Positions 1 through 64,000 of a DNA stretch of 64,000 nucleotides are shown one piece after another. Source of the DNA: Natronosalvus halobius (GTDB taxonomy: Archaea > Halobacteriota > Halobacteria > Halobacteriales > Natrialbaceae). The first letter of the stretch is position 1; each line of letters begins with the position of its first letter. A program made the translations under genes and the position numbers. Location of the stretch: NCBI RefSeq assembly GCF_024138145.1, contig NZ_CP099997.1, forward strand, positions 1,922,001 to 1,986,000, read 5' to 3'. The notes beneath the pieces were generated by a model. It searched no databases. It saw nothing but the letters and a program-made list of their open reading frames with translations, and was not told where the DNA came from.

Positions 1-903
1 TCGCTCCCACTCGGCGTCGTCGTCGAAGTAGCGCTCCGCGAGCGGCTCCTCGGGCATCTCGCCCAGTTCCTTCTTCTGTTGCTGGTAGGACGGGCGCTCG
101 TCGACGAAGTACCGACCCGTGAGGACGGTCCCCTCGTAGAGAGCGTTTTCCGTCTCGAACATCATCTCCTGGGCCTCCTGACGGTCGTGGATGTCGAAGT
201 CGTAGTCGTCGGACTCCTGGACGTCGACGTACGGGACGTACTGTCGGGCGTCCTTGTTCCAGGTCGGGCACTGGGTCAGGAAGTCGATGTGGGCGAAGCC
301 GTCGTGCTCGATGGCTTCTTTGATGATCTCTTTGGCCTGGTTCGGGTTCACCGCCGCCGTGCGGGCGATGTAGGTCGCCCCCGAGGTCAGCGCCAGCGAG
401 AGCGGCCGAATCGGAGACTTCGCGTTGCCGTGGGGCGTCGTCTTCGACGTGTGGCCCTTCGGGCTCGTTGGCGAGGTCTGGCCCTTCGTCAGACCGAAGA
501 CCTCGTTGTTGAACACGATGTAGGTCATATCGTGATTCTCTCGAGCCGTGTGCATGAAGTGGTTGCCACCGATGCCGTAGCCGTCGCCGTCGCCGCCCGC
601 GGCGACCACGGTCAGGCCATCGTTGGCCAGTTTCGCCGCGCGGGCGACCGGCAGCGAGCGGCCGTGGATCGTGTGGAACCCGTAGGTGTCGAGGTAGCTG
701 TTCAGCTTGCCCGAGCAGCCGATGCCGGTGACGGTCAGGACTTCTTCCGGGGTGAGTCCTACCTCCGGGAGGGCCTGCTTCAGCGCCTTGAGGACGCCGA
801 AGTCACCGCATCCTGGACACCAGGTCGGCTGGGGCTCGAGACCGGGTGTGAACTCGTCACGGTCGATCTCGCGTTCGTCGCCGATTGCGTTGAATGCACT
901 CAT
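1..903 (-). CDS. korB: 2-oxoacid:ferredoxin oxidoreductase beta subunit (C-terminus cut by window edge)
   Basis: Catalytic thiamine-diphosphate subunit that decarboxylates a 2-oxoacid to acyl-CoA with ferredoxin as electron acceptor. The frame stays open from the ATG at 903 to base 1, 301 codons, so only a short C-terminal end should lie outside. Visible are an early TWCPGCGDFG motif (Cys29, Cys32), Cys63 in GIGCSGK, and the TPP-binding GGDGDG followed by VFNN at about residues 103-133. It lies two bases after the korA stop on the same strand, so the two form an operon with korA first. Haloarchaea carry two such enzymes, for pyruvate and for 2-oxoglutarate. The kor name is from memory of sequence style and the substrate is not proven here. 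Confidence 0.85.
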   Translation of the reverse strand, partial: MSAFNAIGDEREIDRDEFTPGLEPQPTWCPGCGDFGVLKALKQALPEVGLTPEEVLTVTGIGCSGKLNSYLDTYGFHTIHGRSLPVARAAKLANDGLTVVAAGGDGDGYGIGGNHFMHTARENHDMTYIVFNNEVFGLTKGQTSPTSPKGHTSKTTPHGNAKSPIRPLSLALTSGATYIARTAAVNPNQAKEIIKEAIEHDGFAHIDFLTQCPTWNKDARQYVPYVDVQESDDYDFDIHDRQEAQEMMFETENALYEGTVLTGRYFVDERPSYQQQKKELGEMPEEPLAERYFDDDAEWER

Positions 904-905
904 AG

Positions 906-2807
906 TCAGTCACCTGCAGCGGGTTCGATTCGAACCTGCGCGTCCGGTTCCGCGTCCGAGCCGTCGACGTTGAGCTCGTAGCCCTCGACGATGTCGGCGG
1001 GTTCGAACGGATTGCCGTTGTACTTGAGCAGGCTGGTCAGTTTCTCGCCGTAGCGGCCGAGTTCCTTCTGGATCAGGCCGCGGAACTGGGCCGTGGCGTT
1101 CATCTCGACGACCATCGCCTGGTCGACGCTCTCGATGAACTCGGTGAGTTCGGCCTCGGGGAACGGCATCATGTCGGAGACGCCAACGGCCTTGACCGAG
1201 TGGCCCTGGTCGTTCAGGCGCTCGGTCGCCTCGACGACGGCACCCTGGGCCGATCCCCAGGTAATGATGCCGAAGTCGGCCGACTCGTCGCCCGCGTAGG
1301 TCTGGTTCGAGTCGTGCTCCTCGTCGAGTTCGGCGCGGATGGCCTCGAGTTTCTCGAGCCGTCGGTCCATCTGGAAGACGCGGTTGTCGGGGTCCTCCGA
1401 GATGTGGCCGGCCGGCGTGTGCTCGTTCCCGGTCGCCAGATAGCGCCCGCCCTTCTGGCCGGGCAGCGAGCGCGGGCTGACGCCGTTTTCGACGTCGTGC
1501 TGGAAGCGGTGGAACTTTCCGGACTCGTCGTGCGGGAGGTCCTCGAGTTCGTCCTCGGTGAGCGTCGAGCCCAGCGACGGGTCGGGTTCGCGGTCGAGGA
1601 GGCTGACGGGGACGTTCTCGTTCTCCCCGCTCAGTTTCTGGTCGTAGATGATGATCGTCGGAATCTGGTACTCGTAGGCAATGTGGAACGCCAGGCGCGT
1701 CTGCTCGTAGGCCTCCTCGATGTTAGCGGGCGCGAAGACGACGCGCGCGGAGTCACCCTGGCTCGTGTAGAGGGTGAACTCGAGATCGCCCTGTTCGGGC
1801 TTGGTGGGCATCCCCGTCGAGGGGCCGGCCCGCATCGACTCGAGCAGCACGATCGGCGTCTCGGTCATCTCCGCGAGACCGAGAGGTTCGCTCATGAGAG
1901 CGAATCCACCGCCCGAAGAGCCGGACATGGCCTTCACGCCGGCGTGGCTCGCGCCCACGGCGAGGGCCGCGGCCGCGATCTCGTCTTCGACCTGCTCGGA
2001 GATCCCGCCCATGTCGGGCAGGTTCTGGGACATGATAGTGAAGACGTCCGTCCACGGCGTCATCGGGTAGCCGGCGATGAACCGGCAGCCGGAATCGATG
2101 GCACCGTAGGCGATGGCGTTCGAGCCCGAGAGCAGCGCCTGCTCGCCCTCGTGGTCGCCCTCTGGAATGCGAAGGTCGTGCTCGAAGTCGTACTCCTCCG
2201 TGATCATGTCGTGGGCGTCGTGGAGGATCTCGAGGTTCGGCTCGAGGATCTTCTCGGGCATGGCGTCGCGCATGAGGTCCTCGATATGCTCGAGGTTCAT
2301 CTCCAGGAGCGCCGCCGTGACACCGACGCCTGCCGTGTTGCGCATGACCTCGCGGCCGTGCTCTTTGGCCATCGCTCGAAGGTCGATCGGGAAGACGTGC
2401 CAGTCGTTCTCCTCGGCACGCTCCTCGAGGTCGAGTTCGGACACGTCATCCTCAGAGAGCAGCCCCGAGTCGTAAACGATGATCCCGCCCTCGTTGAGTT
2501 CGTCCAGGTTCTCCGAGAGGGGTTTGATCTCCTCGTTGCCGTAGTAGGCGCCTTCCTTCGGATTCCGGGCGAAGGAGTCACCGAGTGCGAGGAGGAAGTT
2601 GTACCCGTCCCCCCGAGACTGTACCTTGTGCCCTGCCGCGCGGATCTCGACGTAGGTGTGGCCACCGCGAATCCGAGACGGATAGTGTCGGTGGGTAAAT
2701 ACGTCGAGGCCCGACCGCATGAGGGCCTTCGCGAAGTTCTGACTTGTCGAGTCGATTCCGTCTCCGGAACCGCCTGCGATTCGCCAGATAAGTTCATGGT
2801 CGCTCAT
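906..2807 (-). CDS. korA: 2-oxoacid:ferredoxin oxidoreductase alpha subunit (gamma-alpha fusion)
   Basis: A 633-residue partner of the beta subunit. Residues 1 to about 190 form the gamma-type domain (IAGGSGDGIDSTSQNF, then RIRGGHTYVE). From about residue 225 the alpha pyrimidine-binding domain begins (SGSNAIAYGAIDSGCRF, GYPMTPWTD) and continues to the C-terminal transketolase-like domain. The gamma-alpha fusion is the usual arrangement for the haloarchaeal two-subunit enzymes. The start at 2807 gives the MSDHELIWRIAGG N-terminus expected for the family. The complex is cytoplasmic and replaces the pyruvate or 2-oxoglutarate dehydrogenase multienzyme complex. The choice between 2-oxoglutarate and pyruvate is uncertain. 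Confidence 0.85.
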   Translation of the reverse strand: MSDHELIWRIAGGSGDGIDSTSQNFAKALMRSGLDVFTHRHYPSRIRGGHTYVEIRAAGHKVQSRGDGYNFLLALGDSFARNPKEGAYYGNEEIKPLSENLDELNEGGIIVYDSGLLSEDDVSELDLEERAEENDWHVFPIDLRAMAKEHGREVMRNTAGVGVTAALLEMNLEHIEDLMRDAMPEKILEPNLEILHDAHDMITEEYDFEHDLRIPEGDHEGEQALLSGSNAIAYGAIDSGCRFIAGYPMTPWTDVFTIMSQNLPDMGGISEQVEDEIAAAALAVGASHAGVKAMSGSSGGGFALMSEPLGLAEMTETPIVLLESMRAGPSTGMPTKPEQGDLEFTLYTSQGDSARVVFAPANIEEAYEQTRLAFHIAYEYQIPTIIIYDQKLSGENENVPVSLLDREPDPSLGSTLTEDELEDLPHDESGKFHRFQHDVENGVSPRSLPGQKGGRYLATGNEHTPAGHISEDPDNRVFQMDRRLEKLEAIRAELDEEHDSNQTYAGDESADFGIITWGSAQGAVVEATERLNDQGHSVKAVGVSDMMPFPEAELTEFIESVDQAMVVEMNATAQFRGLIQKELGRYGEKLTSLLKYNGNPFEPADIVEGYELNVDGSDAEPDAQVRIEPAAGD

Positions 2808-3027
2808 GGTGGATAAGCGGCCTCGGTGGCCAGCAGTATGCGGAATTTTGCTCCAGCGAACCTAAAGCCTTTGCTATAGATTACCAAGAAACTTTCGTGA
2901 AGAATGAGCATCCGCGACAGATACGCCGCCCTTTTCCGCAAGTACGTACGGAAAACGAGTTTAGAATTGTAGACAGGGGCCAGTCATATCGACGCTCGAG
3001 GACTACCACTACGGGGCGAATAGCCGA

Positions 3028-3570
3028 TCACGCCCCACCCTCGAACGGCCTGGTCGCGACCTCGTCGTAGAGAACCGTCGACGGAGGCTCCGAGAACCAG
3101 CCGATATCGGCGATTTCGCCGTCTCGAGCACGCGGTTCGCCGCCGGCGTACTCGCCGGCGAAGATTACGATCAGGTCGTAAATCGGCGGATAATCGGCAT
3201 CTATCGGACGATGTTCGATCACGTGTACCTCGAGCACGCCTGTGATCTCACACTCGACACCCGTCTCCTCTCGAAGTTCCCGACGGGCGGCCTCCCGGTA
3301 GGTTTCCTCGCGTTCTCGCTTGCCGCCGGGGTCACCCCAGCCCTCGTCGCCCTCGTTTCGCACCAGCAAAACCGCTCCGTCGGCGTTCGTCAGCCAGACG
3401 CCCGCGCCACCGAGTGCACCCTCCTCGGCCCGCCCGCACAGGCGTCGATACTGGTCGGGTGCGTGCTCCCACGTCTTGTCGACCGTTTCGAACTCGCCGT
3501 ACTCGTCCCGCAGGTCGGCAACCGACGACTCGACTCGTCTCCTAGTTCGTTCGGTGACGGGGGCGGCCAT
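3028..3570 (-). CDS. NUDIX hydrolase
   Basis: A protein of 180 residues with a complete Nudix box: a Gly-Gly-Lys entry, Glu five residues on, then REAARRELREETGVE, matching G-x5-E-x7-REUxEExGU. Such enzymes hydrolyse nucleoside diphosphates linked to another group, using Mg2+ held by the REExE glutamates. The substrate cannot be told. The start at 3570 (MAAPVTERTRRR) was chosen because the open frame upstream encodes a basic, low-quality extension unlike haloarchaeal protein. The gene lies about 115 bp downstream of aroC on the same strand. The N-terminal helical part (about 50 residues before the fold) resembles other haloarchaeal NUDIX proteins that begin with a short helical cap. Confidence 0.85.
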   Translation of the reverse strand: MAAPVTERTRRRVESSVADLRDEYGEFETVDKTWEHAPDQYRRLCGRAEEGALGGAGVWLTNADGAVLLVRNEGDEGWGDPGGKREREETYREAARRELREETGVECEITGVLEVHVIEHRPIDADYPPIYDLIVIFAGEYAGGEPRARDGEIADIGWFSEPPSTVLYDEVATRPFEGGA

Positions 3571-3686
3571 CTCGCGATACTGATGGTGCCATCCAGTTAG
3601 CAATTTTGCTCGAGTGATGGGCGGTGGACGAGTACGAGTACGAGTACAAAGTGCAAACGTCAGCGAGGGCAGACGCAGGACGCGCC

Positions 3687-4841
3687 TCACTCGTTCCGGG
3701 GATTGGTCGGGTGGTAGTCGGTATCGTACTCGCCGGGCGTCCCATCTACCCGGTCGGGATTGATCCGGCCCGACAGCAACATGAAGTCCACGAGCGTGAG
3801 CGCGAGCATCGCCTCGACGACTGGCACCCCGCGCGGCGGGAGCACGGGGTCGTGGCGCCCGATGACCTGCGCGTCCTCGACGACCTCGCCGGTCTCCCAG
3901 TCGACGGTCTGCTGGGGTGACGGAATCGATGTGGGCGCGTGGAGAGTGACCTCGCCGTAGATCGGTTCGCCGCTGGAGATGCCACCCTGGATGCCGCCGT
4001 GGTCGTTCTCGACGGGCGTCGGGTTGCCGTCTTCGCCGAACTCCCAGTCATCGTTTCGCTCCGTCCCCGAGTACTCCCGTGCCTCCCGACCCAGCCCGAA
4101 CTCGAAGGCCGTCGTCGCCGGAATCGCCATCATCGCCTGTCCGAGTCGAGCGGAGAGCGAGTCGAACCGCGGGGCACCGAGGCCGACGGGGACGCCTCGA
4201 GCCTCGAAGTAGATGCTCCCACCGATGGAGTCGCCCGCTTCCTGGTACTCCTCGATCAGGTCCTGCATCTTCACGGCTGTCTCGGGGTGGGCACAGCGCA
4301 CGTCGTTTTCCTCGCTGTGCTCGAGGATCTCCTCGAAACTGGTCTCGGGCGCCTCGACGTCGCCGATCTGGTTGACGTGGGCCTTGAGTTCGATCCCCTC
4401 GCCTGCGAGCAGTTGCTTTGCTACCGCGCCTGCGGCGACCCAGTTCACGGTCTCGCGCGCAGACGAGCGCCCGCCGCCGCCCCAGTTTCGCGTACCGAAT
4501 TTCGCGGAGTACGTGAAGTCGCCGTGGGAGGGTCGCGGGGCAGTGATGAAGGGTTCGTACTTCCCCGAGCGGGCGTCCTTGTTCTCGATGACGAGGCCGA
4601 TGGGGGTCCCGGTGGTGTAGCCGTCCTGGATCCCGGATTTGATCGAGACCGAGTCGGGTTCGCCGCGGCTGGTCGTGATCATCGACTGGCCGGGTTTTCG
4701 CCGGTCGAGGTCCGCCTGAATGTCGTCCTCCGTCAGCTCGAGGCCGGCGGGACAGCCGGAGATCGTACACCCCATCGCCTCGCCGTGGCTCTCCCCGAAG
4801 GTCGTCACCTGGAAGAGGCGACCGAAGCGGTTGCCGTTCAT
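3687..4841 (-). CDS. aroC: Chorismate synthase
   Basis: Catalyses the last common step of aromatic amino-acid synthesis, anti-1,4 elimination of phosphate from EPSP to give chorismate, with reduced FMN. The 384-residue protein has the family hallmarks: FGRLFQVTTFGESHG at the N-terminus, RRKPGQSMITTSR, the RPSHGDFTYSAKFG segment, and GGGGRSSARETV around residue 130. The length is typical. The start at 4841 gives MNGNRFG, the standard beginning. It is transcribed alone or with the downstream NUDIX gene, and no other shikimate gene is nearby. Confidence 0.97.
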   Translation of the reverse strand: MNGNRFGRLFQVTTFGESHGEAMGCTISGCPAGLELTEDDIQADLDRRKPGQSMITTSRGEPDSVSIKSGIQDGYTTGTPIGLVIENKDARSGKYEPFITAPRPSHGDFTYSAKFGTRNWGGGGRSSARETVNWVAAGAVAKQLLAGEGIELKAHVNQIGDVEAPETSFEEILEHSEENDVRCAHPETAVKMQDLIEEYQEAGDSIGGSIYFEARGVPVGLGAPRFDSLSARLGQAMMAIPATTAFEFGLGREAREYSGTERNDDWEFGEDGNPTPVENDHGGIQGGISSGEPIYGEVTLHAPTSIPSPQQTVDWETGEVVEDAQVIGRHDPVLPPRGVPVVEAMLALTLVDFMLLSGRINPDRVDGTPGEYDTDYHPTNPRNE

Positions 4842-5063
4842 AGCTGGCCCTCTGTGGCGGGCGTACTTATCGGTGCAGGATTGTGCAAGAAGGGGCGATA
4901 TCGATGGTTGCCGCGGTCGATTTTCTCGAGTGGAGAACAGGGTTTCGGTCCCGAGTGCCGAATTGGGCTGAGGTCTCGGGTCTCGACCCTCGGGCTACGG
5001 GTGACTCGGGCTGTGAGCGACGTAACTCTCGCCCCTCTACTCTCGACTCTCGAGTGATTCGAA

Positions 5064-6239
5064 TTATCCGTCGTACGCCGGAATGCCCGTCAGATCGTGA
5101 CCCAGCACGAGCGTGTGGATGTCGTGGGTTCCCTCGTAGGTGTAGACCGTCTCCATGTTCGCCATGTGGCGCATGGGTGAGTAGTCCGTCGTGATGCCGT
5201 TACCCCCGAGCATCTCGCGGGCCACCCGCGACTGCTCGCGGGCCATCCGGACGTTGTTGCGCTTGGCCATCGAGACGTGCTGCGGGCGCAAGTCGCCGCG
5301 CTCCTTGAGTTCGGCCAACCGGTAGGCGAGCAGCTGCGCGAGCGTGATCTGGGTCGCCATCTCCGCTAGTTTGTCTTGCTGGAGCTGGAACCGACCGATC
5401 GGCCCGCCGAACTGCTCGCGGTCAGTCGCGTACTGGCGCGCGGTCTCGAAGCAATCCCGCGCCGCGCCAACGGCGCCCCAGGCGATGCCGTACCGGGCCT
5501 GGGTCAGACACGACAGTGGTCCTTTCATCCCTTCGACGCCGGGCAAGACGTTCTCCTCGGGCACGCGCACGTCGTTCAGGCCGATTTCGCCCGTGATCGA
5601 CGCCCGCAGGGAGAGCTTCTCGGTGATCTTGTTCGTCGAGACGCCGTCCCGATCGGTCTCGACCAGGAATCCCCGGACCGCGTCCCCGCCCGTCTCGTCG
5701 CTCGAGCGATCCTTCGCCCAGACGACCGCCACGTCCGCGATGGGGGAGTTGGTGATCCAGGTCTTCGATCCGTTGAGCACGTAGCCCTCCCCGTCCTTCT
5801 CGGCACGGGTCTCCATTCCCGACGGATTGGAGCCGTGTTCAGGTTCCGTGAGCCCGAAACAGCCCACGGCCTCGCCTGCCCCGAGTTTGGGGAGCCACTT
5901 TTCCTTCTGGGCCTCGCTGCCGTAGGCGTGGATAGGATACATGACCAGGGCGCCCTGGACGGAGGCCATCGACCGCAGACCAGAGTCACACGCCTCGAGT
6001 TCCTGCATCAACAGTCCGTACGCCGTCTCGGAGACGTTCGGGGAGCCGTATCCCTCGAGGTTTGGGGCGTAAAAGCCCATCTCGCCCATCTCGGGGATAA
6101 GGTCGGTGGGGAAGGTCCCGTCCTCGAAGTGGTCGCCGATGTCGGGCGCAACTTCCGTCTCGACGAACTCGCGGGCAGTATCGCGGATCAACCGTTCTTC
6201 CTCCTCGAGGTCGGCCTCGAGGGAGAGGTAATCGAGCAT
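5064..6239 (-). CDS. Acyl-CoA dehydrogenase, probable glutaryl-CoA dehydrogenase
   Basis: A 391-residue FAD enzyme of the acyl-CoA dehydrogenase fold. It carries CFGLTEPEHGSNPSGMET and SKTWITNSPIADVAVVWAK, both characteristic of glutaryl-CoA dehydrogenases, which oxidise and decarboxylate glutaryl-CoA to crotonyl-CoA. The catalytic base lies in YTYEGTHDIH near the C-terminus. The Arg-Ser pair in SGLRSMASVQ matches the residues that bind the glutaryl carboxylate in the human enzyme (recalled alignment). It stands alone with no electron-transfer flavoprotein genes near. A second acyl-CoA dehydrogenase in this window (42941-44083) lacks these glutaryl-type motifs. Substrate assignment is an inference from motifs. 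Confidence 0.85.
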   Translation of the reverse strand: MLDYLSLEADLEEEERLIRDTAREFVETEVAPDIGDHFEDGTFPTDLIPEMGEMGFYAPNLEGYGSPNVSETAYGLLMQELEACDSGLRSMASVQGALVMYPIHAYGSEAQKEKWLPKLGAGEAVGCFGLTEPEHGSNPSGMETRAEKDGEGYVLNGSKTWITNSPIADVAVVWAKDRSSDETGGDAVRGFLVETDRDGVSTNKITEKLSLRASITGEIGLNDVRVPEENVLPGVEGMKGPLSCLTQARYGIAWGAVGAARDCFETARQYATDREQFGGPIGRFQLQQDKLAEMATQITLAQLLAYRLAELKERGDLRPQHVSMAKRNNVRMAREQSRVAREMLGGNGITTDYSPMRHMANMETVYTYEGTHDIHTLVLGHDLTGIPAYDG

Positions 6240-6442
6240 GGGTGTACGTCCGCGAGAGGGCGTGAAAAGAACTCCTATCTCATCGCAAGAATTGCCGGGC
6301 GCTACCGACGACGGAGGGTCGTCCGTGCGGTCTCGAGACCGCTAACGTCGGCAATCGAACGGCCTCGAGTCGTCGCCGACCGACTGCGGGCACCCGATCC
6401 GCGAGCGCACGGCTTTTGGCCGTGCCGTCGGTAGTGGCAGAT

Positions 6443-7465
6443 ATGAACGTGGACCTCACGCACCGTCCCCGCCGACTCCGCAAGGACCGAATTCGGGGAC
6501 TCGTCAGCGAAACGAACCTCGAGCCGTCGGACTTCATCGCGCCCGTCTTCATCGACGCGACGGCCGACGAGCGCATCCCTATCGAATCGATGCCCGGTCA
6601 CGAGCGCGTCCCGATCGCGGAGGCCGTCCCCCGCGTCGAGGAGGTGCTCGAGACCGGCGTCGAGGCGGTGATGCTCTTCGGCATTCCGCGGTCGAAGGAC
6701 GCCGAGGGGACTCGGGCGTGGGCCGACGACGGCGTCGTCCAGGAGGCCACCCGTCGGATTACCGCCCAGACGGACGCCTACGTGATCACCGACGTCTGTC
6801 TCTGCGAGTACACCGAGCACGGTCACTGCGGGCCGATCGAGACGGGGGCGCGCGACTTCGAGGGCGAACGAGGAGGGCGAACCGCGGGCGCGAGCGGCGG
6901 CCTCACCGTCGACAACGACGCTACTCTCGAGTCCCTGGAACGAATCGCCGTCTCCCACGCCGATGCGGGCGCGGAGATGGTCGCCCCGAGTGGCATGATG
7001 GACGGAATGGTCGGCGCGATCAGGAGCACCCTCGACCGCGAGGGCCACGCCGACGTGGCGGTCATGAGCTACGCCGCGAAGTACGAGAGCGCCTTCTACG
7101 GCCCGTTCCGGGACGCGGCCGACGGCGCGCCCAGTTTCGGCGACCGCCGCCACTACCAGATGGACCCGGCCAACCGCCGCGAGGCGACCCGCGAGGTCCG
7201 CCTCGACGTCGAGCAGGGGGCGGACGTGCTGATGGTCAAACCCGCCCTACCCTACCTCGACGTCGTGAGCGACCTCCGAAGAGAGTTCGACCACCCCGTC
7301 GCCGCCTACAACGTCTCCGGGGAGTACGCCATGCTCCAGGCCGCCGGCGAGAAGGGGTGGCTCGACCTCGAGGCGGCCGCCCTCGAGTCGCTGCTGTCGA
7401 TCAAACGGGCGGGTGCCGATCTGATTCTGACGTACTTCGCCGAGGACGTGGCCCCTCGCCTCTGA
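6443..7465 (+). CDS. hemB: Delta-aminolevulinic acid dehydratase (porphobilinogen synthase)
   Basis: Condenses two 5-aminolevulinate molecules to porphobilinogen in heme and cobamide synthesis. The protein of 340 residues has the metal-binding VCLCEYTEHGHCG, of the cysteine-rich zinc type, and both active-site lysines, in SYAAKYESAFYGPF and VKPALPYLDV. The N-terminus RPRRLRKDRIRGLV is typical. The start is taken at the ATG 6443. The frame runs back to a TTG at 6416, but that extension is not family sequence. No other heme gene is adjacent. It faces away from the acyl-CoA dehydrogenase across about 200 bp. Confidence 0.96.
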   Translation: MNVDLTHRPRRLRKDRIRGLVSETNLEPSDFIAPVFIDATADERIPIESMPGHERVPIAEAVPRVEEVLETGVEAVMLFGIPRSKDAEGTRAWADDGVVQEATRRITAQTDAYVITDVCLCEYTEHGHCGPIETGARDFEGERGGRTAGASGGLTVDNDATLESLERIAVSHADAGAEMVAPSGMMDGMVGAIRSTLDREGHADVAVMSYAAKYESAFYGPFRDAADGAPSFGDRRHYQMDPANRREATREVRLDVEQGADVLMVKPALPYLDVVSDLRREFDHPVAAYNVSGEYAMLQAAGEKGWLDLEAAALESLLSIKRAGADLILTYFAEDVAPRL

Positions 7466-7510
7466 GTCGAGTTCGTCGCTATTCGGAGGATTCGACGCAC
7501 TCGGACTGAT

Positions 7511-7555
7511 GACTCGAGTGCGTGTGACTCGAGTTCGTACGACTCGAATCGACGA
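7511..7555. repeat. Three tandem 15-bp units
   Basis: Units begin at 7511, 7526 and 7541, each starting GACTCGA and followed by an eight-base variable part. Units 1 and 2 differ at only a few positions and unit 3 is more diverged. The repeat lies in non-coding DNA 46 bp after hemB. Confidence 0.7.
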
Positions 7556-7948
7556 TTCGTCGCACTCGAGCAGGGGCGCTCGGACGTTCGTCCAGTCGGG
7601 GTTCCGGGCTCCGTGACGACTGGCAACGTTTGCCGCGCGTGAGCCCGAAATCAGCCGTTCCGAATGCCTATGGTGGCGACTCGGCCATTCTTACCGCGAA
7701 TGGACGCTGACAATCGTCCAGTTTCGGTCGCTCGGGAATCACGCTGCCGGACGGACGGACACCTTAGATCGGTAAAAGGCACATTATATGCTGTAGGATT
7801 TTACTCTTATAGAGACATATTTGGACATTCATCAACACTAATCCTTATACAATACGCTATCTTCCACACCTAACGTGATATACAGTCCAAACATGCGAAA
7901 AAAGTGGTTGAAAGCGAACGAACGTCTGCACGATAGCTGCAACTCGTC

Positions 7949-7955
7949 GGAGGTG
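7949..7955 (+). promoter_or_regulatory. Shine-Dalgarno site of the Amt-PII gene
   Basis: GGAGGTG lies five bases before the ATG at 7961. Many genes in this window appear leaderless, so a strong ribosome-binding site marks this as a leadered mRNA and confirms the start. Confidence 0.75.
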
Positions 7956-7960
7956 CTACC

Positions 7961-9616
7961 ATGATCGATGCCACACCGTTGCAGGTCGATCCCGAGGTGC
8001 TCGTCGAGGGCGTCAACCTCGCGTGGGTGCTGACGGTCACCTTCCTGATCTTCTTCATGCACGCGGGCTTCGCCATGCTCGAGGCCGGCCAGGTGCGCTC
8101 GAAGAACGTCGCGAACCAGCTGACGAAGAATTTGCTGACCTGGAGCGTCGGCGTGACCGTGTTCTTCCTCGTCGGCGCCGGGGTCGAAGGTCTCGTCGCG
8201 GGCGACGGGTTCGTGCCGGCCTTCGACGTCGCCGAACCCAACGCGTGGGTCGACTGGCTGTTCGGCGCCGTCTTCGCGATGACGGCGGCGACCATCGTCT
8301 CCGGAGCCGTCGCCGGCCGTGCGAAACTCCGCGCGTACGTCGGCTACACATTCCTGCTGGCGGCGGTCATCTACCCGGTCGTCACCGGCCTCACCTGGGC
8401 CGGGAGCCATCTGGTCGTCGGTGGAGTCGTCTTCGAGGACTTCGCCGGCGGCATGATCGTCCACGGGATGGGCGGCATCGCCGGCCTCACCGCCGCGTGG
8501 GTCCTCGGCCCGCGCCTCGACCGCTACAACCAGGACGGGACGGTCAACGTGATCCCCGGCCACTCGATGACCTTCGCCGTGCTCGGCACGCTCGTGCTCG
8601 CCTTCGGCTGGTACGGCTTCAACGTCGGCACCGCGGCGACGGTCTTCGCACTCGAGGGCGGGGAACTCGTCCTCGGGGACTTCGCCACCGTCGGTCGCGT
8701 CGCCATGACGACGACCATCGCGATGGGCTGTGGCGCCATGGGTGCCGGGCTCGTCGCCTGGCTCAAGACCGGCAAGGTCGACACCCTGTACGTCGCAAAC
8801 GGCCTGCTCGCCGGGCTCGTCGGCATCACCGCAATTCCCCACACGACCGCCTGGTGGGGCGCGTTCGTCGTCGGCGGCCTCGCTGGCGCCCAGCTCCCGC
8901 TGGTCTTCGGCTTCGTCGAGAACGTCCTGAAGATCGACGACGTCTGTGCGGTGTTCCCTGTCCACGGCTCGGCCGGGGTCCTCGGGACGCTCCTGTACCC
9001 GTTCGTCGCCGCACCCGGCGTCGTCGAGAGCGTCGCGAACGCGTTCGCCGCACAGGTCGTCGGCGTGGCCGTCATCGCCGGCTGGACGATCCTCGCCACG
9101 GGCTTCGTCTGGGGCGCGTTCAAAGCGGTCGGCCAGGCTCGAGTTACGCCAGAACACGAACGCGACGGCCTCGACGTGAGCGAACACGGCGTCGACACCT
9201 ACCCCGAGTTCGGCACGCCCGAAGTCGCGGCCGACGGCGGTGCGATCCGGGCGGACGGCGGTACTGCAGACAGCGGCATCTGGATGGTCACCGCCATCGT
9301 CCGCCCCGACCGCCTGGGCGATGTGAAGACGAACCTCGCCGGAATCGGCGCTCCCTCGCTGACGGTCACGAACGTCTCCGGTCGCGGCTCCCAGCCCGCG
9401 AAGACCGGCCAGTGGCGCGGCGAGGAGTACGCCGTCGACCTCCACCAGAAGGTCAAGATCGAGTGCGTCGTCGCCGATGTCCCGGCCACCGAAGTCGTCG
9501 ACGCGATCCGCGAGGCCGCGAACACGGGCGAACCGGGCGACGGCAAAATCTTCGTCATCCCGGTCGAGGACGCCTGCCAGGTTCGTACGGGGGCGACTGG
9601 CCCCGAAGCCGTCTAA
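7961..9616 (+). CDS. Ammonium transporter fused to a C-terminal PII (GlnK-type) domain
   Basis: A 551-residue fusion. Residues 1 to about 400 are an Amt/Mep/Rh channel with multiple membrane helices. The twin pore histidines are at His168 ([11 protein letters not shown]) and His335 (VFPVHGSAG), and [15 protein letters not shown] is near the start. After a polar linker, residues from about 438 to the end form a complete PII protein: [25 protein letters not shown], a T-loop ending [27 protein letters not shown] for nucleotide binding, and a final RTG. Normally a separate glnK follows amtB and plugs the channel when nitrogen is plentiful. Here the plug is covalently attached, and no free glnK is next to the gene. 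The T-loop Tyr51 equivalent is kept, while the Tyr46 equivalent is Trp. Confidence 0.93.
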
Positions 9617-9780
9617 CGACTGATTGCGTCTGTCTCGGACGGTTTCTAAACGAACCTCGAGACGGGTTTCGGACGCTTCTCCCGCGTCCTCGCTCGACAG
9701 TTCGGCATCAGAACTGGTCGTGACCGTCGACTGTCAGTATACACTACGTTTCAAGAGGACGTGCGGAATACGTCGACCCG

Positions 9781-11217
9781 ATGCGCCGTTCGCTCACCAT
9801 CGGTCTCCTGCTCGTCGCGCTGAGTCTCGTCCTCGTCGGTGGTCCGTCGGCGTTGCTCTCACCGTCGACAGAAGACGTCGCACCCGAGACGAGCGAAGAC
9901 CCCGAGATCGAACTCGTCACCTTCGAAGACTCCGAAAGCGCGATCTGGGCGTACATGAGCCCGAGTAAGACGCACAAGAAACACAGCCCCATCAACGTCT
10001 TCGTTCGGGGCGACAGCGACGAGGTCGTCCGCCTGCTCCAGGAGGAAGCCGACGGCGACTGGCAGGAACTCGAGGAAGACGAACAGGACGCCGACGCCGA
10101 CACTTATGCGGTGTTCGGGGGGAACGAAACGAACGAAACCGCCAACGGGACCGACGAAGTCAACGGAACCAACGAAGTCAACAGAACCAACGGAACCACC
10201 GAAACCGACGAAAACGAAACCAACGAAACCGCGAACGAAACCGGACTCGAGTCCATCAACCGGCAGATCGCTACCACCACGAACTGGGGCGAAACCGCGG
10301 GCGGAACTCGATACGCCTGGATCGATCCCGGTCCCGACGAACCAGCCTACTGGGCCACCGAAACAGTGCAACTCGACGACGGCACCTACTACGGTGAGCG
10401 GATCCACATCCGGGTCTACGCGAGCCCCAACCCCGACGACCAGTGGGTCGCTATGCAAGCCCACAGCGAGCACTTCGACTGGTTCACCCTCCGCCACCGC
10501 GTTGACGGCGTCGAAAACGCCCAACTCGAGGTCGAACGCGAGTTCATGGCCCTCCCGAAGGTCGATCCAAAGGAGGACGTCGTCCGCCGGAACGTGGACA
10601 ACGCCGGCCCCTCCGACGCCGACGGTTGGGCGACCAAAGTCGATCTAATTGGCCTCCTCGTCCTTCCGGTCTTCGGGCTCGCCGCCGGACGGGAAATTGT
10701 CGAGCGCGCACCACGAGGCCTCGAGGACCGTCTCACGGAGGTCGACAAGCGACGACTCGCTGCCGCCTACGACCGGATCGAGGTTCGCCACCCCATCCTG
10801 GCGGGGACCATCGTCGCGCTGTTTCTCGGCGTTCGCGTGGCCGGCATCGCCCTCGAACAGTGGGCCACATTCCTCACGATGCACAACATCGCGGCGCTCC
10901 TGTATCCGGTGATCGCGCTGGGCATCCCCATCGCCACTTACCTGATCGCCCGCGGCCTCGAGTCCAGACTCGATGCGGCCGTCGCGGCCTCGGTCTCACT
11001 CGCGGCGGCGATGTGGATCGACTACGGAATGGTCGGCGTCAGTTCGCTCCCCATCGACGTCGTGCTCCAGCGGATGCTCGTGATCGTCGCCATCGGACTC
11101 ATCGCCGCTGGGGCCGCTCGACGAGCGACTCGCGACCGCGTCCTGAACGACATGCTGCTAGTCGGCGCCGCGATGTGGGGGCTCGTGCTGGCCGGCACGC
11201 TGTTCGGGTACTTCTGA
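9781..11217 (+). CDS. Membrane protein with exposed domain and dense N-glycosylation sequon tract
   Basis: Function not recognised. The 478-residue protein starts with a signal or anchor helix (about residues 7-27). A long extracytoplasmic-looking region follows, to about residue 285, and then five or six membrane helices to the C-terminus. Within the exposed part, residues 115-154 consist almost wholly of N-x-T triplets, nine sequons in 40 residues. The flanking exposed sequence (SPINVFVRGDSDEV, then GERIHIRVYASPN and the His/Asp-containing segment after it) is loosely reminiscent of the LssY C-terminal domain, a weak impression only. The gene stands alone, 164 bp after the Amt-PII gene and convergent with the flavoprotein gene downstream. 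Confidence 0.75.
   Translation: MRRSLTIGLLLVALSLVLVGGPSALLSPSTEDVAPETSEDPEIELVTFEDSESAIWAYMSPSKTHKKHSPINVFVRGDSDEVVRLLQEEADGDWQELEEDEQDADADTYAVFGGNETNETANGTDEVNGTNEVNRTNGTTETDENETNETANETGLESINRQIATTTNWGETAGGTRYAWIDPGPDEPAYWATETVQLDDGTYYGERIHIRVYASPNPDDQWVAMQAHSEHFDWFTLRHRVDGVENAQLEVEREFMALPKVDPKEDVVRRNVDNAGPSDADGWATKVDLIGLLVLPVFGLAAGREIVERAPRGLEDRLTEVDKRRLAAAYDRIEVRHPILAGTIVALFLGVRVAGIALEQWATFLTMHNIAALLYPVIALGIPIATYLIARGLESRLDAAVAASVSLAAAMWIDYGMVGVSSLPIDVVLQRMLVIVAIGLIAAGAARRATRDRVLNDMLLVGAAMWGLVLAGTLFGYF
10123..10242 (+). repeat. In-gene 9-bp repeat tract coding N-x-T sequons
   Basis: Inside the membrane-protein gene. Repeated words of the type AACGAAACC and AACGGAACC, kept in frame, code for NET, NGT or NRT. 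Nine sequons fall in 40 codons. The low-complexity tract is likely to vary in length between strains by slippage. Confidence 0.8.
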
Positions 11218-11292
11218 ACGCGGCGTCGTCAGCACTCGAGGCCGAGCGAAGGGTGAAGGCCTCCAGACCGAGTGAGAATAGCGTAACGCGGC

Positions 11293-12690
11293 TCAGTCGT
11301 CCGCTTGCGCCGGTTCCGGATCGGCACCTGCTCCGGTCTCGAACGCGTCGTCCTCGAGTCGCGGGAAGTGACCGATGGTGTCCTCGCGGAACGCCTCCTC
11401 GTCGAAGGAGTAGTCCTCCTCGAAGAAGTCGACGGCCGTCTTCGCGTCCTGCATCGCGTTCTTCAGGCTGGTTGATGCGCCCGGCGACGGTGTGATGTTG
11501 AAGATGATGTCGTCGCCGACGATCTTGGCCTCGCCCATGTCGAGGGACTTCTTCTTCGTGTCGACGATCTGCGGGCGCACGCCGCCGTAGCCCTTCGCAC
11601 GCTCGATGTCCTCGAGTTCGGCGGTCGGGACGACCTTCTGGACGTGCGGGAGGAACGACTTCGGGCCGACATCGGGGAGGTCGTAGACGAGGTTCCGGAG
11701 CACGTACGGCAGGAGAATGCGATCGGAGAGGATGTTGGCGTAGCTGGCAAACGCCGCAACGTTGAGACCGAACACGTCGAGGAAGTCCTCGACCGTCGAG
11801 AGGCGACCGCGCTCGAGCGTCGGCACGAGCTTCGCGGTCGGTCCGAAGCGGGTGATCGAGGGGTCGTGTACGTCCGCGTCGCCGTGGACCGCGGCGAAGG
11901 GGAGCTTCTTCATCTGGAGCGTGTAGACCTTGCCGTTGAGGAAGTCCTCGGCCAGGAAGAAGCTACCCGCGATGGGGAGCAAGACCTTGTCCTCGCCGTA
12001 GCCCAGTTCCTTGGCGATCTGGAGGCTGTGTGAGCCGGCGGCGACGACCGCGACGTCGCAATCGAACTTGCCCCGGGCCGTGTCGAGGGTGTAGCCGTCG
12101 TACGTCTCGGTCAGGTCGGTGACCTGGGTGCCCGTGAAGACGTCGACGCTGGCCTCCTGGCGGGCGTTGTCGACGAGCGATTTAGCGACCTCGCCGTAGT
12201 CGACGACGTAGCCGTCGGGCGTCTGCAGGGCCAGCAGGTCTTTGGCGGGATCGCGACCCTCGACGACCTTCGGCTCGAGTTCGCCGATTTCCTCGCGACC
12301 GATCGGGCGCAGCTTCGGAAAGAGGTCGCCGAAGCCCTCGTCGTGGTAGCGGGCCTCGAGTTCGGCGACCTCGTCGTCGCCGACGCCGAGTACCATCTTC
12401 GAACGCTTCGAGTGAATCTCGCGGTCCGGGTCGTGGTGCTCGAGGTAGCCGGCGAGGATCTCGGCGCCTTCCTTGACCTTCTCGGCCTTCTCGAGGGTGT
12501 AGTTGGTCTCGATGTCTCCGAAGTGCAGGGTCTGGGAGTTGTTCGTGTGGTGGGAGTTGATCGCCGAGATTTCGGCTTCCTTCTCGAGCAGGGCGATCGA
12601 CTCGATGTCGGTGAACTTCGCGGTCGTGTAGAGGAGCGACGCGCCACTGATTCCACCGCCGACGATAACGAGGTCGTATTTGCCTGACAT
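11293..12690 (-). CDS. FAD-dependent oxidoreductase, malate:quinone oxidoreductase-like
   Basis: A 465-residue flavoprotein. The N-terminal dinucleotide-binding motif is YDLVIVGGGISGASLLYT, followed by LLEKEAEIS. The segment with NSHHTNNSQTLHFGD and IETNYT resembles the substrate-proximal motif of malate:quinone oxidoreductases (NNAGTGH...ELNYT), as do DFLNGKVYTLQMKKLPF and FGPTAKLVP further on. Such enzymes oxidise malate to oxaloacetate and pass electrons to the quinone pool at the membrane. Substrate is inferred from family resemblance, and other 2-hydroxyacid oxidases of the DAO superfamily are possible. The gene is monocistronic and convergent with the preceding membrane-protein gene. 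Confidence 0.75.
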   Translation of the reverse strand: MSGKYDLVIVGGGISGASLLYTTAKFTDIESIALLEKEAEISAINSHHTNNSQTLHFGDIETNYTLEKAEKVKEGAEILAGYLEHHDPDREIHSKRSKMVLGVGDDEVAELEARYHDEGFGDLFPKLRPIGREEIGELEPKVVEGRDPAKDLLALQTPDGYVVDYGEVAKSLVDNARQEASVDVFTGTQVTDLTETYDGYTLDTARGKFDCDVAVVAAGSHSLQIAKELGYGEDKVLLPIAGSFFLAEDFLNGKVYTLQMKKLPFAAVHGDADVHDPSITRFGPTAKLVPTLERGRLSTVEDFLDVFGLNVAAFASYANILSDRILLPYVLRNLVYDLPDVGPKSFLPHVQKVVPTAELEDIERAKGYGGVRPQIVDTKKKSLDMGEAKIVGDDIIFNITPSPGASTSLKNAMQDAKTAVDFFEEDYSFDEEAFREDTIGHFPRLEDDAFETGAGADPEPAQADD

Positions 12691-12853
12691 GCGTGGTACT
12701 GGTGGTTGTCTGAACTACGGACCTTCTACGGTTTAAGTCATGTTTTATCGGCACGTGTGCCACCAACGATCGTCAGAAGGCGTTTCGACGATCGTAGAAG
12801 ATGGGGCAATCGACGTCCGAACGGTCTCAGTCTCACCCCGACGCTCGAACAGT

Positions 12854-14746
12854 TCAGTCCCGCCCGTGCCTCGTCACACACCGCGACAGTCCGATTAACT
12901 CCACGGGTTCGGAGTTGTCGGGCGAATAGACCACCATCTGTCCTTTCTCCATGTAGGGGACCTTCGACTCGAGGTCGCTCGGAATGTTCACGCTCTTGAT
13001 CGCGTCCTCGTCGCCCAAATTGAGGACGACCGTGGTGTTGATCTGTTTGAAGACCGCGTCGTGGATGTCCTGGGGGTCCTGGGTGATCAAAAAGAGTCCC
13101 AGACGCTCCTTTCGGCCCTGTTTTGCGGCCTCGGTGAACTTCGTGATGACCTTCCGGGCCTGCACGCTGTCGGCGTCGGTGAGGAAGTTGTGCGCCTCGT
13201 CCATTCCCAGAATCAGCGGCGTCTCCTTGATCCGGTCGAAGTCCGGGTCGTTCGACAGTTTCTGGTCGATCAGCAGGCTCGAGAGCGCGAGGACGACCGC
13301 CTCCGTCGCCCGCGAGTCGTTGATGTGGTAGGTCGGAACGACGCTCAGTTGCCCCGGCGCGACGAACTCCGAAATCAGGTCCGTGATCGGACGCGCGTCC
13401 TGGTCGAACACGTCGTCGAACCCGAAGACGCGCCGCCGAACGGCGTCGTACGTCGCCTCGTGGACCCGACCCGACTCGTCGAGTTCCTCCCGCAGAGCCG
13501 GGTCGTCGAGGAAGGATTTGAAGCCCGCGTAGCTCGCGCTCGACGTTTCTTTGAAGTACTGGTCGAGCAGGTACGTGAGCCCCCCGTACTGATTGTCGTT
13601 GAGCGACCCACCCGAGACAAGCCACGGCCGGGAGCGACACATCGAGAACGGAATAGTGAACTCCACCTGTTCGGCGCGGTGGTGACCCGCGGCGTAGCTC
13701 GAGTCCCCCACTTTCGGAACGAACGCCGTCGTGTCGTCGTGGCCGCCATAGGCGATGCCCTCGCGCTCGAGGCGGCGGGCGAAGTCCTCCTCTAAATCGG
13801 GGTTGTCGTCGTGCATCTGGGCGTACTCGTCCTGGGGGTCGAACTGGACGACTGCGGGCGTGACCTCCCGGCCGTCGGCCATCGGGTACCGGCGCTCCTC
13901 GGCGAGGTACTGCCGCAAGATGTTCTTCGCGCCGTGGGTCTTCCCGGAGCCCGTCCCGCCAGCGATCAGCGTGTGCCGGAAGACAAGTGGGTCGCCCGAG
14001 TCGTAGTCGTCCTTGAGCCGGTAGTCGATGGTCGGCGGCGAGGCGTTCGTCCGGACCTTCTCCCCGCCAACCGAAAGGTGGCCGAGGAAGACGCCCTCCT
14101 CGGGCATCTTCAGCCCGGTCTTGATCTCGTCGGTGTCGCTTGCTTCCTGGATCACCGTTTGCGGTTTGGGCACGCGGTCGGTCATCCGGCGCTTGAGTTC
14201 GCCGTCGTCGCCGGACGACGTCCGGCTGCTCGCGGAGCTGGGCTCCGTGCTGTCGTCGTAGAGGACGGCGATCGGCTCGAGTTCCGCGACGAATTTGAAA
14301 TCGGCCTCGTCGTCGGGGTCGAAGCCGCCGCCGTGCATCGCCCGTCGAGCGTGGATCTCGGTCGCGTCGTCGGCGTGGTACTGCTGGGCGTACTCGAGGC
14401 CCGCGATCTGGCAGAACAGGCGCTCGCCGTCGGGGTAGCTCGCGAGGACGTACGTTCCTAGCCGGATATCGGAGCGATTGTCGGCGGTGACGTACGCCCG
14501 CAGGGTCGTTTCGTCGCCGTCCGTCGAGACGCGCAGGCCCTGCGAGACGCAGATGGTCCCGATACCGCTCTCCCGACCGCGCGGTTCGACGGCGGTTCGC
14601 TCGAAGTCGCTACCGGTCGTCCCGCTACTCGTGTCCGCGCCCGCGTTCGCGCTCGCAGACGCCGACTCCGCCGCTTCCGACTCGTCGTCGGCCGCCTCGC
14701 TCGAGGCGTCGGCGTCGAACGCCTCGAAGTCACCCAGGTCAGTCAT
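12854..14746 (-). CDS. HerA-like hexameric ATPase with HAS-barrel domain
   Basis: A 630-residue P-loop ATPase of the HerA/FtsK superfamily. An acidic, serine-rich leader (residues 1-50) precedes a beta-rich region (about 55-165) that looks like a HAS barrel. The Walker A motif GGTGSGKT is at 263-270, and the Walker B segment LILGMDEAHNFL is near residue 505. LFLITQDPQDIHDAVFKQ is typical of the sensor part. HerA proteins pump DNA and in archaea usually pair with NurA nuclease for end resection. No nurA is adjacent, so this may be a paralogue with another partner. The start at 14746 follows the best acidic N-terminus, though an internal start cannot be excluded. Confidence 0.8.
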   Translation of the reverse strand: MTDLGDFEAFDADASSEAADDESEAAESASASANAGADTSSGTTGSDFERTAVEPRGRESGIGTICVSQGLRVSTDGDETTLRAYVTADNRSDIRLGTYVLASYPDGERLFCQIAGLEYAQQYHADDATEIHARRAMHGGGFDPDDEADFKFVAELEPIAVLYDDSTEPSSASSRTSSGDDGELKRRMTDRVPKPQTVIQEASDTDEIKTGLKMPEEGVFLGHLSVGGEKVRTNASPPTIDYRLKDDYDSGDPLVFRHTLIAGGTGSGKTHGAKNILRQYLAEERRYPMADGREVTPAVVQFDPQDEYAQMHDDNPDLEEDFARRLEREGIAYGGHDDTTAFVPKVGDSSYAAGHHRAEQVEFTIPFSMCRSRPWLVSGGSLNDNQYGGLTYLLDQYFKETSSASYAGFKSFLDDPALREELDESGRVHEATYDAVRRRVFGFDDVFDQDARPITDLISEFVAPGQLSVVPTYHINDSRATEAVVLALSSLLIDQKLSNDPDFDRIKETPLILGMDEAHNFLTDADSVQARKVITKFTEAAKQGRKERLGLFLITQDPQDIHDAVFKQINTTVVLNLGDEDAIKSVNIPSDLESKVPYMEKGQMVVYSPDNSEPVELIGLSRCVTRHGRD

Positions 14747-14834
14747 ACACTCAGGTCAACTGATGGGAGCTACAAACACGTTTCCCTCCGCACACTCGAC
14801 GCATCGGGCCCTGGCGGTTCCAGATCAGGGCCAA

Positions 14835-15521
14835 CTAATCTAAACTCGAGCGGACCTCTTCGACCGTAATTCGGTGCATGCAGGTGAATGTCTCGTCGTC
14901 GGTTTCGGGCGAGATCGTGACGGTCACCTCCTCGGGGACCGCCCCGACGATCTCGTCGAAGTCGAACTCGGCGGGTGGACACACGATGTAGTCGCCGTCG
15001 CTGTCCGTCTCGGTCCGGACGGTGATACCGGCGTCCCAGTCCTCGCTGTATCCCGAGGCGCCCGCGGAAATCCACCACGAATCCGGGTCGGTGAGATCGA
15101 GGTCGACTCGTTCGTCCGCCGCCTCGAGGGCGATATCGGCGGCCGCCCTGGCACATTCCCGATGGAGGCGATCCGTTTCCTCGACGGTGACCATTTCCTC
15201 GATTGGCTCCGCCTGGCCGGGGGACCGTCGCTGATCGTACTGGCGACAGGATCTGGAGTCTTCGTACGATTCGTCGTCTTTGGAGGACGAATCGTCTCGA
15301 GTGGCGTCATCGTTTCCGGGTGCGTCTGTCACCTCGGATTTATTTTCGTCTTCAGAGGACCCATCGTCGTCGAACGAACCATCACTGTCGGCACTGTCGA
15401 AATCGTTCGGCCCTGTGGTTCGTTCCGGACTGGTATTCTCGATCCGTTCACCGAGACAGCCTGAAAGTACGACAGCACCGACGCTCCCGAGGAGCGTGCG
15501 GCGGGAGGGATTCGTCGCCAT
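14835..15521 (-). CDS. Tat-exported lipoprotein of unknown function
   Basis: About 228 residues. The N-terminus MATNPSRRTLLGSVG holds a twin-arginine motif, followed by a lipobox LSGC, so the protein is exported folded and lipid-anchored outside the membrane. An acidic, serine/aspartate-rich linker of about 70 residues follows. The C-terminal domain has a few cysteines (RSCRQY, HRECARAAADIALEA, VCPPAEFDFDEIVG, TCMHRIT) and is otherwise unrecognised. The start at 15521 is preferred to the ATG six codons upstream because a TATA element sits 25 bp before it and the Tat motif is then at the proper distance. Confidence 0.75.
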   Translation of the reverse strand: MATNPSRRTLLGSVGAVVLSGCLGERIENTSPERTTGPNDFDSADSDGSFDDDGSSEDENKSEVTDAPGNDDATRDDSSSKDDESYEDSRSCRQYDQRRSPGQAEPIEEMVTVEETDRLHRECARAAADIALEAADERVDLDLTDPDSWWISAGASGYSEDWDAGITVRTETDSDGDYIVCPPAEFDFDEIVGAVPEEVTVTISPETDDETFTCMHRITVEEVRSSLD

Positions 15522-15540
15522 ATTCAAAATCCCTAACATG

Positions 15541-15550
15541 AAATTATAAG
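15541..15550 (-). promoter_or_regulatory. TATA element of the Tat lipoprotein gene
   Basis: Reads CTTATAATTT on the minus strand, centred about 25 bp before the ATG at 15521. That spacing implies a leaderless transcript and supports the chosen start. Confidence 0.55.
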
Positions 15551-15674
15551 TCTTCAGGTGGCTCGAGCGCTCGACAGGAGGAGCGAGGGGACGAACGATC
15601 GGTCGAACAGTACACGAATGATCTGCGCCCGAGAAACAGTTTGATAACGTCGTTTCGAGTGAGTCTGAAGCGAC

Positions 15675-16883
15675 CTACTCGAGACGCGCCTGAATCAGGT
15701 CCTCGAGGTCCTCGCGCAGCTCGTCGACGGCGACTTCCTCGAGCACGGGCACGAAGAAGCCCTCCACGAGCATATTGCGCGCGAGTCGCGGGGAGACTCC
15801 ACGCGAAGTCATGTACAGCAGGTCCTCCGCGTCGATCTGGCCGACCGTCGCGGAGTGACTGGCCTCGGTGTCGTGGTTGTTGATGATGAGCTTCGGCGAG
15901 GCGTCGGCCTCCGACTCGTCGCTCAGCATCAGGGTGTTCTCGCGCTGGTAGGAACTCGTGTCCCAGGCGTCCCTGCCGACGTCCTGGACGCCCTCGTAGA
16001 CCGAGCGGGCGGTGTCGTCGGTGACGCCGCGGGTGACGAGGTCCGCGGTCGTGTGCTCGGCGCGGTGCCAGACCTTCGCGTCGATGTCGAAGTGCTGATC
16101 GTCGTGGCCGAAGAAGGCGCCGACGATCTGGGTCTCCGAGGAGTCCCCGGAGAGCAGGGTCGAGGTTTCGGTCTTCGTCAGCTTGGTTCCGATGTTGCCC
16201 TCGATCCAGTTGATCGTGGCGTAGGTGTCGGTCTCGCCGCGTTTGGCGCTGAAGCAGTACGATTCCTCCGAGAGGTTCTGGAGGCTCCCGTACTGGACGT
16301 AGCTGTTCTCGCCGGCGGCGATCTCGACGATGCCGCTGTAGTACTGCTCCTCGTCGAGTTCCGTCCCGGTGGACTGGCGCTCGAGAATCGTCACCGAACT
16401 CGAGTCTTCGGTGACGACGAGCGTGTAATTGAACAGCGATCGGGAGTGCATCTCGGTCCGGATCGTGACGTCCTCGGCGTCGACGCCCTCGGGGACGTAG
16501 ATCACGGTTCCCGTACTGAACAGCGCCGTCGACAGCGCCGTCAGGTAGTTCTCCTGGGGGTCGACGATGGAGCCGAAGTGCTCGCGCACGAGGTCTTCGT
16601 GCTCGTCGAGGGCCTCCGCCCACGGGAGCACGTCGACGTCGTCGGGGCCGACCTGGTCTTTCTCTTCAGCCGCGTTGAGGGGGTCCACGAGGGACTCGAA
16701 GTCGAGTCCGTGGAGGTTCGTCCAGTTGCGACCCGGCGTACGGATCACGTCCGGCATGTCCAGTTCCTCGAGGGCCTCGAGGGCCTCGAGACGGGTCTCG
16801 AGCATCCACTCGGGTTCCTCGAGGTCCCCCGAAATTTGGCGTACCTGTTCCGGCGTCAAATTGGCGTGTACCTGCGTGCTCAT
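15675..16883 (-). CDS. sufD: Fe-S cluster assembly protein SufD
   Basis: A 402-residue scaffold-complex subunit, partner of SufB in the SufBC2D complex that builds iron-sulfur clusters. The N-terminus has EEPEWMLETRLEALEAL, parallel to the EPDWMRERRLRALRQY of SufB. The core is the beta-helix fold with repeated short strands (NYTLVVTEDSSSVTILERQ, AGENSYVQYGSLQN). The C-terminal SATVGQIDAEDLLYMTSRG matches the SufB/SufD family signature. It begins one base after the sufB stop, so translation is probably coupled. It is last in the sufCBD transcript. Confidence 0.95.
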   Translation of the reverse strand: MSTQVHANLTPEQVRQISGDLEEPEWMLETRLEALEALEELDMPDVIRTPGRNWTNLHGLDFESLVDPLNAAEEKDQVGPDDVDVLPWAEALDEHEDLVREHFGSIVDPQENYLTALSTALFSTGTVIYVPEGVDAEDVTIRTEMHSRSLFNYTLVVTEDSSSVTILERQSTGTELDEEQYYSGIVEIAAGENSYVQYGSLQNLSEESYCFSAKRGETDTYATINWIEGNIGTKLTKTETSTLLSGDSSETQIVGAFFGHDDQHFDIDAKVWHRAEHTTADLVTRGVTDDTARSVYEGVQDVGRDAWDTSSYQRENTLMLSDESEADASPKLIINNHDTEASHSATVGQIDAEDLLYMTSRGVSPRLARNMLVEGFFVPVLEEVAVDELREDLEDLIQARLE

Positions 16884-16884
16884 G

Positions 16885-18315
16885 TTATCCGAGGCTTCCC
16901 TCCATCTCGAGTTCGATGAGGCGGTTGAGTTCGACCGCGTACTCGATGGGCAGTTCCTCCGTGATGGGTTCGATGAACCCAGCGACGATCATCTTCTTCG
17001 CGTCGTCGTCGTCCAGTCCACGAGACTGGAGGTAGAAGATGTCCTCGTCGCCGATCTTCCCGACGGTGGCCTCGTGGGCGACGTCGACCTTCGACTCCTC
17101 GATTTCCATGTACGGCATGGTGTCCGAGGTCGACTCGTTGTCGAACATCAACGCGTCACACTCCACCGCGGTGGAGGAGTTCTCCGCGCCGTCAGCGATG
17201 TGGACCAATCCTCTGTAATTGGTGCGGCCGCCGTCCTTGCTGATCGACTTCGACTCAATCGTCGACTTCGTGTCCGGCGCGTTGTGGTAGACCTTCGCGC
17301 CGGTGTCGATGTTCTGACCTTCGCCCGCGAAGGCGATGGTGATGTGCGTATCGGTGGCGCCGCGACCCTTGAGGATCGAACACGGGTAGAGCATGGTGGC
17401 CTTCGAGCCCATCGAGCCCGAAACCCACTCCATCGTCCCGTCGGCCTCGACGATGGCCCGTTTGGTGTTGAGGTTGTAGGTGTTCTTCGACCAGTTCTGC
17501 ACGGTGGAGTACTGGACGTGTGCGCCCTCCTTGACGAAGACCTCGACGCCTCCGCTGTGGAGGTTGTGCTTGCCGTACTTCGGGGCCGAACAGCCCTCGA
17601 TGTAGTGGACCTCCGAACCGGGTTCGGCAACGATGAGCGTGTGCTCGAACTGGCCCATACCCTCGCTGTTCATCCGGAAGTACGCCTGGACAGGCATCTC
17701 GACGGTTACGTCCTCGGGGACGTAGACGAACGAACCGCCAGACCAGACCGCACCGTGGAGCGCAGCGAACTTGTTGTCGCTCGGGGGGACACAAGTCGTC
17801 ATGAAATGTTCCTTGACGATCTCGGGGTGCTCCTTGACCGCCTGGTCCATGTTCATGAAGATGACGCCCTTCTCCTCCCACTGTTCTTGCATGTTCTGGT
17901 AGACGACCTCGGACTCGTACTGCGCGCCGACGCCCGAGAGCGCCTTCCGCTCGGCCTCCGGAATGCCGAGCTGTTCGAACGTGTCCTTGATGTCGTCGGG
18001 GAGTTCGTCCCAGTCGTCGACGCCTTCGCGCTTGTCGACGTCCGGGCGGATGTAGGGGACGATCTCTTCGATGTCGAGCTCGGTCAGGTCCGGCTGGCCG
18101 GGCCAGTCCGTCGGGAGCGGCATCGCGTGGTACTGCCGAAGCGCGCGCAGGCGGCGCTCGCGCATCCAGTCGGGTTCGTCCTTGTCGTCGCTGATGAGGT
18201 TGACGACTTCTTCGGTCAACCCCTTCCCCGATTTGACGGCTGAGCGCTCTTCTTTCTTGAACTCGAACCTGGCTTCGGTGTCGGTGTCTTTGAGGTGGTC
18301 TTGTTCTGAACTCAT
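16885..18315 (-). CDS. sufB: Fe-S cluster assembly protein SufB
   Basis: A 476-residue protein and the main cluster-building subunit. Visible family features are GLTEEVVNLISDDKDEPDWM at the N-terminus, the EGCSAPKYGKHNLHSGGVEV segment, and SATVGKIGDEDIFYLQSRG-like sequence (EATVGKIGDEDIFYLQSRGL) near the C-terminus, followed by FIEPITEELP. The length agrees with archaeal SufB. It follows sufC by 61 bases and precedes sufD by one base. With no iscU or iscS visible, this Suf set is likely the housekeeping cluster assembly system (inference). Confidence 0.96.
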   Translation of the reverse strand: MSSEQDHLKDTDTEARFEFKKEERSAVKSGKGLTEEVVNLISDDKDEPDWMRERRLRALRQYHAMPLPTDWPGQPDLTELDIEEIVPYIRPDVDKREGVDDWDELPDDIKDTFEQLGIPEAERKALSGVGAQYESEVVYQNMQEQWEEKGVIFMNMDQAVKEHPEIVKEHFMTTCVPPSDNKFAALHGAVWSGGSFVYVPEDVTVEMPVQAYFRMNSEGMGQFEHTLIVAEPGSEVHYIEGCSAPKYGKHNLHSGGVEVFVKEGAHVQYSTVQNWSKNTYNLNTKRAIVEADGTMEWVSGSMGSKATMLYPCSILKGRGATDTHITIAFAGEGQNIDTGAKVYHNAPDTKSTIESKSISKDGGRTNYRGLVHIADGAENSSTAVECDALMFDNESTSDTMPYMEIEESKVDVAHEATVGKIGDEDIFYLQSRGLDDDDAKKMIVAGFIEPITEELPIEYAVELNRLIELEMEGSLG

Positions 18316-18376
18316 GATTGGTGTATGTAGTTGGTTGCAGCCCTGGCGTTATGACGGTTCGCCTAGGCAGATTCGG

Positions 18377-19285
18377 TTACGCGGTCTCGTAGACCTCCTC
18401 GCGCACCCAGTCGTACCCCTTGTCCTCGAGTTGCTCGGCGAGGCTGGCGTCGCCGCTCTTGACGACCTGACCGTCGAGCATGATGTGGACGCGGTCGGGT
18501 TCGACGTAGTCCAGGATGCGCTGGTAGTGGGTAATCTGGAGGATGCCCGTACCCTGGTCGTCGCGCAGGGAGTTGATCCCGTTCGAGACGTCCTGGAGGC
18601 GGTCGATGTCGAGCCCGGAGTCGATCTCGTCGAGGACGGCGATCGAGGGCTCGAGAATCGCGGCCTGGAGCACTTCGTTCTGCTTTTTCTCCCCGCCGGA
18701 GAAGCCGGCGTTGAGGTAGCGGTGGGCGAACTTCTCGTCCATGTCGAGCTGTTCCATCTTCTCCCGGAGGAGGTCCTGGAATTCGGAGACGCCGATCTCG
18801 CCGTCGTCAGCCGGACCTTCCATCGGCGACGTGGCAGGCGTATCGTCTTCGTCCTCGTCGTCCTCACCCTCGCCCTCTTCGAACAACTCTTCGCGCTCTT
18901 CGATCTTCGCGTTGAGCGCCGTCCGGAGGAAGTTCGTCATCGTGACGCCCTCGATCTCGGCCGGGTACTGGAAGCCGAGGAAGACGCCCAGTGCCGCGCG
19001 CTCGTTTGGCTCGAGTTCGAGCAGATTCCACGTGCGCTTGTCCTCGGGGATGTCGATTTCGTCGCCGAACTCGCCCTCCTCGAGGTGGATCAGGACCTCA
19101 CCCTCGGTGACCTCGTAGGCCGGGTGGCCGGCGACGATCTTCGAGGTCGTCGACTTCCCGGAGCCGTTGGGCCCCATCAGGGCGTGGATCTCGCCCGAGT
19201 TGACCTCGAGGTCGACGCCGTGCAGGATCTGTTCGTCGCCCTCAGCTACTTTCGCGTGCAGATTTTTGAGTTCAAGACGTGCCAT
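18377..19285 (-). CDS. sufC: Fe-S assembly ATPase SufC, with acidic insertion
   Basis: ABC-type soluble ATPase that drives SufB-SufD rearrangement. At 302 residues it is longer than the usual 245-265. Walker A GPNGSGKST is at 38-46, the Q-loop is FLGFQYP (102-108), the signature FSGGEKKQNE begins at 195, and the Walker B region is SIAVLDEIDSGLDID. The extra length is mainly a run of Glu/Asp from about 129 to 164, between the Q-loop and the signature, with further acidic sequence before it. First gene of the suf operon. The start at 19285 gives MARLELKNLHA. Confidence 0.96.
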   Translation of the reverse strand: MARLELKNLHAKVAEGDEQILHGVDLEVNSGEIHALMGPNGSGKSTTSKIVAGHPAYEVTEGEVLIHLEEGEFGDEIDIPEDKRTWNLLELEPNERAALGVFLGFQYPAEIEGVTMTNFLRTALNAKIEEREELFEEGEGEDDEDEDDTPATSPMEGPADDGEIGVSEFQDLLREKMEQLDMDEKFAHRYLNAGFSGGEKKQNEVLQAAILEPSIAVLDEIDSGLDIDRLQDVSNGINSLRDDQGTGILQITHYQRILDYVEPDRVHIMLDGQVVKSGDASLAEQLEDKGYDWVREEVYETA

Positions 19286-19580
19286 ATGATCGGATACCTC
19301 TGTCGTCTCGAAAGTGGAGCGTGAGCCTGATAATGGTTTCGTATCTGAGTGGATGATGTGCCGATTCGGGAAGATAATTTTTTGAAAGAGAAAGGACTGG
19401 CGGGGAGGCGAGAACGCCCGTATCCGTCAGGGAAGGTGCGGATCCAATGCTGTATTAGCCGAGCACGGCAGGTACACCGTTGTTCCCGTAAATAGTAACA
19501 GGGCTGGCTAGCATATTCGCCGCACTCCCACGGCGTGCGCCGCCCTCGGTCTCGTTCGAGGCACCGAACCCCTTACAAAC
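19286..19580. other. Intergenic region between polB and sufC
   Basis: A 295 bp region between the polB 3' end and the sufC start, so it should hold the suf promoter and the polB... sufC junction. An AT-rich stretch at about 19370-19390 includes a run of six T. No open reading frame or clear palindrome is seen. Confidence 0.4.
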
Positions 19581-22319
19581 CTACATGAACGAATCGAGAC
19601 CCGTCTGGGTCTGTCCCGACTTGACCTCCTCCCAGGACATGTCGAGCGCCTCGAGGATTCGCTCGATCGGCCCCTTGAGCGTCTTCTCGAGCATCTTGTC
19701 GTAGTCGACTGCGAACGCCTCGGGCACCTGGTCGTCGTACTCGAAACAGATCACGTCGGGGTCGCGTTTGAACGCGCCGTAGACGGGATCGGTGTGGGGA
19801 TCCAGCCCCTGCTCGTCCTCGACACGCCGGAAGAAGGCGGGGTCGACGCGCTCCAGATACAGTCGCTTTGGCTTGCTCCCGCGGTCGAAGTTCGTCCCCA
19901 GCAGGAGGTTCGCGTACTTCGCCCCGCGAACGTGGGCCGTGTCGGTGTCGTAGTTATCCAGGCGCTTGCCGATTCCGCCCGGAATCGCGATCTCCTCGAG
20001 GCTGACGTTCCCGTCCTCGAAGTCCTCGATGATCTCGGCGACGTACTCCTCGACGCCCTCGATGTCACCATCGCGGACGATCATCTCGATCACCCGGTGT
20101 TGCACTTCTTTGGTGATCGGCGCGATGTCCGAGCGCTTGTACTCGAAGCCGGTGATGTCGACGTCGTCGACGTCCTTGCCCTCCTTCCAGACGATGTGGC
20201 CGGCGTAGCGCTTCTTGGTACCGGCCTGGAAGAATCGCCGGTACAGTTTCTCGAACTCGATCTGGAAGCGGTGTTCCTCGGCGTTGAGTTCTTCGCGCGC
20301 GAAGTCGTCGTAGCGGCCGTTGACGTACTCCTCGATTTCGAACGACTGCTCGATGGCCTCTTCCTTCGTGACCTCGGGGCCCAGCTCGAGCATGACGCTG
20401 TCGGTGTCACCATACGAAACATGATAATTCAGTTCGTTTGCGGCAGTCTCTGTAAATTCGATGACTTCGCGCCCAGTGGCCGTGATTGCGGATGCGGCTT
20501 CTTTGTCATATAGACGAAAACGTTCCCATCCCGACACCCCGTACAACGAGTTCATGATAACCTTCACGGCCCCCTGCTGGCGGTCGTACTGCTCGTACTC
20601 GAGGCTGCCCGGTTCGTGCTCGTTTCGGAGCGATTTCTTCTCCTCGCGCTCGGCCAGCAACTCGGTGATCATCTCGCGCATAACGCCGTCGGGTTCCTGC
20701 CGAAAGTGGGTCGGTTCCGGGGTTGTAGGCGCGACGAACGTCTCCCCGTCGTACTCATCGGGATCGACTCTCGTCTCCGGGGAGGCGTTGATCGTCGTCA
20801 TACACATCGGGTACAGGCTCTTCAGGTCGAGCACGGTCACGTTCTCCTTGACGCCCGTGATCGGCTCGAAGACCGCCCCGCCCTCGTACTCCTCGCCCGC
20901 CTCTTGCTGGCCCTTCGAGGGGAGGGCGAACCGCCCGTAGGCTTCGTGGAGGACGTACATGTCGACGGTATCTCCGGGCGTGGGTGCGTCCTCGAGTTTG
21001 CACCCGACGAACGTGCGCACCTCGTCCCAGAAGGCGACGATCTCCTGTTGGCGGTCGAGTTCGACGCAGAGTTCCACGTCTCGGAGGTTGTACTCGAGCA
21101 GGCGGGTGGGGTCGTCCTCCCAGAGGTCCCCGATCGACCCGGCGTAGCGCTCCTTGCCCACACCTAACTCGGCCTCGCCTACCGCGTCGAGACGGTAAGA
21201 GTCCAGTTCCGAGAAGACCATTCGCTGGTAGCCATAGAGCAGGTCGAAGACGATACGACCCTTGATGTCCGGGCCACCCCAGTTGCTTCGCCAGACCTCA
21301 CCGATTCGTGATAGTCGGTCCGGGTCCAGATCGTAGTCGTGGTGTGGCCCCTCGAGCACCTCTAGCCGGTCGAGAAAGTAGGGGGCGTCGAAGTCGTCGA
21401 AGTTCCACCCCGTAAGCACGTCTGGATCGGTCTCGTCTACGTAGTCGAGAAACGCCTCGAGCATGGCTTCTTCGCCTTCGAACGCGCGGACCTCGTGGTC
21501 GATGTCGCCTTCGATGGGCTCGTAGTTCTCGAGGGTCGCCGGCGGCTCGCCGTCACCGTCGTCGGCCTCGAAGATCCACAGAATGTACTCGTCGCGGTAG
21601 GAGTCGTGGCTGGCCAGACAGATGATCGGCTCCTCGCCGTCCTCGGGGAAGCCGTTCCGGTCCTCGACCTCGATGTCGAACGTCTGTACACGCTGGTCGG
21701 CGTCGACCTCGCAAGCCTCGAGTTCGTCGTGCGGGACGACGAGGCTCCCGTCGTCCGCTCGTCGCTCGGGCAGGCGAATCCCGCTCCGGATGTCCTTGTC
21801 GATCAGCAATCGGTTGGGAAACAGGATGTCTGCCTCGTAGTGCTCGAACTCGTCGCGCATCTGGCCGACGTCGCGGGGCGTCTGGCCGAATATTTTCGTC
21901 AGTCGCTCGCCGCGGATACTCTCGTATGGTTGACCATCTGACCCCCTCTCTTCCCAGCCGGTGATTCGGTCGTGACGCTCGAGGGCGTCCTCCTCGAGCG
22001 TCTCGGTCGGCGCATAGAAGTACGGCCGAAAGCCGAGCACCTTCACGTGTTCGAGTTCGTTCTCGCGTGTACGCCCGAAGACGTGTACGATTGGGGACTC
22101 GTCGTCGCCGTAGCCCGACACGGTGTAGTCGACCTGCATTACGGCGAGTTCGAGCGTCCCATCGGGTTCCGGAAGCGTCTCCGCTTGCACGTCGATTACC
22201 TCGCTGCCGAGCGCGCCGCCGTTGCCGGCGACATGTACGGCTTCCTCGTCGGGGCGTTCGTCGGCCTCGTCGTCCGACGCCGAGAACGCATCCAGCCCTG
22301 CCTGGCCCGCGTCAGTCAT
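19581..22319 (-). CDS. polB: Replicative DNA polymerase, family B
   Basis: Replicative polymerase with 3'-5' proofreading, 912 residues from the ATG at 22319. Exonuclease motifs are TFDIEVEDRNG (Exo I), LTGWNFDDFDAPYF (Exo II) and YNLRDVELC (Exo III). Polymerase motif A is LDLKSLYPMCMTTIN, motif B is KVIMNSLYGVSGW and motif C is VSYGDTDSVML, all uninterrupted, so the usual intein sites are empty. The C-terminus GQTQTGLDSFM has the form of a PCNA-interacting peptide (QTGLDSF). The N-terminal extension is acidic. The frame runs 12 codons further upstream, but MTDAGQAGLDAF is the more natural start. Confidence 0.96.
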   Translation of the reverse strand: MTDAGQAGLDAFSASDDEADERPDEEAVHVAGNGGALGSEVIDVQAETLPEPDGTLELAVMQVDYTVSGYGDDESPIVHVFGRTRENELEHVKVLGFRPYFYAPTETLEEDALERHDRITGWEERGSDGQPYESIRGERLTKIFGQTPRDVGQMRDEFEHYEADILFPNRLLIDKDIRSGIRLPERRADDGSLVVPHDELEACEVDADQRVQTFDIEVEDRNGFPEDGEEPIICLASHDSYRDEYILWIFEADDGDGEPPATLENYEPIEGDIDHEVRAFEGEEAMLEAFLDYVDETDPDVLTGWNFDDFDAPYFLDRLEVLEGPHHDYDLDPDRLSRIGEVWRSNWGGPDIKGRIVFDLLYGYQRMVFSELDSYRLDAVGEAELGVGKERYAGSIGDLWEDDPTRLLEYNLRDVELCVELDRQQEIVAFWDEVRTFVGCKLEDAPTPGDTVDMYVLHEAYGRFALPSKGQQEAGEEYEGGAVFEPITGVKENVTVLDLKSLYPMCMTTINASPETRVDPDEYDGETFVAPTTPEPTHFRQEPDGVMREMITELLAEREEKKSLRNEHEPGSLEYEQYDRQQGAVKVIMNSLYGVSGWERFRLYDKEAASAITATGREVIEFTETAANELNYHVSYGDTDSVMLELGPEVTKEEAIEQSFEIEEYVNGRYDDFAREELNAEEHRFQIEFEKLYRRFFQAGTKKRYAGHIVWKEGKDVDDVDITGFEYKRSDIAPITKEVQHRVIEMIVRDGDIEGVEEYVAEIIEDFEDGNVSLEEIAIPGGIGKRLDNYDTDTAHVRGAKYANLLLGTNFDRGSKPKRLYLERVDPAFFRRVEDEQGLDPHTDPVYGAFKRDPDVICFEYDDQVPEAFAVDYDKMLEKTLKGPIERILEALDMSWEEVKSGQTQTGLDSFM

Positions 22320-22457
22320 GGTGTCGGCTTTGGCAGTCACCGGATAAAAACCCACGCGAATCGGCTTTCGGGCTCTAACTCACGTTGCCTGCTCGCCATT
22401 CGGACGTGGTAGTGTTCTGACAGTGGGCAACAAGACATTTAACGTGGTAACACATAG

Positions 22458-22465
22458 CATATAAC
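22458..22465 (+). promoter_or_regulatory. TATA element of the 54-residue protein gene
   Basis: GCATATAA centred about 28 bp before the ATG at 22490. The spacing fits a leaderless transcript. Confidence 0.5.
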
Positions 22466-22489
22466 GAGGTACATGCCGTGTCTATCCAT

Positions 22490-22654
22490 ATGAACGACGA
22501 TACGACGGACGGTGGCGAACCGAGTGGCGAACCAGCAGGCACCGCCACGATCGAGTGCTACGAAACCGACGACGGAACCGTCTTTTACGACGCCGAAAAC
22601 CCCCTCGCCTGGATGGAGACAACCCAGACGTTCTCGCTCGAGGAAGTCGCCTGA
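22490..22654 (+). CDS. Small conserved-type haloarchaeal protein, 54 residues
   Basis: Begins MNDDTTDGGEPSGEPAG and continues with ECYETDDGTVFYDAENPLAW, then MQTF-like sequence ending SLEEVA. It is very acidic, has normal haloarchaeal codon use, and lies behind a well-placed TATA element. I recall similar tiny proteins with a YETDDGTVFYDA core in many haloarchaea but no function is known. The stop is at 22652-22654. No metal-binding or membrane motif is present. It lies upstream of the membrane-protein gene at 22761 on the same strand. Confidence 0.75.
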   Translation: MNDDTTDGGEPSGEPAGTATIECYETDDGTVFYDAENPLAWMETTQTFSLEEVA

Positions 22655-22760
22655 TCTGGCGGCCTCGAGTCCCCAGGTGCACGGTTCCGGGGTGCGCGGT
22701 GCACACCCTCTCGAACCCCCAACGCGAACGCTTTTTTGCGACACCCTCCTGAGATCAGTC

Positions 22761-23246
22761 GTGGATCTCGAGCCGAGCGACCACGAACCCGAGGAGTTCG
22801 ACCCCGAGAGCGACCTCTACGATCCGGATTCCGACTCGTTGACGATCCCGCGGGTCGAGACTGACGCCAGCGACGCCGATCCGAAACTGGTCACGATGTT
22901 CTGGGCGCTCGTGCTCGTCGTCAAGGCGTCTATTCTCACGACTGCCCTCGGAATTCTGTTGCTCGCGTTCGACGTCATGCCGCAGTTTGGCCTGGCGGCG
23001 CTCGCGGCCGGAGTCGTGCTCGCCGGGTTCGCCGTCTACCGGTACCGGACGTTCGATCCGTCGGCCGTCTCGAGCGACGATAGTGATAGCAGCGACGACA
23101 ATGATGGCAACGACGACGGAGATAGCAAAGACGATGGCAATGGCGACGATGCCTCGGAAGACCCCGCAAACACCGACGTCGAGAGAATCGCCGACGATCC
23201 GACTGTCGAACACTCGACGGCAGCCACCGCGGAGGACCAGCCGTGA
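22761..23246 (+). CDS. Small acidic membrane protein, unknown function
   Basis: A 161-residue protein read from the GTG at 22761 (VDLEPSDHEPEEFDPE). An acidic head with PESDLYDPDSDSL leads to two hydrophobic helices (about residues 48-72 and 77-95), followed by a tail made mostly of Asp, Ser, Gly and Asn. The open frame continues upstream but overlaps the 54-residue gene in another frame and loses acidic character, so the GTG start is preferred. The stop codon overlaps the GTG start of the next gene by four bases, so the two are translationally coupled. Confidence 0.75.
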   Translation: MDLEPSDHEPEEFDPESDLYDPDSDSLTIPRVETDASDADPKLVTMFWALVLVVKASILTTALGILLLAFDVMPQFGLAALAAGVVLAGFAVYRYRTFDPSAVSSDDSDSSDDNDGNDDGDSKDDGNGDDASEDPANTDVERIADDPTVEHSTAATAEDQP

Positions 23247-23695
23247 AACCCGTCCGCGACGACGACGGCACCCGCTACCTGCTCGTCAAACGTTCGTCGG
23301 ACTCGAGCCTCGTTCGTGACCCGAGAACGGGCGAGGAACGCTACGTCACAAACGATCGACTCGAAACCCTCCCCGAGGAATCCGCGCTCGAGCTGGCCGC
23401 TCGAGCCGTCGACGGCGACGTCCGTACCCCTCTCCTGTCGATTCACGACGAACGAACGCTCGGGCTCGTCCTCGAAATCGCCAGACGCGGCCCCCTCGGC
23501 GTCCGAGAGATCCTCGGGTACAGCGACTTTTGCGAGAGCGATCTCCACGGCCGACTGGCCGTCCTCACGGCGGGCGGCGTCCTGGAGGAGACCGAGGTCG
23601 GCGGCGAGCGCGGGTACGCGATCAGCGAGTCGGCCAGACGCGGACTCGAGGTGCTCACCGAGGGAACGGCGGTCGACGGGGAGCGGTCGCCGTAG
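23243..23695 (+). CDS. Winged-helix-like haloarchaeal protein
   Basis: A 150-residue protein starting with GTG at 23243 (MKPVRDDDGTRYLLVKRS), overlapping the membrane protein gene by GTGA. The N-terminal 50 residues look like a small beta domain that reads a dipeptide-like ligand or protein (DPRTGEERYV). The C-terminal part, RTLGLVLEIARRGPLGVREIL to the end, has the pattern of a winged-helix DNA-binding domain (helix, helix, recognition helix DLHGRLAVLTAGGVLEE, then a wing ERGYAISESARRGLEVL). A membrane protein coupled to a helix-turn-helix protein could be a sensor pair, which is inference only. Confidence 0.7.
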   Translation: MKPVRDDDGTRYLLVKRSSDSSLVRDPRTGEERYVTNDRLETLPEESALELAARAVDGDVRTPLLSIHDERTLGLVLEIARRGPLGVREILGYSDFCESDLHGRLAVLTAGGVLEETEVGGERGYAISESARRGLEVLTEGTAVDGERSP

Positions 23696-23752
23696 TCGTC
23701 AGCCCTCAATCGTCGCCGTCATCCGTCACCCGTTGTCGTCACCCGTCAACTC

Positions 23753-26527
23753 TCAATCGGACGCCAGCAACGCCGCCTCCGGGGGTTCGCCGCGCTCGAG
23801 GCGCGAGCGATTCGACGTAGCGTCCTTCTCGACGCGCACGAGGTCGTCGGCCGCGCCCACGAGTTCTTCGTCGTGGCTCACGACCACGATCTGTTCGACG
23901 CCCAGGTCGCGCATCGACTCGATGAGCGACACGAGCTGGGTGACGTGTCCCGAGTCCAGGAACACAGTCGGCTCGTCGAGGATCAACGGCGGCATCGGAG
24001 CCGATCCCTCAACGCCCTCCGCCAGCAGCCGGTAGATCGCACAGCGGAGGCTCAGGTTGAACAGGGCCCGCTCGCCCCCGGATAGCTGTTCGGGCTCGAG
24101 CGCCTCCCCATCCTTCTGGTAGACCGTCAGCCGATAATCGCCGTCCAGGTCGATCGCCGCGTAGGAGTCGTTCTGGTAGACCAGGTCGAACGTCTCGTTG
24201 AGCAGGCGCTCGAGCGTCTCGACGTTTCGCTGGCGCAGTTCGGCCCGGAGGTCGCCGTAGGTCGCCTGCAGCGTCTCGGCCTCGTCGTACAGCGACTGGA
24301 GGTCCGCCACCCGATCCTCGACTCGCTCGAGGTCCGTTCGGAGGTCCTCGAGGTCCTCGAGTTCCTGCTCGACGGCGCCAATCGCGTTCTGGATGCCCTC
24401 GCGCTTCTCCTCGAGCTCTTCGAGTTTCGGTTCGACCTGCTCGAGGTAGTTCTCTGCATTTCGTTTCTTCTCGCGGGCGTCCTCGATCCGGCCCTTGTCG
24501 AACTCGTCCTCGAGGGTCCGCTTTCGCTCCCGTTTGTCCGAGAGGCGAGTCCGGCGTTCCTCGTTCAACTCGGCCTTGTTCGCCCGTTCCGTGCGGGCAC
24601 GCTCGAGGTCGCCCGCGAGCTCCTCGAGCCGATCGGTGAGCGATTCCACCGATTCGAGGGTCTCGAGTTCGGTCTTGATCTCGGCGCGCTCGCCGTTGAG
24701 GTCTCCCAGGCGTTTCCGGGTCTCGGCCAGGCCGTCCTCGAGCGCGTCCGCCTCGTCGCGTTTCTCGGTCGCCGACTCCCGAAGATCCTCGACGCGCCCT
24801 TCGAGTTCCTCGCGCCGCTCGCGGCGCTCCGCGATCGTCTCGCGCTTTTCGTCGAGCAACTGGGCGACGTTCTCGCGGTTGCCCTCGAGTTCTGCGACCT
24901 CGCTCTCGACTTCGACCAGGTCCTCAGCGCCTTCGAGTCTGGATTCGGCGTCCTCCAGGTCGGCCTCGATATCGTCCCGCTCGGTTTCGAGGTCGGTCAG
25001 TTCCTCCCGGCGTTCGTCGAGTACGTCGACGTGGGGCGAGTCCTGGACGGGCTGGCCACACTCGGGACACTTCCCCTCCTCGAGCAGGGCCTCGCCCTCC
25101 TCGATCGACGCCTCGACGGCCTCGATCCTGGCCGTCACGGTGGCGAGATCGGATTTGTACTCGTCTCGCTGGGCCGCCAGTTCCTCGCGGTGGTCGTCCG
25201 CGTCGCCGAACGGGATCGGCGCGTCCTCGAAGCGATTTCGCTGCGCTTCGATCTCGTCCTCGAGTTCCGAAAGCGTCTCCTCTCGTCGTTCGATCGTCTC
25301 GGCCTCCGCCTCGAGCGTCTCGGTGAGATCGTCGATCGTCGCTTGCTTCTCGTCGGCTTCCGACTCGAGTTCGTCCGCGCGGGTCCGGAGTCGGTCGACC
25401 TTGCCGGTCGTCTCGGTGATCTCGACGCGAATCTCCTCGAGTTGGTCCCGAAGTTCGTCGTCTCGTGACTCGAGGGTGTCGATGCGGGCGTCGACGGTCG
25501 GTGCGTTCTCGTCGGCGCTCTCGGCACGGTTTGGACCATCGGAACTGTCGGCACCATCGGAACCGTCGACATCGTCGGAGTCCCCAGCACCACCTGCCGA
25601 GAGCGCAACCGGTTCCTCGAGGGCCTCGAGTAATGATGCTCGTTCCTCCAGGACGCTCTCGTGCTCGGATTCGAGGTCCTGGATCGTCTCGAGGAGGGAT
25701 TCTCGCTCGCGCTCGGTCGCCGAAATCGTCTCCCGGAGCTCCTCGACGTCGCCCTCGAGCGCCGTAATCTCCTCGCGGGTCTCCTCGTGGCGCTCGAGGA
25801 CCTCCGTCGCGTCCTCGAGCGTCTCCCGGGCGGCTTCGCGCTGGGACTCGAAGTTGTCGATCTCCGCGACCACGTCGGCTCGCCGGGTCTCGAGGGCGTT
25901 GAGCCGCTCGGGGAGGTCCTTCTCCTCCTTCGTCTCGATCTGCTCGCGCAGTTTCTCGAGGGCACCCTCCTGGCGGTCGAGGACGTCCTTGACACCCAAT
26001 CGTGCCTCGCTCGCCCGCTCGCGGTACTCCTCGAGCGCGCCGAGCTGGAGGAGGTCGTCGATCATGTCCTGTCGCTCGCGCGGGGAGGCGTGAATCAGCT
26101 TGTTCACCTCGCCCTGGCGGACGTACGCGCAGTTGACGAACGCGTCGGCGTCCATCCGCAGGAGTTGCGTCACCTCCCGGCGGACGTCCCGGGCGCCCTC
26201 GACCGTGTCGTCGGGCGTCTCCAGGACGCACGTCGTGGTGGTCGCCCGGTCGCCCCGAAGTTTGAGTTCCCGGCGGATGCGGTAGCTCGTCCCGTCGTGG
26301 GTAAAGGCGAGGTCGACCTCGCTCTCGTCCTCGCCGATGGTGATCACGTCGTCGAGGGTTCGGTCGTCGAGGGCCTTCGAGCCGTAGAGCGCGAAGAAGA
26401 CGGCCTCGAGCAGGGTCGACTTGCCGCTGCCGTTGACGCCGTGGACGACGGTGACGCCGTGCTCGAGGCCGAGGTGGGCCTCGGCGTAGCACTTGAAGTT
26501 GCGCAGGGAGAGGGAGTCGACTCTCAC
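23753..26527 (-). CDS. rad50: DNA double-strand break repair ATPase Rad50
   Basis: SMC-like ATPase of the Mre11-Rad50 complex, 924 residues here. The N-terminal lobe has [13 protein letters not shown] and Walker [10 protein letters not shown]. Two long coiled-coil arms rich in Glu, Arg and Leu flank the zinc hook CPECGQPV near residue 487. The C-terminal lobe has the signature [20 protein letters not shown] and Walker [15 protein letters not shown] low-complexity stretch of Asp, Ser and Gly interrupts the first coiled coil at about residues 305-335. It overlaps the mre11 stop by four bases, so translation is coupled. Confidence 0.97.
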
Positions 26528-27918
26528 GCGAAATCACCCAGGGAAGTAGTATCGGCCTGGTCGTCCGGTTCGGTTGCGCTCCCCTCGTCGGTACCCTCGG
26601 CTTCGGTTTCGGCGGCGACTTCCGCGACATCCGCCGTTTCGTCCGATTCGTCGGCTTCGAGCGCCGCTGCTGAGCCGCTGTCCTCGAGCGCCTCTGCCGC
26701 TTTGTCGCCCTCGAGCGCCTCCGCCGTCGCATCGTCCCCACCCGAGAGCGCGTCCGCGACGGTCTGGACGTCCTCCGGATCCCGTTCCGGGGCCGGGGCG
26801 AACGCCGACTCGTCGGACTCGAGGAGTTCCTCGACCCGCCGCTTCGTCGATTCGCGAACGTTCGCGTCGGCCACGTCGTCGTCTCGGACCGTCTGGTCGA
26901 TCTCGAGGGCCGCGTCGCTGAGTCCGAGTTCGCGAACGCGCTCGCGAACCGCCGCGTCGGGGTCCGCGAAGCTCACCGAAATCTCGGCGTCCTCGTCGGC
27001 GAGTTCCCGGCGGTCGTTCACCCGTGCGACGAGCGCACCACGCTCGAGGGCGAGTTCCTCGACGGCTGCGGGAGCGACCGGTCGACCCTCCCCCTCGACG
27101 GTGACGATCACGACCGCGTCCTCGAGGTCGTACTCCCGCACCCGTTCCTGGACCCGGTCGACGCCCTCCTCGTCCGCGAGGTCGACGTCGACGAAGACGA
27201 ACTCGCGGGTGCCGGGGATCGACCGTCGGCTGATCGCCACGTCGGAGTCGGAGTCGAACGTGACGAGGTTGTACCCCCGATCCTCGCGCTCGCTCGCGCT
27301 CGCACGCTCGGTCGACCCGCAGTAGGTGACCCAGGTGTCGGCCACCTCCGCGGTGTCGGCCGCGTGGTTGTCTCCGAGCAACATCGCGTCGAAGTCGACC
27401 GACGCCTCCTCGAGGACGGATTCGGTGTCCCAGTCGGCGTGGGCGAACGGTTCGAACAGGCCGTGGCTCACGAGGGCGGCGTGGTCGGCGTCGCCGGGAA
27501 TCGGGTCGAAGTCGTAGGCGAGGTCTTCGCGCCGTGAGCGGGGGACGAAGTCGAGGCCGTAGAAAGCCACGTCGTCGACCACGACCGGGTCGGGTCCGAG
27601 TCGGGTCGCCAGCCCCAGGTCGGCGAAGAGGTCGAGCCACTGGGCGTCCCGTTTGCCCTCGTGGTTGCCGACGACCGCCAGGAACGGAACCTCGGCGTCG
27701 GCCAGGCGCCGGAGCACCTCGACGGTTCCCTGAAGGTCGACCAGGCCGGGCCGGCGGTCGTGAAAGAGGTCTCCGGCGTGGATCACGGCGTCTACCTCGT
27801 CCTCGATGGCGTCCGTCGCGACGCTGTCGAAGGCCTCGAGAAAGTCCCGTCGGCGCTCGGGCGCGTTGTACTGCTGGTACCCGATGTGGGTGTCGCCCGT
27901 GTGTATCACCCGCGTCAT
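26524..27918 (-). CDS. mre11: DNA double-strand break repair nuclease Mre11
   Basis: A 464-residue calcineurin-like phosphoesterase, the nuclease of the Mre11-Rad50 complex. Metal-binding motifs are [28 protein letters not shown] and [11 protein letters not shown], then VSHGLFEPF and [10 protein letters not shown]. After the nuclease and capping domains comes an Asp/Glu/Ala-rich tail from about residue 350 that is low in complexity. First gene of the mre11-rad50 pair on the minus strand. The start at 27918 gives [11 protein letters not shown]. Confidence 0.96.
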
Positions 27919-28021
27919 CTACGACGACATTGTGCGTCGTCGACTAAAGGGGTTCCGCGACCGGGCCGAAAGTGAAAGATCGGTTTGCATTCGAGTTCGA
28001 GTTCGAGGTCCGAACGAGTGA

Positions 28022-28291
28022 TCAGTTCTCGAGTTCGAGCGAGTAGAGTCGCTTGCGGGCGTCCGAAAAGGAAAAACGAGACGCGACGACGTTCTGCTCC
28101 TCGAGTCGACTGAGGGCGTAGCGGACGGTTCGCGGCGGCAACAGGCTCTCCTGAGCGATCTGTTTCTGGGTCATCGTGTCGTTGTACTCGAGAACCTTCG
28201 CGACGAGTTTCGCGCTCGGCGGCAGGTCGCGGACATCTTCCCACGTCCCTCGCTCCGGCTCTTCTCCCTGAAACGATTCTGAGACACTCAT
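28022..28291 (-). CDS. Small winged-helix transcriptional regulator
   Basis: An 89-residue protein. After a short acidic leader, DLPPSAKLVAKVLEYNDTMT and KQIAQESLLPPRTVRYALSRL make a typical helix-turn-helix, and SRFSFSDARKRLYSLE is the wing. The protein is a single DNA-binding domain with no sensor region. It is transcribed away from the proteasome-activating nucleotidase gene and shares its promoter region, which contains two palindromes. Control of itself or of pan is possible (inference). It lies about 100 bp upstream of mre11 on the same strand. Confidence 0.85.
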   Translation of the reverse strand: MSVSESFQGEEPERGTWEDVRDLPPSAKLVAKVLEYNDTMTQKQIAQESLLPPRTVRYALSRLEEQNVVASRFSFSDARKRLYSLELEN

Positions 28292-28321
28292 ACACGACCA
28301 CCTTCCGCATACAGCGTGATA

Positions 28322-28342
28322 ATATTTTCTGTTTCAGAATAT
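28322..28342. promoter_or_regulatory. AT-rich inverted repeat, candidate operator
   Basis: TTCTG and CAGAA arms around a TTT centre (28327-28339), extended outward by ATAT-type pairs with one unpaired base. It lies 30-50 bp upstream of the winged-helix gene start at 28291, overlapping where its promoter would be. Confidence 0.45.
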
Positions 28343-28343
28343 G

Positions 28344-28364
28344 CTCCATGGTTATTCCACGGAG
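28344..28364. promoter_or_regulatory. GC-rich inverted repeat, candidate operator
   Basis: CTCCATGG at 28344-28351 pairs with CCACGGAG at 28357-28364, seven of eight positions, around a five-base spacer. It lies between the divergent winged-helix and pan genes, upstream of the likely pan TATA box. Confidence 0.45.
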
Positions 28365-28386
28365 GGGGTGTATCTACCCGAAGTCT

Positions 28387-28393
28387 CTTATGA
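28387..28393 (+). promoter_or_regulatory. TATA-like element of pan
   Basis: CTTATGA centred about 26 bp before the ATG at 28416, which would give a leaderless mRNA. The match to a TATA consensus is modest, but the spacing supports the internal start over the ATG at 28341. Confidence 0.4.
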
Positions 28394-28415
28394 TGGAATG
28401 CCCTACCAGTGCGTA

Positions 28416-29633
28416 ATGACCGATACTGTGGACGACGTCGAAGTCCCGTACGACGAGGACGAGGCGTCTCAACAGGAGAAAATACGCGCCCTCGAGGAGC
28501 GCCTGGAACTCCTCGAGTCCCAGAACGAGGAGATGCGGGACAAGCTCCTCGACGCGAACGCCGAGAACAACAAGTACCAGCAGAAACTCGAGCGTCTGAC
28601 CCACGAGAACAAGAAGCTCAAGCAGTCGCCGCTGTTCGTCGCCACCGTCCAGGAGATGACCGACGAGGGCGTCATTATCAAACAGCACGGCAACAACCAG
28701 GAGGCGCTGACCGAGGTCACCGAGGAGATGCGCGGCGACTTAGAGCCCGACGCCCGCGTCGCCGTCAACAATTCGCTGTCGATCGTCAAGTCCCTCTCGA
28801 ACGAGACCGACGTCCGGGCCCGGGTGATGGAAGTCACCGAGAGTCCCGACGTGAGCTACGAGGACATCGGCGGCCTCGACGAGCAGATGCAGGAAGTTCG
28901 CGAAACCGTCGAGATGCCACTGAAGAGCCCCGAGATGTTCGACGAGGTCGGCATCGATCCGCCGAGCGGCGTCCTGCTCTACGGGCCGCCGGGTACGGGG
29001 AAGACAATGCTCGCCAAAGCGGTCGCCAACCAGACCGACGCGACGTTCATCAAGATGGCCGGCTCCGAACTCGTCCACAAGTTCATCGGAGAGGGTGCGA
29101 AGTTGGTCCGTGACCTCTTCGATGTCGCCCGCGAGCACGAACCTGCCGTCATCTTCATCGACGAAATTGACGCCATCGCCGCCAAGCGTACCGAGTCGAA
29201 GACCTCCGGCGACGCCGAGGTCCAGCGGACGATGATGCAGCTGCTGAGCGAGATGGACGGCTTCGAAGAGCGCGGTGACATCCGCATCATCGCGGCCACG
29301 AACCGCTTCGACATGCTCGACCGTGCGATTCTCCGTCCTGGACGGTTCGACCGCCTCATCGAGGTCCCGAAGCCGACCGAGGACGGCCGCGAACTGATCT
29401 TCCAAATCCACACCCGGAACATGAACGTCGCCGACGACGTCGACTTCACCCAGCTGGCCGCCGAGACGCCCGAGGCCTCCGGGGCCGACGTCAAGGCCAT
29501 CTGCACCGAGGCCGGGATGTTCGCCATCCGCGACGACCGCACGGAGATCCGGATGAAGGACTTCTACGACGCCTGGGAGAAAGTCCAGGCCGAGTCCACC
29601 GAGGACCCCGAGGTCTCGAAGACGTTCGCCTGA
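28416..29633 (+). CDS. pan: Proteasome-activating nucleotidase (PAN)
   Basis: Hexameric AAA ATPase that unfolds substrates, including SAMP-tagged proteins, for the 20S proteasome. 405 residues from the ATG at 28416, whose MTDTVDDVEVPYD beginning agrees with haloarchaeal PanA as I recall it. The upstream frame to 28341 is out of family. An N-terminal coiled coil (residues about 15-60) is followed by the OB domain (SPLFVATVQEMTDEGVI), Walker A LLYGPPGTGKTMLAKAVA, Walker B AVIFIDEIDAIA, and the arginine-finger region DRAILRPGRFDRLIEVP. The C-terminus ends KTFA instead of the HbYX motif (hydrophobic-Tyr-any residue) that opens the proteasome gate. Confidence 0.96.
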   Translation: MTDTVDDVEVPYDEDEASQQEKIRALEERLELLESQNEEMRDKLLDANAENNKYQQKLERLTHENKKLKQSPLFVATVQEMTDEGVIIKQHGNNQEALTEVTEEMRGDLEPDARVAVNNSLSIVKSLSNETDVRARVMEVTESPDVSYEDIGGLDEQMQEVRETVEMPLKSPEMFDEVGIDPPSGVLLYGPPGTGKTMLAKAVANQTDATFIKMAGSELVHKFIGEGAKLVRDLFDVAREHEPAVIFIDEIDAIAAKRTESKTSGDAEVQRTMMQLLSEMDGFEERGDIRIIAATNRFDMLDRAILRPGRFDRLIEVPKPTEDGRELIFQIHTRNMNVADDVDFTQLAAETPEASGADVKAICTEAGMFAIRDDRTEIRMKDFYDAWEKVQAESTEDPEVSKTFA

Positions 29634-29715
29634 GCCTCGAGCGAGATCCTTTTCGCGTTCGCGTTTTACTCGATAGTCGAATCCGTGAGTACCCGCAGTG
29701 AAAACGAACGGGAGC

Positions 29716-29853
29716 CTACAGCGTCGCGAAAAGGGCCCAGGGAACCAGGAACAACGCGACGGTCATCAGCCCGAGTATCGCCAGATAGCCCGCGCCCGTC
29801 CCGAGGGCCGTGAGCCACGTCGGATGCTCGTACGCCGAGAGATCGAGTGCCAT
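29716..29853 (-). CDS. Small membrane protein, 45 residues
   Basis: Starts MALDLSAYEHPTWLTAL and consists mainly of one long hydrophobic helix (about residues 17-43, GYLAILGLMTVALFLVPW). The start at 29853 is set by a TATA element 25 bp upstream. Continuing the frame to 29955 would add basic, non-family sequence. Divergent from the GMP synthase subunit gene. Function unknown. The pattern of a short acidic head and a single helix resembles small conserved haloarchaeal membrane proteins. Confidence 0.7.
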   Translation of the reverse strand: MALDLSAYEHPTWLTALGTGAGYLAILGLMTVALFLVPWALFATL

Positions 29854-29873
29854 ACCCGATTCTCCGCCGACGC

Positions 29874-29883
29874 GGATATAAAC
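29874..29883 (-). promoter_or_regulatory. TATA element of the 45-residue membrane protein
   Basis: Reads GTTTATATCC on the minus strand, centred 25 bp before the ATG at 29853. This is a strong match at leaderless spacing. Confidence 0.65.
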
Positions 29884-29914
29884 GTACCGGGAACGCCAGC
29901 CATCGTTCGGACCG

Positions 29915-29922
29915 TTTTTATC
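29915..29922 (+). promoter_or_regulatory. TATA element of guaA glutaminase subunit
   Basis: TTTTTATC centred 27 bp before the ATG at 29946. It supports that start over the upstream in-frame codon at 29847. Confidence 0.6.
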
Positions 29923-29945
29923 GCTCGAGTGGCTACCTCGCTGCA

Positions 29946-30515
29946 ATGACGACAATCGCCGTGGTGGACAATCACGGACAGTTCACCCACCTGGAACAGC
30001 GCGCGCTGCGCGACCTCGGCGTCGACTGCACGCTCGTCGACAACGAGACGCCGCCCGAAGACGTCGAGGCCGACGGCATCGTCCTCTCGGGTGGCCCCGA
30101 CATGGACGGCATCGGCCAGAGTGCCGCTTACCTCGAGGACGACCGCCCCGTCCTGGGCATCTGTCTCGGTATGCAGCTCATGGCCGTCGAACTCGGCGGC
30201 GAGGTCGGCAGCGGCGACTACGGTGGCTACGCCGACGTCACCGTCGACGTGCTCGAGGCGGACGATCCGCTCGTCGGCTCGCTGGCCCCCGAAACGCGCG
30301 TCTGGGCGAGTCACGCAGACGAGGTCAAAACGCTGCCCGAGGGATTCACTTGCACGGCCTCGAGCGACGTCTGCGGCGTCGAGGCCATGAGCGACACCGA
30401 CCGGGACCTCTACGGCGTCCAGTGGCACCCAGAGGTGGCCCACACCGAAGAGGGCGAGGAAGTGTTCGAAAACTTCCTCGAGATCTGTCTGGCGTCGGCG
30501 GAAGCGACACACTGA
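29946..30515 (+). CDS. guaAA: GMP synthase, glutamine amidotransferase subunit
   Basis: Supplies ammonia from glutamine for the conversion of XMP to GMP. In archaea this is a separate protein from the ATP-pyrophosphatase subunit, which is not in this window. The 189 residues have the class I glutaminase triad: Cys73 in GICLGMQLMA, and His161 and Glu163 in YGVQWHPEVAHTE. VLSGGPDMDGIGQ is also typical. The start at 29946 (MTTIAVVDNHGQF) is supported by the TATA box and the family N-terminus. Confidence 0.95.
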   Translation: MTTIAVVDNHGQFTHLEQRALRDLGVDCTLVDNETPPEDVEADGIVLSGGPDMDGIGQSAAYLEDDRPVLGICLGMQLMAVELGGEVGSGDYGGYADVTVDVLEADDPLVGSLAPETRVWASHADEVKTLPEGFTCTASSDVCGVEAMSDTDRDLYGVQWHPEVAHTEEGEEVFENFLEICLASAEATH

Positions 30516-30570
30516 CGGCCACCCCATCGAGTCTGCCGTCTCCTGCCGTCCCCTGGCGGCTCGAGGCTAC

Positions 30571-31608
30571 TCATTCTCCGGCTGATTCACTCTCCGGCTC
30601 GGATCGATCACCGACCACCCGATACGTCCGCCCCCGCTTGCTGCCGACGGCTTCGATCAGATCGTAGTGAACCATCTTCGTCAGGTAGTTCCGCAGCGTC
30701 CGCGACGTCTTGGGATCGTCTACCCGTCGCTCGTACTCGGCGTAGAGCGCACGCGGTTCGATCTCGCCCGCCTCGTCGATGACGTCGTAGAGCACCCGCT
30801 GGTGTTCGATCAGGCCGTCGATGGTCTCCCGACGAATCGCCTCCCTGGTGTCGGGAATCGCCTCCTGGAGCGCCTCGTCCGAGAGCGTCCCGTCGCCGCG
30901 GCGCGTCTCGAGTCGAGCCGCCGAGCGCAGGATGCCGATGGCGACGCGGGCGTCGCCGCCCGCCGCCTGTGCGATCAGCTGTAGCTGGTCGTCCTCGACG
31001 GTGCCCGGTTCGAGACCCTGCTTCGCCCGTTCTCGAAGGATCGCGACCAGTTCCTCGGTCGAATAGCGGTCGAACTGCACGCGCGTCCCGGCGCGCAGGC
31101 GAGAGCGGACGCGGTCGTCGAACCCGGCGAAGAGTTCGGCCTCGCGGTTGGCGATCAACACCAGCGACAGGTGGCCGAGCCGGTGGAGGTCGTACAGGGC
31201 CGTCGTCTCCTCGAGCTGGTCGACCTCGTCGAGGATGGCGACGACGGGCTGGTCGTTCGCCGCTGCGAGGCGGTCGAACAGTTCGTCCTTCGGCGTCGAG
31301 CGATGGACCTCGAGCGCGAGTCCAAGCGCGTCGAGGATCGCGTACAGCACGCGATACCGAGTGTGGTCCTGCCAACAGTTGACGTAGGCGACCTGCACGT
31401 CGGGTCGCTTTTCCTGCAACCGGTCGAGCGTGTAGCGCGCGATGCAGGTCTTGCCGACGCCCGTCGGCCCCAGCAGAAAGGTCGTCTCCGGTCGATCCCC
31501 GCGGAGAATCGGCTCGAGCGTTTCCGAGAGGTGGGAGACCTCGTCGTGACGGTGGACCACCTCACTCGGGACGAAGTCCTCCTGGAGGACGCGCGGATCG
31601 ACGATCAC
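30571..31608 (-). CDS. Orc1/Cdc6 family replication initiator, short type
   Basis: AAA+ protein that binds origins and loads MCM helicase, or a paralogue of it. 345 residues from a GTG at 31608 (VIVDPRVLQEDFVPSEVVHR). Walker A GPTGVGKT is at 47-54 and Walker B LDEVD at 126-130. Sensor 2 is in the GGDARVAIGILRSAAR segment, and a C-terminal winged helix spans about 265-335. A GTG six codons upstream is possible, but a TATA box 30 bp before 31608 favours the inner start. No origin recognition boxes were found in the adjacent gap, so this may be one of the orphan Orc paralogues common in haloarchaea. Confidence 0.92.
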   Translation of the reverse strand: MIVDPRVLQEDFVPSEVVHRHDEVSHLSETLEPILRGDRPETTFLLGPTGVGKTCIARYTLDRLQEKRPDVQVAYVNCWQDHTRYRVLYAILDALGLALEVHRSTPKDELFDRLAAANDQPVVAILDEVDQLEETTALYDLHRLGHLSLVLIANREAELFAGFDDRVRSRLRAGTRVQFDRYSTEELVAILRERAKQGLEPGTVEDDQLQLIAQAAGGDARVAIGILRSAARLETRRGDGTLSDEALQEAIPDTREAIRRETIDGLIEHQRVLYDVIDEAGEIEPRALYAEYERRVDDPKTSRTLRNYLTKMVHYDLIEAVGSKRGRTYRVVGDRSEPESESAGE

Positions 31609-31633
31609 GATACGACGAGTGTGCACTCGAGTA

Positions 31634-31642
31634 CCTTAAACG
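31634..31642 (-). promoter_or_regulatory. TATA element of the orc1/cdc6 gene
   Basis: Reads CGTTTAAGG on the minus strand, centred about 30 bp before the GTG at 31608 and only 12 bp before the alternative GTG at 31626. This spacing decides for the inner start. Confidence 0.5.
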
Positions 31643-32702
31643 GTCGTGGCTCGCCGCGTGCACTCTCCATACCAGCGTTTTCGACGCAAGGTGTACTCAC
31701 TCACTACCGAGACGAGAGGCCCGCGTTCGTCTAGTTTGTCACGCGTCCAGGCCCAATCGACCAGTATTCGTATATCGTTATACAGTATATTTATCGATGA
31801 GCCCGTATTGCGACGCGGTCCTAAATGAGACCCACACGACTGTCTCGCTGATCGACGTAGCCTCTATCCAGAGGCGCGGGAATTCATACCCTGGTGAAAA
31901 ATTGTGTTTGCGATCCGTGAGCACTCTCGTGCGGTGGACCGACTGCCGACAGTCGAATAGACGAACAACTGGCTGTTCTACGATTGCAACCCCCATCACC
32001 GCCAGGTGCAACCAGGATCCATCGATTATCTGCACTGCGTACGTTCGAAGAGTGGTCGTCTCGTTTGCGGACCCAACGAAATGTGGAACAGTAGCAACTG
32101 TACGAAAACGACTGGGGCGCCCGGCACCCACAGCAAAGTTGCACCGATCGACCCACCGTTCGCGAAATCTGTCCTGGCGCCGTAGACCCTCGATTGTTGG
32201 ACCGAACATTGTCCTCCTCGTCCAGGCTAGTTCGAAAAATCGGGCTCACGCTCGAGTTCGTTCGCTCAGGAGAACCAGATATGAGTATCGTTCGTGACCG
32301 GCTGACCTGAACGCATTATCACAATCGTTCGCGAGTAGAGACTCGAGTAGCGTTTCGGTGGTTTGGCACGATTGAGCAAATCACATTCTCGAAGCCCGGG
32401 CCGTCGAATGTGGCCGCTAGACGAGTTTACTCGTTCGAGAGGGAGTACTAGCACACCCTAGCCAATGCCTCGAATATGCGCTCATTGGACTTCCATCTCC
32501 CTGGCCACCCGGCCTCACGTGATGATTCGGCAGCTGAATCGGACGAATGGCCGGACCGACACGGGCCAGATAAATCATATAATGGTATATTAAATCCGGC
32601 CTGGAGGCACTACTCGGGCCTCGGGGGCTCGAAACGAGTGAGTCGGGCATCGTTCTCGCCACGCCACAGGGTCTGACGGAACAATGTGGCCCGTCGACCG
32701 TG
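31643..32702. other. Gene-poor, lower-GC intergenic region next to orc1/cdc6
   Basis: About 1.06 kb without a convincing gene. Base composition is clearly less GC-rich than the flanks, with AT-rich islands at 31765-31800 and 32570-32598. Open frames on the minus strand (31778-32209 and 31884-32249) translate to basic, Arg/Ser/Cys-rich sequence without motifs. I looked for haloarchaeal origin recognition boxes (TTCCA...GAAAC followed by a G run) and for transposase remnants and saw neither. An inactive origin, a decayed gene or an untranslated RNA gene are all possible. Confidence 0.45.
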
Positions 32703-32733
32703 GTTTCTTTACCACCGGCCGACACCCTCCGGT

Positions 32734-33120
32734 ATGGACGAGGTTTCACTCGGCGTTCCGGAACCGGTGCTCGAGCGACTGCCTGACGAGAGCGGCGACG
32801 CGGCGATGGACATGCAACAGGCCGTCGCCGGCTGGGAGAGCCGATTGAATCGCGCTATCGAGGAGGCCGACGACGACGCGGAAGCCGCCGGCCACGTCCT
32901 CGACGCGATCGAACACTTCGAGGAACGCCTCGAGACCTACGACGCGTTCGTCCCCGAGCTACGGGCGTGGGGGCAGTCACCGATTTACGCCATCGCGTGG
33001 CGAACGCTCTACGCGGACGTCATCGCACAGCTGTACGAACACGACGACCTCGCGACGTACCTCGACCGTGAGCGAAACTCCCGGCTGGTCCAGGACGGGA
33101 TTCGTCTCCGGGACCGGTGA
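32734..33120 (+). CDS. Conserved-type haloarchaeal protein, helical, unknown function
   Basis: 128 residues beginning MDEVSLGVPEPVLERL, acidic and predicted mostly helical (AVAGWESRLNRAIEEADDD, HVLDAIEHFEERLETYDAF). It contains tryptophans in WGQSPIYAIAWRTLYADVI. No motif or membrane segment is recognised. TTTCTTTA at 32703-32711 sits about 27 bp before the ATG at 32734 and supports a leaderless start there, not at 32686. It is followed directly by the next gene on the same strand. Confidence 0.75.
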   Translation: MDEVSLGVPEPVLERLPDESGDAAMDMQQAVAGWESRLNRAIEEADDDAEAAGHVLDAIEHFEERLETYDAFVPELRAWGQSPIYAIAWRTLYADVIAQLYEHDDLATYLDRERNSRLVQDGIRLRDR

Positions 33121-33213
33121 GTGCTGACAGTCGATCAGATAGTCTTCCGTTCAAACCGATCGGTTGCGAATGCAGACGCAACGATTTTCTCCGCATCTAC
33201 GGTAGAGAGGGGC

Positions 33214-33684
33214 GTGAACGCGAGGGACGAGGACGGCGCTGACCTGGACGCGACGACGCGGCTTCGCCGACGCGTGCTCCCGACACTGCACCGAATCAAA
33301 GAGCCGCTGGGCGGGTTTGCCACGTGTACTCAACACCCGTCGGAGTACGTTGGGACCATCGAACGCGACCTGCGAGCGTTTCGACCGGACCTCGAGGCGA
33401 TGGCGTTTGCACCCGAACCGATCGCCTCGCTGAAGGTCCACGAGGACGGCCGCTTTTCGGCTGGAAGCTGGGTACGACGACGATCGCCGCTGGCCGACTG
33501 GCAGCTACACGTGACCCTGTTCCAGGACGGGCGAGACGCCATCGAGGTGTTTGCCCACCGGGAGTACTCCTGGCTTCGCCACCCCTACAAGCACTACGTC
33601 GGTGATGGCTGGGATACGTCGGGAGGTGTCGAACGGATGCGGTCGCTGTTGCGGGGTCACGGGATCGAGTTCGTCGTGGACTAG
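33214..33684 (+). CDS. Hypothetical haloarchaeal protein
   Basis: About 156 residues from the GTG at 33214 (VNARDEDGADLDATTRLRR). The frame is open back to a GTG at 33121, directly after the stop of the preceding gene, but those first 31 codons encode basic, low-acid sequence. GAGGGG just before 33214 could serve as a ribosome-binding site. Recognisable segments are TLHRIKEPLGGFATCTQHP and a Trp-rich C-terminal half (WQLHVTLFQDGRDAIEVFAH, EYSWLRHPYKHY) that looks like a compact alpha/beta domain. No function is known to me, and the start is uncertain. Confidence 0.7.
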   Translation: MNARDEDGADLDATTRLRRRVLPTLHRIKEPLGGFATCTQHPSEYVGTIERDLRAFRPDLEAMAFAPEPIASLKVHEDGRFSAGSWVRRRSPLADWQLHVTLFQDGRDAIEVFAHREYSWLRHPYKHYVGDGWDTSGGVERMRSLLRGHGIEFVVD

Positions 33685-33708
33685 ACGAGGCCAGCGCGGC
33701 GGACCGCC

Positions 33709-33810
33709 CCTCGAGACCTTTCGTACTGTGTCTCGACACGTCCCCGTTGTGCGTCTCGAGACTTTTCGTACCGTACCGTGCCTCGAGACCTTTCGTACCG
33801 TGCCTCGAGA
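33709..33810. repeat. Imperfect direct repeats upstream of glycosyltransferase
   Basis: A unit of about 22 bp, CCTCGAGACCTTTCGTACYG, occurs at 33709-33730 (one mismatch), in variant form at 33752-33775, and at 33780-33802, with a partial fourth copy from 33801. The spacing is irregular. The block lies between the hypothetical protein gene and the glycosyltransferase start at 33894. Confidence 0.7.
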
Positions 33811-33893
33811 GGCCTCGTTTTCACCTCTCGAAACGAGCCCGAGAACGTATCGACAACGCAACCTATTCGGTCCCCGCGTTCGAACCACGGCTC

Positions 33894-35003
33894 ATGACCC
33901 GGACGGAGACGGTCACCGCCTTCACGGACCTCTACCTCCCCACGGTCAACGGCGTCACCTACACGATCCAGCTCTGGCGCGAGCGCTGGCGCCAACAGCG
34001 GACGGCGATGCCCATCGTCTACCCGGAGATGGACGGCTACGAGGCGGGCTCCGGCGAGTACCCAATTCGAAGCGTTCGCGCGCCGCTGTATCCCCAGTAC
34101 CGTCTCGGGCTTCCCTCGATTCCGGACGACCTCGAGACGCCGGACATCGTCCACGTCCACACGCCGTTCACCATCGGCTTCGCCGGGATTCGCTTCGCCC
34201 GCAAGCGCGACGTGACCGTCGTCGCCTCCTACCACACCCTCCTGGACGACCGGGCGAGCCAGCACGTCTCCGGCAACGTCCTCGACGGCGTCAAGCGGAC
34301 CTGCCGACTCTACGAACGCACGTTCTTCGAGCGCGTCGACCACGTCACCGCGCCGACCTCCTTCGCCCGTGACCACTTGCTCGAGACCGTCGAGGCCGAC
34401 GTCGACGTGACGGTGGTCTCGAACGGCATCGACACCGACTTCTTCCGGCCCGTCGATCCGACCTCGTTTCGCACCCGATACGACCTTCCCGACGACCGCC
34501 CGCTGCTCGGCTACACGGGTCGCCACGGCGAGGAGAAGAACCTCGAGGAGGCGATCGACGCCGTGGACGGAACGCGGATGACGCTCGTCCTCGGTGGCGA
34601 CGGACCCGCTCGCGAAGCCCTCGAGGAACGTGCGGCCGATGTGGACGCCGACGTCAGGTTCCTCGGCTTCCTCGAGCGCAAGGAGTTGCCGGCATTTTAC
34701 GCCGCCCTCGACGTGTTCGTCTTCCCGAGTCCGGTCGAGACCCAGGGACTCGTGGCGCTCGAGGCGACCGCCTGCGGGACGCCCGTCGTCGCCGTCGACG
34801 AGGGGGCGCTGACCGATTCGGTGATCCAGGGCGAAACCGGCTATCGCTACCGACGCGGGTCGATCGGTGACCTCCAGTGGGCGATCACGCGCTGTCTCGA
34901 CGAACACGACCGCCTAGCCGACCTCTGTCGCCGACGACGGGCGATGCTCTCGGTCGACCACTCCATCGAGCAGCTATCGGAGATTTACGATCGACTCGTC
35001 TGA
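33894..35003 (+). CDS. Glycosyltransferase, family 4 (GT-B fold)
   Basis: A 369-residue enzyme that transfers a sugar from a nucleotide-sugar donor to an unknown acceptor. The acceptor-side N-terminal domain has TDLYLPTVNGVTYTIQLW and DIVHVHTPFTIGFAG. The donor domain has VVSNGIDTDFFRP, LLGYTGRHGEEKNLEEAID and LVLGGDGPAREALEE. The E-x7-E catalytic motif lies in SPVETQGLVALEATACGTP. The start at 33894 (MTRTETVTAFTDLYLP) fits the family, and the upstream open frame is made of the direct repeats. In haloarchaea such enzymes make glycolipids or glycoproteins; the acceptor cannot be told. Confidence 0.9.
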   Translation: MTRTETVTAFTDLYLPTVNGVTYTIQLWRERWRQQRTAMPIVYPEMDGYEAGSGEYPIRSVRAPLYPQYRLGLPSIPDDLETPDIVHVHTPFTIGFAGIRFARKRDVTVVASYHTLLDDRASQHVSGNVLDGVKRTCRLYERTFFERVDHVTAPTSFARDHLLETVEADVDVTVVSNGIDTDFFRPVDPTSFRTRYDLPDDRPLLGYTGRHGEEKNLEEAIDAVDGTRMTLVLGGDGPAREALEERAADVDADVRFLGFLERKELPAFYAALDVFVFPSPVETQGLVALEATACGTPVVAVDEGALTDSVIQGETGYRYRRGSIGDLQWAITRCLDEHDRLADLCRRRRAMLSVDHSIEQLSEIYDRLV

Positions 35004-35109
35004 GCGGTCTCAGGAGCGGTCTCGGGAACCGGCAAGCGGTCCGCTCGGGGCCGGTCGTCCCCACTTCCCGACCGCGGGCACTTAAGTTTCGTCGCGCCAA
35101 TTCGAGCGC

Positions 35110-35388
35110 ATGGAACTCGATCTTCGATTTTTCGCCACGTTTCGCGAAGCCGTCGGTCAGAAGGATCTCTCCAGGACGGTCGAGGACGGCGCGACCGTCG
35201 GCGACGTGCTCGCAGCGCTGGAAGCGGAGTACGAGGGCCTCGAGGGAGAACTGCTCCAGGACGGCGCGATTCGGCCACAACTGAGCGTGTTGAAAAACGG
35301 CCGGGACGTGGTTCACATGGCCGGCGTCGACACCGACCTGGAGGAGGGCGATCGGCTCTCGGTGTTTCCACCCGTTGCGGGCGGCTGA
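35110..35388 (+). CDS. MoaD/SAMP ubiquitin-like sulfur carrier and modifier protein
   Basis: 92 residues of beta-grasp fold: MELDLRFFATFREAVGQKDL, then GATVGDVLAALEAEYEGLEG, and ending LSVFPPVAGG. The C-terminal di-glycine is adenylated by an E1-like enzyme (UbaA) for sulfur transfer to molybdopterin or for protein conjugation as a SAMP. Length and sequence style recall SAMP3 of Haloferax, but a dedicated MoaD is equally possible. The C-terminal GG is directly before the stop, so no processing is needed. The next two genes on the same strand are unknown and may be linked. CACTTAAGTTT at about 35078 could be its TATA region. Confidence 0.9.
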   Translation: MELDLRFFATFREAVGQKDLSRTVEDGATVGDVLAALEAEYEGLEGELLQDGAIRPQLSVLKNGRDVVHMAGVDTDLEEGDRLSVFPPVAGG

Positions 35389-35536
35389 TTCACTCTCGGG
35401 GTAAGACTACAAAAAGGATAAGTAGTAAGTGGCCGAGTGGCTCGGCATCGTACCGGAGGCACCTTCACTGTCGAGAGTTACCCGACACCCTGCCGCCGGA
35501 CGCACGTTTATGGGTACTCTCCACCAAGCTGATCCA

Positions 35537-35797
35537 ATGACCGCGCGCGTCGAACGTTCCTTCCGGGGGATCTCCGAGCGACTCGCCGTCCGCTACCTCG
35601 AGAACCTGGGCGGTGAGCGAGTGGGAGACGATGTCGTCGAGGGTGATGGCTGGCGAGCCCAGTTCGATGCCGAGACGGTTGGCGTCGGACCGACGTTGAC
35701 GCTGACCGAGGTGACCGTCGTCTTCGACGGCGAGGAGGAGACGCTCGAGGAACTCGTTCCCGCATTCGCTCGGAAGGCGATGCGGGCCGGGGGGTGA
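35537..35797 (+). CDS. Small hypothetical protein next to MoaD/SAMP gene
   Basis: 86 residues from the ATG at 35537: MTARVERSFRGISERLAVRY, then ENLGGERVGDD, a VEGDGWRAQFDAETVG strand region, and TLTLTEVTVVFDGEEETLEELV. The pattern of alternating short strands and a final helix suggests a small alpha/beta domain. A similar domain is known fused or linked to MoaD-like proteins in some prokaryotes, a recollection and not a demonstrated match. It is separated by 149 bp from the MoaD/SAMP gene and followed nine bases later by another small gene, so the two are likely co-transcribed. Confidence 0.7.
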   Translation: MTARVERSFRGISERLAVRYLENLGGERVGDDVVEGDGWRAQFDAETVGVGPTLTLTEVTVVFDGEEETLEELVPAFARKAMRAGG

Positions 35798-35805
35798 GAT
35801 CGACG

Positions 35806-36198
35806 ATGACGGACGCCGGCGAGCCGATCGAAGGCCAGATCCTGTTGCTCGCGGCGGCGAAAGCGAGCGTAGCGCCGTCACAGCTTCCGGACCTCGTGGA
35901 TCGGGTTCAGCACTACCTCGTGGCCGACATCCAACGTCATCGCCAATCGGCGGAGTGCCCCTACGAGGACGACGACCGGATCGTGTTGCTGTTTGAAACC
36001 GGGTTCTGGGAGCAAATCGGGTCGGCGCTCGCACTCGAGGAGCGCGAGTGGGATGCTGTCTCGCGCGCACACGTCGAACAATTTCGTCGGGTTGGACGTC
36101 GCCGCGATCGCGAGGCCGAGTTCGAGACGGCGCTGGAGATTCGCGAACCGGTCTGTATCGGCCGTCCCGCCGCTGACGAGCGAGACAGAACTGGCTGA
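35806..36198 (+). CDS. Hypothetical haloarchaeal protein, 130 residues
   Basis: Begins MTDAGEPIEGQILLLAAAKA at 35806, eight bases after the stop of the preceding gene, so it probably shares its transcript. The first half is helical (SVAPSQLPDLVDRVQHYLV), a central part has FETGFWEQIGSALALEEREW, and the tail is charged with many Arg and Glu. No membrane segment or metal motif is seen. The four residues in frame upstream of the ATG overlap the previous coding sequence and are not needed. Function unknown. Confidence 0.7.
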   Translation: MTDAGEPIEGQILLLAAAKASVAPSQLPDLVDRVQHYLVADIQRHRQSAECPYEDDDRIVLLFETGFWEQIGSALALEEREWDAVSRAHVEQFRRVGRRRDREAEFETALEIREPVCIGRPAADERDRTG

Positions 36199-36283
36199 CG
36201 GCGCGTCGAACGAGCACTGAAGAGTTCCGAAGTGCACCGAACGCGCTCGGATACGCGCGAGAGGAATTACCTCGAACCGGATG

Positions 36284-36748
36284 TTAGCTCGAGCCCGGGT
36301 TCTTCCGTGCGAGTTCGGCGCCACAGATCGGGCAACGGTCTTTCTGTTCGTCGTACTCCCGTCCACAGCCCTGGCACTGGAAGGTCCACTCGCGCTCTTC
36401 CTCGATGCCCTCACGCGCGATCGGTTCGACGGTGACGGTCAGGCGCTCAGCGACGTTTTGCATGGCGTAGTCGTCGGTCACGAGCACGGCGTCGAGTTCG
36501 AACGCAGCGGCCACGAGGCGAACGTCGGTGTCCGAGAGCACGTCGAGGTCGCCCGACTCCTTCGCAGCCCGGCGAACCTTCTCGGTGGTGTCGCCGTTGG
36601 GAATGTGGACGTGCATGCCCGACCCCTCCATGGCGTCGTAGCGGTAGACGCTCTCGTCCTCGAGTTCCTCGCGGACGAGTGGAATCGTGGCTGTCTGTTC
36701 GGTGGTGTGAAAGTCGTGAATAAAGGCCGACGAATCGAGAATGTACAT
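36284..36748 (-). CDS. Nob1-like rRNA maturation endonuclease (PIN plus zinc ribbon)
   Basis: 154 residues. The PIN domain (1 to about 105) has the acidic residues expected for metal-dependent RNase activity: Asp5 in MYILDSSAFIHDF, Glu27/28, Asp73/75 in LSDTDVRLVAAA, and Asp92/93 in VTDDYAMQNVA. A zinc ribbon follows with Cys125, Cys128, Cys139 and Cys142 (QCQGCGREY, RCPICGAEL). This is the layout of archaeal Nob1, which trims the 3' end of pre-16S rRNA. The start codon lies four bases from the PRC-barrel gene stop, which is upstream on the same strand. Confidence 0.92.
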   Translation of the reverse strand: MYILDSSAFIHDFHTTEQTATIPLVREELEDESVYRYDAMEGSGMHVHIPNGDTTEKVRRAAKESGDLDVLSDTDVRLVAAAFELDAVLVTDDYAMQNVAERLTVTVEPIAREGIEEEREWTFQCQGCGREYDEQKDRCPICGAELARKNPGSS

Positions 36749-36752
36749 ACCG

Positions 36753-36998
36753 TTAGCGTTGGACGACGATGTAGTCTTTCACCGCCTGCACGCGGCTGAC
36801 GGGGATGAGAAAGCGGCCGGCGTCGTTTCGGTCGAAGTCGACCGAACGGGACGGCAGTTGCTCGTCGGGGTCGACCACCAGGTCGTGGAGTTTCCCCGAG
36901 TTGATATCCATCGTGATGTTGTAGAGCAGTCCCAGTTCAGTTCCGTCAGAGCCCATGACGGACTTCCCCGAGAGGTTCTCGGCGAGTATCTCGCTCAT
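36753..36998 (-). CDS. PRC-barrel domain protein
   Basis: 81 residues forming a single PRC barrel: SVMGSDGTELGLLYNITMDI, then LHDLVVDPDEQLP, and RFLIPVSRVQAVKDYIVV. Such domains bind RNA-processing factors or RimM-like partners in archaea and bacteria. Its position directly upstream of the Nob1-like gene (four bases) suggests a shared role in ribosome maturation, which is inference. The small subunit-related IF2 gene is divergent on the other side. Confidence 0.85.
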   Translation of the reverse strand: MSEILAENLSGKSVMGSDGTELGLLYNITMDINSGKLHDLVVDPDEQLPSRSVDFDRNDAGRFLIPVSRVQAVKDYIVVQR

Positions 36999-37280
36999 AC
37001 CCCCTCGTACTGACTAGTGACTATTAAAGACATGGGAGCCGTCAGACGGACGTCGCCCCTCGAGCAGACGGAGACTCGTGATCGAGACGTGAATTTGCGT
37101 GCCTGTGCGCTCGAGGGCTCAATCGTCGAGGGCTCGATTGCTCGACAGTTCGAGACCTACTACAGTTCGAAGACGGCCATCTCGACCTCCTGGACAGGTG
37201 ACGCGCGGAGAAGCCGGTGACGATGGGTTTAACTACCGGGCAACGGACGATACGGATAAGACCTTCTCGGGTGGTTCACT

Positions 37281-39086
37281 ATGTCGGACACTGACTCGGA
37301 TACACACGATCCAGCGGCCCTCAGGACCCCGATCGTCGCGGTCCTGGGACACGTCGACCACGGTAAGACCAGTCTCCTCGACAAGATCCGCGGCTCCGCG
37401 GTCATCGAGGGCGAAGCAGGGGCGATCACCCAGCACATCGGCGCGACCGCCGTCCCGCTCGAGGTCGTCTCCTCGATCGCCGGCGAACTCGTCGATCCGG
37501 ACGATTTCGACCTCCCCGGGCTCCTCTTTATCGACACGCCTGGCCACCACTCGTTCACGACGCTTCGCTCTCGCGGGGGCGCGCTCGCGGACATCGCCAT
37601 CCTGGTCGTCGACGTCAACGACGGCTTCCAGCCCCAGACACTCGAGGCGCTGGACATACTCAAGCGCTCCCAGACGCCGTTCATCGTCGCCGCGAACAAG
37701 ATCGACACCGTCCCTGGCTGGAACGTCCACGAGGACGCCCCGATCACCCAGACCTACGAGTCCCAGTCAGATCGGACCCGCCAACGACTGGACGAGAGTC
37801 TCTACACCATCATCGGGAACCTCTCCGACCAGGACTTCTCGGCGGACCTCTACTGGCGCGTCCAGAACTTCCAGCGCAACGTCGGCGTCGTCCCCGTCTC
37901 CGCGCTCACCGGCGAGGGGGTCCCAGACCTGCTCGCCGTCATGATGGGACTCTCCCAGCGCTACATGAAAGAGGAAATGAAGATCGACGTCGCCGGCCCC
38001 GGCGTCGGAACCGTGCTGGAAGTCAAAGAGGAGAAGGGGTTCGGAACCACCGTCGACACCGTCCTCTACGACGGGACGATCCGGAGCGACGACACCATCG
38101 TCGTCGGCGGCCTGAACGACCCCATCGTCACCGAGGTCCGCGCCCTGCTCCAGCCCCGACCGCTCGCCGAAATCCGGACCGAGAGCCGCTTCGACAACGT
38201 CGAAGAGGTCGGCGCGGCCGCCGGGATCAAGGTCGCCGCGCCGGACCTCGAGGACGCGATGGCCGGCGCCCCCGTTCGAGTCGTCCGGGACCGCGACCTC
38301 GAGGACGTGGTCGCCGAGGTCGAGTCCGAACTCGCGGACATCGCCGTCGACACCGAAGAGGAGGGCGTCGTCGTCAAAGCCGACACCCTGGGCAGCCTCG
38401 AGGCGATGGCCGACGCTCTCGGCGAGGCCGAGATTCCGATCGTCCGGGCCGAAGTCGGCGACGTCGCGCCGCGGGACATCTCGGTCGCCTCGACCGCGGA
38501 CGACGCGAAACAGCGCGCCGTCCTCGGGTTCAGCGTCGACGTCCTCGCCGACGCCGAGCGCCGGGCCGAAATCGACGACGTCGAGCTGTTCACCGACGAC
38601 GTGATCTACCAGCTCGTCGAGGGCTACACCGATCACGTCGAAGAGATCGAGCGCGCCCAGCAGGACACCATCCTCGACAACATCACCCGCCCATCCCGGT
38701 TCCGCGTACTCGAGGACCACGTCTTCCGCCAGAACGACCCCGCCGTCGTCGGCGTCGAGATCTACTCGGGGACGCTCCAGAACAACTCCTTCGTCGCGAA
38801 GTGGGAGGACAACGAACCGACGCGAGTTGGACAGGTCAAGGGCATCCAGGAGCAGGGCGAGGACGTCGACGAGGCCCGCGCGGGCGAGCGCGTGTCGGTG
38901 GCCATCGATGGCCCGACCATCGGCCGGCAGGTCAAGGAAGGCGACCTCCTGTGGACGGAGGTCCCCGAGAAGCACGCCAAGATCCTCGAGCAGGAACTCG
39001 CCAGCGAGATCCCCGCCGACGAACTCGAGGCGCTGAACATGTACCTCGAGAAACACCGCAAGCGGGATCCGTTCTGGGGCAAGTAG
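37281..39086 (+). CDS. infB: Translation initiation factor IF-2 (aIF5B)
   Basis: A 601-residue GTPase that promotes subunit joining. G1 is [20 protein letters not shown], the switch region has [11 protein letters not shown], and G4 is [12 protein letters not shown]. Domain II ([19 protein letters not shown]) and the alpha/beta domain with [17 protein letters not shown] follow. The C-terminal beta barrel includes the [20 protein letters not shown] part. The length is typical for the short archaeal form with no long N-terminal region. No intein at the P-loop. The ATG at 37281 gives [19 protein letters not shown]. Confidence 0.97.
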
Positions 39087-39163
39087 CGACGCCGATCGAC
39101 GGCTCGAGACGGCCCTGATCCGCCCCGTAGCCGGTCGTGATACCAGTTGTCACGAAGGGAACG

Positions 39164-39172
39164 TTTTTTAGG
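39164..39172 (+). promoter_or_regulatory. T-rich promoter-like element (also possible infB terminator)
   Basis: TTTTTTAGG about 35 bp before the ATG at 39204 and 80 bp after infB. It may act as TATA box for the downstream gene, as terminator for infB, or both. Confidence 0.4.
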
Positions 39173-39203
39173 CGCCATCCCCAATCGGAAGTAGCGAGTT
39201 CTC

Positions 39204-39596
39204 ATGAACGGAAATACGCCGTACGGGGGGTTGCCGGGAGTTACACAGGCCGGACATCGGGCGGCGGCGGACGTTCCCGAACTGTCGCTCGAGCAAAAGC
39301 GAACGCTCCAGCGAACGGTCAGTCAGATCGCCGCCAGGACGCGGGACTTCCTCCCCGACGAGTACATCGTCGACGCGGACGTCGCCGACGGCGTCTCCGG
39401 CCCGCAGGCGCTCGTGGCCGTCCAGCCACCCATCGGTCATCCGGTCAGCGCCGGGTTCACGCCCGACCTCGAAAACACGCCGGAGGACCTCATTAGTGCC
39501 GACGACCGCGACGAGGTCGCCCGGGGTCTGGCCGCGAGCGCCGCCTTGCAGGTGAAACAGGCCGTGAGCGACGACGTGACGCCGACGGCACGCTAA
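39204..39596 (+). CDS. Conserved-type haloarchaeal protein, 130 residues
   Basis: Begins MNGNTPYGGLPGVTQAGHRA. A helical segment (LSLEQKRTLQRTVSQIAAR) leads to FLPDEYIVDADVADGVSGP and ALVAVQPPIGHPVSAGF, then acidic sequence and a C-terminal helix. I recall haloarchaeal proteins of this form next to infB but no function. There is no cysteine, signal peptide or membrane segment. The gene lies 118 bp after infB on the same strand with its own promoter-like element. Confidence 0.75.
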   Translation: MNGNTPYGGLPGVTQAGHRAAADVPELSLEQKRTLQRTVSQIAARTRDFLPDEYIVDADVADGVSGPQALVAVQPPIGHPVSAGFTPDLENTPEDLISADDRDEVARGLAASAALQVKQAVSDDVTPTAR

Positions 39597-39659
39597 CCGT
39601 CGAATCCGATTTCTGCCGTCTTCGGCCCGTCTTCCGCCCTCGACCCTCTCGAGTACAGC

Positions 39660-39751
39660 AAGTCTATCGCCCTGAGCGTAGCGAGTCGATTCGCTCGAAC
39701 ACAACGAGTCGATTCGCTCGAACACAACGAGCTGATCCGCCCGAGCGTGGC
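39660..39751. repeat. Four tandem 23-bp units
   Basis: Exact units GAGTCGATTCGCTCGAACAC plus AAC at 39683-39705 and 39706-39728, flanked by diverged copies at 39660-39682 and 39729-39751. The array fills most of the 162 bp gap between two genes that converge here. Confidence 0.8.
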
Positions 39752-39758
39752 GATTCGA

Positions 39759-40403
39759 TCACTCGACGTCGCGAACCAGTCCTGCCCGAAGGTCACGACC
39801 GAAGTAGTAGCCGATCACGCTCGCGAGGAGGCCAGCGCCCGCACCGATGGCGAGCACGTATCGACCCGTGTCCGTCGGCAGAAAGAGAGCAAAATCGAGA
39901 AGGACGCCCAGCGCACCGATGCCGGTGCCCGCGAGTCCGACCTCGAGGTAGCGACGCCTCGAGGTGACCAGGCCGACCACGAACGCCATCGCGAGCAGGC
40001 CGAGCAGGCGGCCGATGCCGGAAAACGGCAAGACGATGCCGCCAGCCACCATGCCGAACCCGAGTGTGAGGACGATGGCGAGGAGACTCTTCGGGGAGGG
40101 GTACCGCGACGGCGAGAGCCGGTCGCGGATCGAGCCGCCAAGTCGCAACCGCGAGAACGGGTTCCACTTTCGCCTCCGACTCGAGTCCGTCGTCGATTCG
40201 GCCGACGGGGTCGACCGCGCTTCGGCGTCGGCGCTCACACCAGCGTCGGCGCTCGCGCCGGACCCGCCCTCCAGGAGCCGTTCAGTTTCGGCCAGCAGGT
40301 CGTCGGTGTCGGCGCCAGACCCGCCCCTTTCGGTCGGCTCGCGCTGGCCGGACGACCGCGTCTCGCCGTCGTCCACCGGTACCTCGTCGGAACGCTCGCT
40401 CAT
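39759..40403 (-). CDS. Membrane protein with acidic cytoplasmic N-terminal half
   Basis: 214 residues. The first half is hydrophilic and rich in Ser, Glu, Asp and Arg (EPTERGGSGADTDDLLAETE, then RRRKWNPFSRL). The second half has about four hydrophobic helices (SLLAIVLTLGFGMVAGGIVL, LLGLLAMAFVVGLVTS, LAGTGIGALGVLLDFALF, YVLAIGAGAGLLASVIGYYF). It resembles small haloarchaeal membrane proteins of the glycine-zipper type. Function unknown. Its promoter region faces the ferritin-like gene. Confidence 0.7.
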   Translation of the reverse strand: MSERSDEVPVDDGETRSSGQREPTERGGSGADTDDLLAETERLLEGGSGASADAGVSADAEARSTPSAESTTDSSRRRKWNPFSRLRLGGSIRDRLSPSRYPSPKSLLAIVLTLGFGMVAGGIVLPFSGIGRLLGLLAMAFVVGLVTSRRRYLEVGLAGTGIGALGVLLDFALFLPTDTGRYVLAIGAGAGLLASVIGYYFGRDLRAGLVRDVE

Positions 40404-40525
40404 ACCGTCTTCGAGGGGCGACGACGGGATAGTTCCTTCGCTGACACGAGATCGAGTAGCCAGCAGGGCGTGCGAAACGCGCCGAAAAGCGGGAGACTAA
40501 GTATGATCCGCCCCGAATCGGGGGT

Positions 40526-41020
40526 ATGAGCCTGGGACAGCGGGTCTCGAGCGACCACCAGCTCACCCGACTGCTACAGATCGGGATCGTCCTGGAAGAG
40601 GTCGTCGAGTCGCGTGCCGCCCACCACCTCGAGTCGTTGCCCGAGGCCGAACGCGAGGCCATCGACGAGGAGGTACGAGCGTTACTCGCCGAGGCGGCCG
40701 AGGAGTCAGCCGAGCACCGCCAGCGCCTCGAGGCGCTCGTCGACGAACTCGACGCCGAGACGGTCTCCTACGAGGAGATCAACACGCTGGTCGACGCCCG
40801 CTACGGGCCGCCCGAGGACACCGACGGCGTCCTCTACGATCAGCTGTGTAACGAGGAGACGGCCTACAAGTTCTACGACGACCTCATCGCGGCGATCGAG
40901 GCCTCCGAGACGGACTTCAGCGTCGACCGCGAGCGCGTCCTCGACACCCTCGAGGCGATCCGCGAGGAGGAGACCGAGGGGGTCGAAGCGGTAACGGAGA
41001 TCATGGAGCGACGAGCATGA
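40526..41020 (+). CDS. Ferritin-like/rubrerythrin-like haloarchaeal protein
   Basis: 164 residues, almost all helical, with pairs of acidic residues and histidines placed as in a diiron four-helix bundle: VLEEVVESRAAHHLESL, EESAEHRQRLEALV, and LCNEETAYKFYDDLIAAIE. Such proteins bind iron, protect against peroxide or store metal. It is followed 76 bp downstream by a DtxR-type metal regulator on the same strand, which supports a role in metal homeostasis. The assignment rests on helix and ligand spacing, not on a full motif. Confidence 0.8.
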   Translation: MSLGQRVSSDHQLTRLLQIGIVLEEVVESRAAHHLESLPEAEREAIDEEVRALLAEAAEESAEHRQRLEALVDELDAETVSYEEINTLVDARYGPPEDTDGVLYDQLCNEETAYKFYDDLIAAIEASETDFSVDRERVLDTLEAIREEETEGVEAVTEIMERRA

Positions 41021-41096
41021 GCGGGGAGACGACGGGAACGAACCGAACACGCACGTCGCACATATTGCGCACATCGCGGACGCGAGGTGGCAATCG

Positions 41097-41525
41097 ATGA
41101 ATACGGCAGATCAATACCTGAAGGCGGTCTACCTGGCACAGCGTCTCGAAGACGGCCCGGCCTCCACCGGCACCCTCGCGGAGTTACTCGAGGTCAGCCC
41201 GGCGAGCGTCAACGAGATGATCGGGAAACTCGAGGAGCGCGAGTTGGTCGAACACGAGAAGTACAAGGGAGCGACGCTCACCGACGAGGGACTCGAGCGC
41301 GCACACAACGCCCTCCAGACGTACTGTATCATCGAGCGATTTCTCACGAACGTCCTCGAGGTCGAGGAGTTCCGCGAGGAGGCTCGCGCCCTCGAGAGCG
41401 TCATCGACGAGACCGTCGCGGACCGACTGGACACGATTATCGACCGCCGGGAGGAGTGCCCGGACTGTTTCGACGCCGAGGAAGACTGTTGTGCCTACCT
41501 CGAGGCGGGGTCGCTCGCGGAGTGA
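41097..41525 (+). CDS. DtxR/SirR-type metal-dependent transcriptional regulator
   Basis: 142 residues. N-terminal winged helix (DQYLKAVYLAQRLEDG, ELLEVSPASVNEMIGKLEER, GATLTDEGLERAHN) followed by the metal-binding dimerisation domain (RFLTNVLEVEEF, ALESVIDETVADRLDTI). The C-terminal tail carries CPDCFDAEEDCC, a cysteine cluster typical of haloarchaeal members and probably a second metal site. A GAGGTG ribosome-binding site lies seven bases before the ATG. The companion ferritin-like gene is upstream, so the pair may respond to iron or manganese (inference). Confidence 0.92.
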   Translation: MNTADQYLKAVYLAQRLEDGPASTGTLAELLEVSPASVNEMIGKLEERELVEHEKYKGATLTDEGLERAHNALQTYCIIERFLTNVLEVEEFREEARALESVIDETVADRLDTIIDRREECPDCFDAEEDCCAYLEAGSLAE

Positions 41526-41584
41526 CGGCGTGACGGCGTGGCGGCATGGCGACGTGTTGGCATCGGTCGCGGACGGTACGGGAG

Positions 41585-41593
41585 TTTATATAA
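41585..41593 (+). promoter_or_regulatory. TATA box of the HNH protein gene
   Basis: TTTATATAA, a near-perfect archaeal TATA, centred 26 bp before the GTG at 41615. The transcript should be leaderless, which settles the GTG start. Confidence 0.8.
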
Positions 41594-41614
41594 GATCGGG
41601 CGGCCAGACCCGGC

Positions 41615-42364
41615 GTGCGCTGTCCGACCTGTGAGAAGTCCCTGCAGACGGAGCGGGGATTGCGACAACACCACACGAAAGTCCACGGAGAGCCACTGCC
41701 GAACCGGACGTGTACGGGCTGTGGCCTCGAGTTCTACGATCCGAAGTCGAGACGAGTCTACTGCGACGACTACAATCCGAACGGCGGCTCGAACAACGGC
41801 AACTGGAAGGATGCCATGGAGGAGGCTTCGTGCGTGCGTTGTGACGAGACGTTCGAGTACTATCCCTCGAACAAGGAGGGCGTGTACTGTCCGTCGTGCG
41901 TCGCTGACGCGGATGGACTGCTCCGGGACAATCCGTCGGCGCCGGGTGAACGGGTATCGACCATGTGTGCGTACTGCGACGCTAATCTCGAGGTCTATCC
42001 GTCCCGTGTTGAGGCGAACGAGCGCGGCGTGTTCTGTGATCGGACGTGTTACGGAAACTGGCTCTCGGAGACGATCGTCGGCGAGAATCACCACCAGTGG
42101 GCCGGTGGCCCGATATCGTACGGGCGAGCGTGGTGGAAAATACGCCGGCGGGCGCTCGAACGAGACGACTATCGCTGTCAGGCGTGTGGCCGCGACAACG
42201 AGGCGATTGGGCGAAATCCCGACGTCCATCACGTCATCCCGGTCCGAACGTTCGACGACCCCGAAGACGCCCATACTCTGGATAACGTCGTTTCACTCTG
42301 TCGTCGTTGTCATCGACTGGCAGAGGAGGGGTCGATCGCCGTTTCACCTGACGGAAAAAGGTAA
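41615..42364 (+). CDS. HNH endonuclease with C2H2 finger and three zinc ribbons
   Basis: 249 residues starting with GTG. The N-terminus is a C2H2-like finger (CPTCEKSLQTERGLRQHH plus TKVH). Then come three repeats of a CxxC...C(xx)C ribbon: CTGCGLEFYD with YCDDYNP, CVRCDETFEYYP with YCPSC, and CAYCDANLEVYP with FCDRTC. The C-terminus is an HNH nuclease domain: CQACGRDNEAIGRNPDVHHV, LDNVVSLCRRCHR. The metal-binding HNH residues (HH, N, H) are all present. Free-standing HNH proteins of this kind are common in haloarchaea and may act as selfish or restriction-type nucleases. The gene stands next to tRNA-Gln. Confidence 0.9.
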   Translation: MRCPTCEKSLQTERGLRQHHTKVHGEPLPNRTCTGCGLEFYDPKSRRVYCDDYNPNGGSNNGNWKDAMEEASCVRCDETFEYYPSNKEGVYCPSCVADADGLLRDNPSAPGERVSTMCAYCDANLEVYPSRVEANERGVFCDRTCYGNWLSETIVGENHHQWAGGPISYGRAWWKIRRRALERDDYRCQACGRDNEAIGRNPDVHHVIPVRTFDDPEDAHTLDNVVSLCRRCHRLAEEGSIAVSPDGKR

Positions 42365-42436
42365 CACTATTACTTTTCGACCGACTACGACTGGATACCC
42401 ACTGTCAAGCCGACGGCTGGCCGTGGAGACGCGTAC

Positions 42437-42540
42437 AGTCCCGTGGTGTAGTGGCCAATCATAATGGCCTTTGGACGCAATCGGAACCCACCTATTGCGG
42501 GAGACAGCCATTGACGGCGGTTCGAATCCGCCCGGGACTA
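42437..42540 (+). tRNA. tRNA-Gln (UUG) with intron
   Basis: The acceptor arm AGTCCCG at 42437-42443 pairs with CGGGACT before the discriminator A at 42540. The anticodon stem ATGGC pairs with GCCAT, and the loop CTTTGGA has anticodon TTG at 42471-42473. The T arm is GGCGGTTCGAATCCGCC. A 31-base intron interrupts the loop after position 37. The 3' CCA is not encoded. An intron in this tRNA is known in haloarchaea (family knowledge). Confidence 0.93.
42475..42505 (+). other. tRNA-Gln intron
   Basis: 31 bases between loop positions 37 and 38, the canonical site. CGCAAT near its start pairs with ATTGCG near its end, giving the helix expected of a bulge-helix-bulge substrate for the archaeal tRNA splicing endonuclease. 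Confidence 0.85.
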
Positions 42541-42547
42541 TGGCATA

Positions 42548-42553
42548 TTTTTT
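42548..42553 (+). terminator. T-run after tRNA-Gln
   Basis: Six T residues seven bases beyond the mature 3' end, the usual archaeal tRNA termination signal. Confidence 0.6.
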
Positions 42554-42631
42554 ACATTAATTCCTCGGGCCAGGGCACCACGCTCGAGAACGAACCGTAA
42601 CGACTGTAGCCTCGTCCACACCACGTCCGGT

Positions 42632-42934
42632 ATGGCGAGATGGCTTCAGAGCGGGCGGCGACGCGATATCTGTTACCTCCTCGCAGCGATGGAGGCGGCG
42701 CGCGGCCAGCAACTCAAGTCGGCCCTCGAGTCCCACTACGACGAGCGCCTCGAGCCGAAGGCGTTCTACGGATCGCTGTCGGCACTCGTCGACGCGGGGT
42801 TCGTCGAGAAGGACGTCGAGGGACTCCACGACGTCTATCGCCTGACCGACGCCGGCGAGGCTCGCGTGCGCGAACACGGGTCGTGGGTGCGGGCGTGTCT
42901 CGAGGGCGAAAACGGGAACGACGGTCCCGAATAA
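42632..42934 (+). CDS. PadR-family transcriptional regulator
   Basis: 100 residues. After MARWLQSGRRRDICYLLAAM the winged helix runs through SALESHYDERLEPKAFYGSL, SALVDAGFVEKDVEGLHDVY and RLTDAGEARVREHGSWV. The PadR-like arrangement of helix, helix and wing with a short C-terminal helix is clear, but effector and targets are unknown. The gene lies just past the tRNA-Gln terminator and is convergent with the acyl-CoA dehydrogenase gene, whose stop is six bases beyond its own. Confidence 0.85.
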   Translation: MARWLQSGRRRDICYLLAAMEAARGQQLKSALESHYDERLEPKAFYGSLSALVDAGFVEKDVEGLHDVYRLTDAGEARVREHGSWVRACLEGENGNDGPE

Positions 42935-42940
42935 CGCAAC

Positions 42941-44083
42941 TTACTCGAGGAGTCGGTCCCCAATCGTATTTCGCAGAATCTCGCTCGTGCCCTCGTAGAT
43001 CTCGTTGAGTTTGGCGTCCCGGTAGAAGCGCTCGGCGGGGAAGTCCTTGGTGTAGCCGTAGCCACCGTGGATCTGGATGCCCTCGTTGGCGACCTCACGG
43101 GAGACCTCGCTGGCGTAGAGTTTCGCCTGAGCGGCCTCGGTGATGTAGTCCTCGCCGCGGATCTTGTTGTCGGCGGCCCTGTGCATCAGCAGTTTCGCGG
43201 CCTGGATCTTCGTGTCCATGTCCGCGAGTTTGTGCTTGATGGCCTGGAACTCGCCGATGGGCTGGCCGAACTGCTCGCGCTCGCCGGCGTACGACCGGGC
43301 TTCGTCGAAGGCGGCACGGGCGATGCCGACGCCACGGGCCGCGATGGTGATGCGGCCGCCGTTGAGCGTCTTGAGTGCCTGGACGAAGCCGTCGCCCTCC
43401 TCGCCGAGTCGACGGTCGGCAGGGATCCGGAGGTCGTCGAAGCGGAGTTCGGCGGTAGGACAGCCCTTGTCGCCGAGCTTCTCCTCCGTGCCCTCGACGT
43501 AGAAGCCGTCGTCCTCCTCGGGGCGTACAACGAACGAGGAGATGCCGCGGTTGCCGGCGTCGGGATCGGTCTTCGCGAAGAGGGTGACGGTGTCGGCGAC
43601 GGATCCGTTCGAGATCCAGAGCTTCCCGCCGTTGACGACGTATTCGTCTCCATCACGTTCGGCCGTCGTCGTCATCGAGGGCACGTCGCTGCCGGCTCCG
43701 GCTTCGGAGAGGGCGAACGCGCCGACGTCTTTCCCCTCGGCGAGCGGCGTCAGGTACGCCTCCTTCTGAGATTCGTCACCGAACTCGTAGAGCATGTTCC
43801 CCGCCAGCGAGATGTGCGCGGCGACGACGGTTCCCAGTCCACCCGAGCCCCGGGAAATCTCCTCGATCCCGATCGCGTAGGAGTGGTAGTCGAGACCCGC
43901 GCCACCGTACTCCTCGGGAAACGGCATCCCCATCAGGCCCAGGTCGGCCATCTGGTCGACGAGATCTCGCGGAAACTCGTCTTCGTGGTCGATCTCGCTC
44001 GCGACGGGCACGATCTCCTCGTCGACGAACTCCGCGACCATGTCCCGAATCTGTGCCTGCTCCGGCGAGAGGCTGAAGTCCAT
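42941..44083 (-). CDS. Acyl-CoA dehydrogenase (short/medium-chain type)
   Basis: 380-residue FAD enzyme of beta-oxidation that introduces the trans-2 double bond and passes electrons to ETF. The start at 44083 gives MDFSLSPEQAQIRDMVAEF; the frame continues 78 codons upstream with non-family sequence. Signatures are FALSEAGAGSDVPSM, GGKLWISNGSVADT, and the late block IQIHGGYGYTKDFPAERFYR. The catalytic glutamate is in IYEGTSEILRN. Unlike the dehydrogenase at 5064-6239 it lacks glutaryl-type motifs. CAATAAAGC about 30 bp before the start could be its TATA box. Confidence 0.93.
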   Translation of the reverse strand: MDFSLSPEQAQIRDMVAEFVDEEIVPVASEIDHEDEFPRDLVDQMADLGLMGMPFPEEYGGAGLDYHSYAIGIEEISRGSGGLGTVVAAHISLAGNMLYEFGDESQKEAYLTPLAEGKDVGAFALSEAGAGSDVPSMTTTAERDGDEYVVNGGKLWISNGSVADTVTLFAKTDPDAGNRGISSFVVRPEEDDGFYVEGTEEKLGDKGCPTAELRFDDLRIPADRRLGEEGDGFVQALKTLNGGRITIAARGVGIARAAFDEARSYAGEREQFGQPIGEFQAIKHKLADMDTKIQAAKLLMHRAADNKIRGEDYITEAAQAKLYASEVSREVANEGIQIHGGYGYTKDFPAERFYRDAKLNEIYEGTSEILRNTIGDRLLE

Positions 44084-44276
44084 GACCGATCCATCGAGCG
44101 GCCCCCGCTTTATTGTTGTTGTACGCTCGTCCCGTTGAATTGCGTGTATTCGACCGCCCTTCGAGACCCGGTGGGTCGGCCCCATCCAGGATGAACCGAC
44201 TGGTCCGGTTCGCATATATTCAGGATCGTCCGCGACCGGGGTGTTTTTCCGGAACGACGACCAATAAGGGGCCAAG

Positions 44277-45323
44277 ATGACTACGGGCCACTCCCCTCCA
44301 GCCGCCGAATCCGACATCGAGTGGTGTTACGACGCCGTCCACGGCGTTTCGCGCACCTTCTCGATTACCATCGACCGACTCGAGGAGCCGATGGCGCGTC
44401 ACATCTGCCTGGGGTACCTCCTGTGTCGAATCGCGGATACGATCGAGGACGCCGGTCACATTCCGCCGGCCGAGCAGACCGCCCTGCTCGAGGAGTTCGA
44501 TCGGGTACTCGATCCGGACGCCGAAACGACGGCGGAAGACTTCCGCGAGGCTGTCAAACCCTGGATCCCGGAGGAGCGATCTAGCGACTGGGACGTCGTC
44601 GCGCACACCCCGCGAGTCGTCAGGTCCTTCGAATCGCTCGAGGACGAACCTCGAGAGATCATGCGCGAACCCGTCAGGGAACTCGTCGACGGGATGGCGA
44701 TGTTTACCAGCCGGTACGCCGACGAGGGCGGCCTCCGCCTCCAGACGCTCGAGGAACTCGAGGAGTACTGCTGGTACGCCGCCGGGACCGTCGGAACGCT
44801 CATTACGGGGCTCGTCGCCCGCGGCACCTCGCCCGAGCGCGCCCAGGTACTCCGTGACAACGCTCGGTCGTTCGCCCTGCTCTTGCAGTTGGTCAACATC
44901 GCGAAGGACGTCGAGACTGACTACCACGAGGAGAACAACGTCTACCTGCCGGCCGAGTGGCTCGCAGAAGAGAACGTCGCCGTCGAAGGCGTCACTGACG
45001 AAGCCCACCACAGCGGCGTCACGAACGTCATCCGCCGGGTGACCGGACGAGCGGAGGGATACCTCGACGGCGCTCAACGGTACCTCGAGGTGTTGCCCGA
45101 ACGCCACGGCAACACGCTGTCGGCCTGGGCGATTCCGTACCTCCTGGCCGTGGGCACCCTCCGGGAACTCCGCGAACGACCCGAGGACGTCATCCAGGAG
45201 GGGAACGTCAAGATTTCGCGCGCGGAGGTCTTCGCCGTGATGCAACAGTTCGAACAGGACCTCTCGAGGTCGGCACTCGAGGAGTTGCGAAGCGAGATGT
45301 CCGAGAAGCCGCTTCATCAGTAG
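44277..45323 (+). CDS. Squalene/phytoene synthase family protein, probably squalene synthase
   Basis: A 348-residue enzyme of head-to-head prenyl condensation. Aspartate-rich motifs are RIADTIEDAG (first) and NIAKDVETDYHE (second). The AYCWYAAGTVG-like motif (EEYCWYAAGTVGTLI) is more like squalene synthase than phytoene synthase, as is GVSRTFSITIDRLEEP at the N-terminus. Squalene and dehydrosqualene are abundant haloarchaeal membrane lipids, and phytoene leads to bacterioruberin. The gene is divergent from the acyl-CoA dehydrogenase. Squalene synthase is the preferred call; phytoene is not ruled out. Confidence 0.85.
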   Translation: MTTGHSPPAAESDIEWCYDAVHGVSRTFSITIDRLEEPMARHICLGYLLCRIADTIEDAGHIPPAEQTALLEEFDRVLDPDAETTAEDFREAVKPWIPEERSSDWDVVAHTPRVVRSFESLEDEPREIMREPVRELVDGMAMFTSRYADEGGLRLQTLEELEEYCWYAAGTVGTLITGLVARGTSPERAQVLRDNARSFALLLQLVNIAKDVETDYHEENNVYLPAEWLAEENVAVEGVTDEAHHSGVTNVIRRVTGRAEGYLDGAQRYLEVLPERHGNTLSAWAIPYLLAVGTLRELRERPEDVIQEGNVKISRAEVFAVMQQFEQDLSRSALEELRSEMSEKPLHQ

Positions 45324-45376
45324 TGAGTTCGTGTCTGCCGGTAGTGAGTTCGTGTCCGCGAGTAGTGGGTCCGCGA
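45320..45376. repeat. Tandem 21-bp units overlapping the end of the squalene synthase gene
   Basis: GTAGTGAGTTCGTGTCYGCCG-type units begin at 45320 and 45341 (21 bp each), with a shortened third copy from 45362 to 45376. The first unit includes the TAG stop codon of the upstream gene at 45321-45323. Confidence 0.75.
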
Positions 45377-45569
45377 GGGCTCGAGAGAGGTGGAATATTC
45401 GACGGCACGCAACTTACTACAGAAAATATATCGTATTACTATCCAGAGTATAGTATCGGGTCGGCACGTGCGCCTCGAGCATCCAAAATTCGTCGGCGAT
45501 TGCCGCTCTTCGGGTTGCGCAGCCTCGAAATCCGCGGGATGTCCAGGACGGGAAAATTTAGCGCAGACG

Positions 45570-46022
45570 TTACTCGAGTGCGAAGACGTCCGCCTCGAGC
45601 AGTCTGTCGGGGGTTACGGTGATCGCCACGTGGGCCTCCGTGACGCCCCAGCCGGGTTCGAGCTGGTCCTCGATTGAATCGCTCGAGAGTTGAATCGACT
45701 CGTCGTCAAGTCGTACACGAATGCCGTAGGGACGGGCGGTCTCGTGCCACGGGCCCCGAACGGCCTGGCGGTCGCGGCCGCTCTCGTGGCCGGCGGGGTC
45801 GAGCCAGCGAGTGGTCTCGCGGGCGGTTTCGAGGTCAGTGCCGACGGCAATCTCGACCGTGGCGCGCTCGCTCGAGTCGTTGACGACGTAAAGCGACGCG
45901 ATCCGGAAGGTGCCGGGATCGGAACGCTGGCCCCAGGCGACGGCGGCGGTCAGGGTCGTGCCGAGACCGCCGAGCCCGAGACCGAGGACTGTTCGGCGGG
46001 AGTACGTTGGAGTGGAGGGCAT
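45570..46022 (-). CDS. Tat-exported protein of unknown function
   Basis: 150 residues. The N-terminus TYSRRTVLGLGLGGLGTTL is a twin-arginine signal peptide without a lipobox cysteine, so the mature protein is either released or held by the uncleaved helix. The rest reads as a single beta-rich domain (FRIASLYVVNDSSERATVEI, then WHETARPYGIRVRLDDESIQ and VTEAHVAITVTPD). No metal ligands are clear. GGTATATGAG at about 46050-46059 is a likely TATA element 30 bp before the start. Many haloarchaeal Tat proteins of this size are uncharacterised. Confidence 0.75.
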   Translation of the reverse strand: MPSTPTYSRRTVLGLGLGGLGTTLTAAVAWGQRSDPGTFRIASLYVVNDSSERATVEIAVGTDLETARETTRWLDPAGHESGRDRQAVRGPWHETARPYGIRVRLDDESIQLSSDSIEDQLEPGWGVTEAHVAITVTPDRLLEADVFALE

Positions 46023-46087
46023 CGGCTACCGAACACTTCAACGGCGCTACTCATATACCTGTTGACTCGCCAAGAGGTATGCGAGTG

Positions 46088-46942
46088 CTAGTCGTACTCG
46101 TAGAAGCCCCGTCCGGTCTTTTTGCCGAGGTCGCCTGCCTCGACCTTGCGCTTGAGGAGGTAGGCAGGCTTGTACCGGTCCCCGAGTTCCTCGTACATGG
46201 TCTCGGAGGCGTGCAGGCAGACGTCGAGGCCGATGTGGTCGGCCAGTTTCAGCGGCCCCATCGGGACGTTCGTTCCGAGTTCCATCCCTGCGTCGATGTC
46301 GTCCTTGCTCGCGACGCCCTCGTCGTAGGCTCTGATCCCCTCGTTGAGCCAGGGCATCAGGATGCGATTCGTGACGAAACCGGGCTTGTCGTCCGATTCC
46401 CAGGTCGTCTTCCCGAGGTCCTCGGCGACCTCGTGAGCCAGGTCGGTGACCGCATCAGTGGTCTTCTCCCCGACGACGATTTCGACGCCCTCCATGATCG
46501 GGACGGGATTCATGAAGTGCAGGCCGACGACGCGCTCGGGGTGCTCGAGCGGCGCCGCGATCGAGGTGATCGAGAGCGTGCTCGTGTTGGTCGCGAGCAC
46601 GACGTCCGCGTCGCAGTGGGCCTCGAGGTCCTGGAAGATGTCGCGCTTAATATCCATATTTTCGACGGCGGCCTCGACGACCAGGTCGCAGTCGGCGAGG
46701 GCCGCGATGTCGGTCGTCCCGGCGATTCGCTCCCGAATCGTGTCGGGGTCGTCGGGCAGGGCGTCCTTCCCGTCGAGGCGTTCGAGGCTGTCGGAAATCG
46801 CGTCGAATCCGCCCTCGACGTACTCGGATTCGATGTCGCGCATGATTACGTCGTAGCCGGTCGTGGCGGCGACCTGGGCGATACCGCTCCCCATCGTCCC
46901 CGCGCCGACGACGCCGATTCGCTCGATGTCCTGGCGTACCAT
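46088..46942 (-). CDS. 3-hydroxyacyl-CoA dehydrogenase
   Basis: A 284-residue NAD-dependent enzyme of beta-oxidation converting L-3-hydroxyacyl-CoA to 3-ketoacyl-CoA. The Rossmann motif is IGVVGAGTMGSGIAQVAAT. The catalytic region has SITSIAAPLEHPERVVGLHF and MNPVPIMEGVEIV, followed by GFVTNRILMPWLNEGIRAYD in the C-terminal dimerisation domain. The start at 46942 is the family start; the frame runs much further upstream as non-coding. Likely partner of the acyl-CoA dehydrogenases in the window. A 3-hydroxybutyryl-CoA specificity is possible. Confidence 0.94.
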   Translation of the reverse strand: MVRQDIERIGVVGAGTMGSGIAQVAATTGYDVIMRDIESEYVEGGFDAISDSLERLDGKDALPDDPDTIRERIAGTTDIAALADCDLVVEAAVENMDIKRDIFQDLEAHCDADVVLATNTSTLSITSIAAPLEHPERVVGLHFMNPVPIMEGVEIVVGEKTTDAVTDLAHEVAEDLGKTTWESDDKPGFVTNRILMPWLNEGIRAYDEGVASKDDIDAGMELGTNVPMGPLKLADHIGLDVCLHASETMYEELGDRYKPAYLLKRKVEAGDLGKKTGRGFYEYD

Positions 46943-47143
46943 GGCGGGCAATACTTGCGATTCGCTGGTAAGTGTAGCGATACGTCGGAACGAGCCGCCG
47001 GTCGAGTCCCCGTCCCCCTGCTGGATTCGGTGCGAAAAGGGGACGGCGACCGCGGCGTCAGACGTCGCGACTGCTGGCGATTTTCTCGAGGGGGAAGGTT
47101 CAAGTTCCGGGCGTGTGAGGTACTGATAGTTCCGGTGAATCGC

Positions 47144-47701
47144 GTGAGCAAGGAAAACGTGGCCGAAACGAGAGACGACTCCGCAGAGGTCCTCGAGCCA
47201 GGCCATCGCGAGGCTCTCCAGGACGCGGGTATCAAACCGGCAGTCGTCTCCAGAGAGCGGTGCTCCTATCGGATGCTGCTCGACGCCGGCCTCGACGAAG
47301 ACGCCGCCGACGCGCTCCGCCGACAGTTCTCCCTGCCGTGGTCGTTCGAGACCGACGGCGACCTGGACCGGCGCTCGAGCGAGGTCCGCGGCCTGGGAGA
47401 GGCCGAACGCGCCTGGGTCGCCGCGAGCGCCGACGAGGGCTGGCAGGCGTTCGAACCCATCCCCTCGAGCGGGGCCGAAGCGGGAGCCGAGGACGCACCC
47501 GACCGTCCCTGGCCCCGGCCCACGCCGGTAACGGCAGTCACCGGTGTCAGTCCTGAAAACGCCGCGAGGCTGGCCGAGGCGGGGGTCAACTCCGCGGAAC
47601 GGCTGGCGACGATTCAAGCGACCGAAGTCGCGAAGGTCCTCGAGTTGAGCGTGCTCCACGTTCGGACGTGGCGTCACAACGCTCGCGAGTTAGTCGATTG
47701 A
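47144..47701 (+). CDS. Haloarchaeal protein with C-terminal helix-hairpin-helix domain
   Basis: 185 residues from a GTG at 47144 (VSKENVAETRDDSAEVLEPG). A GTG three codons earlier at 47135 is also possible. A first helical repeat is seen in ALQDAGIKPAVVSRERCSYR and MLLDAGLDEDAADALRR. A loop region follows, and then PVTAVTGVSPENAARLAEAG with VNSAERLATIQATEVAKVLE, the pattern of two helix-hairpin-helix motifs. These usually bind DNA without sequence specificity. Its partner and role are unknown. Divergent from the 3-hydroxyacyl-CoA dehydrogenase gene with 200 bp between. Confidence 0.75.
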   Translation: MSKENVAETRDDSAEVLEPGHREALQDAGIKPAVVSRERCSYRMLLDAGLDEDAADALRRQFSLPWSFETDGDLDRRSSEVRGLGEAERAWVAASADEGWQAFEPIPSSGAEAGAEDAPDRPWPRPTPVTAVTGVSPENAARLAEAGVNSAERLATIQATEVAKVLELSVLHVRTWRHNARELVD

Positions 47702-47895
47702 GCGAATCATCCGGGCCACTTGAGCCATCCGACCCGCCTACCTCGAGGCTAGCGAGCACATCCCAAATACGTATCACCCATTGGATAGATACTCGAGCGT
47801 GACGTTTGGAGCAGGACGACGACCAGCGGATGCGGGCCGGGGAGCACCGAATTTACTACTCGAGAAAGTATTTTTCAGCTGAGAGGACCGCCAAC

Positions 47896-47903
47896 GATAT
47901 ATG
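47896..47903 (+). promoter_or_regulatory. TATA box of the aldolase-FBPase operon
   Basis: GATATATG, centred 28 bp before the ATG at 47928. It overlaps the upstream in-frame ATG at 47901 and so argues that translation begins at 47928. Confidence 0.6.
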
Positions 47904-47927
47904 GGTCGATGGTGGAGTTGCAGGCAG

Positions 47928-48716
47928 ATGCGACCCATCGACGACTCACCGATCGTTCGCGACGGAAACGCCTGCATTCTCGCGATGGACCACGGCCTCG
48001 AGCACGGGCCGGTCGACTTCGAGGCGGTGCCCGAGAAGCTCGACCCCGCAACCGTGTTCGAGACGGCGACCCACGACGCGGTGACGTGCATCGCCGTCCA
48101 GAAGGGGATCGCCGAGGGCTACTACCCGAGCTACGAGGACGACGTCAACCTCCTGGTCAAACTCAACGGCACGTCGAACCTCTGGATGGGCGAACCGGAC
48201 TCCTCGCTCAACTGTTCGGTGGAGTACGCCGCCGAAATCGGAGCCGACGCGGTCGGGTTCACCCTCTACGGCGGGTCGAACAACGAGGTCGAGATGGCCG
48301 AGGAGTTCCGCGAGATCCACGAGGCCGCCCGCGAGTACGACCTCCCCGTCGTCATGTGGTCGTACCCGCGCGGCCAGGGGCTGAAAAACGACACGAAACC
48401 GGGTACGATCTCCTACGCGACCCGACTGGCCCTCGAACTGGGCGCTGACATCGCGAAGGTCAAGTACCCCGGCAGTGCCGACGCCATGGAACACGCCGTC
48501 CGGTGTGCCGGCGACATGAAGGTCGTCATGAGCGGCGGCTCGAAGACCGACGACCTCGACTTCCTCTCGACGGTCGAGGCCGTGATCGCCGCCGGCGGCA
48601 ACGGCCTCGCCGTGGGCCGAAACGTCTGGCAGCGCGAGAACCCCGAACGGCTGCTCGACGCCCTCGAGAAGGTCATCTACGAGGAAGAGACGGCCGACGC
48701 CGCGCTCGAGGCGTGA
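47928..48716 (+). CDS. Fructose-bisphosphate aldolase, archaeal class I
   Basis: 262 residues. Cleaves or forms fructose-1,6-bisphosphate through a lysine Schiff base. Motifs shared with the archaeal class I enzyme are ILAMDHGLEHGPVDF, LVKLNGTSNLWMGEP, NCSVEYAAEIGADAVGF, VVMWSYPRGQGL, ADIAKVKYPGSAD with the Schiff-base lysine, and GLAVGRNVWQRENPERL. An ADTH synthase (aromatic pathway) is related, but the sequence is closer to aldolase, and the neighbouring fructose-bisphosphatase gene two bases on supports that. The pair serves gluconeogenesis from three-carbon units. Confidence 0.92.
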   Translation: MRPIDDSPIVRDGNACILAMDHGLEHGPVDFEAVPEKLDPATVFETATHDAVTCIAVQKGIAEGYYPSYEDDVNLLVKLNGTSNLWMGEPDSSLNCSVEYAAEIGADAVGFTLYGGSNNEVEMAEEFREIHEAAREYDLPVVMWSYPRGQGLKNDTKPGTISYATRLALELGADIAKVKYPGSADAMEHAVRCAGDMKVVMSGGSKTDDLDFLSTVEAVIAAGGNGLAVGRNVWQRENPERLLDALEKVIYEEETADAALEA

Positions 48717-48718
48717 CG

Positions 48719-49606
48719 ATGTCGACGGCGCTCAACGGCGCGGTCGAGCCGGTCGATTCGATCATTCGGACAGTCGCTCGATCGGCAACAGAGATTCGTC
48801 AGGGACTCATCGGCCGCCGGAGCAGCGCCGCCGAGGAGAACCCCAGCGGCGAAACCCAGCTCGAGGCCGACGTCTGGGCCGACGACCTCCTCTACGATCG
48901 CCTCTCGCGACTCGAGGGGGTCGCCCAGTACGCGAGCGAGGAGCGCGAGGAAATTCTCGACTGCGGCGACGACATCGGCGTGGACGACGGCGTCGCCGTC
49001 GCCCTCGACCCGCTCGACGGCTCCTCGAACCTGAAGTCGAACAACACGATGGGAACCATCGTCGGGATCTACGACGAGCCACTCCCGGCGCCAGGCGAGG
49101 CCCTCGTGGGCGCGTGTTACGTCCTCTACGGGCCGATCATCACGATGGTCGTCGCCACCGAGGACGGCGTTTCTGAGTACGAACTCGGCGGCGGCGAGGC
49201 GACGGTCGTCCAGGACGACGTGACCCTCCCCGACGACCCGGTCGTCTACGGCGTCGGCGGGCGCGTTCCCGACTGGCCGCCGGCGATCGAGACCTACGTG
49301 AGCCGCCTCGAGAGCGAACTCAAACTCCGGTATGGCGGCGCGATGATCGGCGACGTCAACCAGGTGTTGACCTACGGCGGCCTCTTCGCGTACCCGACCC
49401 TCGAGTCGAGTCCCGAGGGGAAACTGCGCGTCCAGTTCGAGGGTAACCCCATCGGCTACATCCTCGAGCAGGCAGGGGGCCGCTCGAGCGACGGGCACGG
49501 CTCCCTGCTCGCCGTCGAACCGACCGAACTCCACCAGCGGACGCCGCTGTACGTCGGAAACGAGGCGTACGTCGATCTGATCGAGGACGTCCTCGCGGAC
49601 ACGTAG
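48719..49606 (+). CDS. fbp: Fructose-1,6-bisphosphatase, class I
   Basis: 295 residues from the ATG at 48719, two bases after the aldolase stop. Dephosphorylates fructose-1,6-bisphosphate to fructose 6-phosphate. The metal-binding motif [18 protein letters not shown] is complete, as is [17 protein letters not shown] upstream and [18 protein letters not shown] near the substrate site. The class I form is the usual one in haloarchaea, unlike the bifunctional aldolase/phosphatase of many other archaea. The frame upstream of 48719 overlaps the aldolase gene and is not used. Confidence 0.95.
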
Positions 49607-49691
49607 CTCGTCAGCGGCGAGTGGATCCCGGCTCCGTCGGCGGTCGGGGAAACCCGACACCCCTTTACTCGCGCCCCGAAAACGGGGTGGT

Positions 49692-51464
49692 ATGTTCCGT
49701 TCACTCCGTGCGGAGGTCGAGGCCGCCCTCGAGGGGGCGCTCTCTACGCTCGACCTCCCGACCGACGACCTCGGCATCGAAGAGCCACCGGAAGACGTCC
49801 CGGCCGTCCTGGCCTCGAGCGTCGCCTTCCGGCTGGCCGGCGAGATGGGGGCGGCCCCGCCACAGGTCGCGGCCCAGCTAGCCGAGGAAATCGACGTCGA
49901 CGATCTCGAGTACGTCGGCCGGATCGACACCCAGGGGCCCTATCTCAACGTCCTGCCGAGCGACGCCTACTTCGCCGACACTCTCGCGGCGGGTACCGAC
50001 GAGGCCTACGGCCACCTGCCCGACCGCGACACCTCGGTCGTCGTCGAGCACACCAGCGCCAACCCCACCGGCCCGGTCCACGTCGGCCGCGCCCGCAATC
50101 CAATCGTCGGCGACGCTGTCGCGAACGTCCTCGACGCCGCGGGCTACGACGTCGAGCGCCACTACTACGTCAACGACGCCGGCCGCCAGATGGCCGTCTT
50201 CACCTGGGCCTACGAGACCTTCGACGAGGACGACCTCGATTCCGAGCCCGACCGCGACCGCATCGAGTACGACCTCGTGCGCTACTACCAGAAAGGTAAC
50301 GCCTACCTCGAGGAGGCCGACGAGGACGCGGTCGAGGCGGCCGAAGCCGAAATCCAGGGCATCCTGCAGGGGCTCGAAGCGGGCGACGAGGAGACCTACG
50401 AGCGCGTCCAGACGGTAGTCGATCAGGTGCTCGGCGGAATGAAGCAGTGTCTGGCCCGTCTCCCCGCGACGTTCGACCAGTTCGTCAAGGAGACCCGGTT
50501 CATGCGCGACGGGAGCACCCAGGACCTCGCCGACCGCCTCCAGGACACCGAGTACGCCGTCCTGGAGGAGGGGGCCTGGCAACTCGACCTCGAGGAGTGG
50601 GGCATCGAGAAGAAGCTCGTCTTCCTGCGTTCGGACGGCACCTCGCTGTACACGACCCGCGACCTCGCCCATCACGAGTGGAAGTTCGACACCTACGACC
50701 GCGCCGTGACCGTACTCGGTGAGGATCACAAACTCCAGGCGAATCAGCTCGAGGCGGCCCTGGAACTGCTCGGCAACGACACGGACGCGCTGGACTCGAT
50801 TCACTTCTCGTGGGTCAACCTTCCCGGCGGTGAGGGGATGTCCACTCGCCGCGGAACGGGGATCATGCTCGACGACCTGCTGGACGAGGCCATCGCCCGC
50901 GCCCGCGAGGAAGTCGAGAGCCGCATGGACGACCGCATCCGCGACGACGACCTCGACGAGGAGGACGTCGAGCGCATCGCCCACCAGGTCGGGATCGGAG
51001 CCGTCCGCTACGACATCGTCTCCAAACAGCCGACGAAGGGGATCACCTTCGAGTGGGACCAGGCACTCGACTTCGAGGCCCAATCGGCCCCCTACGTGCA
51101 GTACGTCCACGCACGCTGTTGCGGGATCCTGGACGAGGCCGGTGTCGGCGTCGGTGGCGAGTTCGAAACTGACGTGGACACCGACCTGCTCACCACGGAC
51201 GCCGAACGCGACCTCCTCGAGACCATCGCTCGCTTCCCGGCTGTCATCGAGGAAGCCGCCGACGACCTCGAGCCCCACCAGGTGGCGACTTTCACCCGCG
51301 AGTTCGCCGAGGCGTTCAACGCCTTCTACCGCGAGTGTCCGGTGCTCGCCGACGACGTCGAACCCGACGTGCGCGAGGCGCGCCTGGCGCTGGTCGCCGC
51401 CTCGAGGCACACGGTGGCCAATGCGCTGTCCGTGCTCGGGGTCGAGGCACCGGAGTCGATGTGA
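49692..51464 (+). CDS. argS: Arginyl-tRNA synthetase
   Basis: A 590-residue class I synthetase. The N-terminal Add-1 domain ([20 protein letters not shown]) is followed by [20 protein letters not shown] with the HIGH-type motif, and further on by [19 protein letters not shown]. The KMSKS-like motif is seen in [20 protein letters not shown]. The helical anticodon-binding domain includes [14 protein letters not shown] and ends [15 protein letters not shown]. The start at 49692 ([10 protein letters not shown]) fits the family. The promoter is probably near CCTTTACT at 49668. Confidence 0.97.
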
Positions 51465-51596
51465 GTTGGACGCGTACTCCTCAATTAGAGACAGCGTGAT
51501 TCCGGTCGTTCGGGCGGGTGATCCCGGACGCCCGGACTGAGTGAATGCATAGCACACGACGGCGACGTTGAAGTACGTAGTCCGTGAGTGAAGCGT

Positions 51597-52130
51597 ATGC
51601 CCGGAGCCGTATTCCTCGAGGGAGAGCGGGTCGAACTCCAAACCGTCGAACTAGAAGACGCTGAATTCTTGCAGGAACTGATCAACGACCCGGCCGTCCG
51701 GACGAGCCTGTTCGCTCACCGTCCCATCGCCGGCCACCAGGAGCGCGAGTGGATCGAATCGATCGGCGAGGACGACGCCGTCAAACTCCTGATCTGCGTC
51801 GACGACGAGGCCGTCGGCATCGTCACCCTCGAGCCCCCGAACGACGTCTGGGGTTGTGCCGAAATCGCGTACATGGTCGCGCCGGCCGAGTGGGGCAACG
51901 GCTACGCCACCGACGCGGTCGAGGCGCTCTGCGGGTACGCGTTCACCGAACGACGGCTCAACAAGGTGTACGCGAGCGTCTACGCGACGAACGGGGCCTC
52001 GGCGCGCGTGCTCGAGAAGGCGGGGTTCCAGAAGGAAGGCGAGTTTCGCCGGGAGGCGTTCGTCGAGGGCGAGTACGTGGACCTCCTTCGGTATGGATTG
52101 CTGGCGGATGAGTGGGGTGAACGCCAGTAA
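51597..52130 (+). CDS. GNAT-family N-acetyltransferase (RimJ/RimL type)
   Basis: 177 residues from the ATG at 51597 (MPGAVFLEGERVELQTVELE). A GTG three codons upstream is possible. The acetyl-CoA binding segment is in IAYMVAPAEWGNGYATDAVE, with the Gly-rich turn Q/W-x-x-G-x-A. It is followed by VYATNGASARVLEKAGFQKE and FVEGEYVDLLRYGL, typical of the RimJ/RimL subgroup that acetylates ribosomal protein N-termini or other amines. The substrate is unknown. The gene lies 132 bp after argS and convergent with the PhoU-type gene. Confidence 0.9.
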   Translation: MPGAVFLEGERVELQTVELEDAEFLQELINDPAVRTSLFAHRPIAGHQEREWIESIGEDDAVKLLICVDDEAVGIVTLEPPNDVWGCAEIAYMVAPAEWGNGYATDAVEALCGYAFTERRLNKVYASVYATNGASARVLEKAGFQKEGEFRREAFVEGEYVDLLRYGLLADEWGERQ

Positions 52131-52145
52131 GGCCGGGAAAACGAA

Positions 52146-53354
52146 TCAGGCTCGAGCCAGGTCCTCGAACGCCGACGCCGACGTCCTGGTCCCTTTCGCG
52201 ATCAACACGTCGCCCGCCTGGAGGCTCGCGTCGGCGTCCCCGACCAGCAACCAGCCGTCCTCGGGCCGGCGGATGGCGATGATCGACATGGTCGACTCGG
52301 TGTCGGGCATTCCGTCGACGATCGACTGGCCGTCGAGCTGGCTCCCCGGCTCGACCTCGAGGCGGGTGATGATCTCGTCGCTCTCCTCGACGGCCATCTG
52401 CACGACCGGGTGGACGTCGATCTCGCGAAAGACGCCCTCCGTGATGTCGACGGCGGCGTCGCTGATGATCTCCGTCGCCTTGCTCAGGTGGATCAACCCG
52501 CGCAATCGCACCGGATCCGAAGCGTCGGCGGCCGCCCGCAGCGCCCACGCTTCGAAGCGTGACTCGAGCGCGTCGACCTCCACCTCGAGGTTCTGGACTT
52601 CCTCGGCCAGGCCGTCACTGTCGAAGAGGACGCTGCTGTAAGCCAGATCGACGGCCAGTTCCGAGAGGTTCTTCATGTGAACGATTGCGTCGACAGCCCG
52701 CTCGAGATCCGCCAGGTCGGGAGTCGCAGCGACTGGGGGCTCGTGGGGTGAGCCGGTCATTGCCTCACAGACCTCCTCGATTCCGGCGTCGGGCCCGCGC
52801 ATGAACGCTACGTCCGCAGCTTCGACGGTCGTCTGCGGGCCGGGGTTGAGGATCCACTCGTCGCCACGCCGGAGCGCGATGACCCGGACGCCCGTCTCGG
52901 ACTCCATGTTGATGTCCTGGAGGGTCCGCCCGGCGTATCCCGACTCGTCGGCGACGACCTCGCGGACGAGCGTCTCGACGGCCTCCGGGAGCGCCGCCCG
53001 CATCGCCTCCGGGAGACCGATGTCCTCCAGGACGACCTTCGCGATGTCCCCGGCGGCGTCGCTGATCTGGTCTGCGGCGGCGACGATGCCCAGCACCGGC
53101 GCGAGCTGTTCGGCGTCGTCCGGGTTTCGGGCCGCCATCATGAGGCTCATCCGCCCGCGCATTTCGAGGAGGTCCATTCGAGACTCGAGGCGCAGGACTT
53201 CGCGTGCCAGGTCCTCGTTGCGGTGGAGCACGGCGGAGTACGCGAGGTCGATCAGCAGTTCGGCCGTGTCTTTCATCTCGATCAACACGTCCTTGACGCT
53301 GATCGGCTCGTACTCGATGGGCGTCGACGGCGCCTCGTCCGCGAGCGGGTCCAT
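52146..53354 (-). CDS. Duplicated PhoU-TrkA_C domain protein
   Basis: 402 residues from the ATG at 53354. Two similar halves: ISVKDVLIEMKDTAELLIDL with YSAVLHRNEDLAREVLRLE, and later HMKNLSELAVDLAYSSVLF with DSDGLAEEVQNLEVEVD, are PhoU-like helical bundles. Each is followed by a TrkA-C-like domain (AGRTLQDINMESETGVRVIA and LDGQSIVDGMPDTESTMSII). TrkA_C domains bind nucleotide or ions and PhoU helices control transporters, so the protein probably regulates a transporter encoded elsewhere. A T-run at 53377-53387 lies about 28 bp before the start as TATA candidate. Confidence 0.88.
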   Translation of the reverse strand: MDPLADEAPSTPIEYEPISVKDVLIEMKDTAELLIDLAYSAVLHRNEDLAREVLRLESRMDLLEMRGRMSLMMAARNPDDAEQLAPVLGIVAAADQISDAAGDIAKVVLEDIGLPEAMRAALPEAVETLVREVVADESGYAGRTLQDINMESETGVRVIALRRGDEWILNPGPQTTVEAADVAFMRGPDAGIEEVCEAMTGSPHEPPVAATPDLADLERAVDAIVHMKNLSELAVDLAYSSVLFDSDGLAEEVQNLEVEVDALESRFEAWALRAAADASDPVRLRGLIHLSKATEIISDAAVDITEGVFREIDVHPVVQMAVEESDEIITRLEVEPGSQLDGQSIVDGMPDTESTMSIIAIRRPEDGWLLVGDADASLQAGDVLIAKGTRTSASAFEDLARA

Positions 53355-53590
53355 ACCCGAACACACCCACCGCGTGGAAAAAAGCGTTTCCCGGCCGTGG
53401 TCGCGTATCGGCCGAGAGGCGTCCGATGGCTCGAGCGTCCGACTGTTCGATTTCGACGACTCGCGACGAACAGAGCGGACCGATCCGAACGTCACCCGCC
53501 GCTCGTTCGTGTCCTATCTATCGGGGTGACTTTCAATGGCTGGCACTGGAAAGCGAGTCGCTATTCGGTCACGATGCACGAGTATAGTAC

Positions 53591-53962
53591 ATGAGAGGAA
53601 GACAAACGTCCGTACGATCCGAAGACGAATCGGGATCCTGGCTCGATCGAGTACGGCGGCGATCGGCGGAGGAGCCACCGGAGGAATCGAGCGGCCGATC
53701 CGGCTGGAGGAAGTGGAATTCCATGCGGCCAGGGCAGAACCAGCGAGGGAGCTGGTTCGGTCGCCGGAGCGAGGAATCGGAGACGGTCGACGACGAGTCG
53801 GGCAGTTGGCTGAGCCGGGCGCGGGCAAAGTACGGTCTCGGCACCCTGCTCGTCGCCGCCGGGGTCGTCCTCGTTCTCTTCCCGGAACCCATCACCTCGA
53901 CGGTCGGCATGATAATGGTCGGGGCCGGAGTCCTCCTCTGGCTCGCCGGCCTGGTCAGGTGA
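53591..53962 (+). CDS. Small membrane protein with basic/acidic repeats, unknown
   Basis: 123 residues. A hydrophilic N-terminal two-thirds with two similar blocks (DESGSWLDRVRRRSAEEPPE and DESGSWLSRARAKYGLGTL) leads to two hydrophobic helices at the C-terminus (TLLVAAGVVLVLFPEPIT and VGMIMVGAGVLLWLAGLV). The repeated DESGSWL words suggest an internal duplication. No function is recognised. The ATG at 53591 follows a region without clear promoter, and the gene may be expressed weakly. Confidence 0.6.
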   Translation: MRGRQTSVRSEDESGSWLDRVRRRSAEEPPEESSGRSGWRKWNSMRPGQNQRGSWFGRRSEESETVDDESGSWLSRARAKYGLGTLLVAAGVVLVLFPEPITSTVGMIMVGAGVLLWLAGLVR

Positions 53963-54251
53963 CCGGATCGCCAACCCAAGACTCGCGGGGAACGGCCCTC
54001 GAGTGACGTCGTGACCGTCAGTTTTTTCGAAAGACTACGCCACCCGGACAATACCACCCAGAGAGTCTCGAACGCGAAACGGACTGTGCTCCGTATGCTC
54101 CTCGAGGCGGCCGATGGTTAGAGGTAACTAAAATTTAAAACAGTGGAAGGCTCGTAGTCGGCTCGCACGTAGACGAGAGACGGGAAGGGGACTGTCTCAC
54201 CGTCACACACATCCGACACGGTTTTTGCCGGGGGACGGGAATCGACGCCCA
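53963..54251. other. Intergenic region upstream of serS
   Basis: 289 bp. AAAATTTAAAAC at about 54129-54140 is a strong TATA-like word but too far (over 100 bp) from the serS ATG for a leaderless start. TTTTTG at 54222-54227 lies about 27 bp before the ATG and may be the real promoter. The upstream TATA could drive a longer leader or a small RNA. No gene is seen. Confidence 0.45.
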
Positions 54252-55631
54252 ATGCTCGACCGGACGATCCTGCGCGAGGACCCCGAGGCGGTCCGCACGG
54301 CCCTCGAGAACCGAGGGACCGACGTCGACCTCGAGGCGATCCTGGAGGCCGACGAGGAGTGGCGCGACCTGAAAGCCCGCGGCGACGACCTTCGCCACCA
54401 GCGAAACGAGGTGAGTTCGAAGATCGGCGAACTGAAACAGGCCGGCGAGGACGAAGAGGCTGAGGAAGCCATCGAGCGCTCGCAGTCGCTCAAGGCCGAG
54501 ATCGAGGAGGTCGAGAACCGGGCGACCGAACTCGAGGCCGACCTCGAGGAACGCATTCTCGAGTTACCGCAGATTCCCGACGAGAGCGTCCCCGTCGGCG
54601 CGGACGAGGACGAGAACGTCGAGCGCCGCCGGTGGGGGTTCGACGACCTCCGCGACCTGCCCGAAGACGTGACGCCCCACTACGACCTCGGTGAGGATCT
54701 GGACGTCATCGACGAAGCCCGAGCAGCGAAGACCACCGGCGCCGGCTTTTACTTCCTCAAGGGCGACGGCGCCCGCCTCGAGCACGCGCTGATCCAGTTC
54801 ATGCTCGAGGTCCACCGCGAGCAGGGGTACGTCGACCTCCTGCCGCCGGTCCCGGTCTCGAGCGAATCGATGCGAGGGACGGGCCAGTTCCCCAAGTTCG
54901 TCGACGACGCCTACCGACTCGGCGGCAGCAACGAGGACCCCTACGAGGACGAGGACCTCTGGCTCTGCCCGACCGCTGAGGTCCCCGTCACCAACATGTA
55001 CGCCGACGAGATCCTTCTGAGGGACGACCTCCCATTGAAACATCAGGCGGTCACGCCGAACTTCCGGCGGGAAGCCGGCGAGCACGGCACCGAGACCCGC
55101 GGGATCGTTCGCGTTCACCAGTTCAACAAGGTCGAGCTGGTCAACTTCGTCGAACCCGAAACGAGTGACGACCGCCTCGAGGACCTCGTGGGCGAGGCTG
55201 AGGCGGTGCTCGAGCGACTGGGACTTCCCTACCGCATCCTCGAACTCTGCACCGGCGACCTGACGTTCGCGAGCGCGAAGACCTACGACATCGAGGTCTG
55301 GGCGCCCGGCGACGACATGGACGACGGGCCCGAGGAGGGCGGACGCTGGCTCGAGGTCTCGAGCGCGTCGAACTTCGAGGACTTCCAGGCCCGTCGAGCG
55401 GGCCTGCGGTACCGCCCCGAGCGTCACGAGTCGGCCGAATATCTCCATACGCTCAACGCCTCGGGGCTGGCGCTGCCGCGCGTAATGGTGGCGATCATCG
55501 AGTACTACCAGAACGAGGACGGGACCGTCACCGTCCCGGAGGCGCTCCGGCCGTACATGGGTGGCCAGGAGATCATCGAGGGCCACGAGAAAGTGGGCGA
55601 GAGCGCGCTGGGCGCGGGCGAGCGGGAGTAG
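54252..55631 (+). CDS. serS: Seryl-tRNA synthetase
   Basis: A 459-residue class II synthetase of the ordinary (bacterial-like) type, not the methanogen-specific one. The N-terminal coiled-coil arm for the long variable arm of tRNA-Ser spans about residues 25-105 (RHQRNEVSSKIGELKQAGED). Motif 2 is PNFRREAGEHGTETRGIVRV, and motif 3 is in ASGLALPRVMVAIIEYYQNE. The start at 54252 (MLDRTILREDPEAVRTALE) is standard. The C-terminus extends with GHEKVGESALGAGERE. Confidence 0.97.
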   Translation: MLDRTILREDPEAVRTALENRGTDVDLEAILEADEEWRDLKARGDDLRHQRNEVSSKIGELKQAGEDEEAEEAIERSQSLKAEIEEVENRATELEADLEERILELPQIPDESVPVGADEDENVERRRWGFDDLRDLPEDVTPHYDLGEDLDVIDEARAAKTTGAGFYFLKGDGARLEHALIQFMLEVHREQGYVDLLPPVPVSSESMRGTGQFPKFVDDAYRLGGSNEDPYEDEDLWLCPTAEVPVTNMYADEILLRDDLPLKHQAVTPNFRREAGEHGTETRGIVRVHQFNKVELVNFVEPETSDDRLEDLVGEAEAVLERLGLPYRILELCTGDLTFASAKTYDIEVWAPGDDMDDGPEEGGRWLEVSSASNFEDFQARRAGLRYRPERHESAEYLHTLNASGLALPRVMVAIIEYYQNEDGTVTVPEALRPYMGGQEIIEGHEKVGESALGAGERE

Positions 55632-55693
55632 GCGGGCATTCGGCCACGAGAAACCGGGTGGTCGTTCGGCCGCGAGAAGGCGTTCGTTCGTTT

Positions 55694-56599
55694 TCAACAG
55701 GACCGCGAGTCGACGCTCGTTTCGAGCACGTCCAGGTCGTCGTCCAGCCGGACGGTCATCACGTCCTCGCCGGCGGGCATCCGGACCTCGAGTCGATACG
55801 GGTCGCGAGCCACGACGCGGGTGAACTCGTCGCTGACGCACCACGGGAGCGTCCAGTAGGGGCGCTCGTCGAGGTTGATCCCGCGTTCGCGGTGGAAGGT
55901 CACGACGGCAGAGTGGTCGAGCAGGCGAAGGCCGGCCGCCGAACAGAGGGTGTGCCCGCACTGGACACACTCGTGGTCGACGCGGACGTCGACGCCGAGA
56001 CAGCACGATCCCTCCTCGACGACGTGCGTTTCCATACGGCCGCTGCACTCCGGACAGACGCCGTCGGCGGCCAGACAGTGCAGGTGGCGCACTCGGTTGT
56101 CGAACGCCTCGGCGACTTCCTCGTGGGTCCGGTCGGCGAGGCCGCCCGGCGGGAAGGAGTACTCGCCGTGGCGTTGACCGCAGTCGGCGCACTCGATGGC
56201 CAGTCGTTCGTCATCGTAGACGCCCTGGAGCGGGCCGCCGCAGGTGACGCAACCCCCCTGTACGGGGAAGGGGTCGAGGTCGGGGTGTTCGTTGAACGTG
56301 CCGGCGATCACGGATCTGACGACCTTCTCGCCGGCGTGTTTGAAGTCGTAGCCGCCGTCACGCTGGACCACGAACTGGCCCGAGAGCTTCTGGAGGTGGT
56401 AGTTGAACTGCGCCGAGTCCCGCATGTCGACGGCCCGGCGGAGGTTGGAGAATGACACCGGGCGTTCGTCGGCGGCCCACAGCGCCTCGAGGATCGAGAG
56501 GCGCGTCTCGTTGCCGATGAGGGCGAAGGCCTCAGCCGGTCCGAGACAGTCCGTGCACTCGAGGATCGTGGAGTCGCTCGAGACCTCGGGTTTGCTCAT
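55694..56599 (-). CDS. ArsR-like winged-helix regulator with zinc ribbons
   Basis: 301 residues. After CTDCLGPAEAFALIGNETRL the winged helix is SILEALWAADERPVSFSNL, RRAVDMRDSAQFNYHLQKL and DGGYDFKHAGEKVVRSVIA. The long C-terminal part has CxxC pairs (GCVTCGGPLQGVYDDE, IECADCGQRHGEYSF, VCPECSGRME, HECVQCGHTLCSAAGL) that look like two zinc ribbons, and ends in a beta domain. Haloarchaea have several regulators of this build with unknown ligands. The region is bounded by serS and the aIF2-gamma promoter region, and the gene is transcribed toward serS. Confidence 0.85.
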   Translation of the reverse strand: MSKPEVSSDSTILECTDCLGPAEAFALIGNETRLSILEALWAADERPVSFSNLRRAVDMRDSAQFNYHLQKLSGQFVVQRDGGYDFKHAGEKVVRSVIAGTFNEHPDLDPFPVQGGCVTCGGPLQGVYDDERLAIECADCGQRHGEYSFPPGGLADRTHEEVAEAFDNRVRHLHCLAADGVCPECSGRMETHVVEEGSCCLGVDVRVDHECVQCGHTLCSAAGLRLLDHSAVVTFHRERGINLDERPYWTLPWCVSDEFTRVVARDPYRLEVRMPAGEDVMTVRLDDDLDVLETSVDSRSC

Positions 56600-57033
56600 A
56601 TCGGATGATCGACCAGGAACGACTAAAGCGTTCGCTGAATTGTGTTTTTGTAAGGAATCAGAGGTTTCTCGCCGCTGTGTCCGTCGCTCTCGCCAAATCT
56701 GCTGCGCCTGCCGTGCTCGCCGTTCCCGTCGCTTCCGCCACGCTCACCGCGTCTCTCGCGCCCGCCACTCCTGCCGCTCTCGCTGCACCCATCGCACCAT
56801 CGCACCCGTCGCACCCATCGCACCCGTCGCACCCGTCGCACCCGTCGCACCCGATTGCGCCTCTCTCGAGCAACCGACCGAAACGCAAACCGCTCGAGCG
56901 GTGTCGAGGTAGCGAGTCGCGCAACCGCCATCGCTCGAGCGGGCGAGGCTGGCAGGGCCTGGCGCACGCACCTGCAGAACAGTAGGTTTATCAATCGCAG
57001 GGCGGAAGCCCTAGTAGAATTACTTACCGTCTT
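56600..57033. other. Intergenic region between zinc-ribbon regulator and aIF2-gamma
   Basis: 434 bp. It holds the 9-bp repeat array listed next and probable promoters in both directions. GGTTTATC at about 56985-56992 is a TATA candidate for the aIF2-gamma operon. Open frames here come from the repeat and are judged non-coding because one unit is shortened by a base. Confidence 0.5.
56785..56855. repeat. Eight tandem 9-bp units (GCACCCRTC)
   Basis: Units start at 56785, 56794 (eight bases only), 56802, 56811, 56820, 56829, 56838 and 56847. Most read GCACCCGTC or GCACCCATC. The array is a small minisatellite in non-coding DNA. The 8-base unit would break any reading frame. Confidence 0.85.
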
Positions 57034-58266
57034 ATGGCAGGAAATGGACAACCGGAGGTGAACATCGGACTCGTCGGCCACGTCGATCACGGCAAGACGA
57101 CGCTGGTGCAGGCCCTGAGCGGCTCGTGGACTGACCAGCACTCAGAGGAGATGAAACGCGGTATCTCCATCAGGCTGGGCTACGCGGACGCGACGTTCCG
57201 TCGCTGTCCCGGGGTCGATGAACCCGAGTGTTTCACCGTCGAAGAGGAGTGTCCGGACGGCTCCGAAAGCGAGCCCGTCCGGACCGTGTCGTTCGTCGAC
57301 GCCCCGGGGCACGAGACCCTGATGGCGACGATGCTGTCGGGCGCCTCGCTGATGGACGGTGCCGTGCTCGTCGTCTCGGCTTCTGAGCCCGTGCCACAGC
57401 CCCAGACCGAGGAGCACCTGATGGCGCTCGACATCATCGGCATCGAGAACATCGTCATCGCTCAGAACAAGGTCGACCTAGTCGACGCCGAAACCGCCCG
57501 CGACAACTACCAGCAGATCAAGGAGTTCGTCGAGGGCACGGTCGCGGAGGACGCTCCAATCGTCCCCCTCTCCGCCGGTCAGGAGGTCAACATCGACTAC
57601 CTCATCGGCGCCATCGAGGAGGAGATTCCAACGCCCGAGCGCGACCCCGACGTCGACCCCCGGATGCACGTCGCCCGGAGCTTCGACATCAACAAACCCG
57701 GGACGACCCACGAGAACATCACTGGGGGCGTCCTCGGCGGCAGCCTGGTCGCCGGAGAACTCGAGGTCGGCGGCGAACTCGAGGTTCGTCCCGGTCGACA
57801 GGTCGAAGAGGGCGGCCAGTCCGAGTACGTTCCGATCGAGACGACGGTCCGCTCGCTGCAGGCGGCAGGACAGTCCGTCGACACGGCGACGCCGGGCGGC
57901 CTGCTCGGCGTCGGCACCGGACTGGACCCATCGCTGACGAAGGGCGACGCCCTTGCGGGCCGCATCGCCGGCCCACCGGGGTCGCTCCCGCCGACCTGGG
58001 AGCAGTTCACCATGAGCGTCGACCTGCTTGAGCGCGTCGTCGGCGCCGAGGGGAGCGAGACCATCGACCCGATCAGCACGGGCGAACCGCTGATGATGAC
58101 CGTCGGCACCTCGACGACCGTCGGCGCCGTCACCAGCGCCCGAGAGGGCGAGTGCGAGGTCAACCTCCAGCGCCCCGTCTGTGCCGAACCCGGCGCGAAG
58201 ATCGCCATCAATCGCCGGATCGGCGCCCGGTGGCGCCTGATCGGCCTCGGCACGCTCCAAGAATAG
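57034..58266 (+). CDS. eif2g: Translation initiation factor aIF2 gamma subunit
   Basis: 410-residue GTPase of the ternary complex that brings initiator tRNA to the ribosome. G1 is [20 protein letters not shown], switch 1 has [16 protein letters not shown], and G3 is [18 protein letters not shown] zinc knuckle is formed by Cys-containing [13 protein letters not shown] and EECPDG. Domain II includes [11 protein letters not shown]-like sequence ([20 protein letters not shown]). First of a row of five genes on the same strand (PIN protein, rpoE1, spt4 and dephospho-CoA kinase). Confidence 0.97.
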
Positions 58267-58275
58267 TCCGGAGAG

Positions 58276-58662
58276 ATGACCACGACGGTAGTCCTCGATA
58301 CGAGCGCGCTCATGATGCCGGTCGAACTCGACGTGCGCCTGTTCGACGAACTCGACCGAGTCGTTGGGTCGTACGAACCGACGACGCCCCAGCCGGTCCT
58401 CGAAGAACTCCGACGACTGTCCGAGCGGGGCGGCGAGGAGGGCACCGCGGCGACGGTCGGCCACGATCTCGCGACCGAGCGCTGTCTCGTGGTCGACACC
58501 GAGGAATCGTACGCCGACGACGCGCTGGTCGAACTCGCCCGCGAGGGCGTTGCCGACTACGTCGTCACGAACGACCTCGCGCTTCGCGACCGGATCCTCG
58601 AGGCGGGGATACCGGTAATTGCATTACGCGGGAGAAACAAGTTAGCAACCACTCAACCATAG
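58276..58662 (+). CDS. PIN domain protein (Fcf1/VapC9-like)
   Basis: 128 residues: TTTVVLDTSALMMPVELDVR, LRRLSERGGEEGTAATVGHD, VDTEESYADDALVELAREG, and VVTNDLALRDRILEAGIPVI. The acidic residues Asp, Glu and Asp of a PIN nuclease are present. Similar single-domain PIN proteins between aIF2-gamma and rpoE are a conserved archaeal arrangement, so a house-keeping RNA processing role seems likelier than a toxin. No antitoxin is adjacent. It starts nine bases after aIF2-gamma and ends directly before the rpoE1 ATG. Confidence 0.88.
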   Translation: MTTTVVLDTSALMMPVELDVRLFDELDRVVGSYEPTTPQPVLEELRRLSERGGEEGTAATVGHDLATERCLVVDTEESYADDALVELAREGVADYVVTNDLALRDRILEAGIPVIALRGRNKLATTQP

Positions 58663-59235
58663 ATGTACAAACGGGTCAAACTAAAGGATACAGTAGAAGT
58701 GCCCCCGGAAGCCCTCGGCGACGTCTCGCCGGGGCTCGTGAAGCAACTGCTCCAGGACAAACTCGAAGGACGCATGGACGAGGAGGTCGGCAGCGTCGTC
58801 TCAATTACCGAGGTCCACGACATCGGTGAAGGGACGGTCCTGCCCAACCGCCCCGGCGTCTACTACGAGGCGGAGTTCGACGCGGTCACCTTCGACCCGC
58901 AGATGCAGGAGGTCGTCGACGGGACGATCGTCGAAGTCGTCGAGTTCGGTGCCTTCGTCGGCATCGGCCCCGTGGACGGACTGCTCCACGTCTCCCAGAT
59001 CTCCGACGAGTACCTCGCGTTCGATCGGGAGAACCAGCGTCTCGCCTCGAGCGAGTCCGACCGAGCCATCGGCGTCGACGACGCCGTCCGGGCGCGCATC
59101 GTGACGAAGAGCATCGACGAACGCAACCCGCGCGACTCGAAGATCGGTCTCACGGCCAAACAGCCCGGTCTGGGCAAACACGGCTGGCTGACCGAAGAAT
59201 TCGAGCAACGCGAAGAAGTAACGGCGGGTGAATAG
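58663..59235 (+). CDS. rpoE1: RNA polymerase subunit E' (Rpo7)
   Basis: 190 residues, homologue of eukaryotic Rpb7. The N-terminal RNP-like domain runs MYKRVKLKDTVEVPPEALGD to about residue 80, and an S1 domain follows (VDGTIVEVVEFGAFVGIGPV, GLLHVSQISDEYLAFDREN, KIGLTAKQPGLGKHGWL). It forms the stalk of archaeal RNA polymerase with Rpo4, which is not in this window. The ATG is directly after the TAG of the PIN gene and the spt4 GTG follows two bases after its stop, so it sits in an operon. Confidence 0.96.
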   Translation: MYKRVKLKDTVEVPPEALGDVSPGLVKQLLQDKLEGRMDEEVGSVVSITEVHDIGEGTVLPNRPGVYYEAEFDAVTFDPQMQEVVDGTIVEVVEFGAFVGIGPVDGLLHVSQISDEYLAFDRENQRLASSESDRAIGVDDAVRARIVTKSIDERNPRDSKIGLTAKQPGLGKHGWLTEEFEQREEVTAGE

Positions 59236-59237
59236 TC

Positions 59238-59435
59238 GTGGCGTCGAACCGCCTCGTCTGTCGCGAGTGCCACCTCGTCAATCCGGCCGACGCCACCACC
59301 TGTGAGTCCTGTGCCTCCTCCTCGCTCACCGAAGACTGGGCCGGCTACGTCGTCATCGCCCACCCCGAACAGAGCGAGATTGCGACGGAGATGCAGGTCA
59401 CCGAACCGGGCTCGTACGCCCTCAAGGTTCGGTAG
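59238..59435 (+). CDS. spt4: Transcription elongation factor Spt4
   Basis: 65 residues starting with GTG at 59238. Zinc-binding cysteines are in LVCRECHLVNPAD and CESCASSSLTEDW, and the beta strand GYVVIAHPEQSEIA completes the Spt4/RpoE2 fold. Together with Spt5 it forms the DSIF-like processivity factor. Two bases after the rpoE1 stop, so likely coupled. Length is typical. Confidence 0.94.
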   Translation: MASNRLVCRECHLVNPADATTCESCASSSLTEDWAGYVVIAHPEQSEIATEMQVTEPGSYALKVR

Positions 59436-59443
59436 TCGATCTC

Positions 59444-59497
59444 GTGAGCGTGATCATGATCATGATCATGACCGTGAGCATGGGCGTGAGCGTGACT
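59444..59497 (+). repeat. Nine tandem hexamers RTGANC between spt4 and kinase gene
   Basis: GTGAGC, GTGATC, ATGATC, ATGATC, ATGACC, GTGAGC, ATGGGC, GTGAGC, GTGACT in direct succession. Every unit starts with an ATG or GTG, all in one frame, which reads briefly and then meets a stop. That frame is not the frame of the kinase gene. A second hexamer run (GATGAC/GATAAC type) at about 59548-59580 lies inside the kinase gene. Confidence 0.8.
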
Positions 59498-59505
59498 CCC
59501 CAGCC

Positions 59506-60129
59506 GTGACTCGAGACGACACGAGCGCGGACGGAGACGCCGGTTCTGACGACGATGACGATAACGATAACGATGACGACCAGCCCCTGCTCTCGCTTCC
59601 TGAATCGCTTCGCCACGAACTCAAGGACCCGATGGGGCCGGTCGAGACCGACGCCGGGATCCTGCTCGAGGGTGTCGACGGACCATTGATCGCCGTCGGC
59701 GACGTCGTGACCTACCACCTCCTGGAGGCTGGGCGCACGCCGGACGTCGCCCTGATCGACGGCTACACCAAGCGGGAGGCCGTCGATGCGGAGGTCGAAC
59801 GCGTCGTCAGCGACGAACGCGGCGAGGACGACCGCACCACCCTCGAGGTCACGAACCCGCCCGCCGTGCTGACCCGACCGCTGCTCGAGGCGCTGGTCGA
59901 GGGCCTCGAGCGACCTGACCCGGTGACCATCGTGGTCGATGGCGAGGAGGACCTGGCCGTCCTCCCGGCCCTCCTCGCAGCGCCCGAGGGCGCGAGCGTC
60001 GTCTACGGCCAGCCCGACGTGGGGATGGTTCACGTCACCGTCGACGCGGAGACGCGAGAGAGCGCGCGAGACCTGCTCGAACGATTCGACGGTGACGTCG
60101 AGCGAGCGCTGGCGCTGCTCGAGGCGTGA
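59506..60129 (+). CDS. GTP-dependent dephospho-CoA kinase
   Basis: 207 residues from the GTG at 59506 (VTRDDTSADGDAGS), followed by an Asp/Asn stretch and the enzyme domain: LLSLPESLRHELKDPMGPVE, AVGDVVTYHLLEAGRTPDVA, LIDGYTKREAVDAEVERVV, TLEVTNPPAVLTRPLLEALV and PVTIVVDGEEDLAVLPALL. This is the archaeal enzyme that makes CoA from dephospho-CoA with GTP. The low-complexity acidic leader is made by a hexamer repeat. The spt4-kinase neighbourhood is conserved in archaea as I recall it. The frame to 59302 overlaps spt4 and is rejected. Confidence 0.93.
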   Translation: MTRDDTSADGDAGSDDDDDNDNDDDQPLLSLPESLRHELKDPMGPVETDAGILLEGVDGPLIAVGDVVTYHLLEAGRTPDVALIDGYTKREAVDAEVERVVSDERGEDDRTTLEVTNPPAVLTRPLLEALVEGLERPDPVTIVVDGEEDLAVLPALLAAPEGASVVYGQPDVGMVHVTVDAETRESARDLLERFDGDVERALALLEA

Positions 60130-60173
60130 GAAAGACGGCGGCGGTTCTCGCCACGAGACGGGCTTCGTGAAGC

Positions 60174-60180
60174 TATTTAC
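60174..60180 (+). promoter_or_regulatory. TATA element of the geranylgeranyl reductase gene
   Basis: TATTTAC centred about 27 bp before the ATG at 60204, consistent with a leaderless transcript. Confidence 0.55.
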
Positions 60181-60203
60181 CGTCGGCTGAGTACTGCCCG
60201 GGT

Positions 60204-61313
60204 ATGTACGACTTCGCCGTCGTCGGCGTCGGCCCGGCTGGGGCGCGCTTTGCCCGGCGCGCCGCCGAATTGGGCTACGACGTCGTCGCCTTCGAGCAGG
60301 GCCGAATCGGCGAGCCACTCGCGTGTTCCGGTCACGTTAGCACCGACGTCTGGTCGTTCGCTGGCGCAGGCGCACGCGAGGACCTCCTCCAGAACGAGGT
60401 GTACGGCGCCCGATTTCACGTCGGGGGCCCCCACGTAGTCGACCACGATGGCGGACGCGACAGCTACCAGTTCTACAAGCGCGAGGTCGTCTCGAACGTG
60501 ATCGATCGGGTCGGTCTCGACCGCCACCTCGCCGAGCTCGCTCGCGAGGCCGGGGCCGACGTTCGAGACGGGCACACCGTGACGGCCGTCGACGAGCGCG
60601 AGGGGTCCGTCGAACTGACAGTTAAAGGCCCCGACGGAACCGACACCTTCGAGGCGAAGATGGTCGCTGGCTGTGACGGTCCCCGCTCGCGAGTTCGGGA
60701 GGCGCTCTCGCTTCCCGAACCCGACGAGTTGCTCCACGGCGTGCTCGCCTTCTCCGCGGAGGACGACCCCGGCGATTTCGTCGACGTTCACCTCACGGCG
60801 CCGAAATTCTTCGCGTGGCGCATTCCGCGCGCCGACGCCGGCGTCGAGTACGGCCTGGCCGCGCCGCCAGGCGTCCACGTCAACCGCCACTTCGAGGAGC
60901 TGATCGACGGCTACGACATCGAGGTCTCACACCGCTGCTCGGGGCTGATTCCCATCGGTCCGCCTGATCGAGTTACGAGCCGTCGGGGCTTTCTCGTCGG
61001 CGACGCGGCGGCCCAGACCAAGCCCTTCACCGGCGGCGGCATCCTCTACGGGATGACCTGTGCGGATCACGCCGCCGACCGGATCGATCCCAACCGTCCG
61101 GCGAGTCTCGCCGCCTACGAGCACGCCTGGCGGAACGACCTCGAGCGCGAGATCGAACTCGGCCACTGGCTCAGGCGGGCGTACTCGCTCCCCGAACCAG
61201 TTCAGCGTCTCGGCCTGGCGGCGACGGCCGGAGAAATCGGTGTTCACATGGATCGACCGACGTCGGTCGCCAGCCTCGAGCACCTGAAGGCGATGCTCTC
61301 CGGAAGTCGGTAA
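60204..61313 (+). CDS. Geranylgeranyl reductase family protein
   Basis: 369-residue FAD enzyme that saturates isoprenoid chains in archaeal lipids. Dinucleotide binding MYDFAVVGVGPAGARFARRA, then AFEQGRIGEPLACSGHVSTD. The second FAD motif is RRGFLVGDAAAQTKPFTGGG, and LVAGCDGPRSRVREAL-like sequence (MVAGCDGPRSRVREALSLPE) is in the middle. It is a likely archaeol-saturating or menaquinone-side-chain-reducing paralogue; the substrate is not told by sequence. Single gene between the kinase and the halocyanin gene. Confidence 0.92.
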   Translation: MYDFAVVGVGPAGARFARRAAELGYDVVAFEQGRIGEPLACSGHVSTDVWSFAGAGAREDLLQNEVYGARFHVGGPHVVDHDGGRDSYQFYKREVVSNVIDRVGLDRHLAELAREAGADVRDGHTVTAVDEREGSVELTVKGPDGTDTFEAKMVAGCDGPRSRVREALSLPEPDELLHGVLAFSAEDDPGDFVDVHLTAPKFFAWRIPRADAGVEYGLAAPPGVHVNRHFEELIDGYDIEVSHRCSGLIPIGPPDRVTSRRGFLVGDAAAQTKPFTGGGILYGMTCADHAADRIDPNRPASLAAYEHAWRNDLEREIELGHWLRRAYSLPEPVQRLGLAATAGEIGVHMDRPTSVASLEHLKAMLSGSR

Positions 61314-61368
61314 CGCACGCCGACCGTCGGCGTCAGGTAAAGAGGAGGGCGCGGATGAAAACGAGACC

Positions 61369-61875
61369 TTACTCGACGACGACGGCGCCTTTCATGCCCA
61401 TGCTGATGTGGGGCGAGCAGTAGTAGGTGAAGGTTCCCGTCTCGTCGAAAGTGTGTTCGAAGGTCTCGCCTTCGTCGCCGTACATCTCGCTCTCGAAGCT
61501 TCCGTCCTCGGCGATTACGTCGTGGCTGCCACCGGCGCCGGTCCACTCCCAGACGACGGTCGTTCCCGAGTCGACGACGATGGCCGCAGGTTCGTACGCG
61601 AAGCCGTCCGAGCCGGCGCCGACGTCGACGGCGACCTCGGACTCACCGGTGTGGTCCTCGACGCCGTCGTAGTTGTTGGCGTCGTCGAGGTAGCCGTCGA
61701 AGTCGTACTCGGCGCTGCCGTTCCCGTTGCCGCTGCCACCGTCGCCGTTACCATTTCCATTACCGTTGCCGCTACTCCCTTCGTCTTCCTCGACACAACC
61801 GGCCACGAGGGCCAGCGCTAGTGTTCCGCCCGATACCTGCAAGAACGTCCGTCGACTGCTGGTGTGTGAAGTCAT
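61369..61875 (-). CDS. Halocyanin-type blue copper lipoprotein
   Basis: 168 residues. Tat signal [20 protein letters not shown] with lipobox AGC gives a membrane-anchored exported protein. A Gly/Asn linker (residues about 33-53) precedes the cupredoxin domain. Copper ligands are His118 in GGSHDV, Cys153 and His156 in [10 protein letters not shown], and Met161 (or 159) nearby. It passes electrons between membrane complexes outside the cell. CCTTTACC about 30 bp before the start may be the TATA box. The start at 61875 is the ATG before the Tat motif. Confidence 0.94.
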
Positions 61876-62077
61876 TGTTCGTCGCTATCAGAGTGTATGT
61901 CCGGGTAAAGGGTCAGTTGCTCGGTCATTACCAGTCGGCGGGAATTTCGTCGAACATGTTCGTAGCATATATGTAGAGCATTCTGTCGACGGCTAATCGA
62001 CCGAGAGACTCGAACGAAGAGCAAAACGGACTGACCGAGAGTAAAGGGTTTTCACCCTCGAGTGGCTATCTCGAGTA

Positions 62078-62734
62078 ATGCTTCGGTGGATCCTCGCACT
62101 ATTGCTCATTCCGTTTCTCGACGCCGTGTTGCTCGCCGTCGTCGTGAGCCAGACGACGTACATCGGCTGGATCGGAATGGTCGCCCTCGTCGTCCTCACC
62201 GGCCTGGTCGGCATGTTGCTCGTACGTGCCGAAGGCCGCAGAACGCTCCGAAAGACCCAGCGATCGCTCGCAGAGGGAAAACCACCGACCAACCAGCTCC
62301 TGGACGGCGCTCTGTTGATCGCCGCCGGCGCGTTCTTGCTCACCCCGGGGCTGGTGACTGACCTGATCGGCTTTCTGTTCGTGATTCCGCTCACGCGGGT
62401 GCCGATTCGCGCCGCGCTCAAGCGGTTCGTCATCGTCCCCTACCTCGACAAGAAGAGCGACGGGTTCGCCAGCGGCGTCACCTGGACAGGCGGGTTCCCC
62501 GGAGAGGGGTCGACTGGCATCTCGTGGTCCAGCGGTTCTGGGGCGGACGCGGGAGTCGGGACTGGAGCTGGAACCGGAACCGGAACCGGAACTGAAACTC
62601 GCAGCGACGACGCCACGACGGTCGACCTCGACGAGGACGACTACTCGGTCGATACCAGCTCGAGCGGTCGCCACGTGGGGTTCGACGACGAGGGAGATGA
62701 CCGGGGCGACCGCGACGACCCCTCCGCTCGCTAG
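62078..62734 (+). CDS. FxsA family membrane protein
   Basis: 218 residues. N-terminal half with membrane helices typical of FxsA: WILALLLIPFLDAVLLAVVV, GWIGMVALVVLTGLVGMLLV, and LLDGALLIAAGAFLLTPGLV with TDLIGFLFVIPLTRVP. The C-terminal tail is Gly/Ser/Thr/Asp-rich and contains a GTGTGTGTE stretch coded by a hexamer repeat. FxsA in bacteria counters F-plasmid exclusion of phage T7; in haloarchaea it is conserved with unknown role. The gene lies just upstream of tRNA-Ile. Confidence 0.9.
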   Translation: MLRWILALLLIPFLDAVLLAVVVSQTTYIGWIGMVALVVLTGLVGMLLVRAEGRRTLRKTQRSLAEGKPPTNQLLDGALLIAAGAFLLTPGLVTDLIGFLFVIPLTRVPIRAALKRFVIVPYLDKKSDGFASGVTWTGGFPGEGSTGISWSSGSGADAGVGTGAGTGTGTGTETRSDDATTVDLDEDDYSVDTSSSGRHVGFDDEGDDRGDRDDPSAR

Positions 62735-62762
62735 CGGTTCTCACGGCCCACAGAGAAAGAAA

Positions 62763-62772
62763 CGTTTAAACG
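62763..62772 (+). promoter_or_regulatory. TATA-like element of tRNA-Ile
   Basis: CGTTTAAACG, a palindromic AT-centred element about 34 bp before the mature tRNA 5' end, so transcription would start a few bases upstream of the tRNA. Confidence 0.5.
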
Positions 62773-62801
62773 TCCCTCCGCGCAACTCACAGATGCGACG
62801 C

Positions 62802-62875
62802 GGGCCAATAGCTCAATCAGGTTGAGCGCCACTCTGATAAGGTGGAGGCTCTCGGTTCAAATCCGAGTTGGCCCA
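62802..62875 (+). tRNA. tRNA-Ile (GAU)
   Basis: Acceptor GGGCCAA at 62802-62808 pairs with TTGGCCC at 62868-62874, discriminator A at 62875, CCA not encoded. Anticodon GAT lies in the loop CTGATAA. The T arm is CTCGGTTCAAATCCGAG. 74 bases, no intron. Confidence 0.95.
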
Positions 62876-62877
62876 TA

Positions 62878-62882
62878 TTTTT
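62878..62882 (+). terminator. T-run after tRNA-Ile
   Basis: Five T residues beginning two bases beyond the tRNA 3' end. Confidence 0.5.
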
Positions 62883-62992
62883 GTAGCGATCAAATTCTCG
62901 AACGGAGAGTACTGGATCCTGCTCGAATTTGAATGACGTGAGTCGCAAGCCCGGGAAGCGAGCGAAACGAGCGACCCGGAACGTCTCGAGAT

Positions 62993-63015
62993 GGTTCAAA
63001 TCCGAGGTGGCCCAC
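62993..63015 (+). repeat. Partial copy of tRNA-Ile 3' end
   Basis: Matches 62854-62876 of the tRNA gene at 21 of 23 positions, covering the T loop, T-stem 3' strand and acceptor 3' strand. Similarity continues downstream for about 35 bp (AGCGAYCAA, then GAGAGTAC). Typical of an attachment-site repeat left by integrase-type elements that insert at tRNA 3' ends, or of a local duplication. Confidence 0.8.
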
Positions 63016-63439
63016 TCTTCTCAGCGACCAATTTCGTGAGCCGAGAGTACGGGCTGCCGCGGGGGTCTTTCTTAGGCATCAGCGACCGGGTTATAACCCA
63101 GCGAGTGGTTTCCGTCGTTCGCAACTGGGCATTACTCGAGGAGAAGTTTCAGAGTTCGTGGCGGTGGTCGAAGAATTTCACCCTCCCTTCTCGACCCCGC
63201 CGAACGGGCTGGAGCGGTCGCAGTCGACTCCTCGAGGCGCTGGTGTAACGGAACGCACGGTTACCGGCTCGAGCCGTGGGGGAACAATGAACCCCGTTTT
63301 TATCGCACAGCGGTCTGGATAGGAAGATGATTCCGAACCTCTGCGCCTGGTGCACGGTATCACATGAAAGCCCCACAAATCTCGCTTCACCGTCTAACGA
63401 GGCAACGTTCGATTCACGGCACGGGGGTCGTTTCGAGCG

Positions 63440-64000
63440 ATGAAGCGACTTCTGTTCGCGTTTCTCGTCGCCGTGATCGTGAGCGGGTTGGTCGTCGGCG
63501 CTTCCGGATTGACGCTCGGGAGCGCTCCGCTCGCTGGTTCAGGAGACGGCGAGACGCAACCCGAATCCTCCGCTGGTGGCGATGCAATCGACGGAACAAG
63601 CGACGTTTCGGAGGACGGTGTCGAACTCGTCGAGTTCGACGAGACGCACTCGAGCGCACGACAGGACGAAGCGACTGCCCAGTCGAAGCGAGAGGCGGCC
63701 GAGGAGGGTGCCGACCGAGGGATCGAACTCGCCCAGGCACAGGGCGTAAACGTCACCCAGGAGCAACGAGAGGCCGCGACGTCCGCCGCCGTCGATGCCG
63801 TCGAACAACATCAGGAGGCGACCGTCGAGCAAGTTCAGCACGCCGCCACGGGTGCGGTTCACGGCGCGTTGCTTCAGCACCAGGCGGTCAACGTTACGCA
63901 GTTGCAGTCGGCCGTGACCGGCAGCGCGGACGGCGCGCTGAGCCAGCACCAATCGGCCAACGTCACGCAGATGCAGAACGCGGCGTGGGGCGGCGCTCAC
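63440..64000 (+). CDS. Secreted protein with 23-residue repeats (3' end cut by window edge)
   Basis: 187 codons from the ATG at 63440 and still open at the edge. A signal peptide (KRLLFAFLVAVIVSGLVVGA) is followed by an acidic, Ser/Gly-rich region. From about residue 101 a repeat of 23 residues runs at least four times: QGVNVTQEQREAATSAAVDA, HQEATVEQVQHAATGAVHGA, HQAVNVTQLQSAVTGSADGA, HQSANVTQMQNAAWGGAH. Three units carry an NVT glycosylation sequon. The pattern predicts a helical surface array. The protein must extend beyond the window; function unknown. Confidence 0.75.
   Translation, partial: MKRLLFAFLVAVIVSGLVVGASGLTLGSAPLAGSGDGETQPESSAGGDAIDGTSDVSEDGVELVEFDETHSSARQDEATAQSKREAAEEGADRGIELAQAQGVNVTQEQREAATSAAVDAVEQHQEATVEQVQHAATGAVHGALLQHQAVNVTQLQSAVTGSADGALSQHQSANVTQMQNAAWGGAH

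Follow-up and report, generated by a model that had tools for sequence, protein, structure and literature searches.

An ammonium transporter-PII (GlnK) fusion gene in Natronosalvus halobius, common among haloarchaea

PII proteins are regarded as hubs that carry carbon and nitrogen status to many targets. Gates built from an ammonium transporter (Amt) and a PII protein are described as two-gene systems in E. coli (2NS1/2NUU), Haloferax mediterranei (AmtB1-GlnK1/2), and A. fulgidus (Amt-GlnK). A. fulgidus GlnK3 has defined residues that read ATP, ADP, and 2-oxoglutarate (2-OG) and position the T-loop; 2-OG with Mg-ATP spreads the T-loops until 46 Å separate the R47 residues, a span that does not fit the pores, and the distance in the E. 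coli complex is 31 Å (PMC3198391). In Haloferax, an ammonium shock is followed by binding of GlnK to AmtB in membranes (PMC3831643), and GlnK also regulates glutamine synthetase in vitro (PMC3831643; PMC11218638). A passage in PMC5764959 (citing Tremblay and Hallenbeck 2009) indicates that Amts joined to other domains had been noted before 2018, and an Amt-kinase fusion has been characterised (PMC5764959). In the open-access literature searched, we came across no paper that describes an Amt naturally joined to PII.

We analysed a stretch of 64,000 nucleotides from Natronosalvus halobius (contig NZ_CP099997.1, positions 1,922,001 to 1,986,000; hereafter the window), in which one gene had initially been annotated as an Amt with its PII regulator covalently fused. 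Like the two-gene AmtB-GlnK systems, its product has the channel fold, the pore residues, the PII fold, R47, Q39, K58, and the nucleotide site; unlike them, it is one polypeptide with fixed 1:1 stoichiometry, lacks a start signal for glnK, and resides in a genome without a free PII. The Amt part is closest, by sequence and structure, to Ks-Amt5 and Sd-Amt1, which also carry a regulator at the cytoplasmic C-terminus, but here that domain is PII rather than a histidine kinase or other signalling domain, and Q24, D50, and F34 of Ks-Amt5 are replaced. Amt-PII as a single annotated gene of identical domain order is also found in the Bacillota (Ruminococcus albus 7, Enterococcus raffinosus, Monoglobus pectinilyticus); these fusions are about 32-35% identical, are of the Q/D type at positions 34/60 (see below), and probably have an independent origin.

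Domain architecture and conserved residues

At positions 7961-9616 of the window, the analysis confirms a single gene whose product joins an entire Amt channel, through a linker, to an entire PII (GlnK) domain. The Pfam search matched PF00909 (Ammonium_transp) to residues 21-414 (E 2.1e-89, profile positions 1-399 of 399) and PF00543 (P-II) to residues 442-544 (E 1.6e-26), both far exceeding the curated cut-offs. The features are as follows.

7949..7955, plus strand: Shine-Dalgarno-like GGAGGTG, 5 bases upstream of the ATG, by direct reading of the sequence
7961..9616, plus strand: Amt-PII fusion gene; ATG start, uninterrupted frame, 551 codons plus stop
8021..9202, plus strand: Amt channel domain, residues 21-414 (Pfam), with F105, W146, D160, H168, F220, T224, and H335
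9212..9283, plus strand: linker, residues 418-441 (24 residues), which stays open in 116 fused genes
9248..9262, plus strand: tail motif R[TAS]DGG, R430-G434, inside the linker, recognised by its conservation in fused proteins
9284..9592, plus strand: PII (GlnK) domain, residues 442-544 (Pfam); nearest solved structure Haloferax mediterranei GlnK2 (4ozj)
9386..9442, plus strand: T-loop, residues 476-494, equivalent to E. coli GlnK 37-55 in the PII alignment, with the equivalents of Q39, W46, R47, and Y51

Channel residues were compared across 186 haloarchaeal Amts. The Trp, Asp, twin His, and Phe gate are invariant (W146, equivalent to W148; D160; H168 and H335, the twin histidines of the initial annotation, at the positions it gave; F105 and F220), and the S219 equivalent is T224 in this Amt. 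Two membrane positions, H34 (8060-8062) and T60 (8138-8140), vary in complete concert across the Amts that were compared, as H/T in 159 and Q/D in 40 and never mixed, with one row gapped; the nearby E41 is near-invariant. This coupling suggests a remodelled cation site that divides two Amt subfamilies.

The PII alignment comprised 186 haloarchaeal domains, 116 fused and 70 split, that is, encoded by a separate glnK. R9, Q39, R47, K58, G87, D88, G89, K90, and R103 (E. coli GlnK numbering) are invariant in the 116 fused domains and include the ligand-reading and T-loop-positioning residues of A. fulgidus GlnK3, and the T-loop Arg47 is equally present in 70/70 split ones. The PII domain studied here has the T-loop, nucleotide-binding residues, and terminal RTG first ascribed to it: K58, G87-D88-G89-K90, and R103-T104-G105 are present, and the residues for ATP/ADP and 2-OG (Q39, K58, G87-K90, R103) are intact in the alignment. 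Q39 and R47 are retained and, as initially read, Y51 is kept and position 46 is Trp; Trp46 fails as a mark of fusion, being general in haloarchaeal PII (116/116 fused, 67/70 split).

Among 64 fused proteins, the linker residues D432 and G433 never vary, and R430 is conserved in at least 90%. A loose form of R[TAS]DGG is found in 112/116 fused tails and in 48/70 split Amt tails. The motif predates fusion or is independent of it, and it may be a docking or folding element. The strict form occurs 94 times in Amt/PII proteins versus 0 in 418 neighbouring proteins, and was therefore rejected as a general haloarchaeal linker word; the DNA pattern encoding it is not enriched in the window. The motif is sometimes repeated in tandem, and Halosimplex salinum (L105) has it five times as R[TS]DGG; a segment like ERLDESRSSSELRSDGG recurs in linkers of several lineages; tails with the motif or segment include L036, L053, L061, L102, L104, L105, L132, L151, and L193.

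The host genome assembly (3.85 Mb, three contigs, 95% complete) contains two glutamine synthetase family genes. A check of this assembly for a free glnK elsewhere, as the initial annotation had proposed, detected neither a second PII nor a second Amt, leaving the fusion as the sole PII and the sole Amt detected.

A probable tethered gate and alternative readings

Because the ligand and T-loop residues of PII are kept, the likeliest function is that of the known GlnK plug, permanently tethered, and we consider it probable that the gene encodes the established Amt-GlnK gate in a covalently tethered form. The Amt trimer would consist of three chains, and their PII domains, on flexible tails of about 24 residues, would most likely assemble into one PII trimer beneath the channel. 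With ADP bound and 2-OG low, as in a nitrogen-rich cell, the Arg47-bearing T-loops would enter and shut the pores; with Mg-ATP and 2-OG bound, the T-loops would spread apart and the channel would conduct. We infer for the fusion this trimer geometry, gating, and ligand response, and a tethered T-loop that reaches the pore. The tethered plug may act at high local concentration, as initially suggested, and it is plausible that a tethered PII is unable to reach other targets; held at the membrane, it could also recruit glutamine synthetase or others there.

An AF2 single-chain model (pLDDT 81.9, pTM 0.73) shows both folds, with a disordered linker and T-loop; structural comparison gives Z 41-48 against Amt structures and Z 14.5 against Haloferax GlnK2 (4ozj). 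Confidence is low at residues 405-435, and both the linker and the T-loop (474-494) lie below pLDDT 50, which counts against a tethered gate; low pLDDT is usual for a free T-loop. Two further points weigh on the same side. Conservation of R[TAS]DGG seems higher than a passive tether would require, arguing against a simple one. With Gln at position 101, a feature shared by split haloarchaeal PII, the domain cannot make the Glu38-Lys101 salt bridge in the form described for the A. fulgidus ADP state.

A second possibility, which we judge unlikely, is that the gene yields a dual product, with free PII also made, either from an internal start at the domain-start ATG or by proteolysis of the linker, so that signalling to other targets would continue. 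There is an in-frame ATG at PII position 3 here, Met occupies that position in 96/116 fused genes, and disordered linkers are in general accessible to proteases. Met3 is, however, an ordinary residue, found also in 47/70 split PII, and a strong Shine-Dalgarno sequence precedes 42/67 split glnK starts versus 0/98 internal ATGs of fused genes, which makes an internal translation start unlikely as a general mechanism.

It is about equally improbable that the Amt part mainly senses external ammonium, with PII as the output domain, in the manner of Ks-Amt5, whose Amt is joined to a histidine kinase. The closest solved relatives are indeed the sensor Amts Ks-Amt5 (E 7e-47) and Sd-Amt1 (E 8e-39), with A. 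fulgidus Amt-1 at 1e-24, and E41, N57, and T111, which correspond in the alignment to some of the ammonium-site residues of Ks-Amt5 (E31, N47, T109), are near-invariant in the Amts compared. These three residues are nevertheless shared with the split Amts of haloarchaea and with most of the methanogen Amts sampled, and are therefore markers of a broad Amt clade. Ks-Amt5 Q24, D50, and T51 are replaced by H34, T60, and W61, and T112 by the similar S114, leaving the residue set of a Ks-Amt5-type sensor (Q24, E31, N47, D50, T51, T109, T112) incomplete; Q44 stands here in place of the bulky F34, which contributes to closing the pore of Ks-Amt5, and the classical transport residues are intact. The tethered gate remains the reading we prefer.

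Distribution and history of the fusion

The architecture, initially taken to be exceptional, proved to be common. Among 106 haloarchaeal genomes drawn evenly, with loci read one by one, 97 encode PII: 58 only fused to Amt, 37 only as an adjacent amt-glnK pair, and 2 both ways. Amt-PII fusion is real and common among haloarchaea, and often no free PII is encoded; in most fused lineages the fusion is the only PII. In the host's family, all 23 PII-bearing genomes of the even sample are fused-only; six genomes of the family have no detectable PII (G032, G043, G047, G101, G208, G361). Among 80 named loci, fusions occur in Natrinema, Natrialba, Natronorubrum, Haladaptatus, Halorussus, Halopenitus, Halalkalicoccus, Halostella, and others. 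Natrinema versiforme has both states in different strains, a split pair on plasmid pNVE500 of BOL5-4 (L233) and a fused gene in JCM 10478 (L052). A phylum-wide search outside the class returned only split pairs among the full-length matches listed, all with at least one in-frame stop.

That two genes were merged by an assembly or sequencing error, or by a quirk of annotation, has a precedent in a single amtB2/glnK2 ORF of one Haloferax mediterranei assembly that was treated as misannotated (PMC11218638), but this explanation is almost certainly wrong here, because all six congeners with a PII match are also fused (one open frame, 559-594 aa), and it is contradicted as well by 116 distinct fused genes gathered from independent assemblies, by the lost Shine-Dalgarno sequence, and by substitution of a coding type in the linkers. 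Between this gene and two close congeners, the PII codons differ by 15-16 synonymous changes and by no nonsynonymous one. Across 51 closely related pairs of fused genes, substitution is faster in the linker than in the domains, and linker changes concentrate at third codon positions (0.27 versus 0.08 at second).

Where the two genes are split in haloarchaea, glnK follows amt directly, and its start overlaps the amt stop by 8 bases in 38/67 pairs and by 4 bases in 22/67. The two genes share a frame in only 5/70 split pairs, and fusion therefore usually needs a small, frame-restoring local change. The fused linker resembles an Amt tail (..IRTDGG) followed by the N-terminal extension of a separate GlnK (..PNDGGIKM); from YPEF to PII, fused tails measure 19-84 residues (median 28.5), and the split Amt tail has a median of 28. 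Fusion probably arose from an overlapping, translationally coupled amt-glnK pair in which an indel deleted the amt stop and put glnK in frame, and both fusion and splitting recur in haloarchaea.

On an Amt gene tree of 82 sequences with 200 bootstrap trees, the state changes between fused and split at least 13 times, 6 of these changes being forced by strongly supported branches; a single origin of fusion was recovered in 0/200 bootstrap trees. One fused group (L086, L202, L205) belongs to a different Amt subfamily, set apart by a deep divergence. The tree accommodates changes in either direction: if its root is taken as split, the minimum is 13 changes in all, 17 fusions if splitting is forbidden, or, alternatively, one fusion and 17 splits. 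Splitting of fusions probably also occurs, judged from Halosimplex: in Halosimplex pelagicum (L084) and H. carlsbadense (L103), glnK is in frame with amt past a single TGA, and its N-terminal extension contains EIRTDGG units like those of the fused linker of H. salinum. Two loci of another genus (code g43), L126 and L147 (genomes G040 and G078), are also in-frame split pairs with a single stop between; L084, L103, L126, and L147 are each one base change away from fusion.

Implications for PII in haloarchaea

Fused haloarchaeal open reading frames should not be set aside as annotation errors. The Halorubrum lacusprofundi ammonium transporter Hlac_2623 is up 3.3- to 8.3-fold in biofilm proteomes; one of the genomes with a fused gene (G065) may be that of H. 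lacusprofundi, and in that case proteomics has already recorded the product of a fused gene.

A broader reading, which we hold only tentatively, is that in more than half of haloarchaea PII may no longer be a diffusible messenger but a channel subunit, which R[TAS]DGG would dock, with fusion and splitting toggling between a private and a global PII. For work on structure and transport, the fusion also provides an Amt-GlnK complex that is naturally a single chain and whose stoichiometry is fixed. Dozens of haloarchaeal species have their only detected PII tied to an ammonium channel while close relatives have a free PII, and the functions of PII that are dispensable are therefore directly testable in these organisms.
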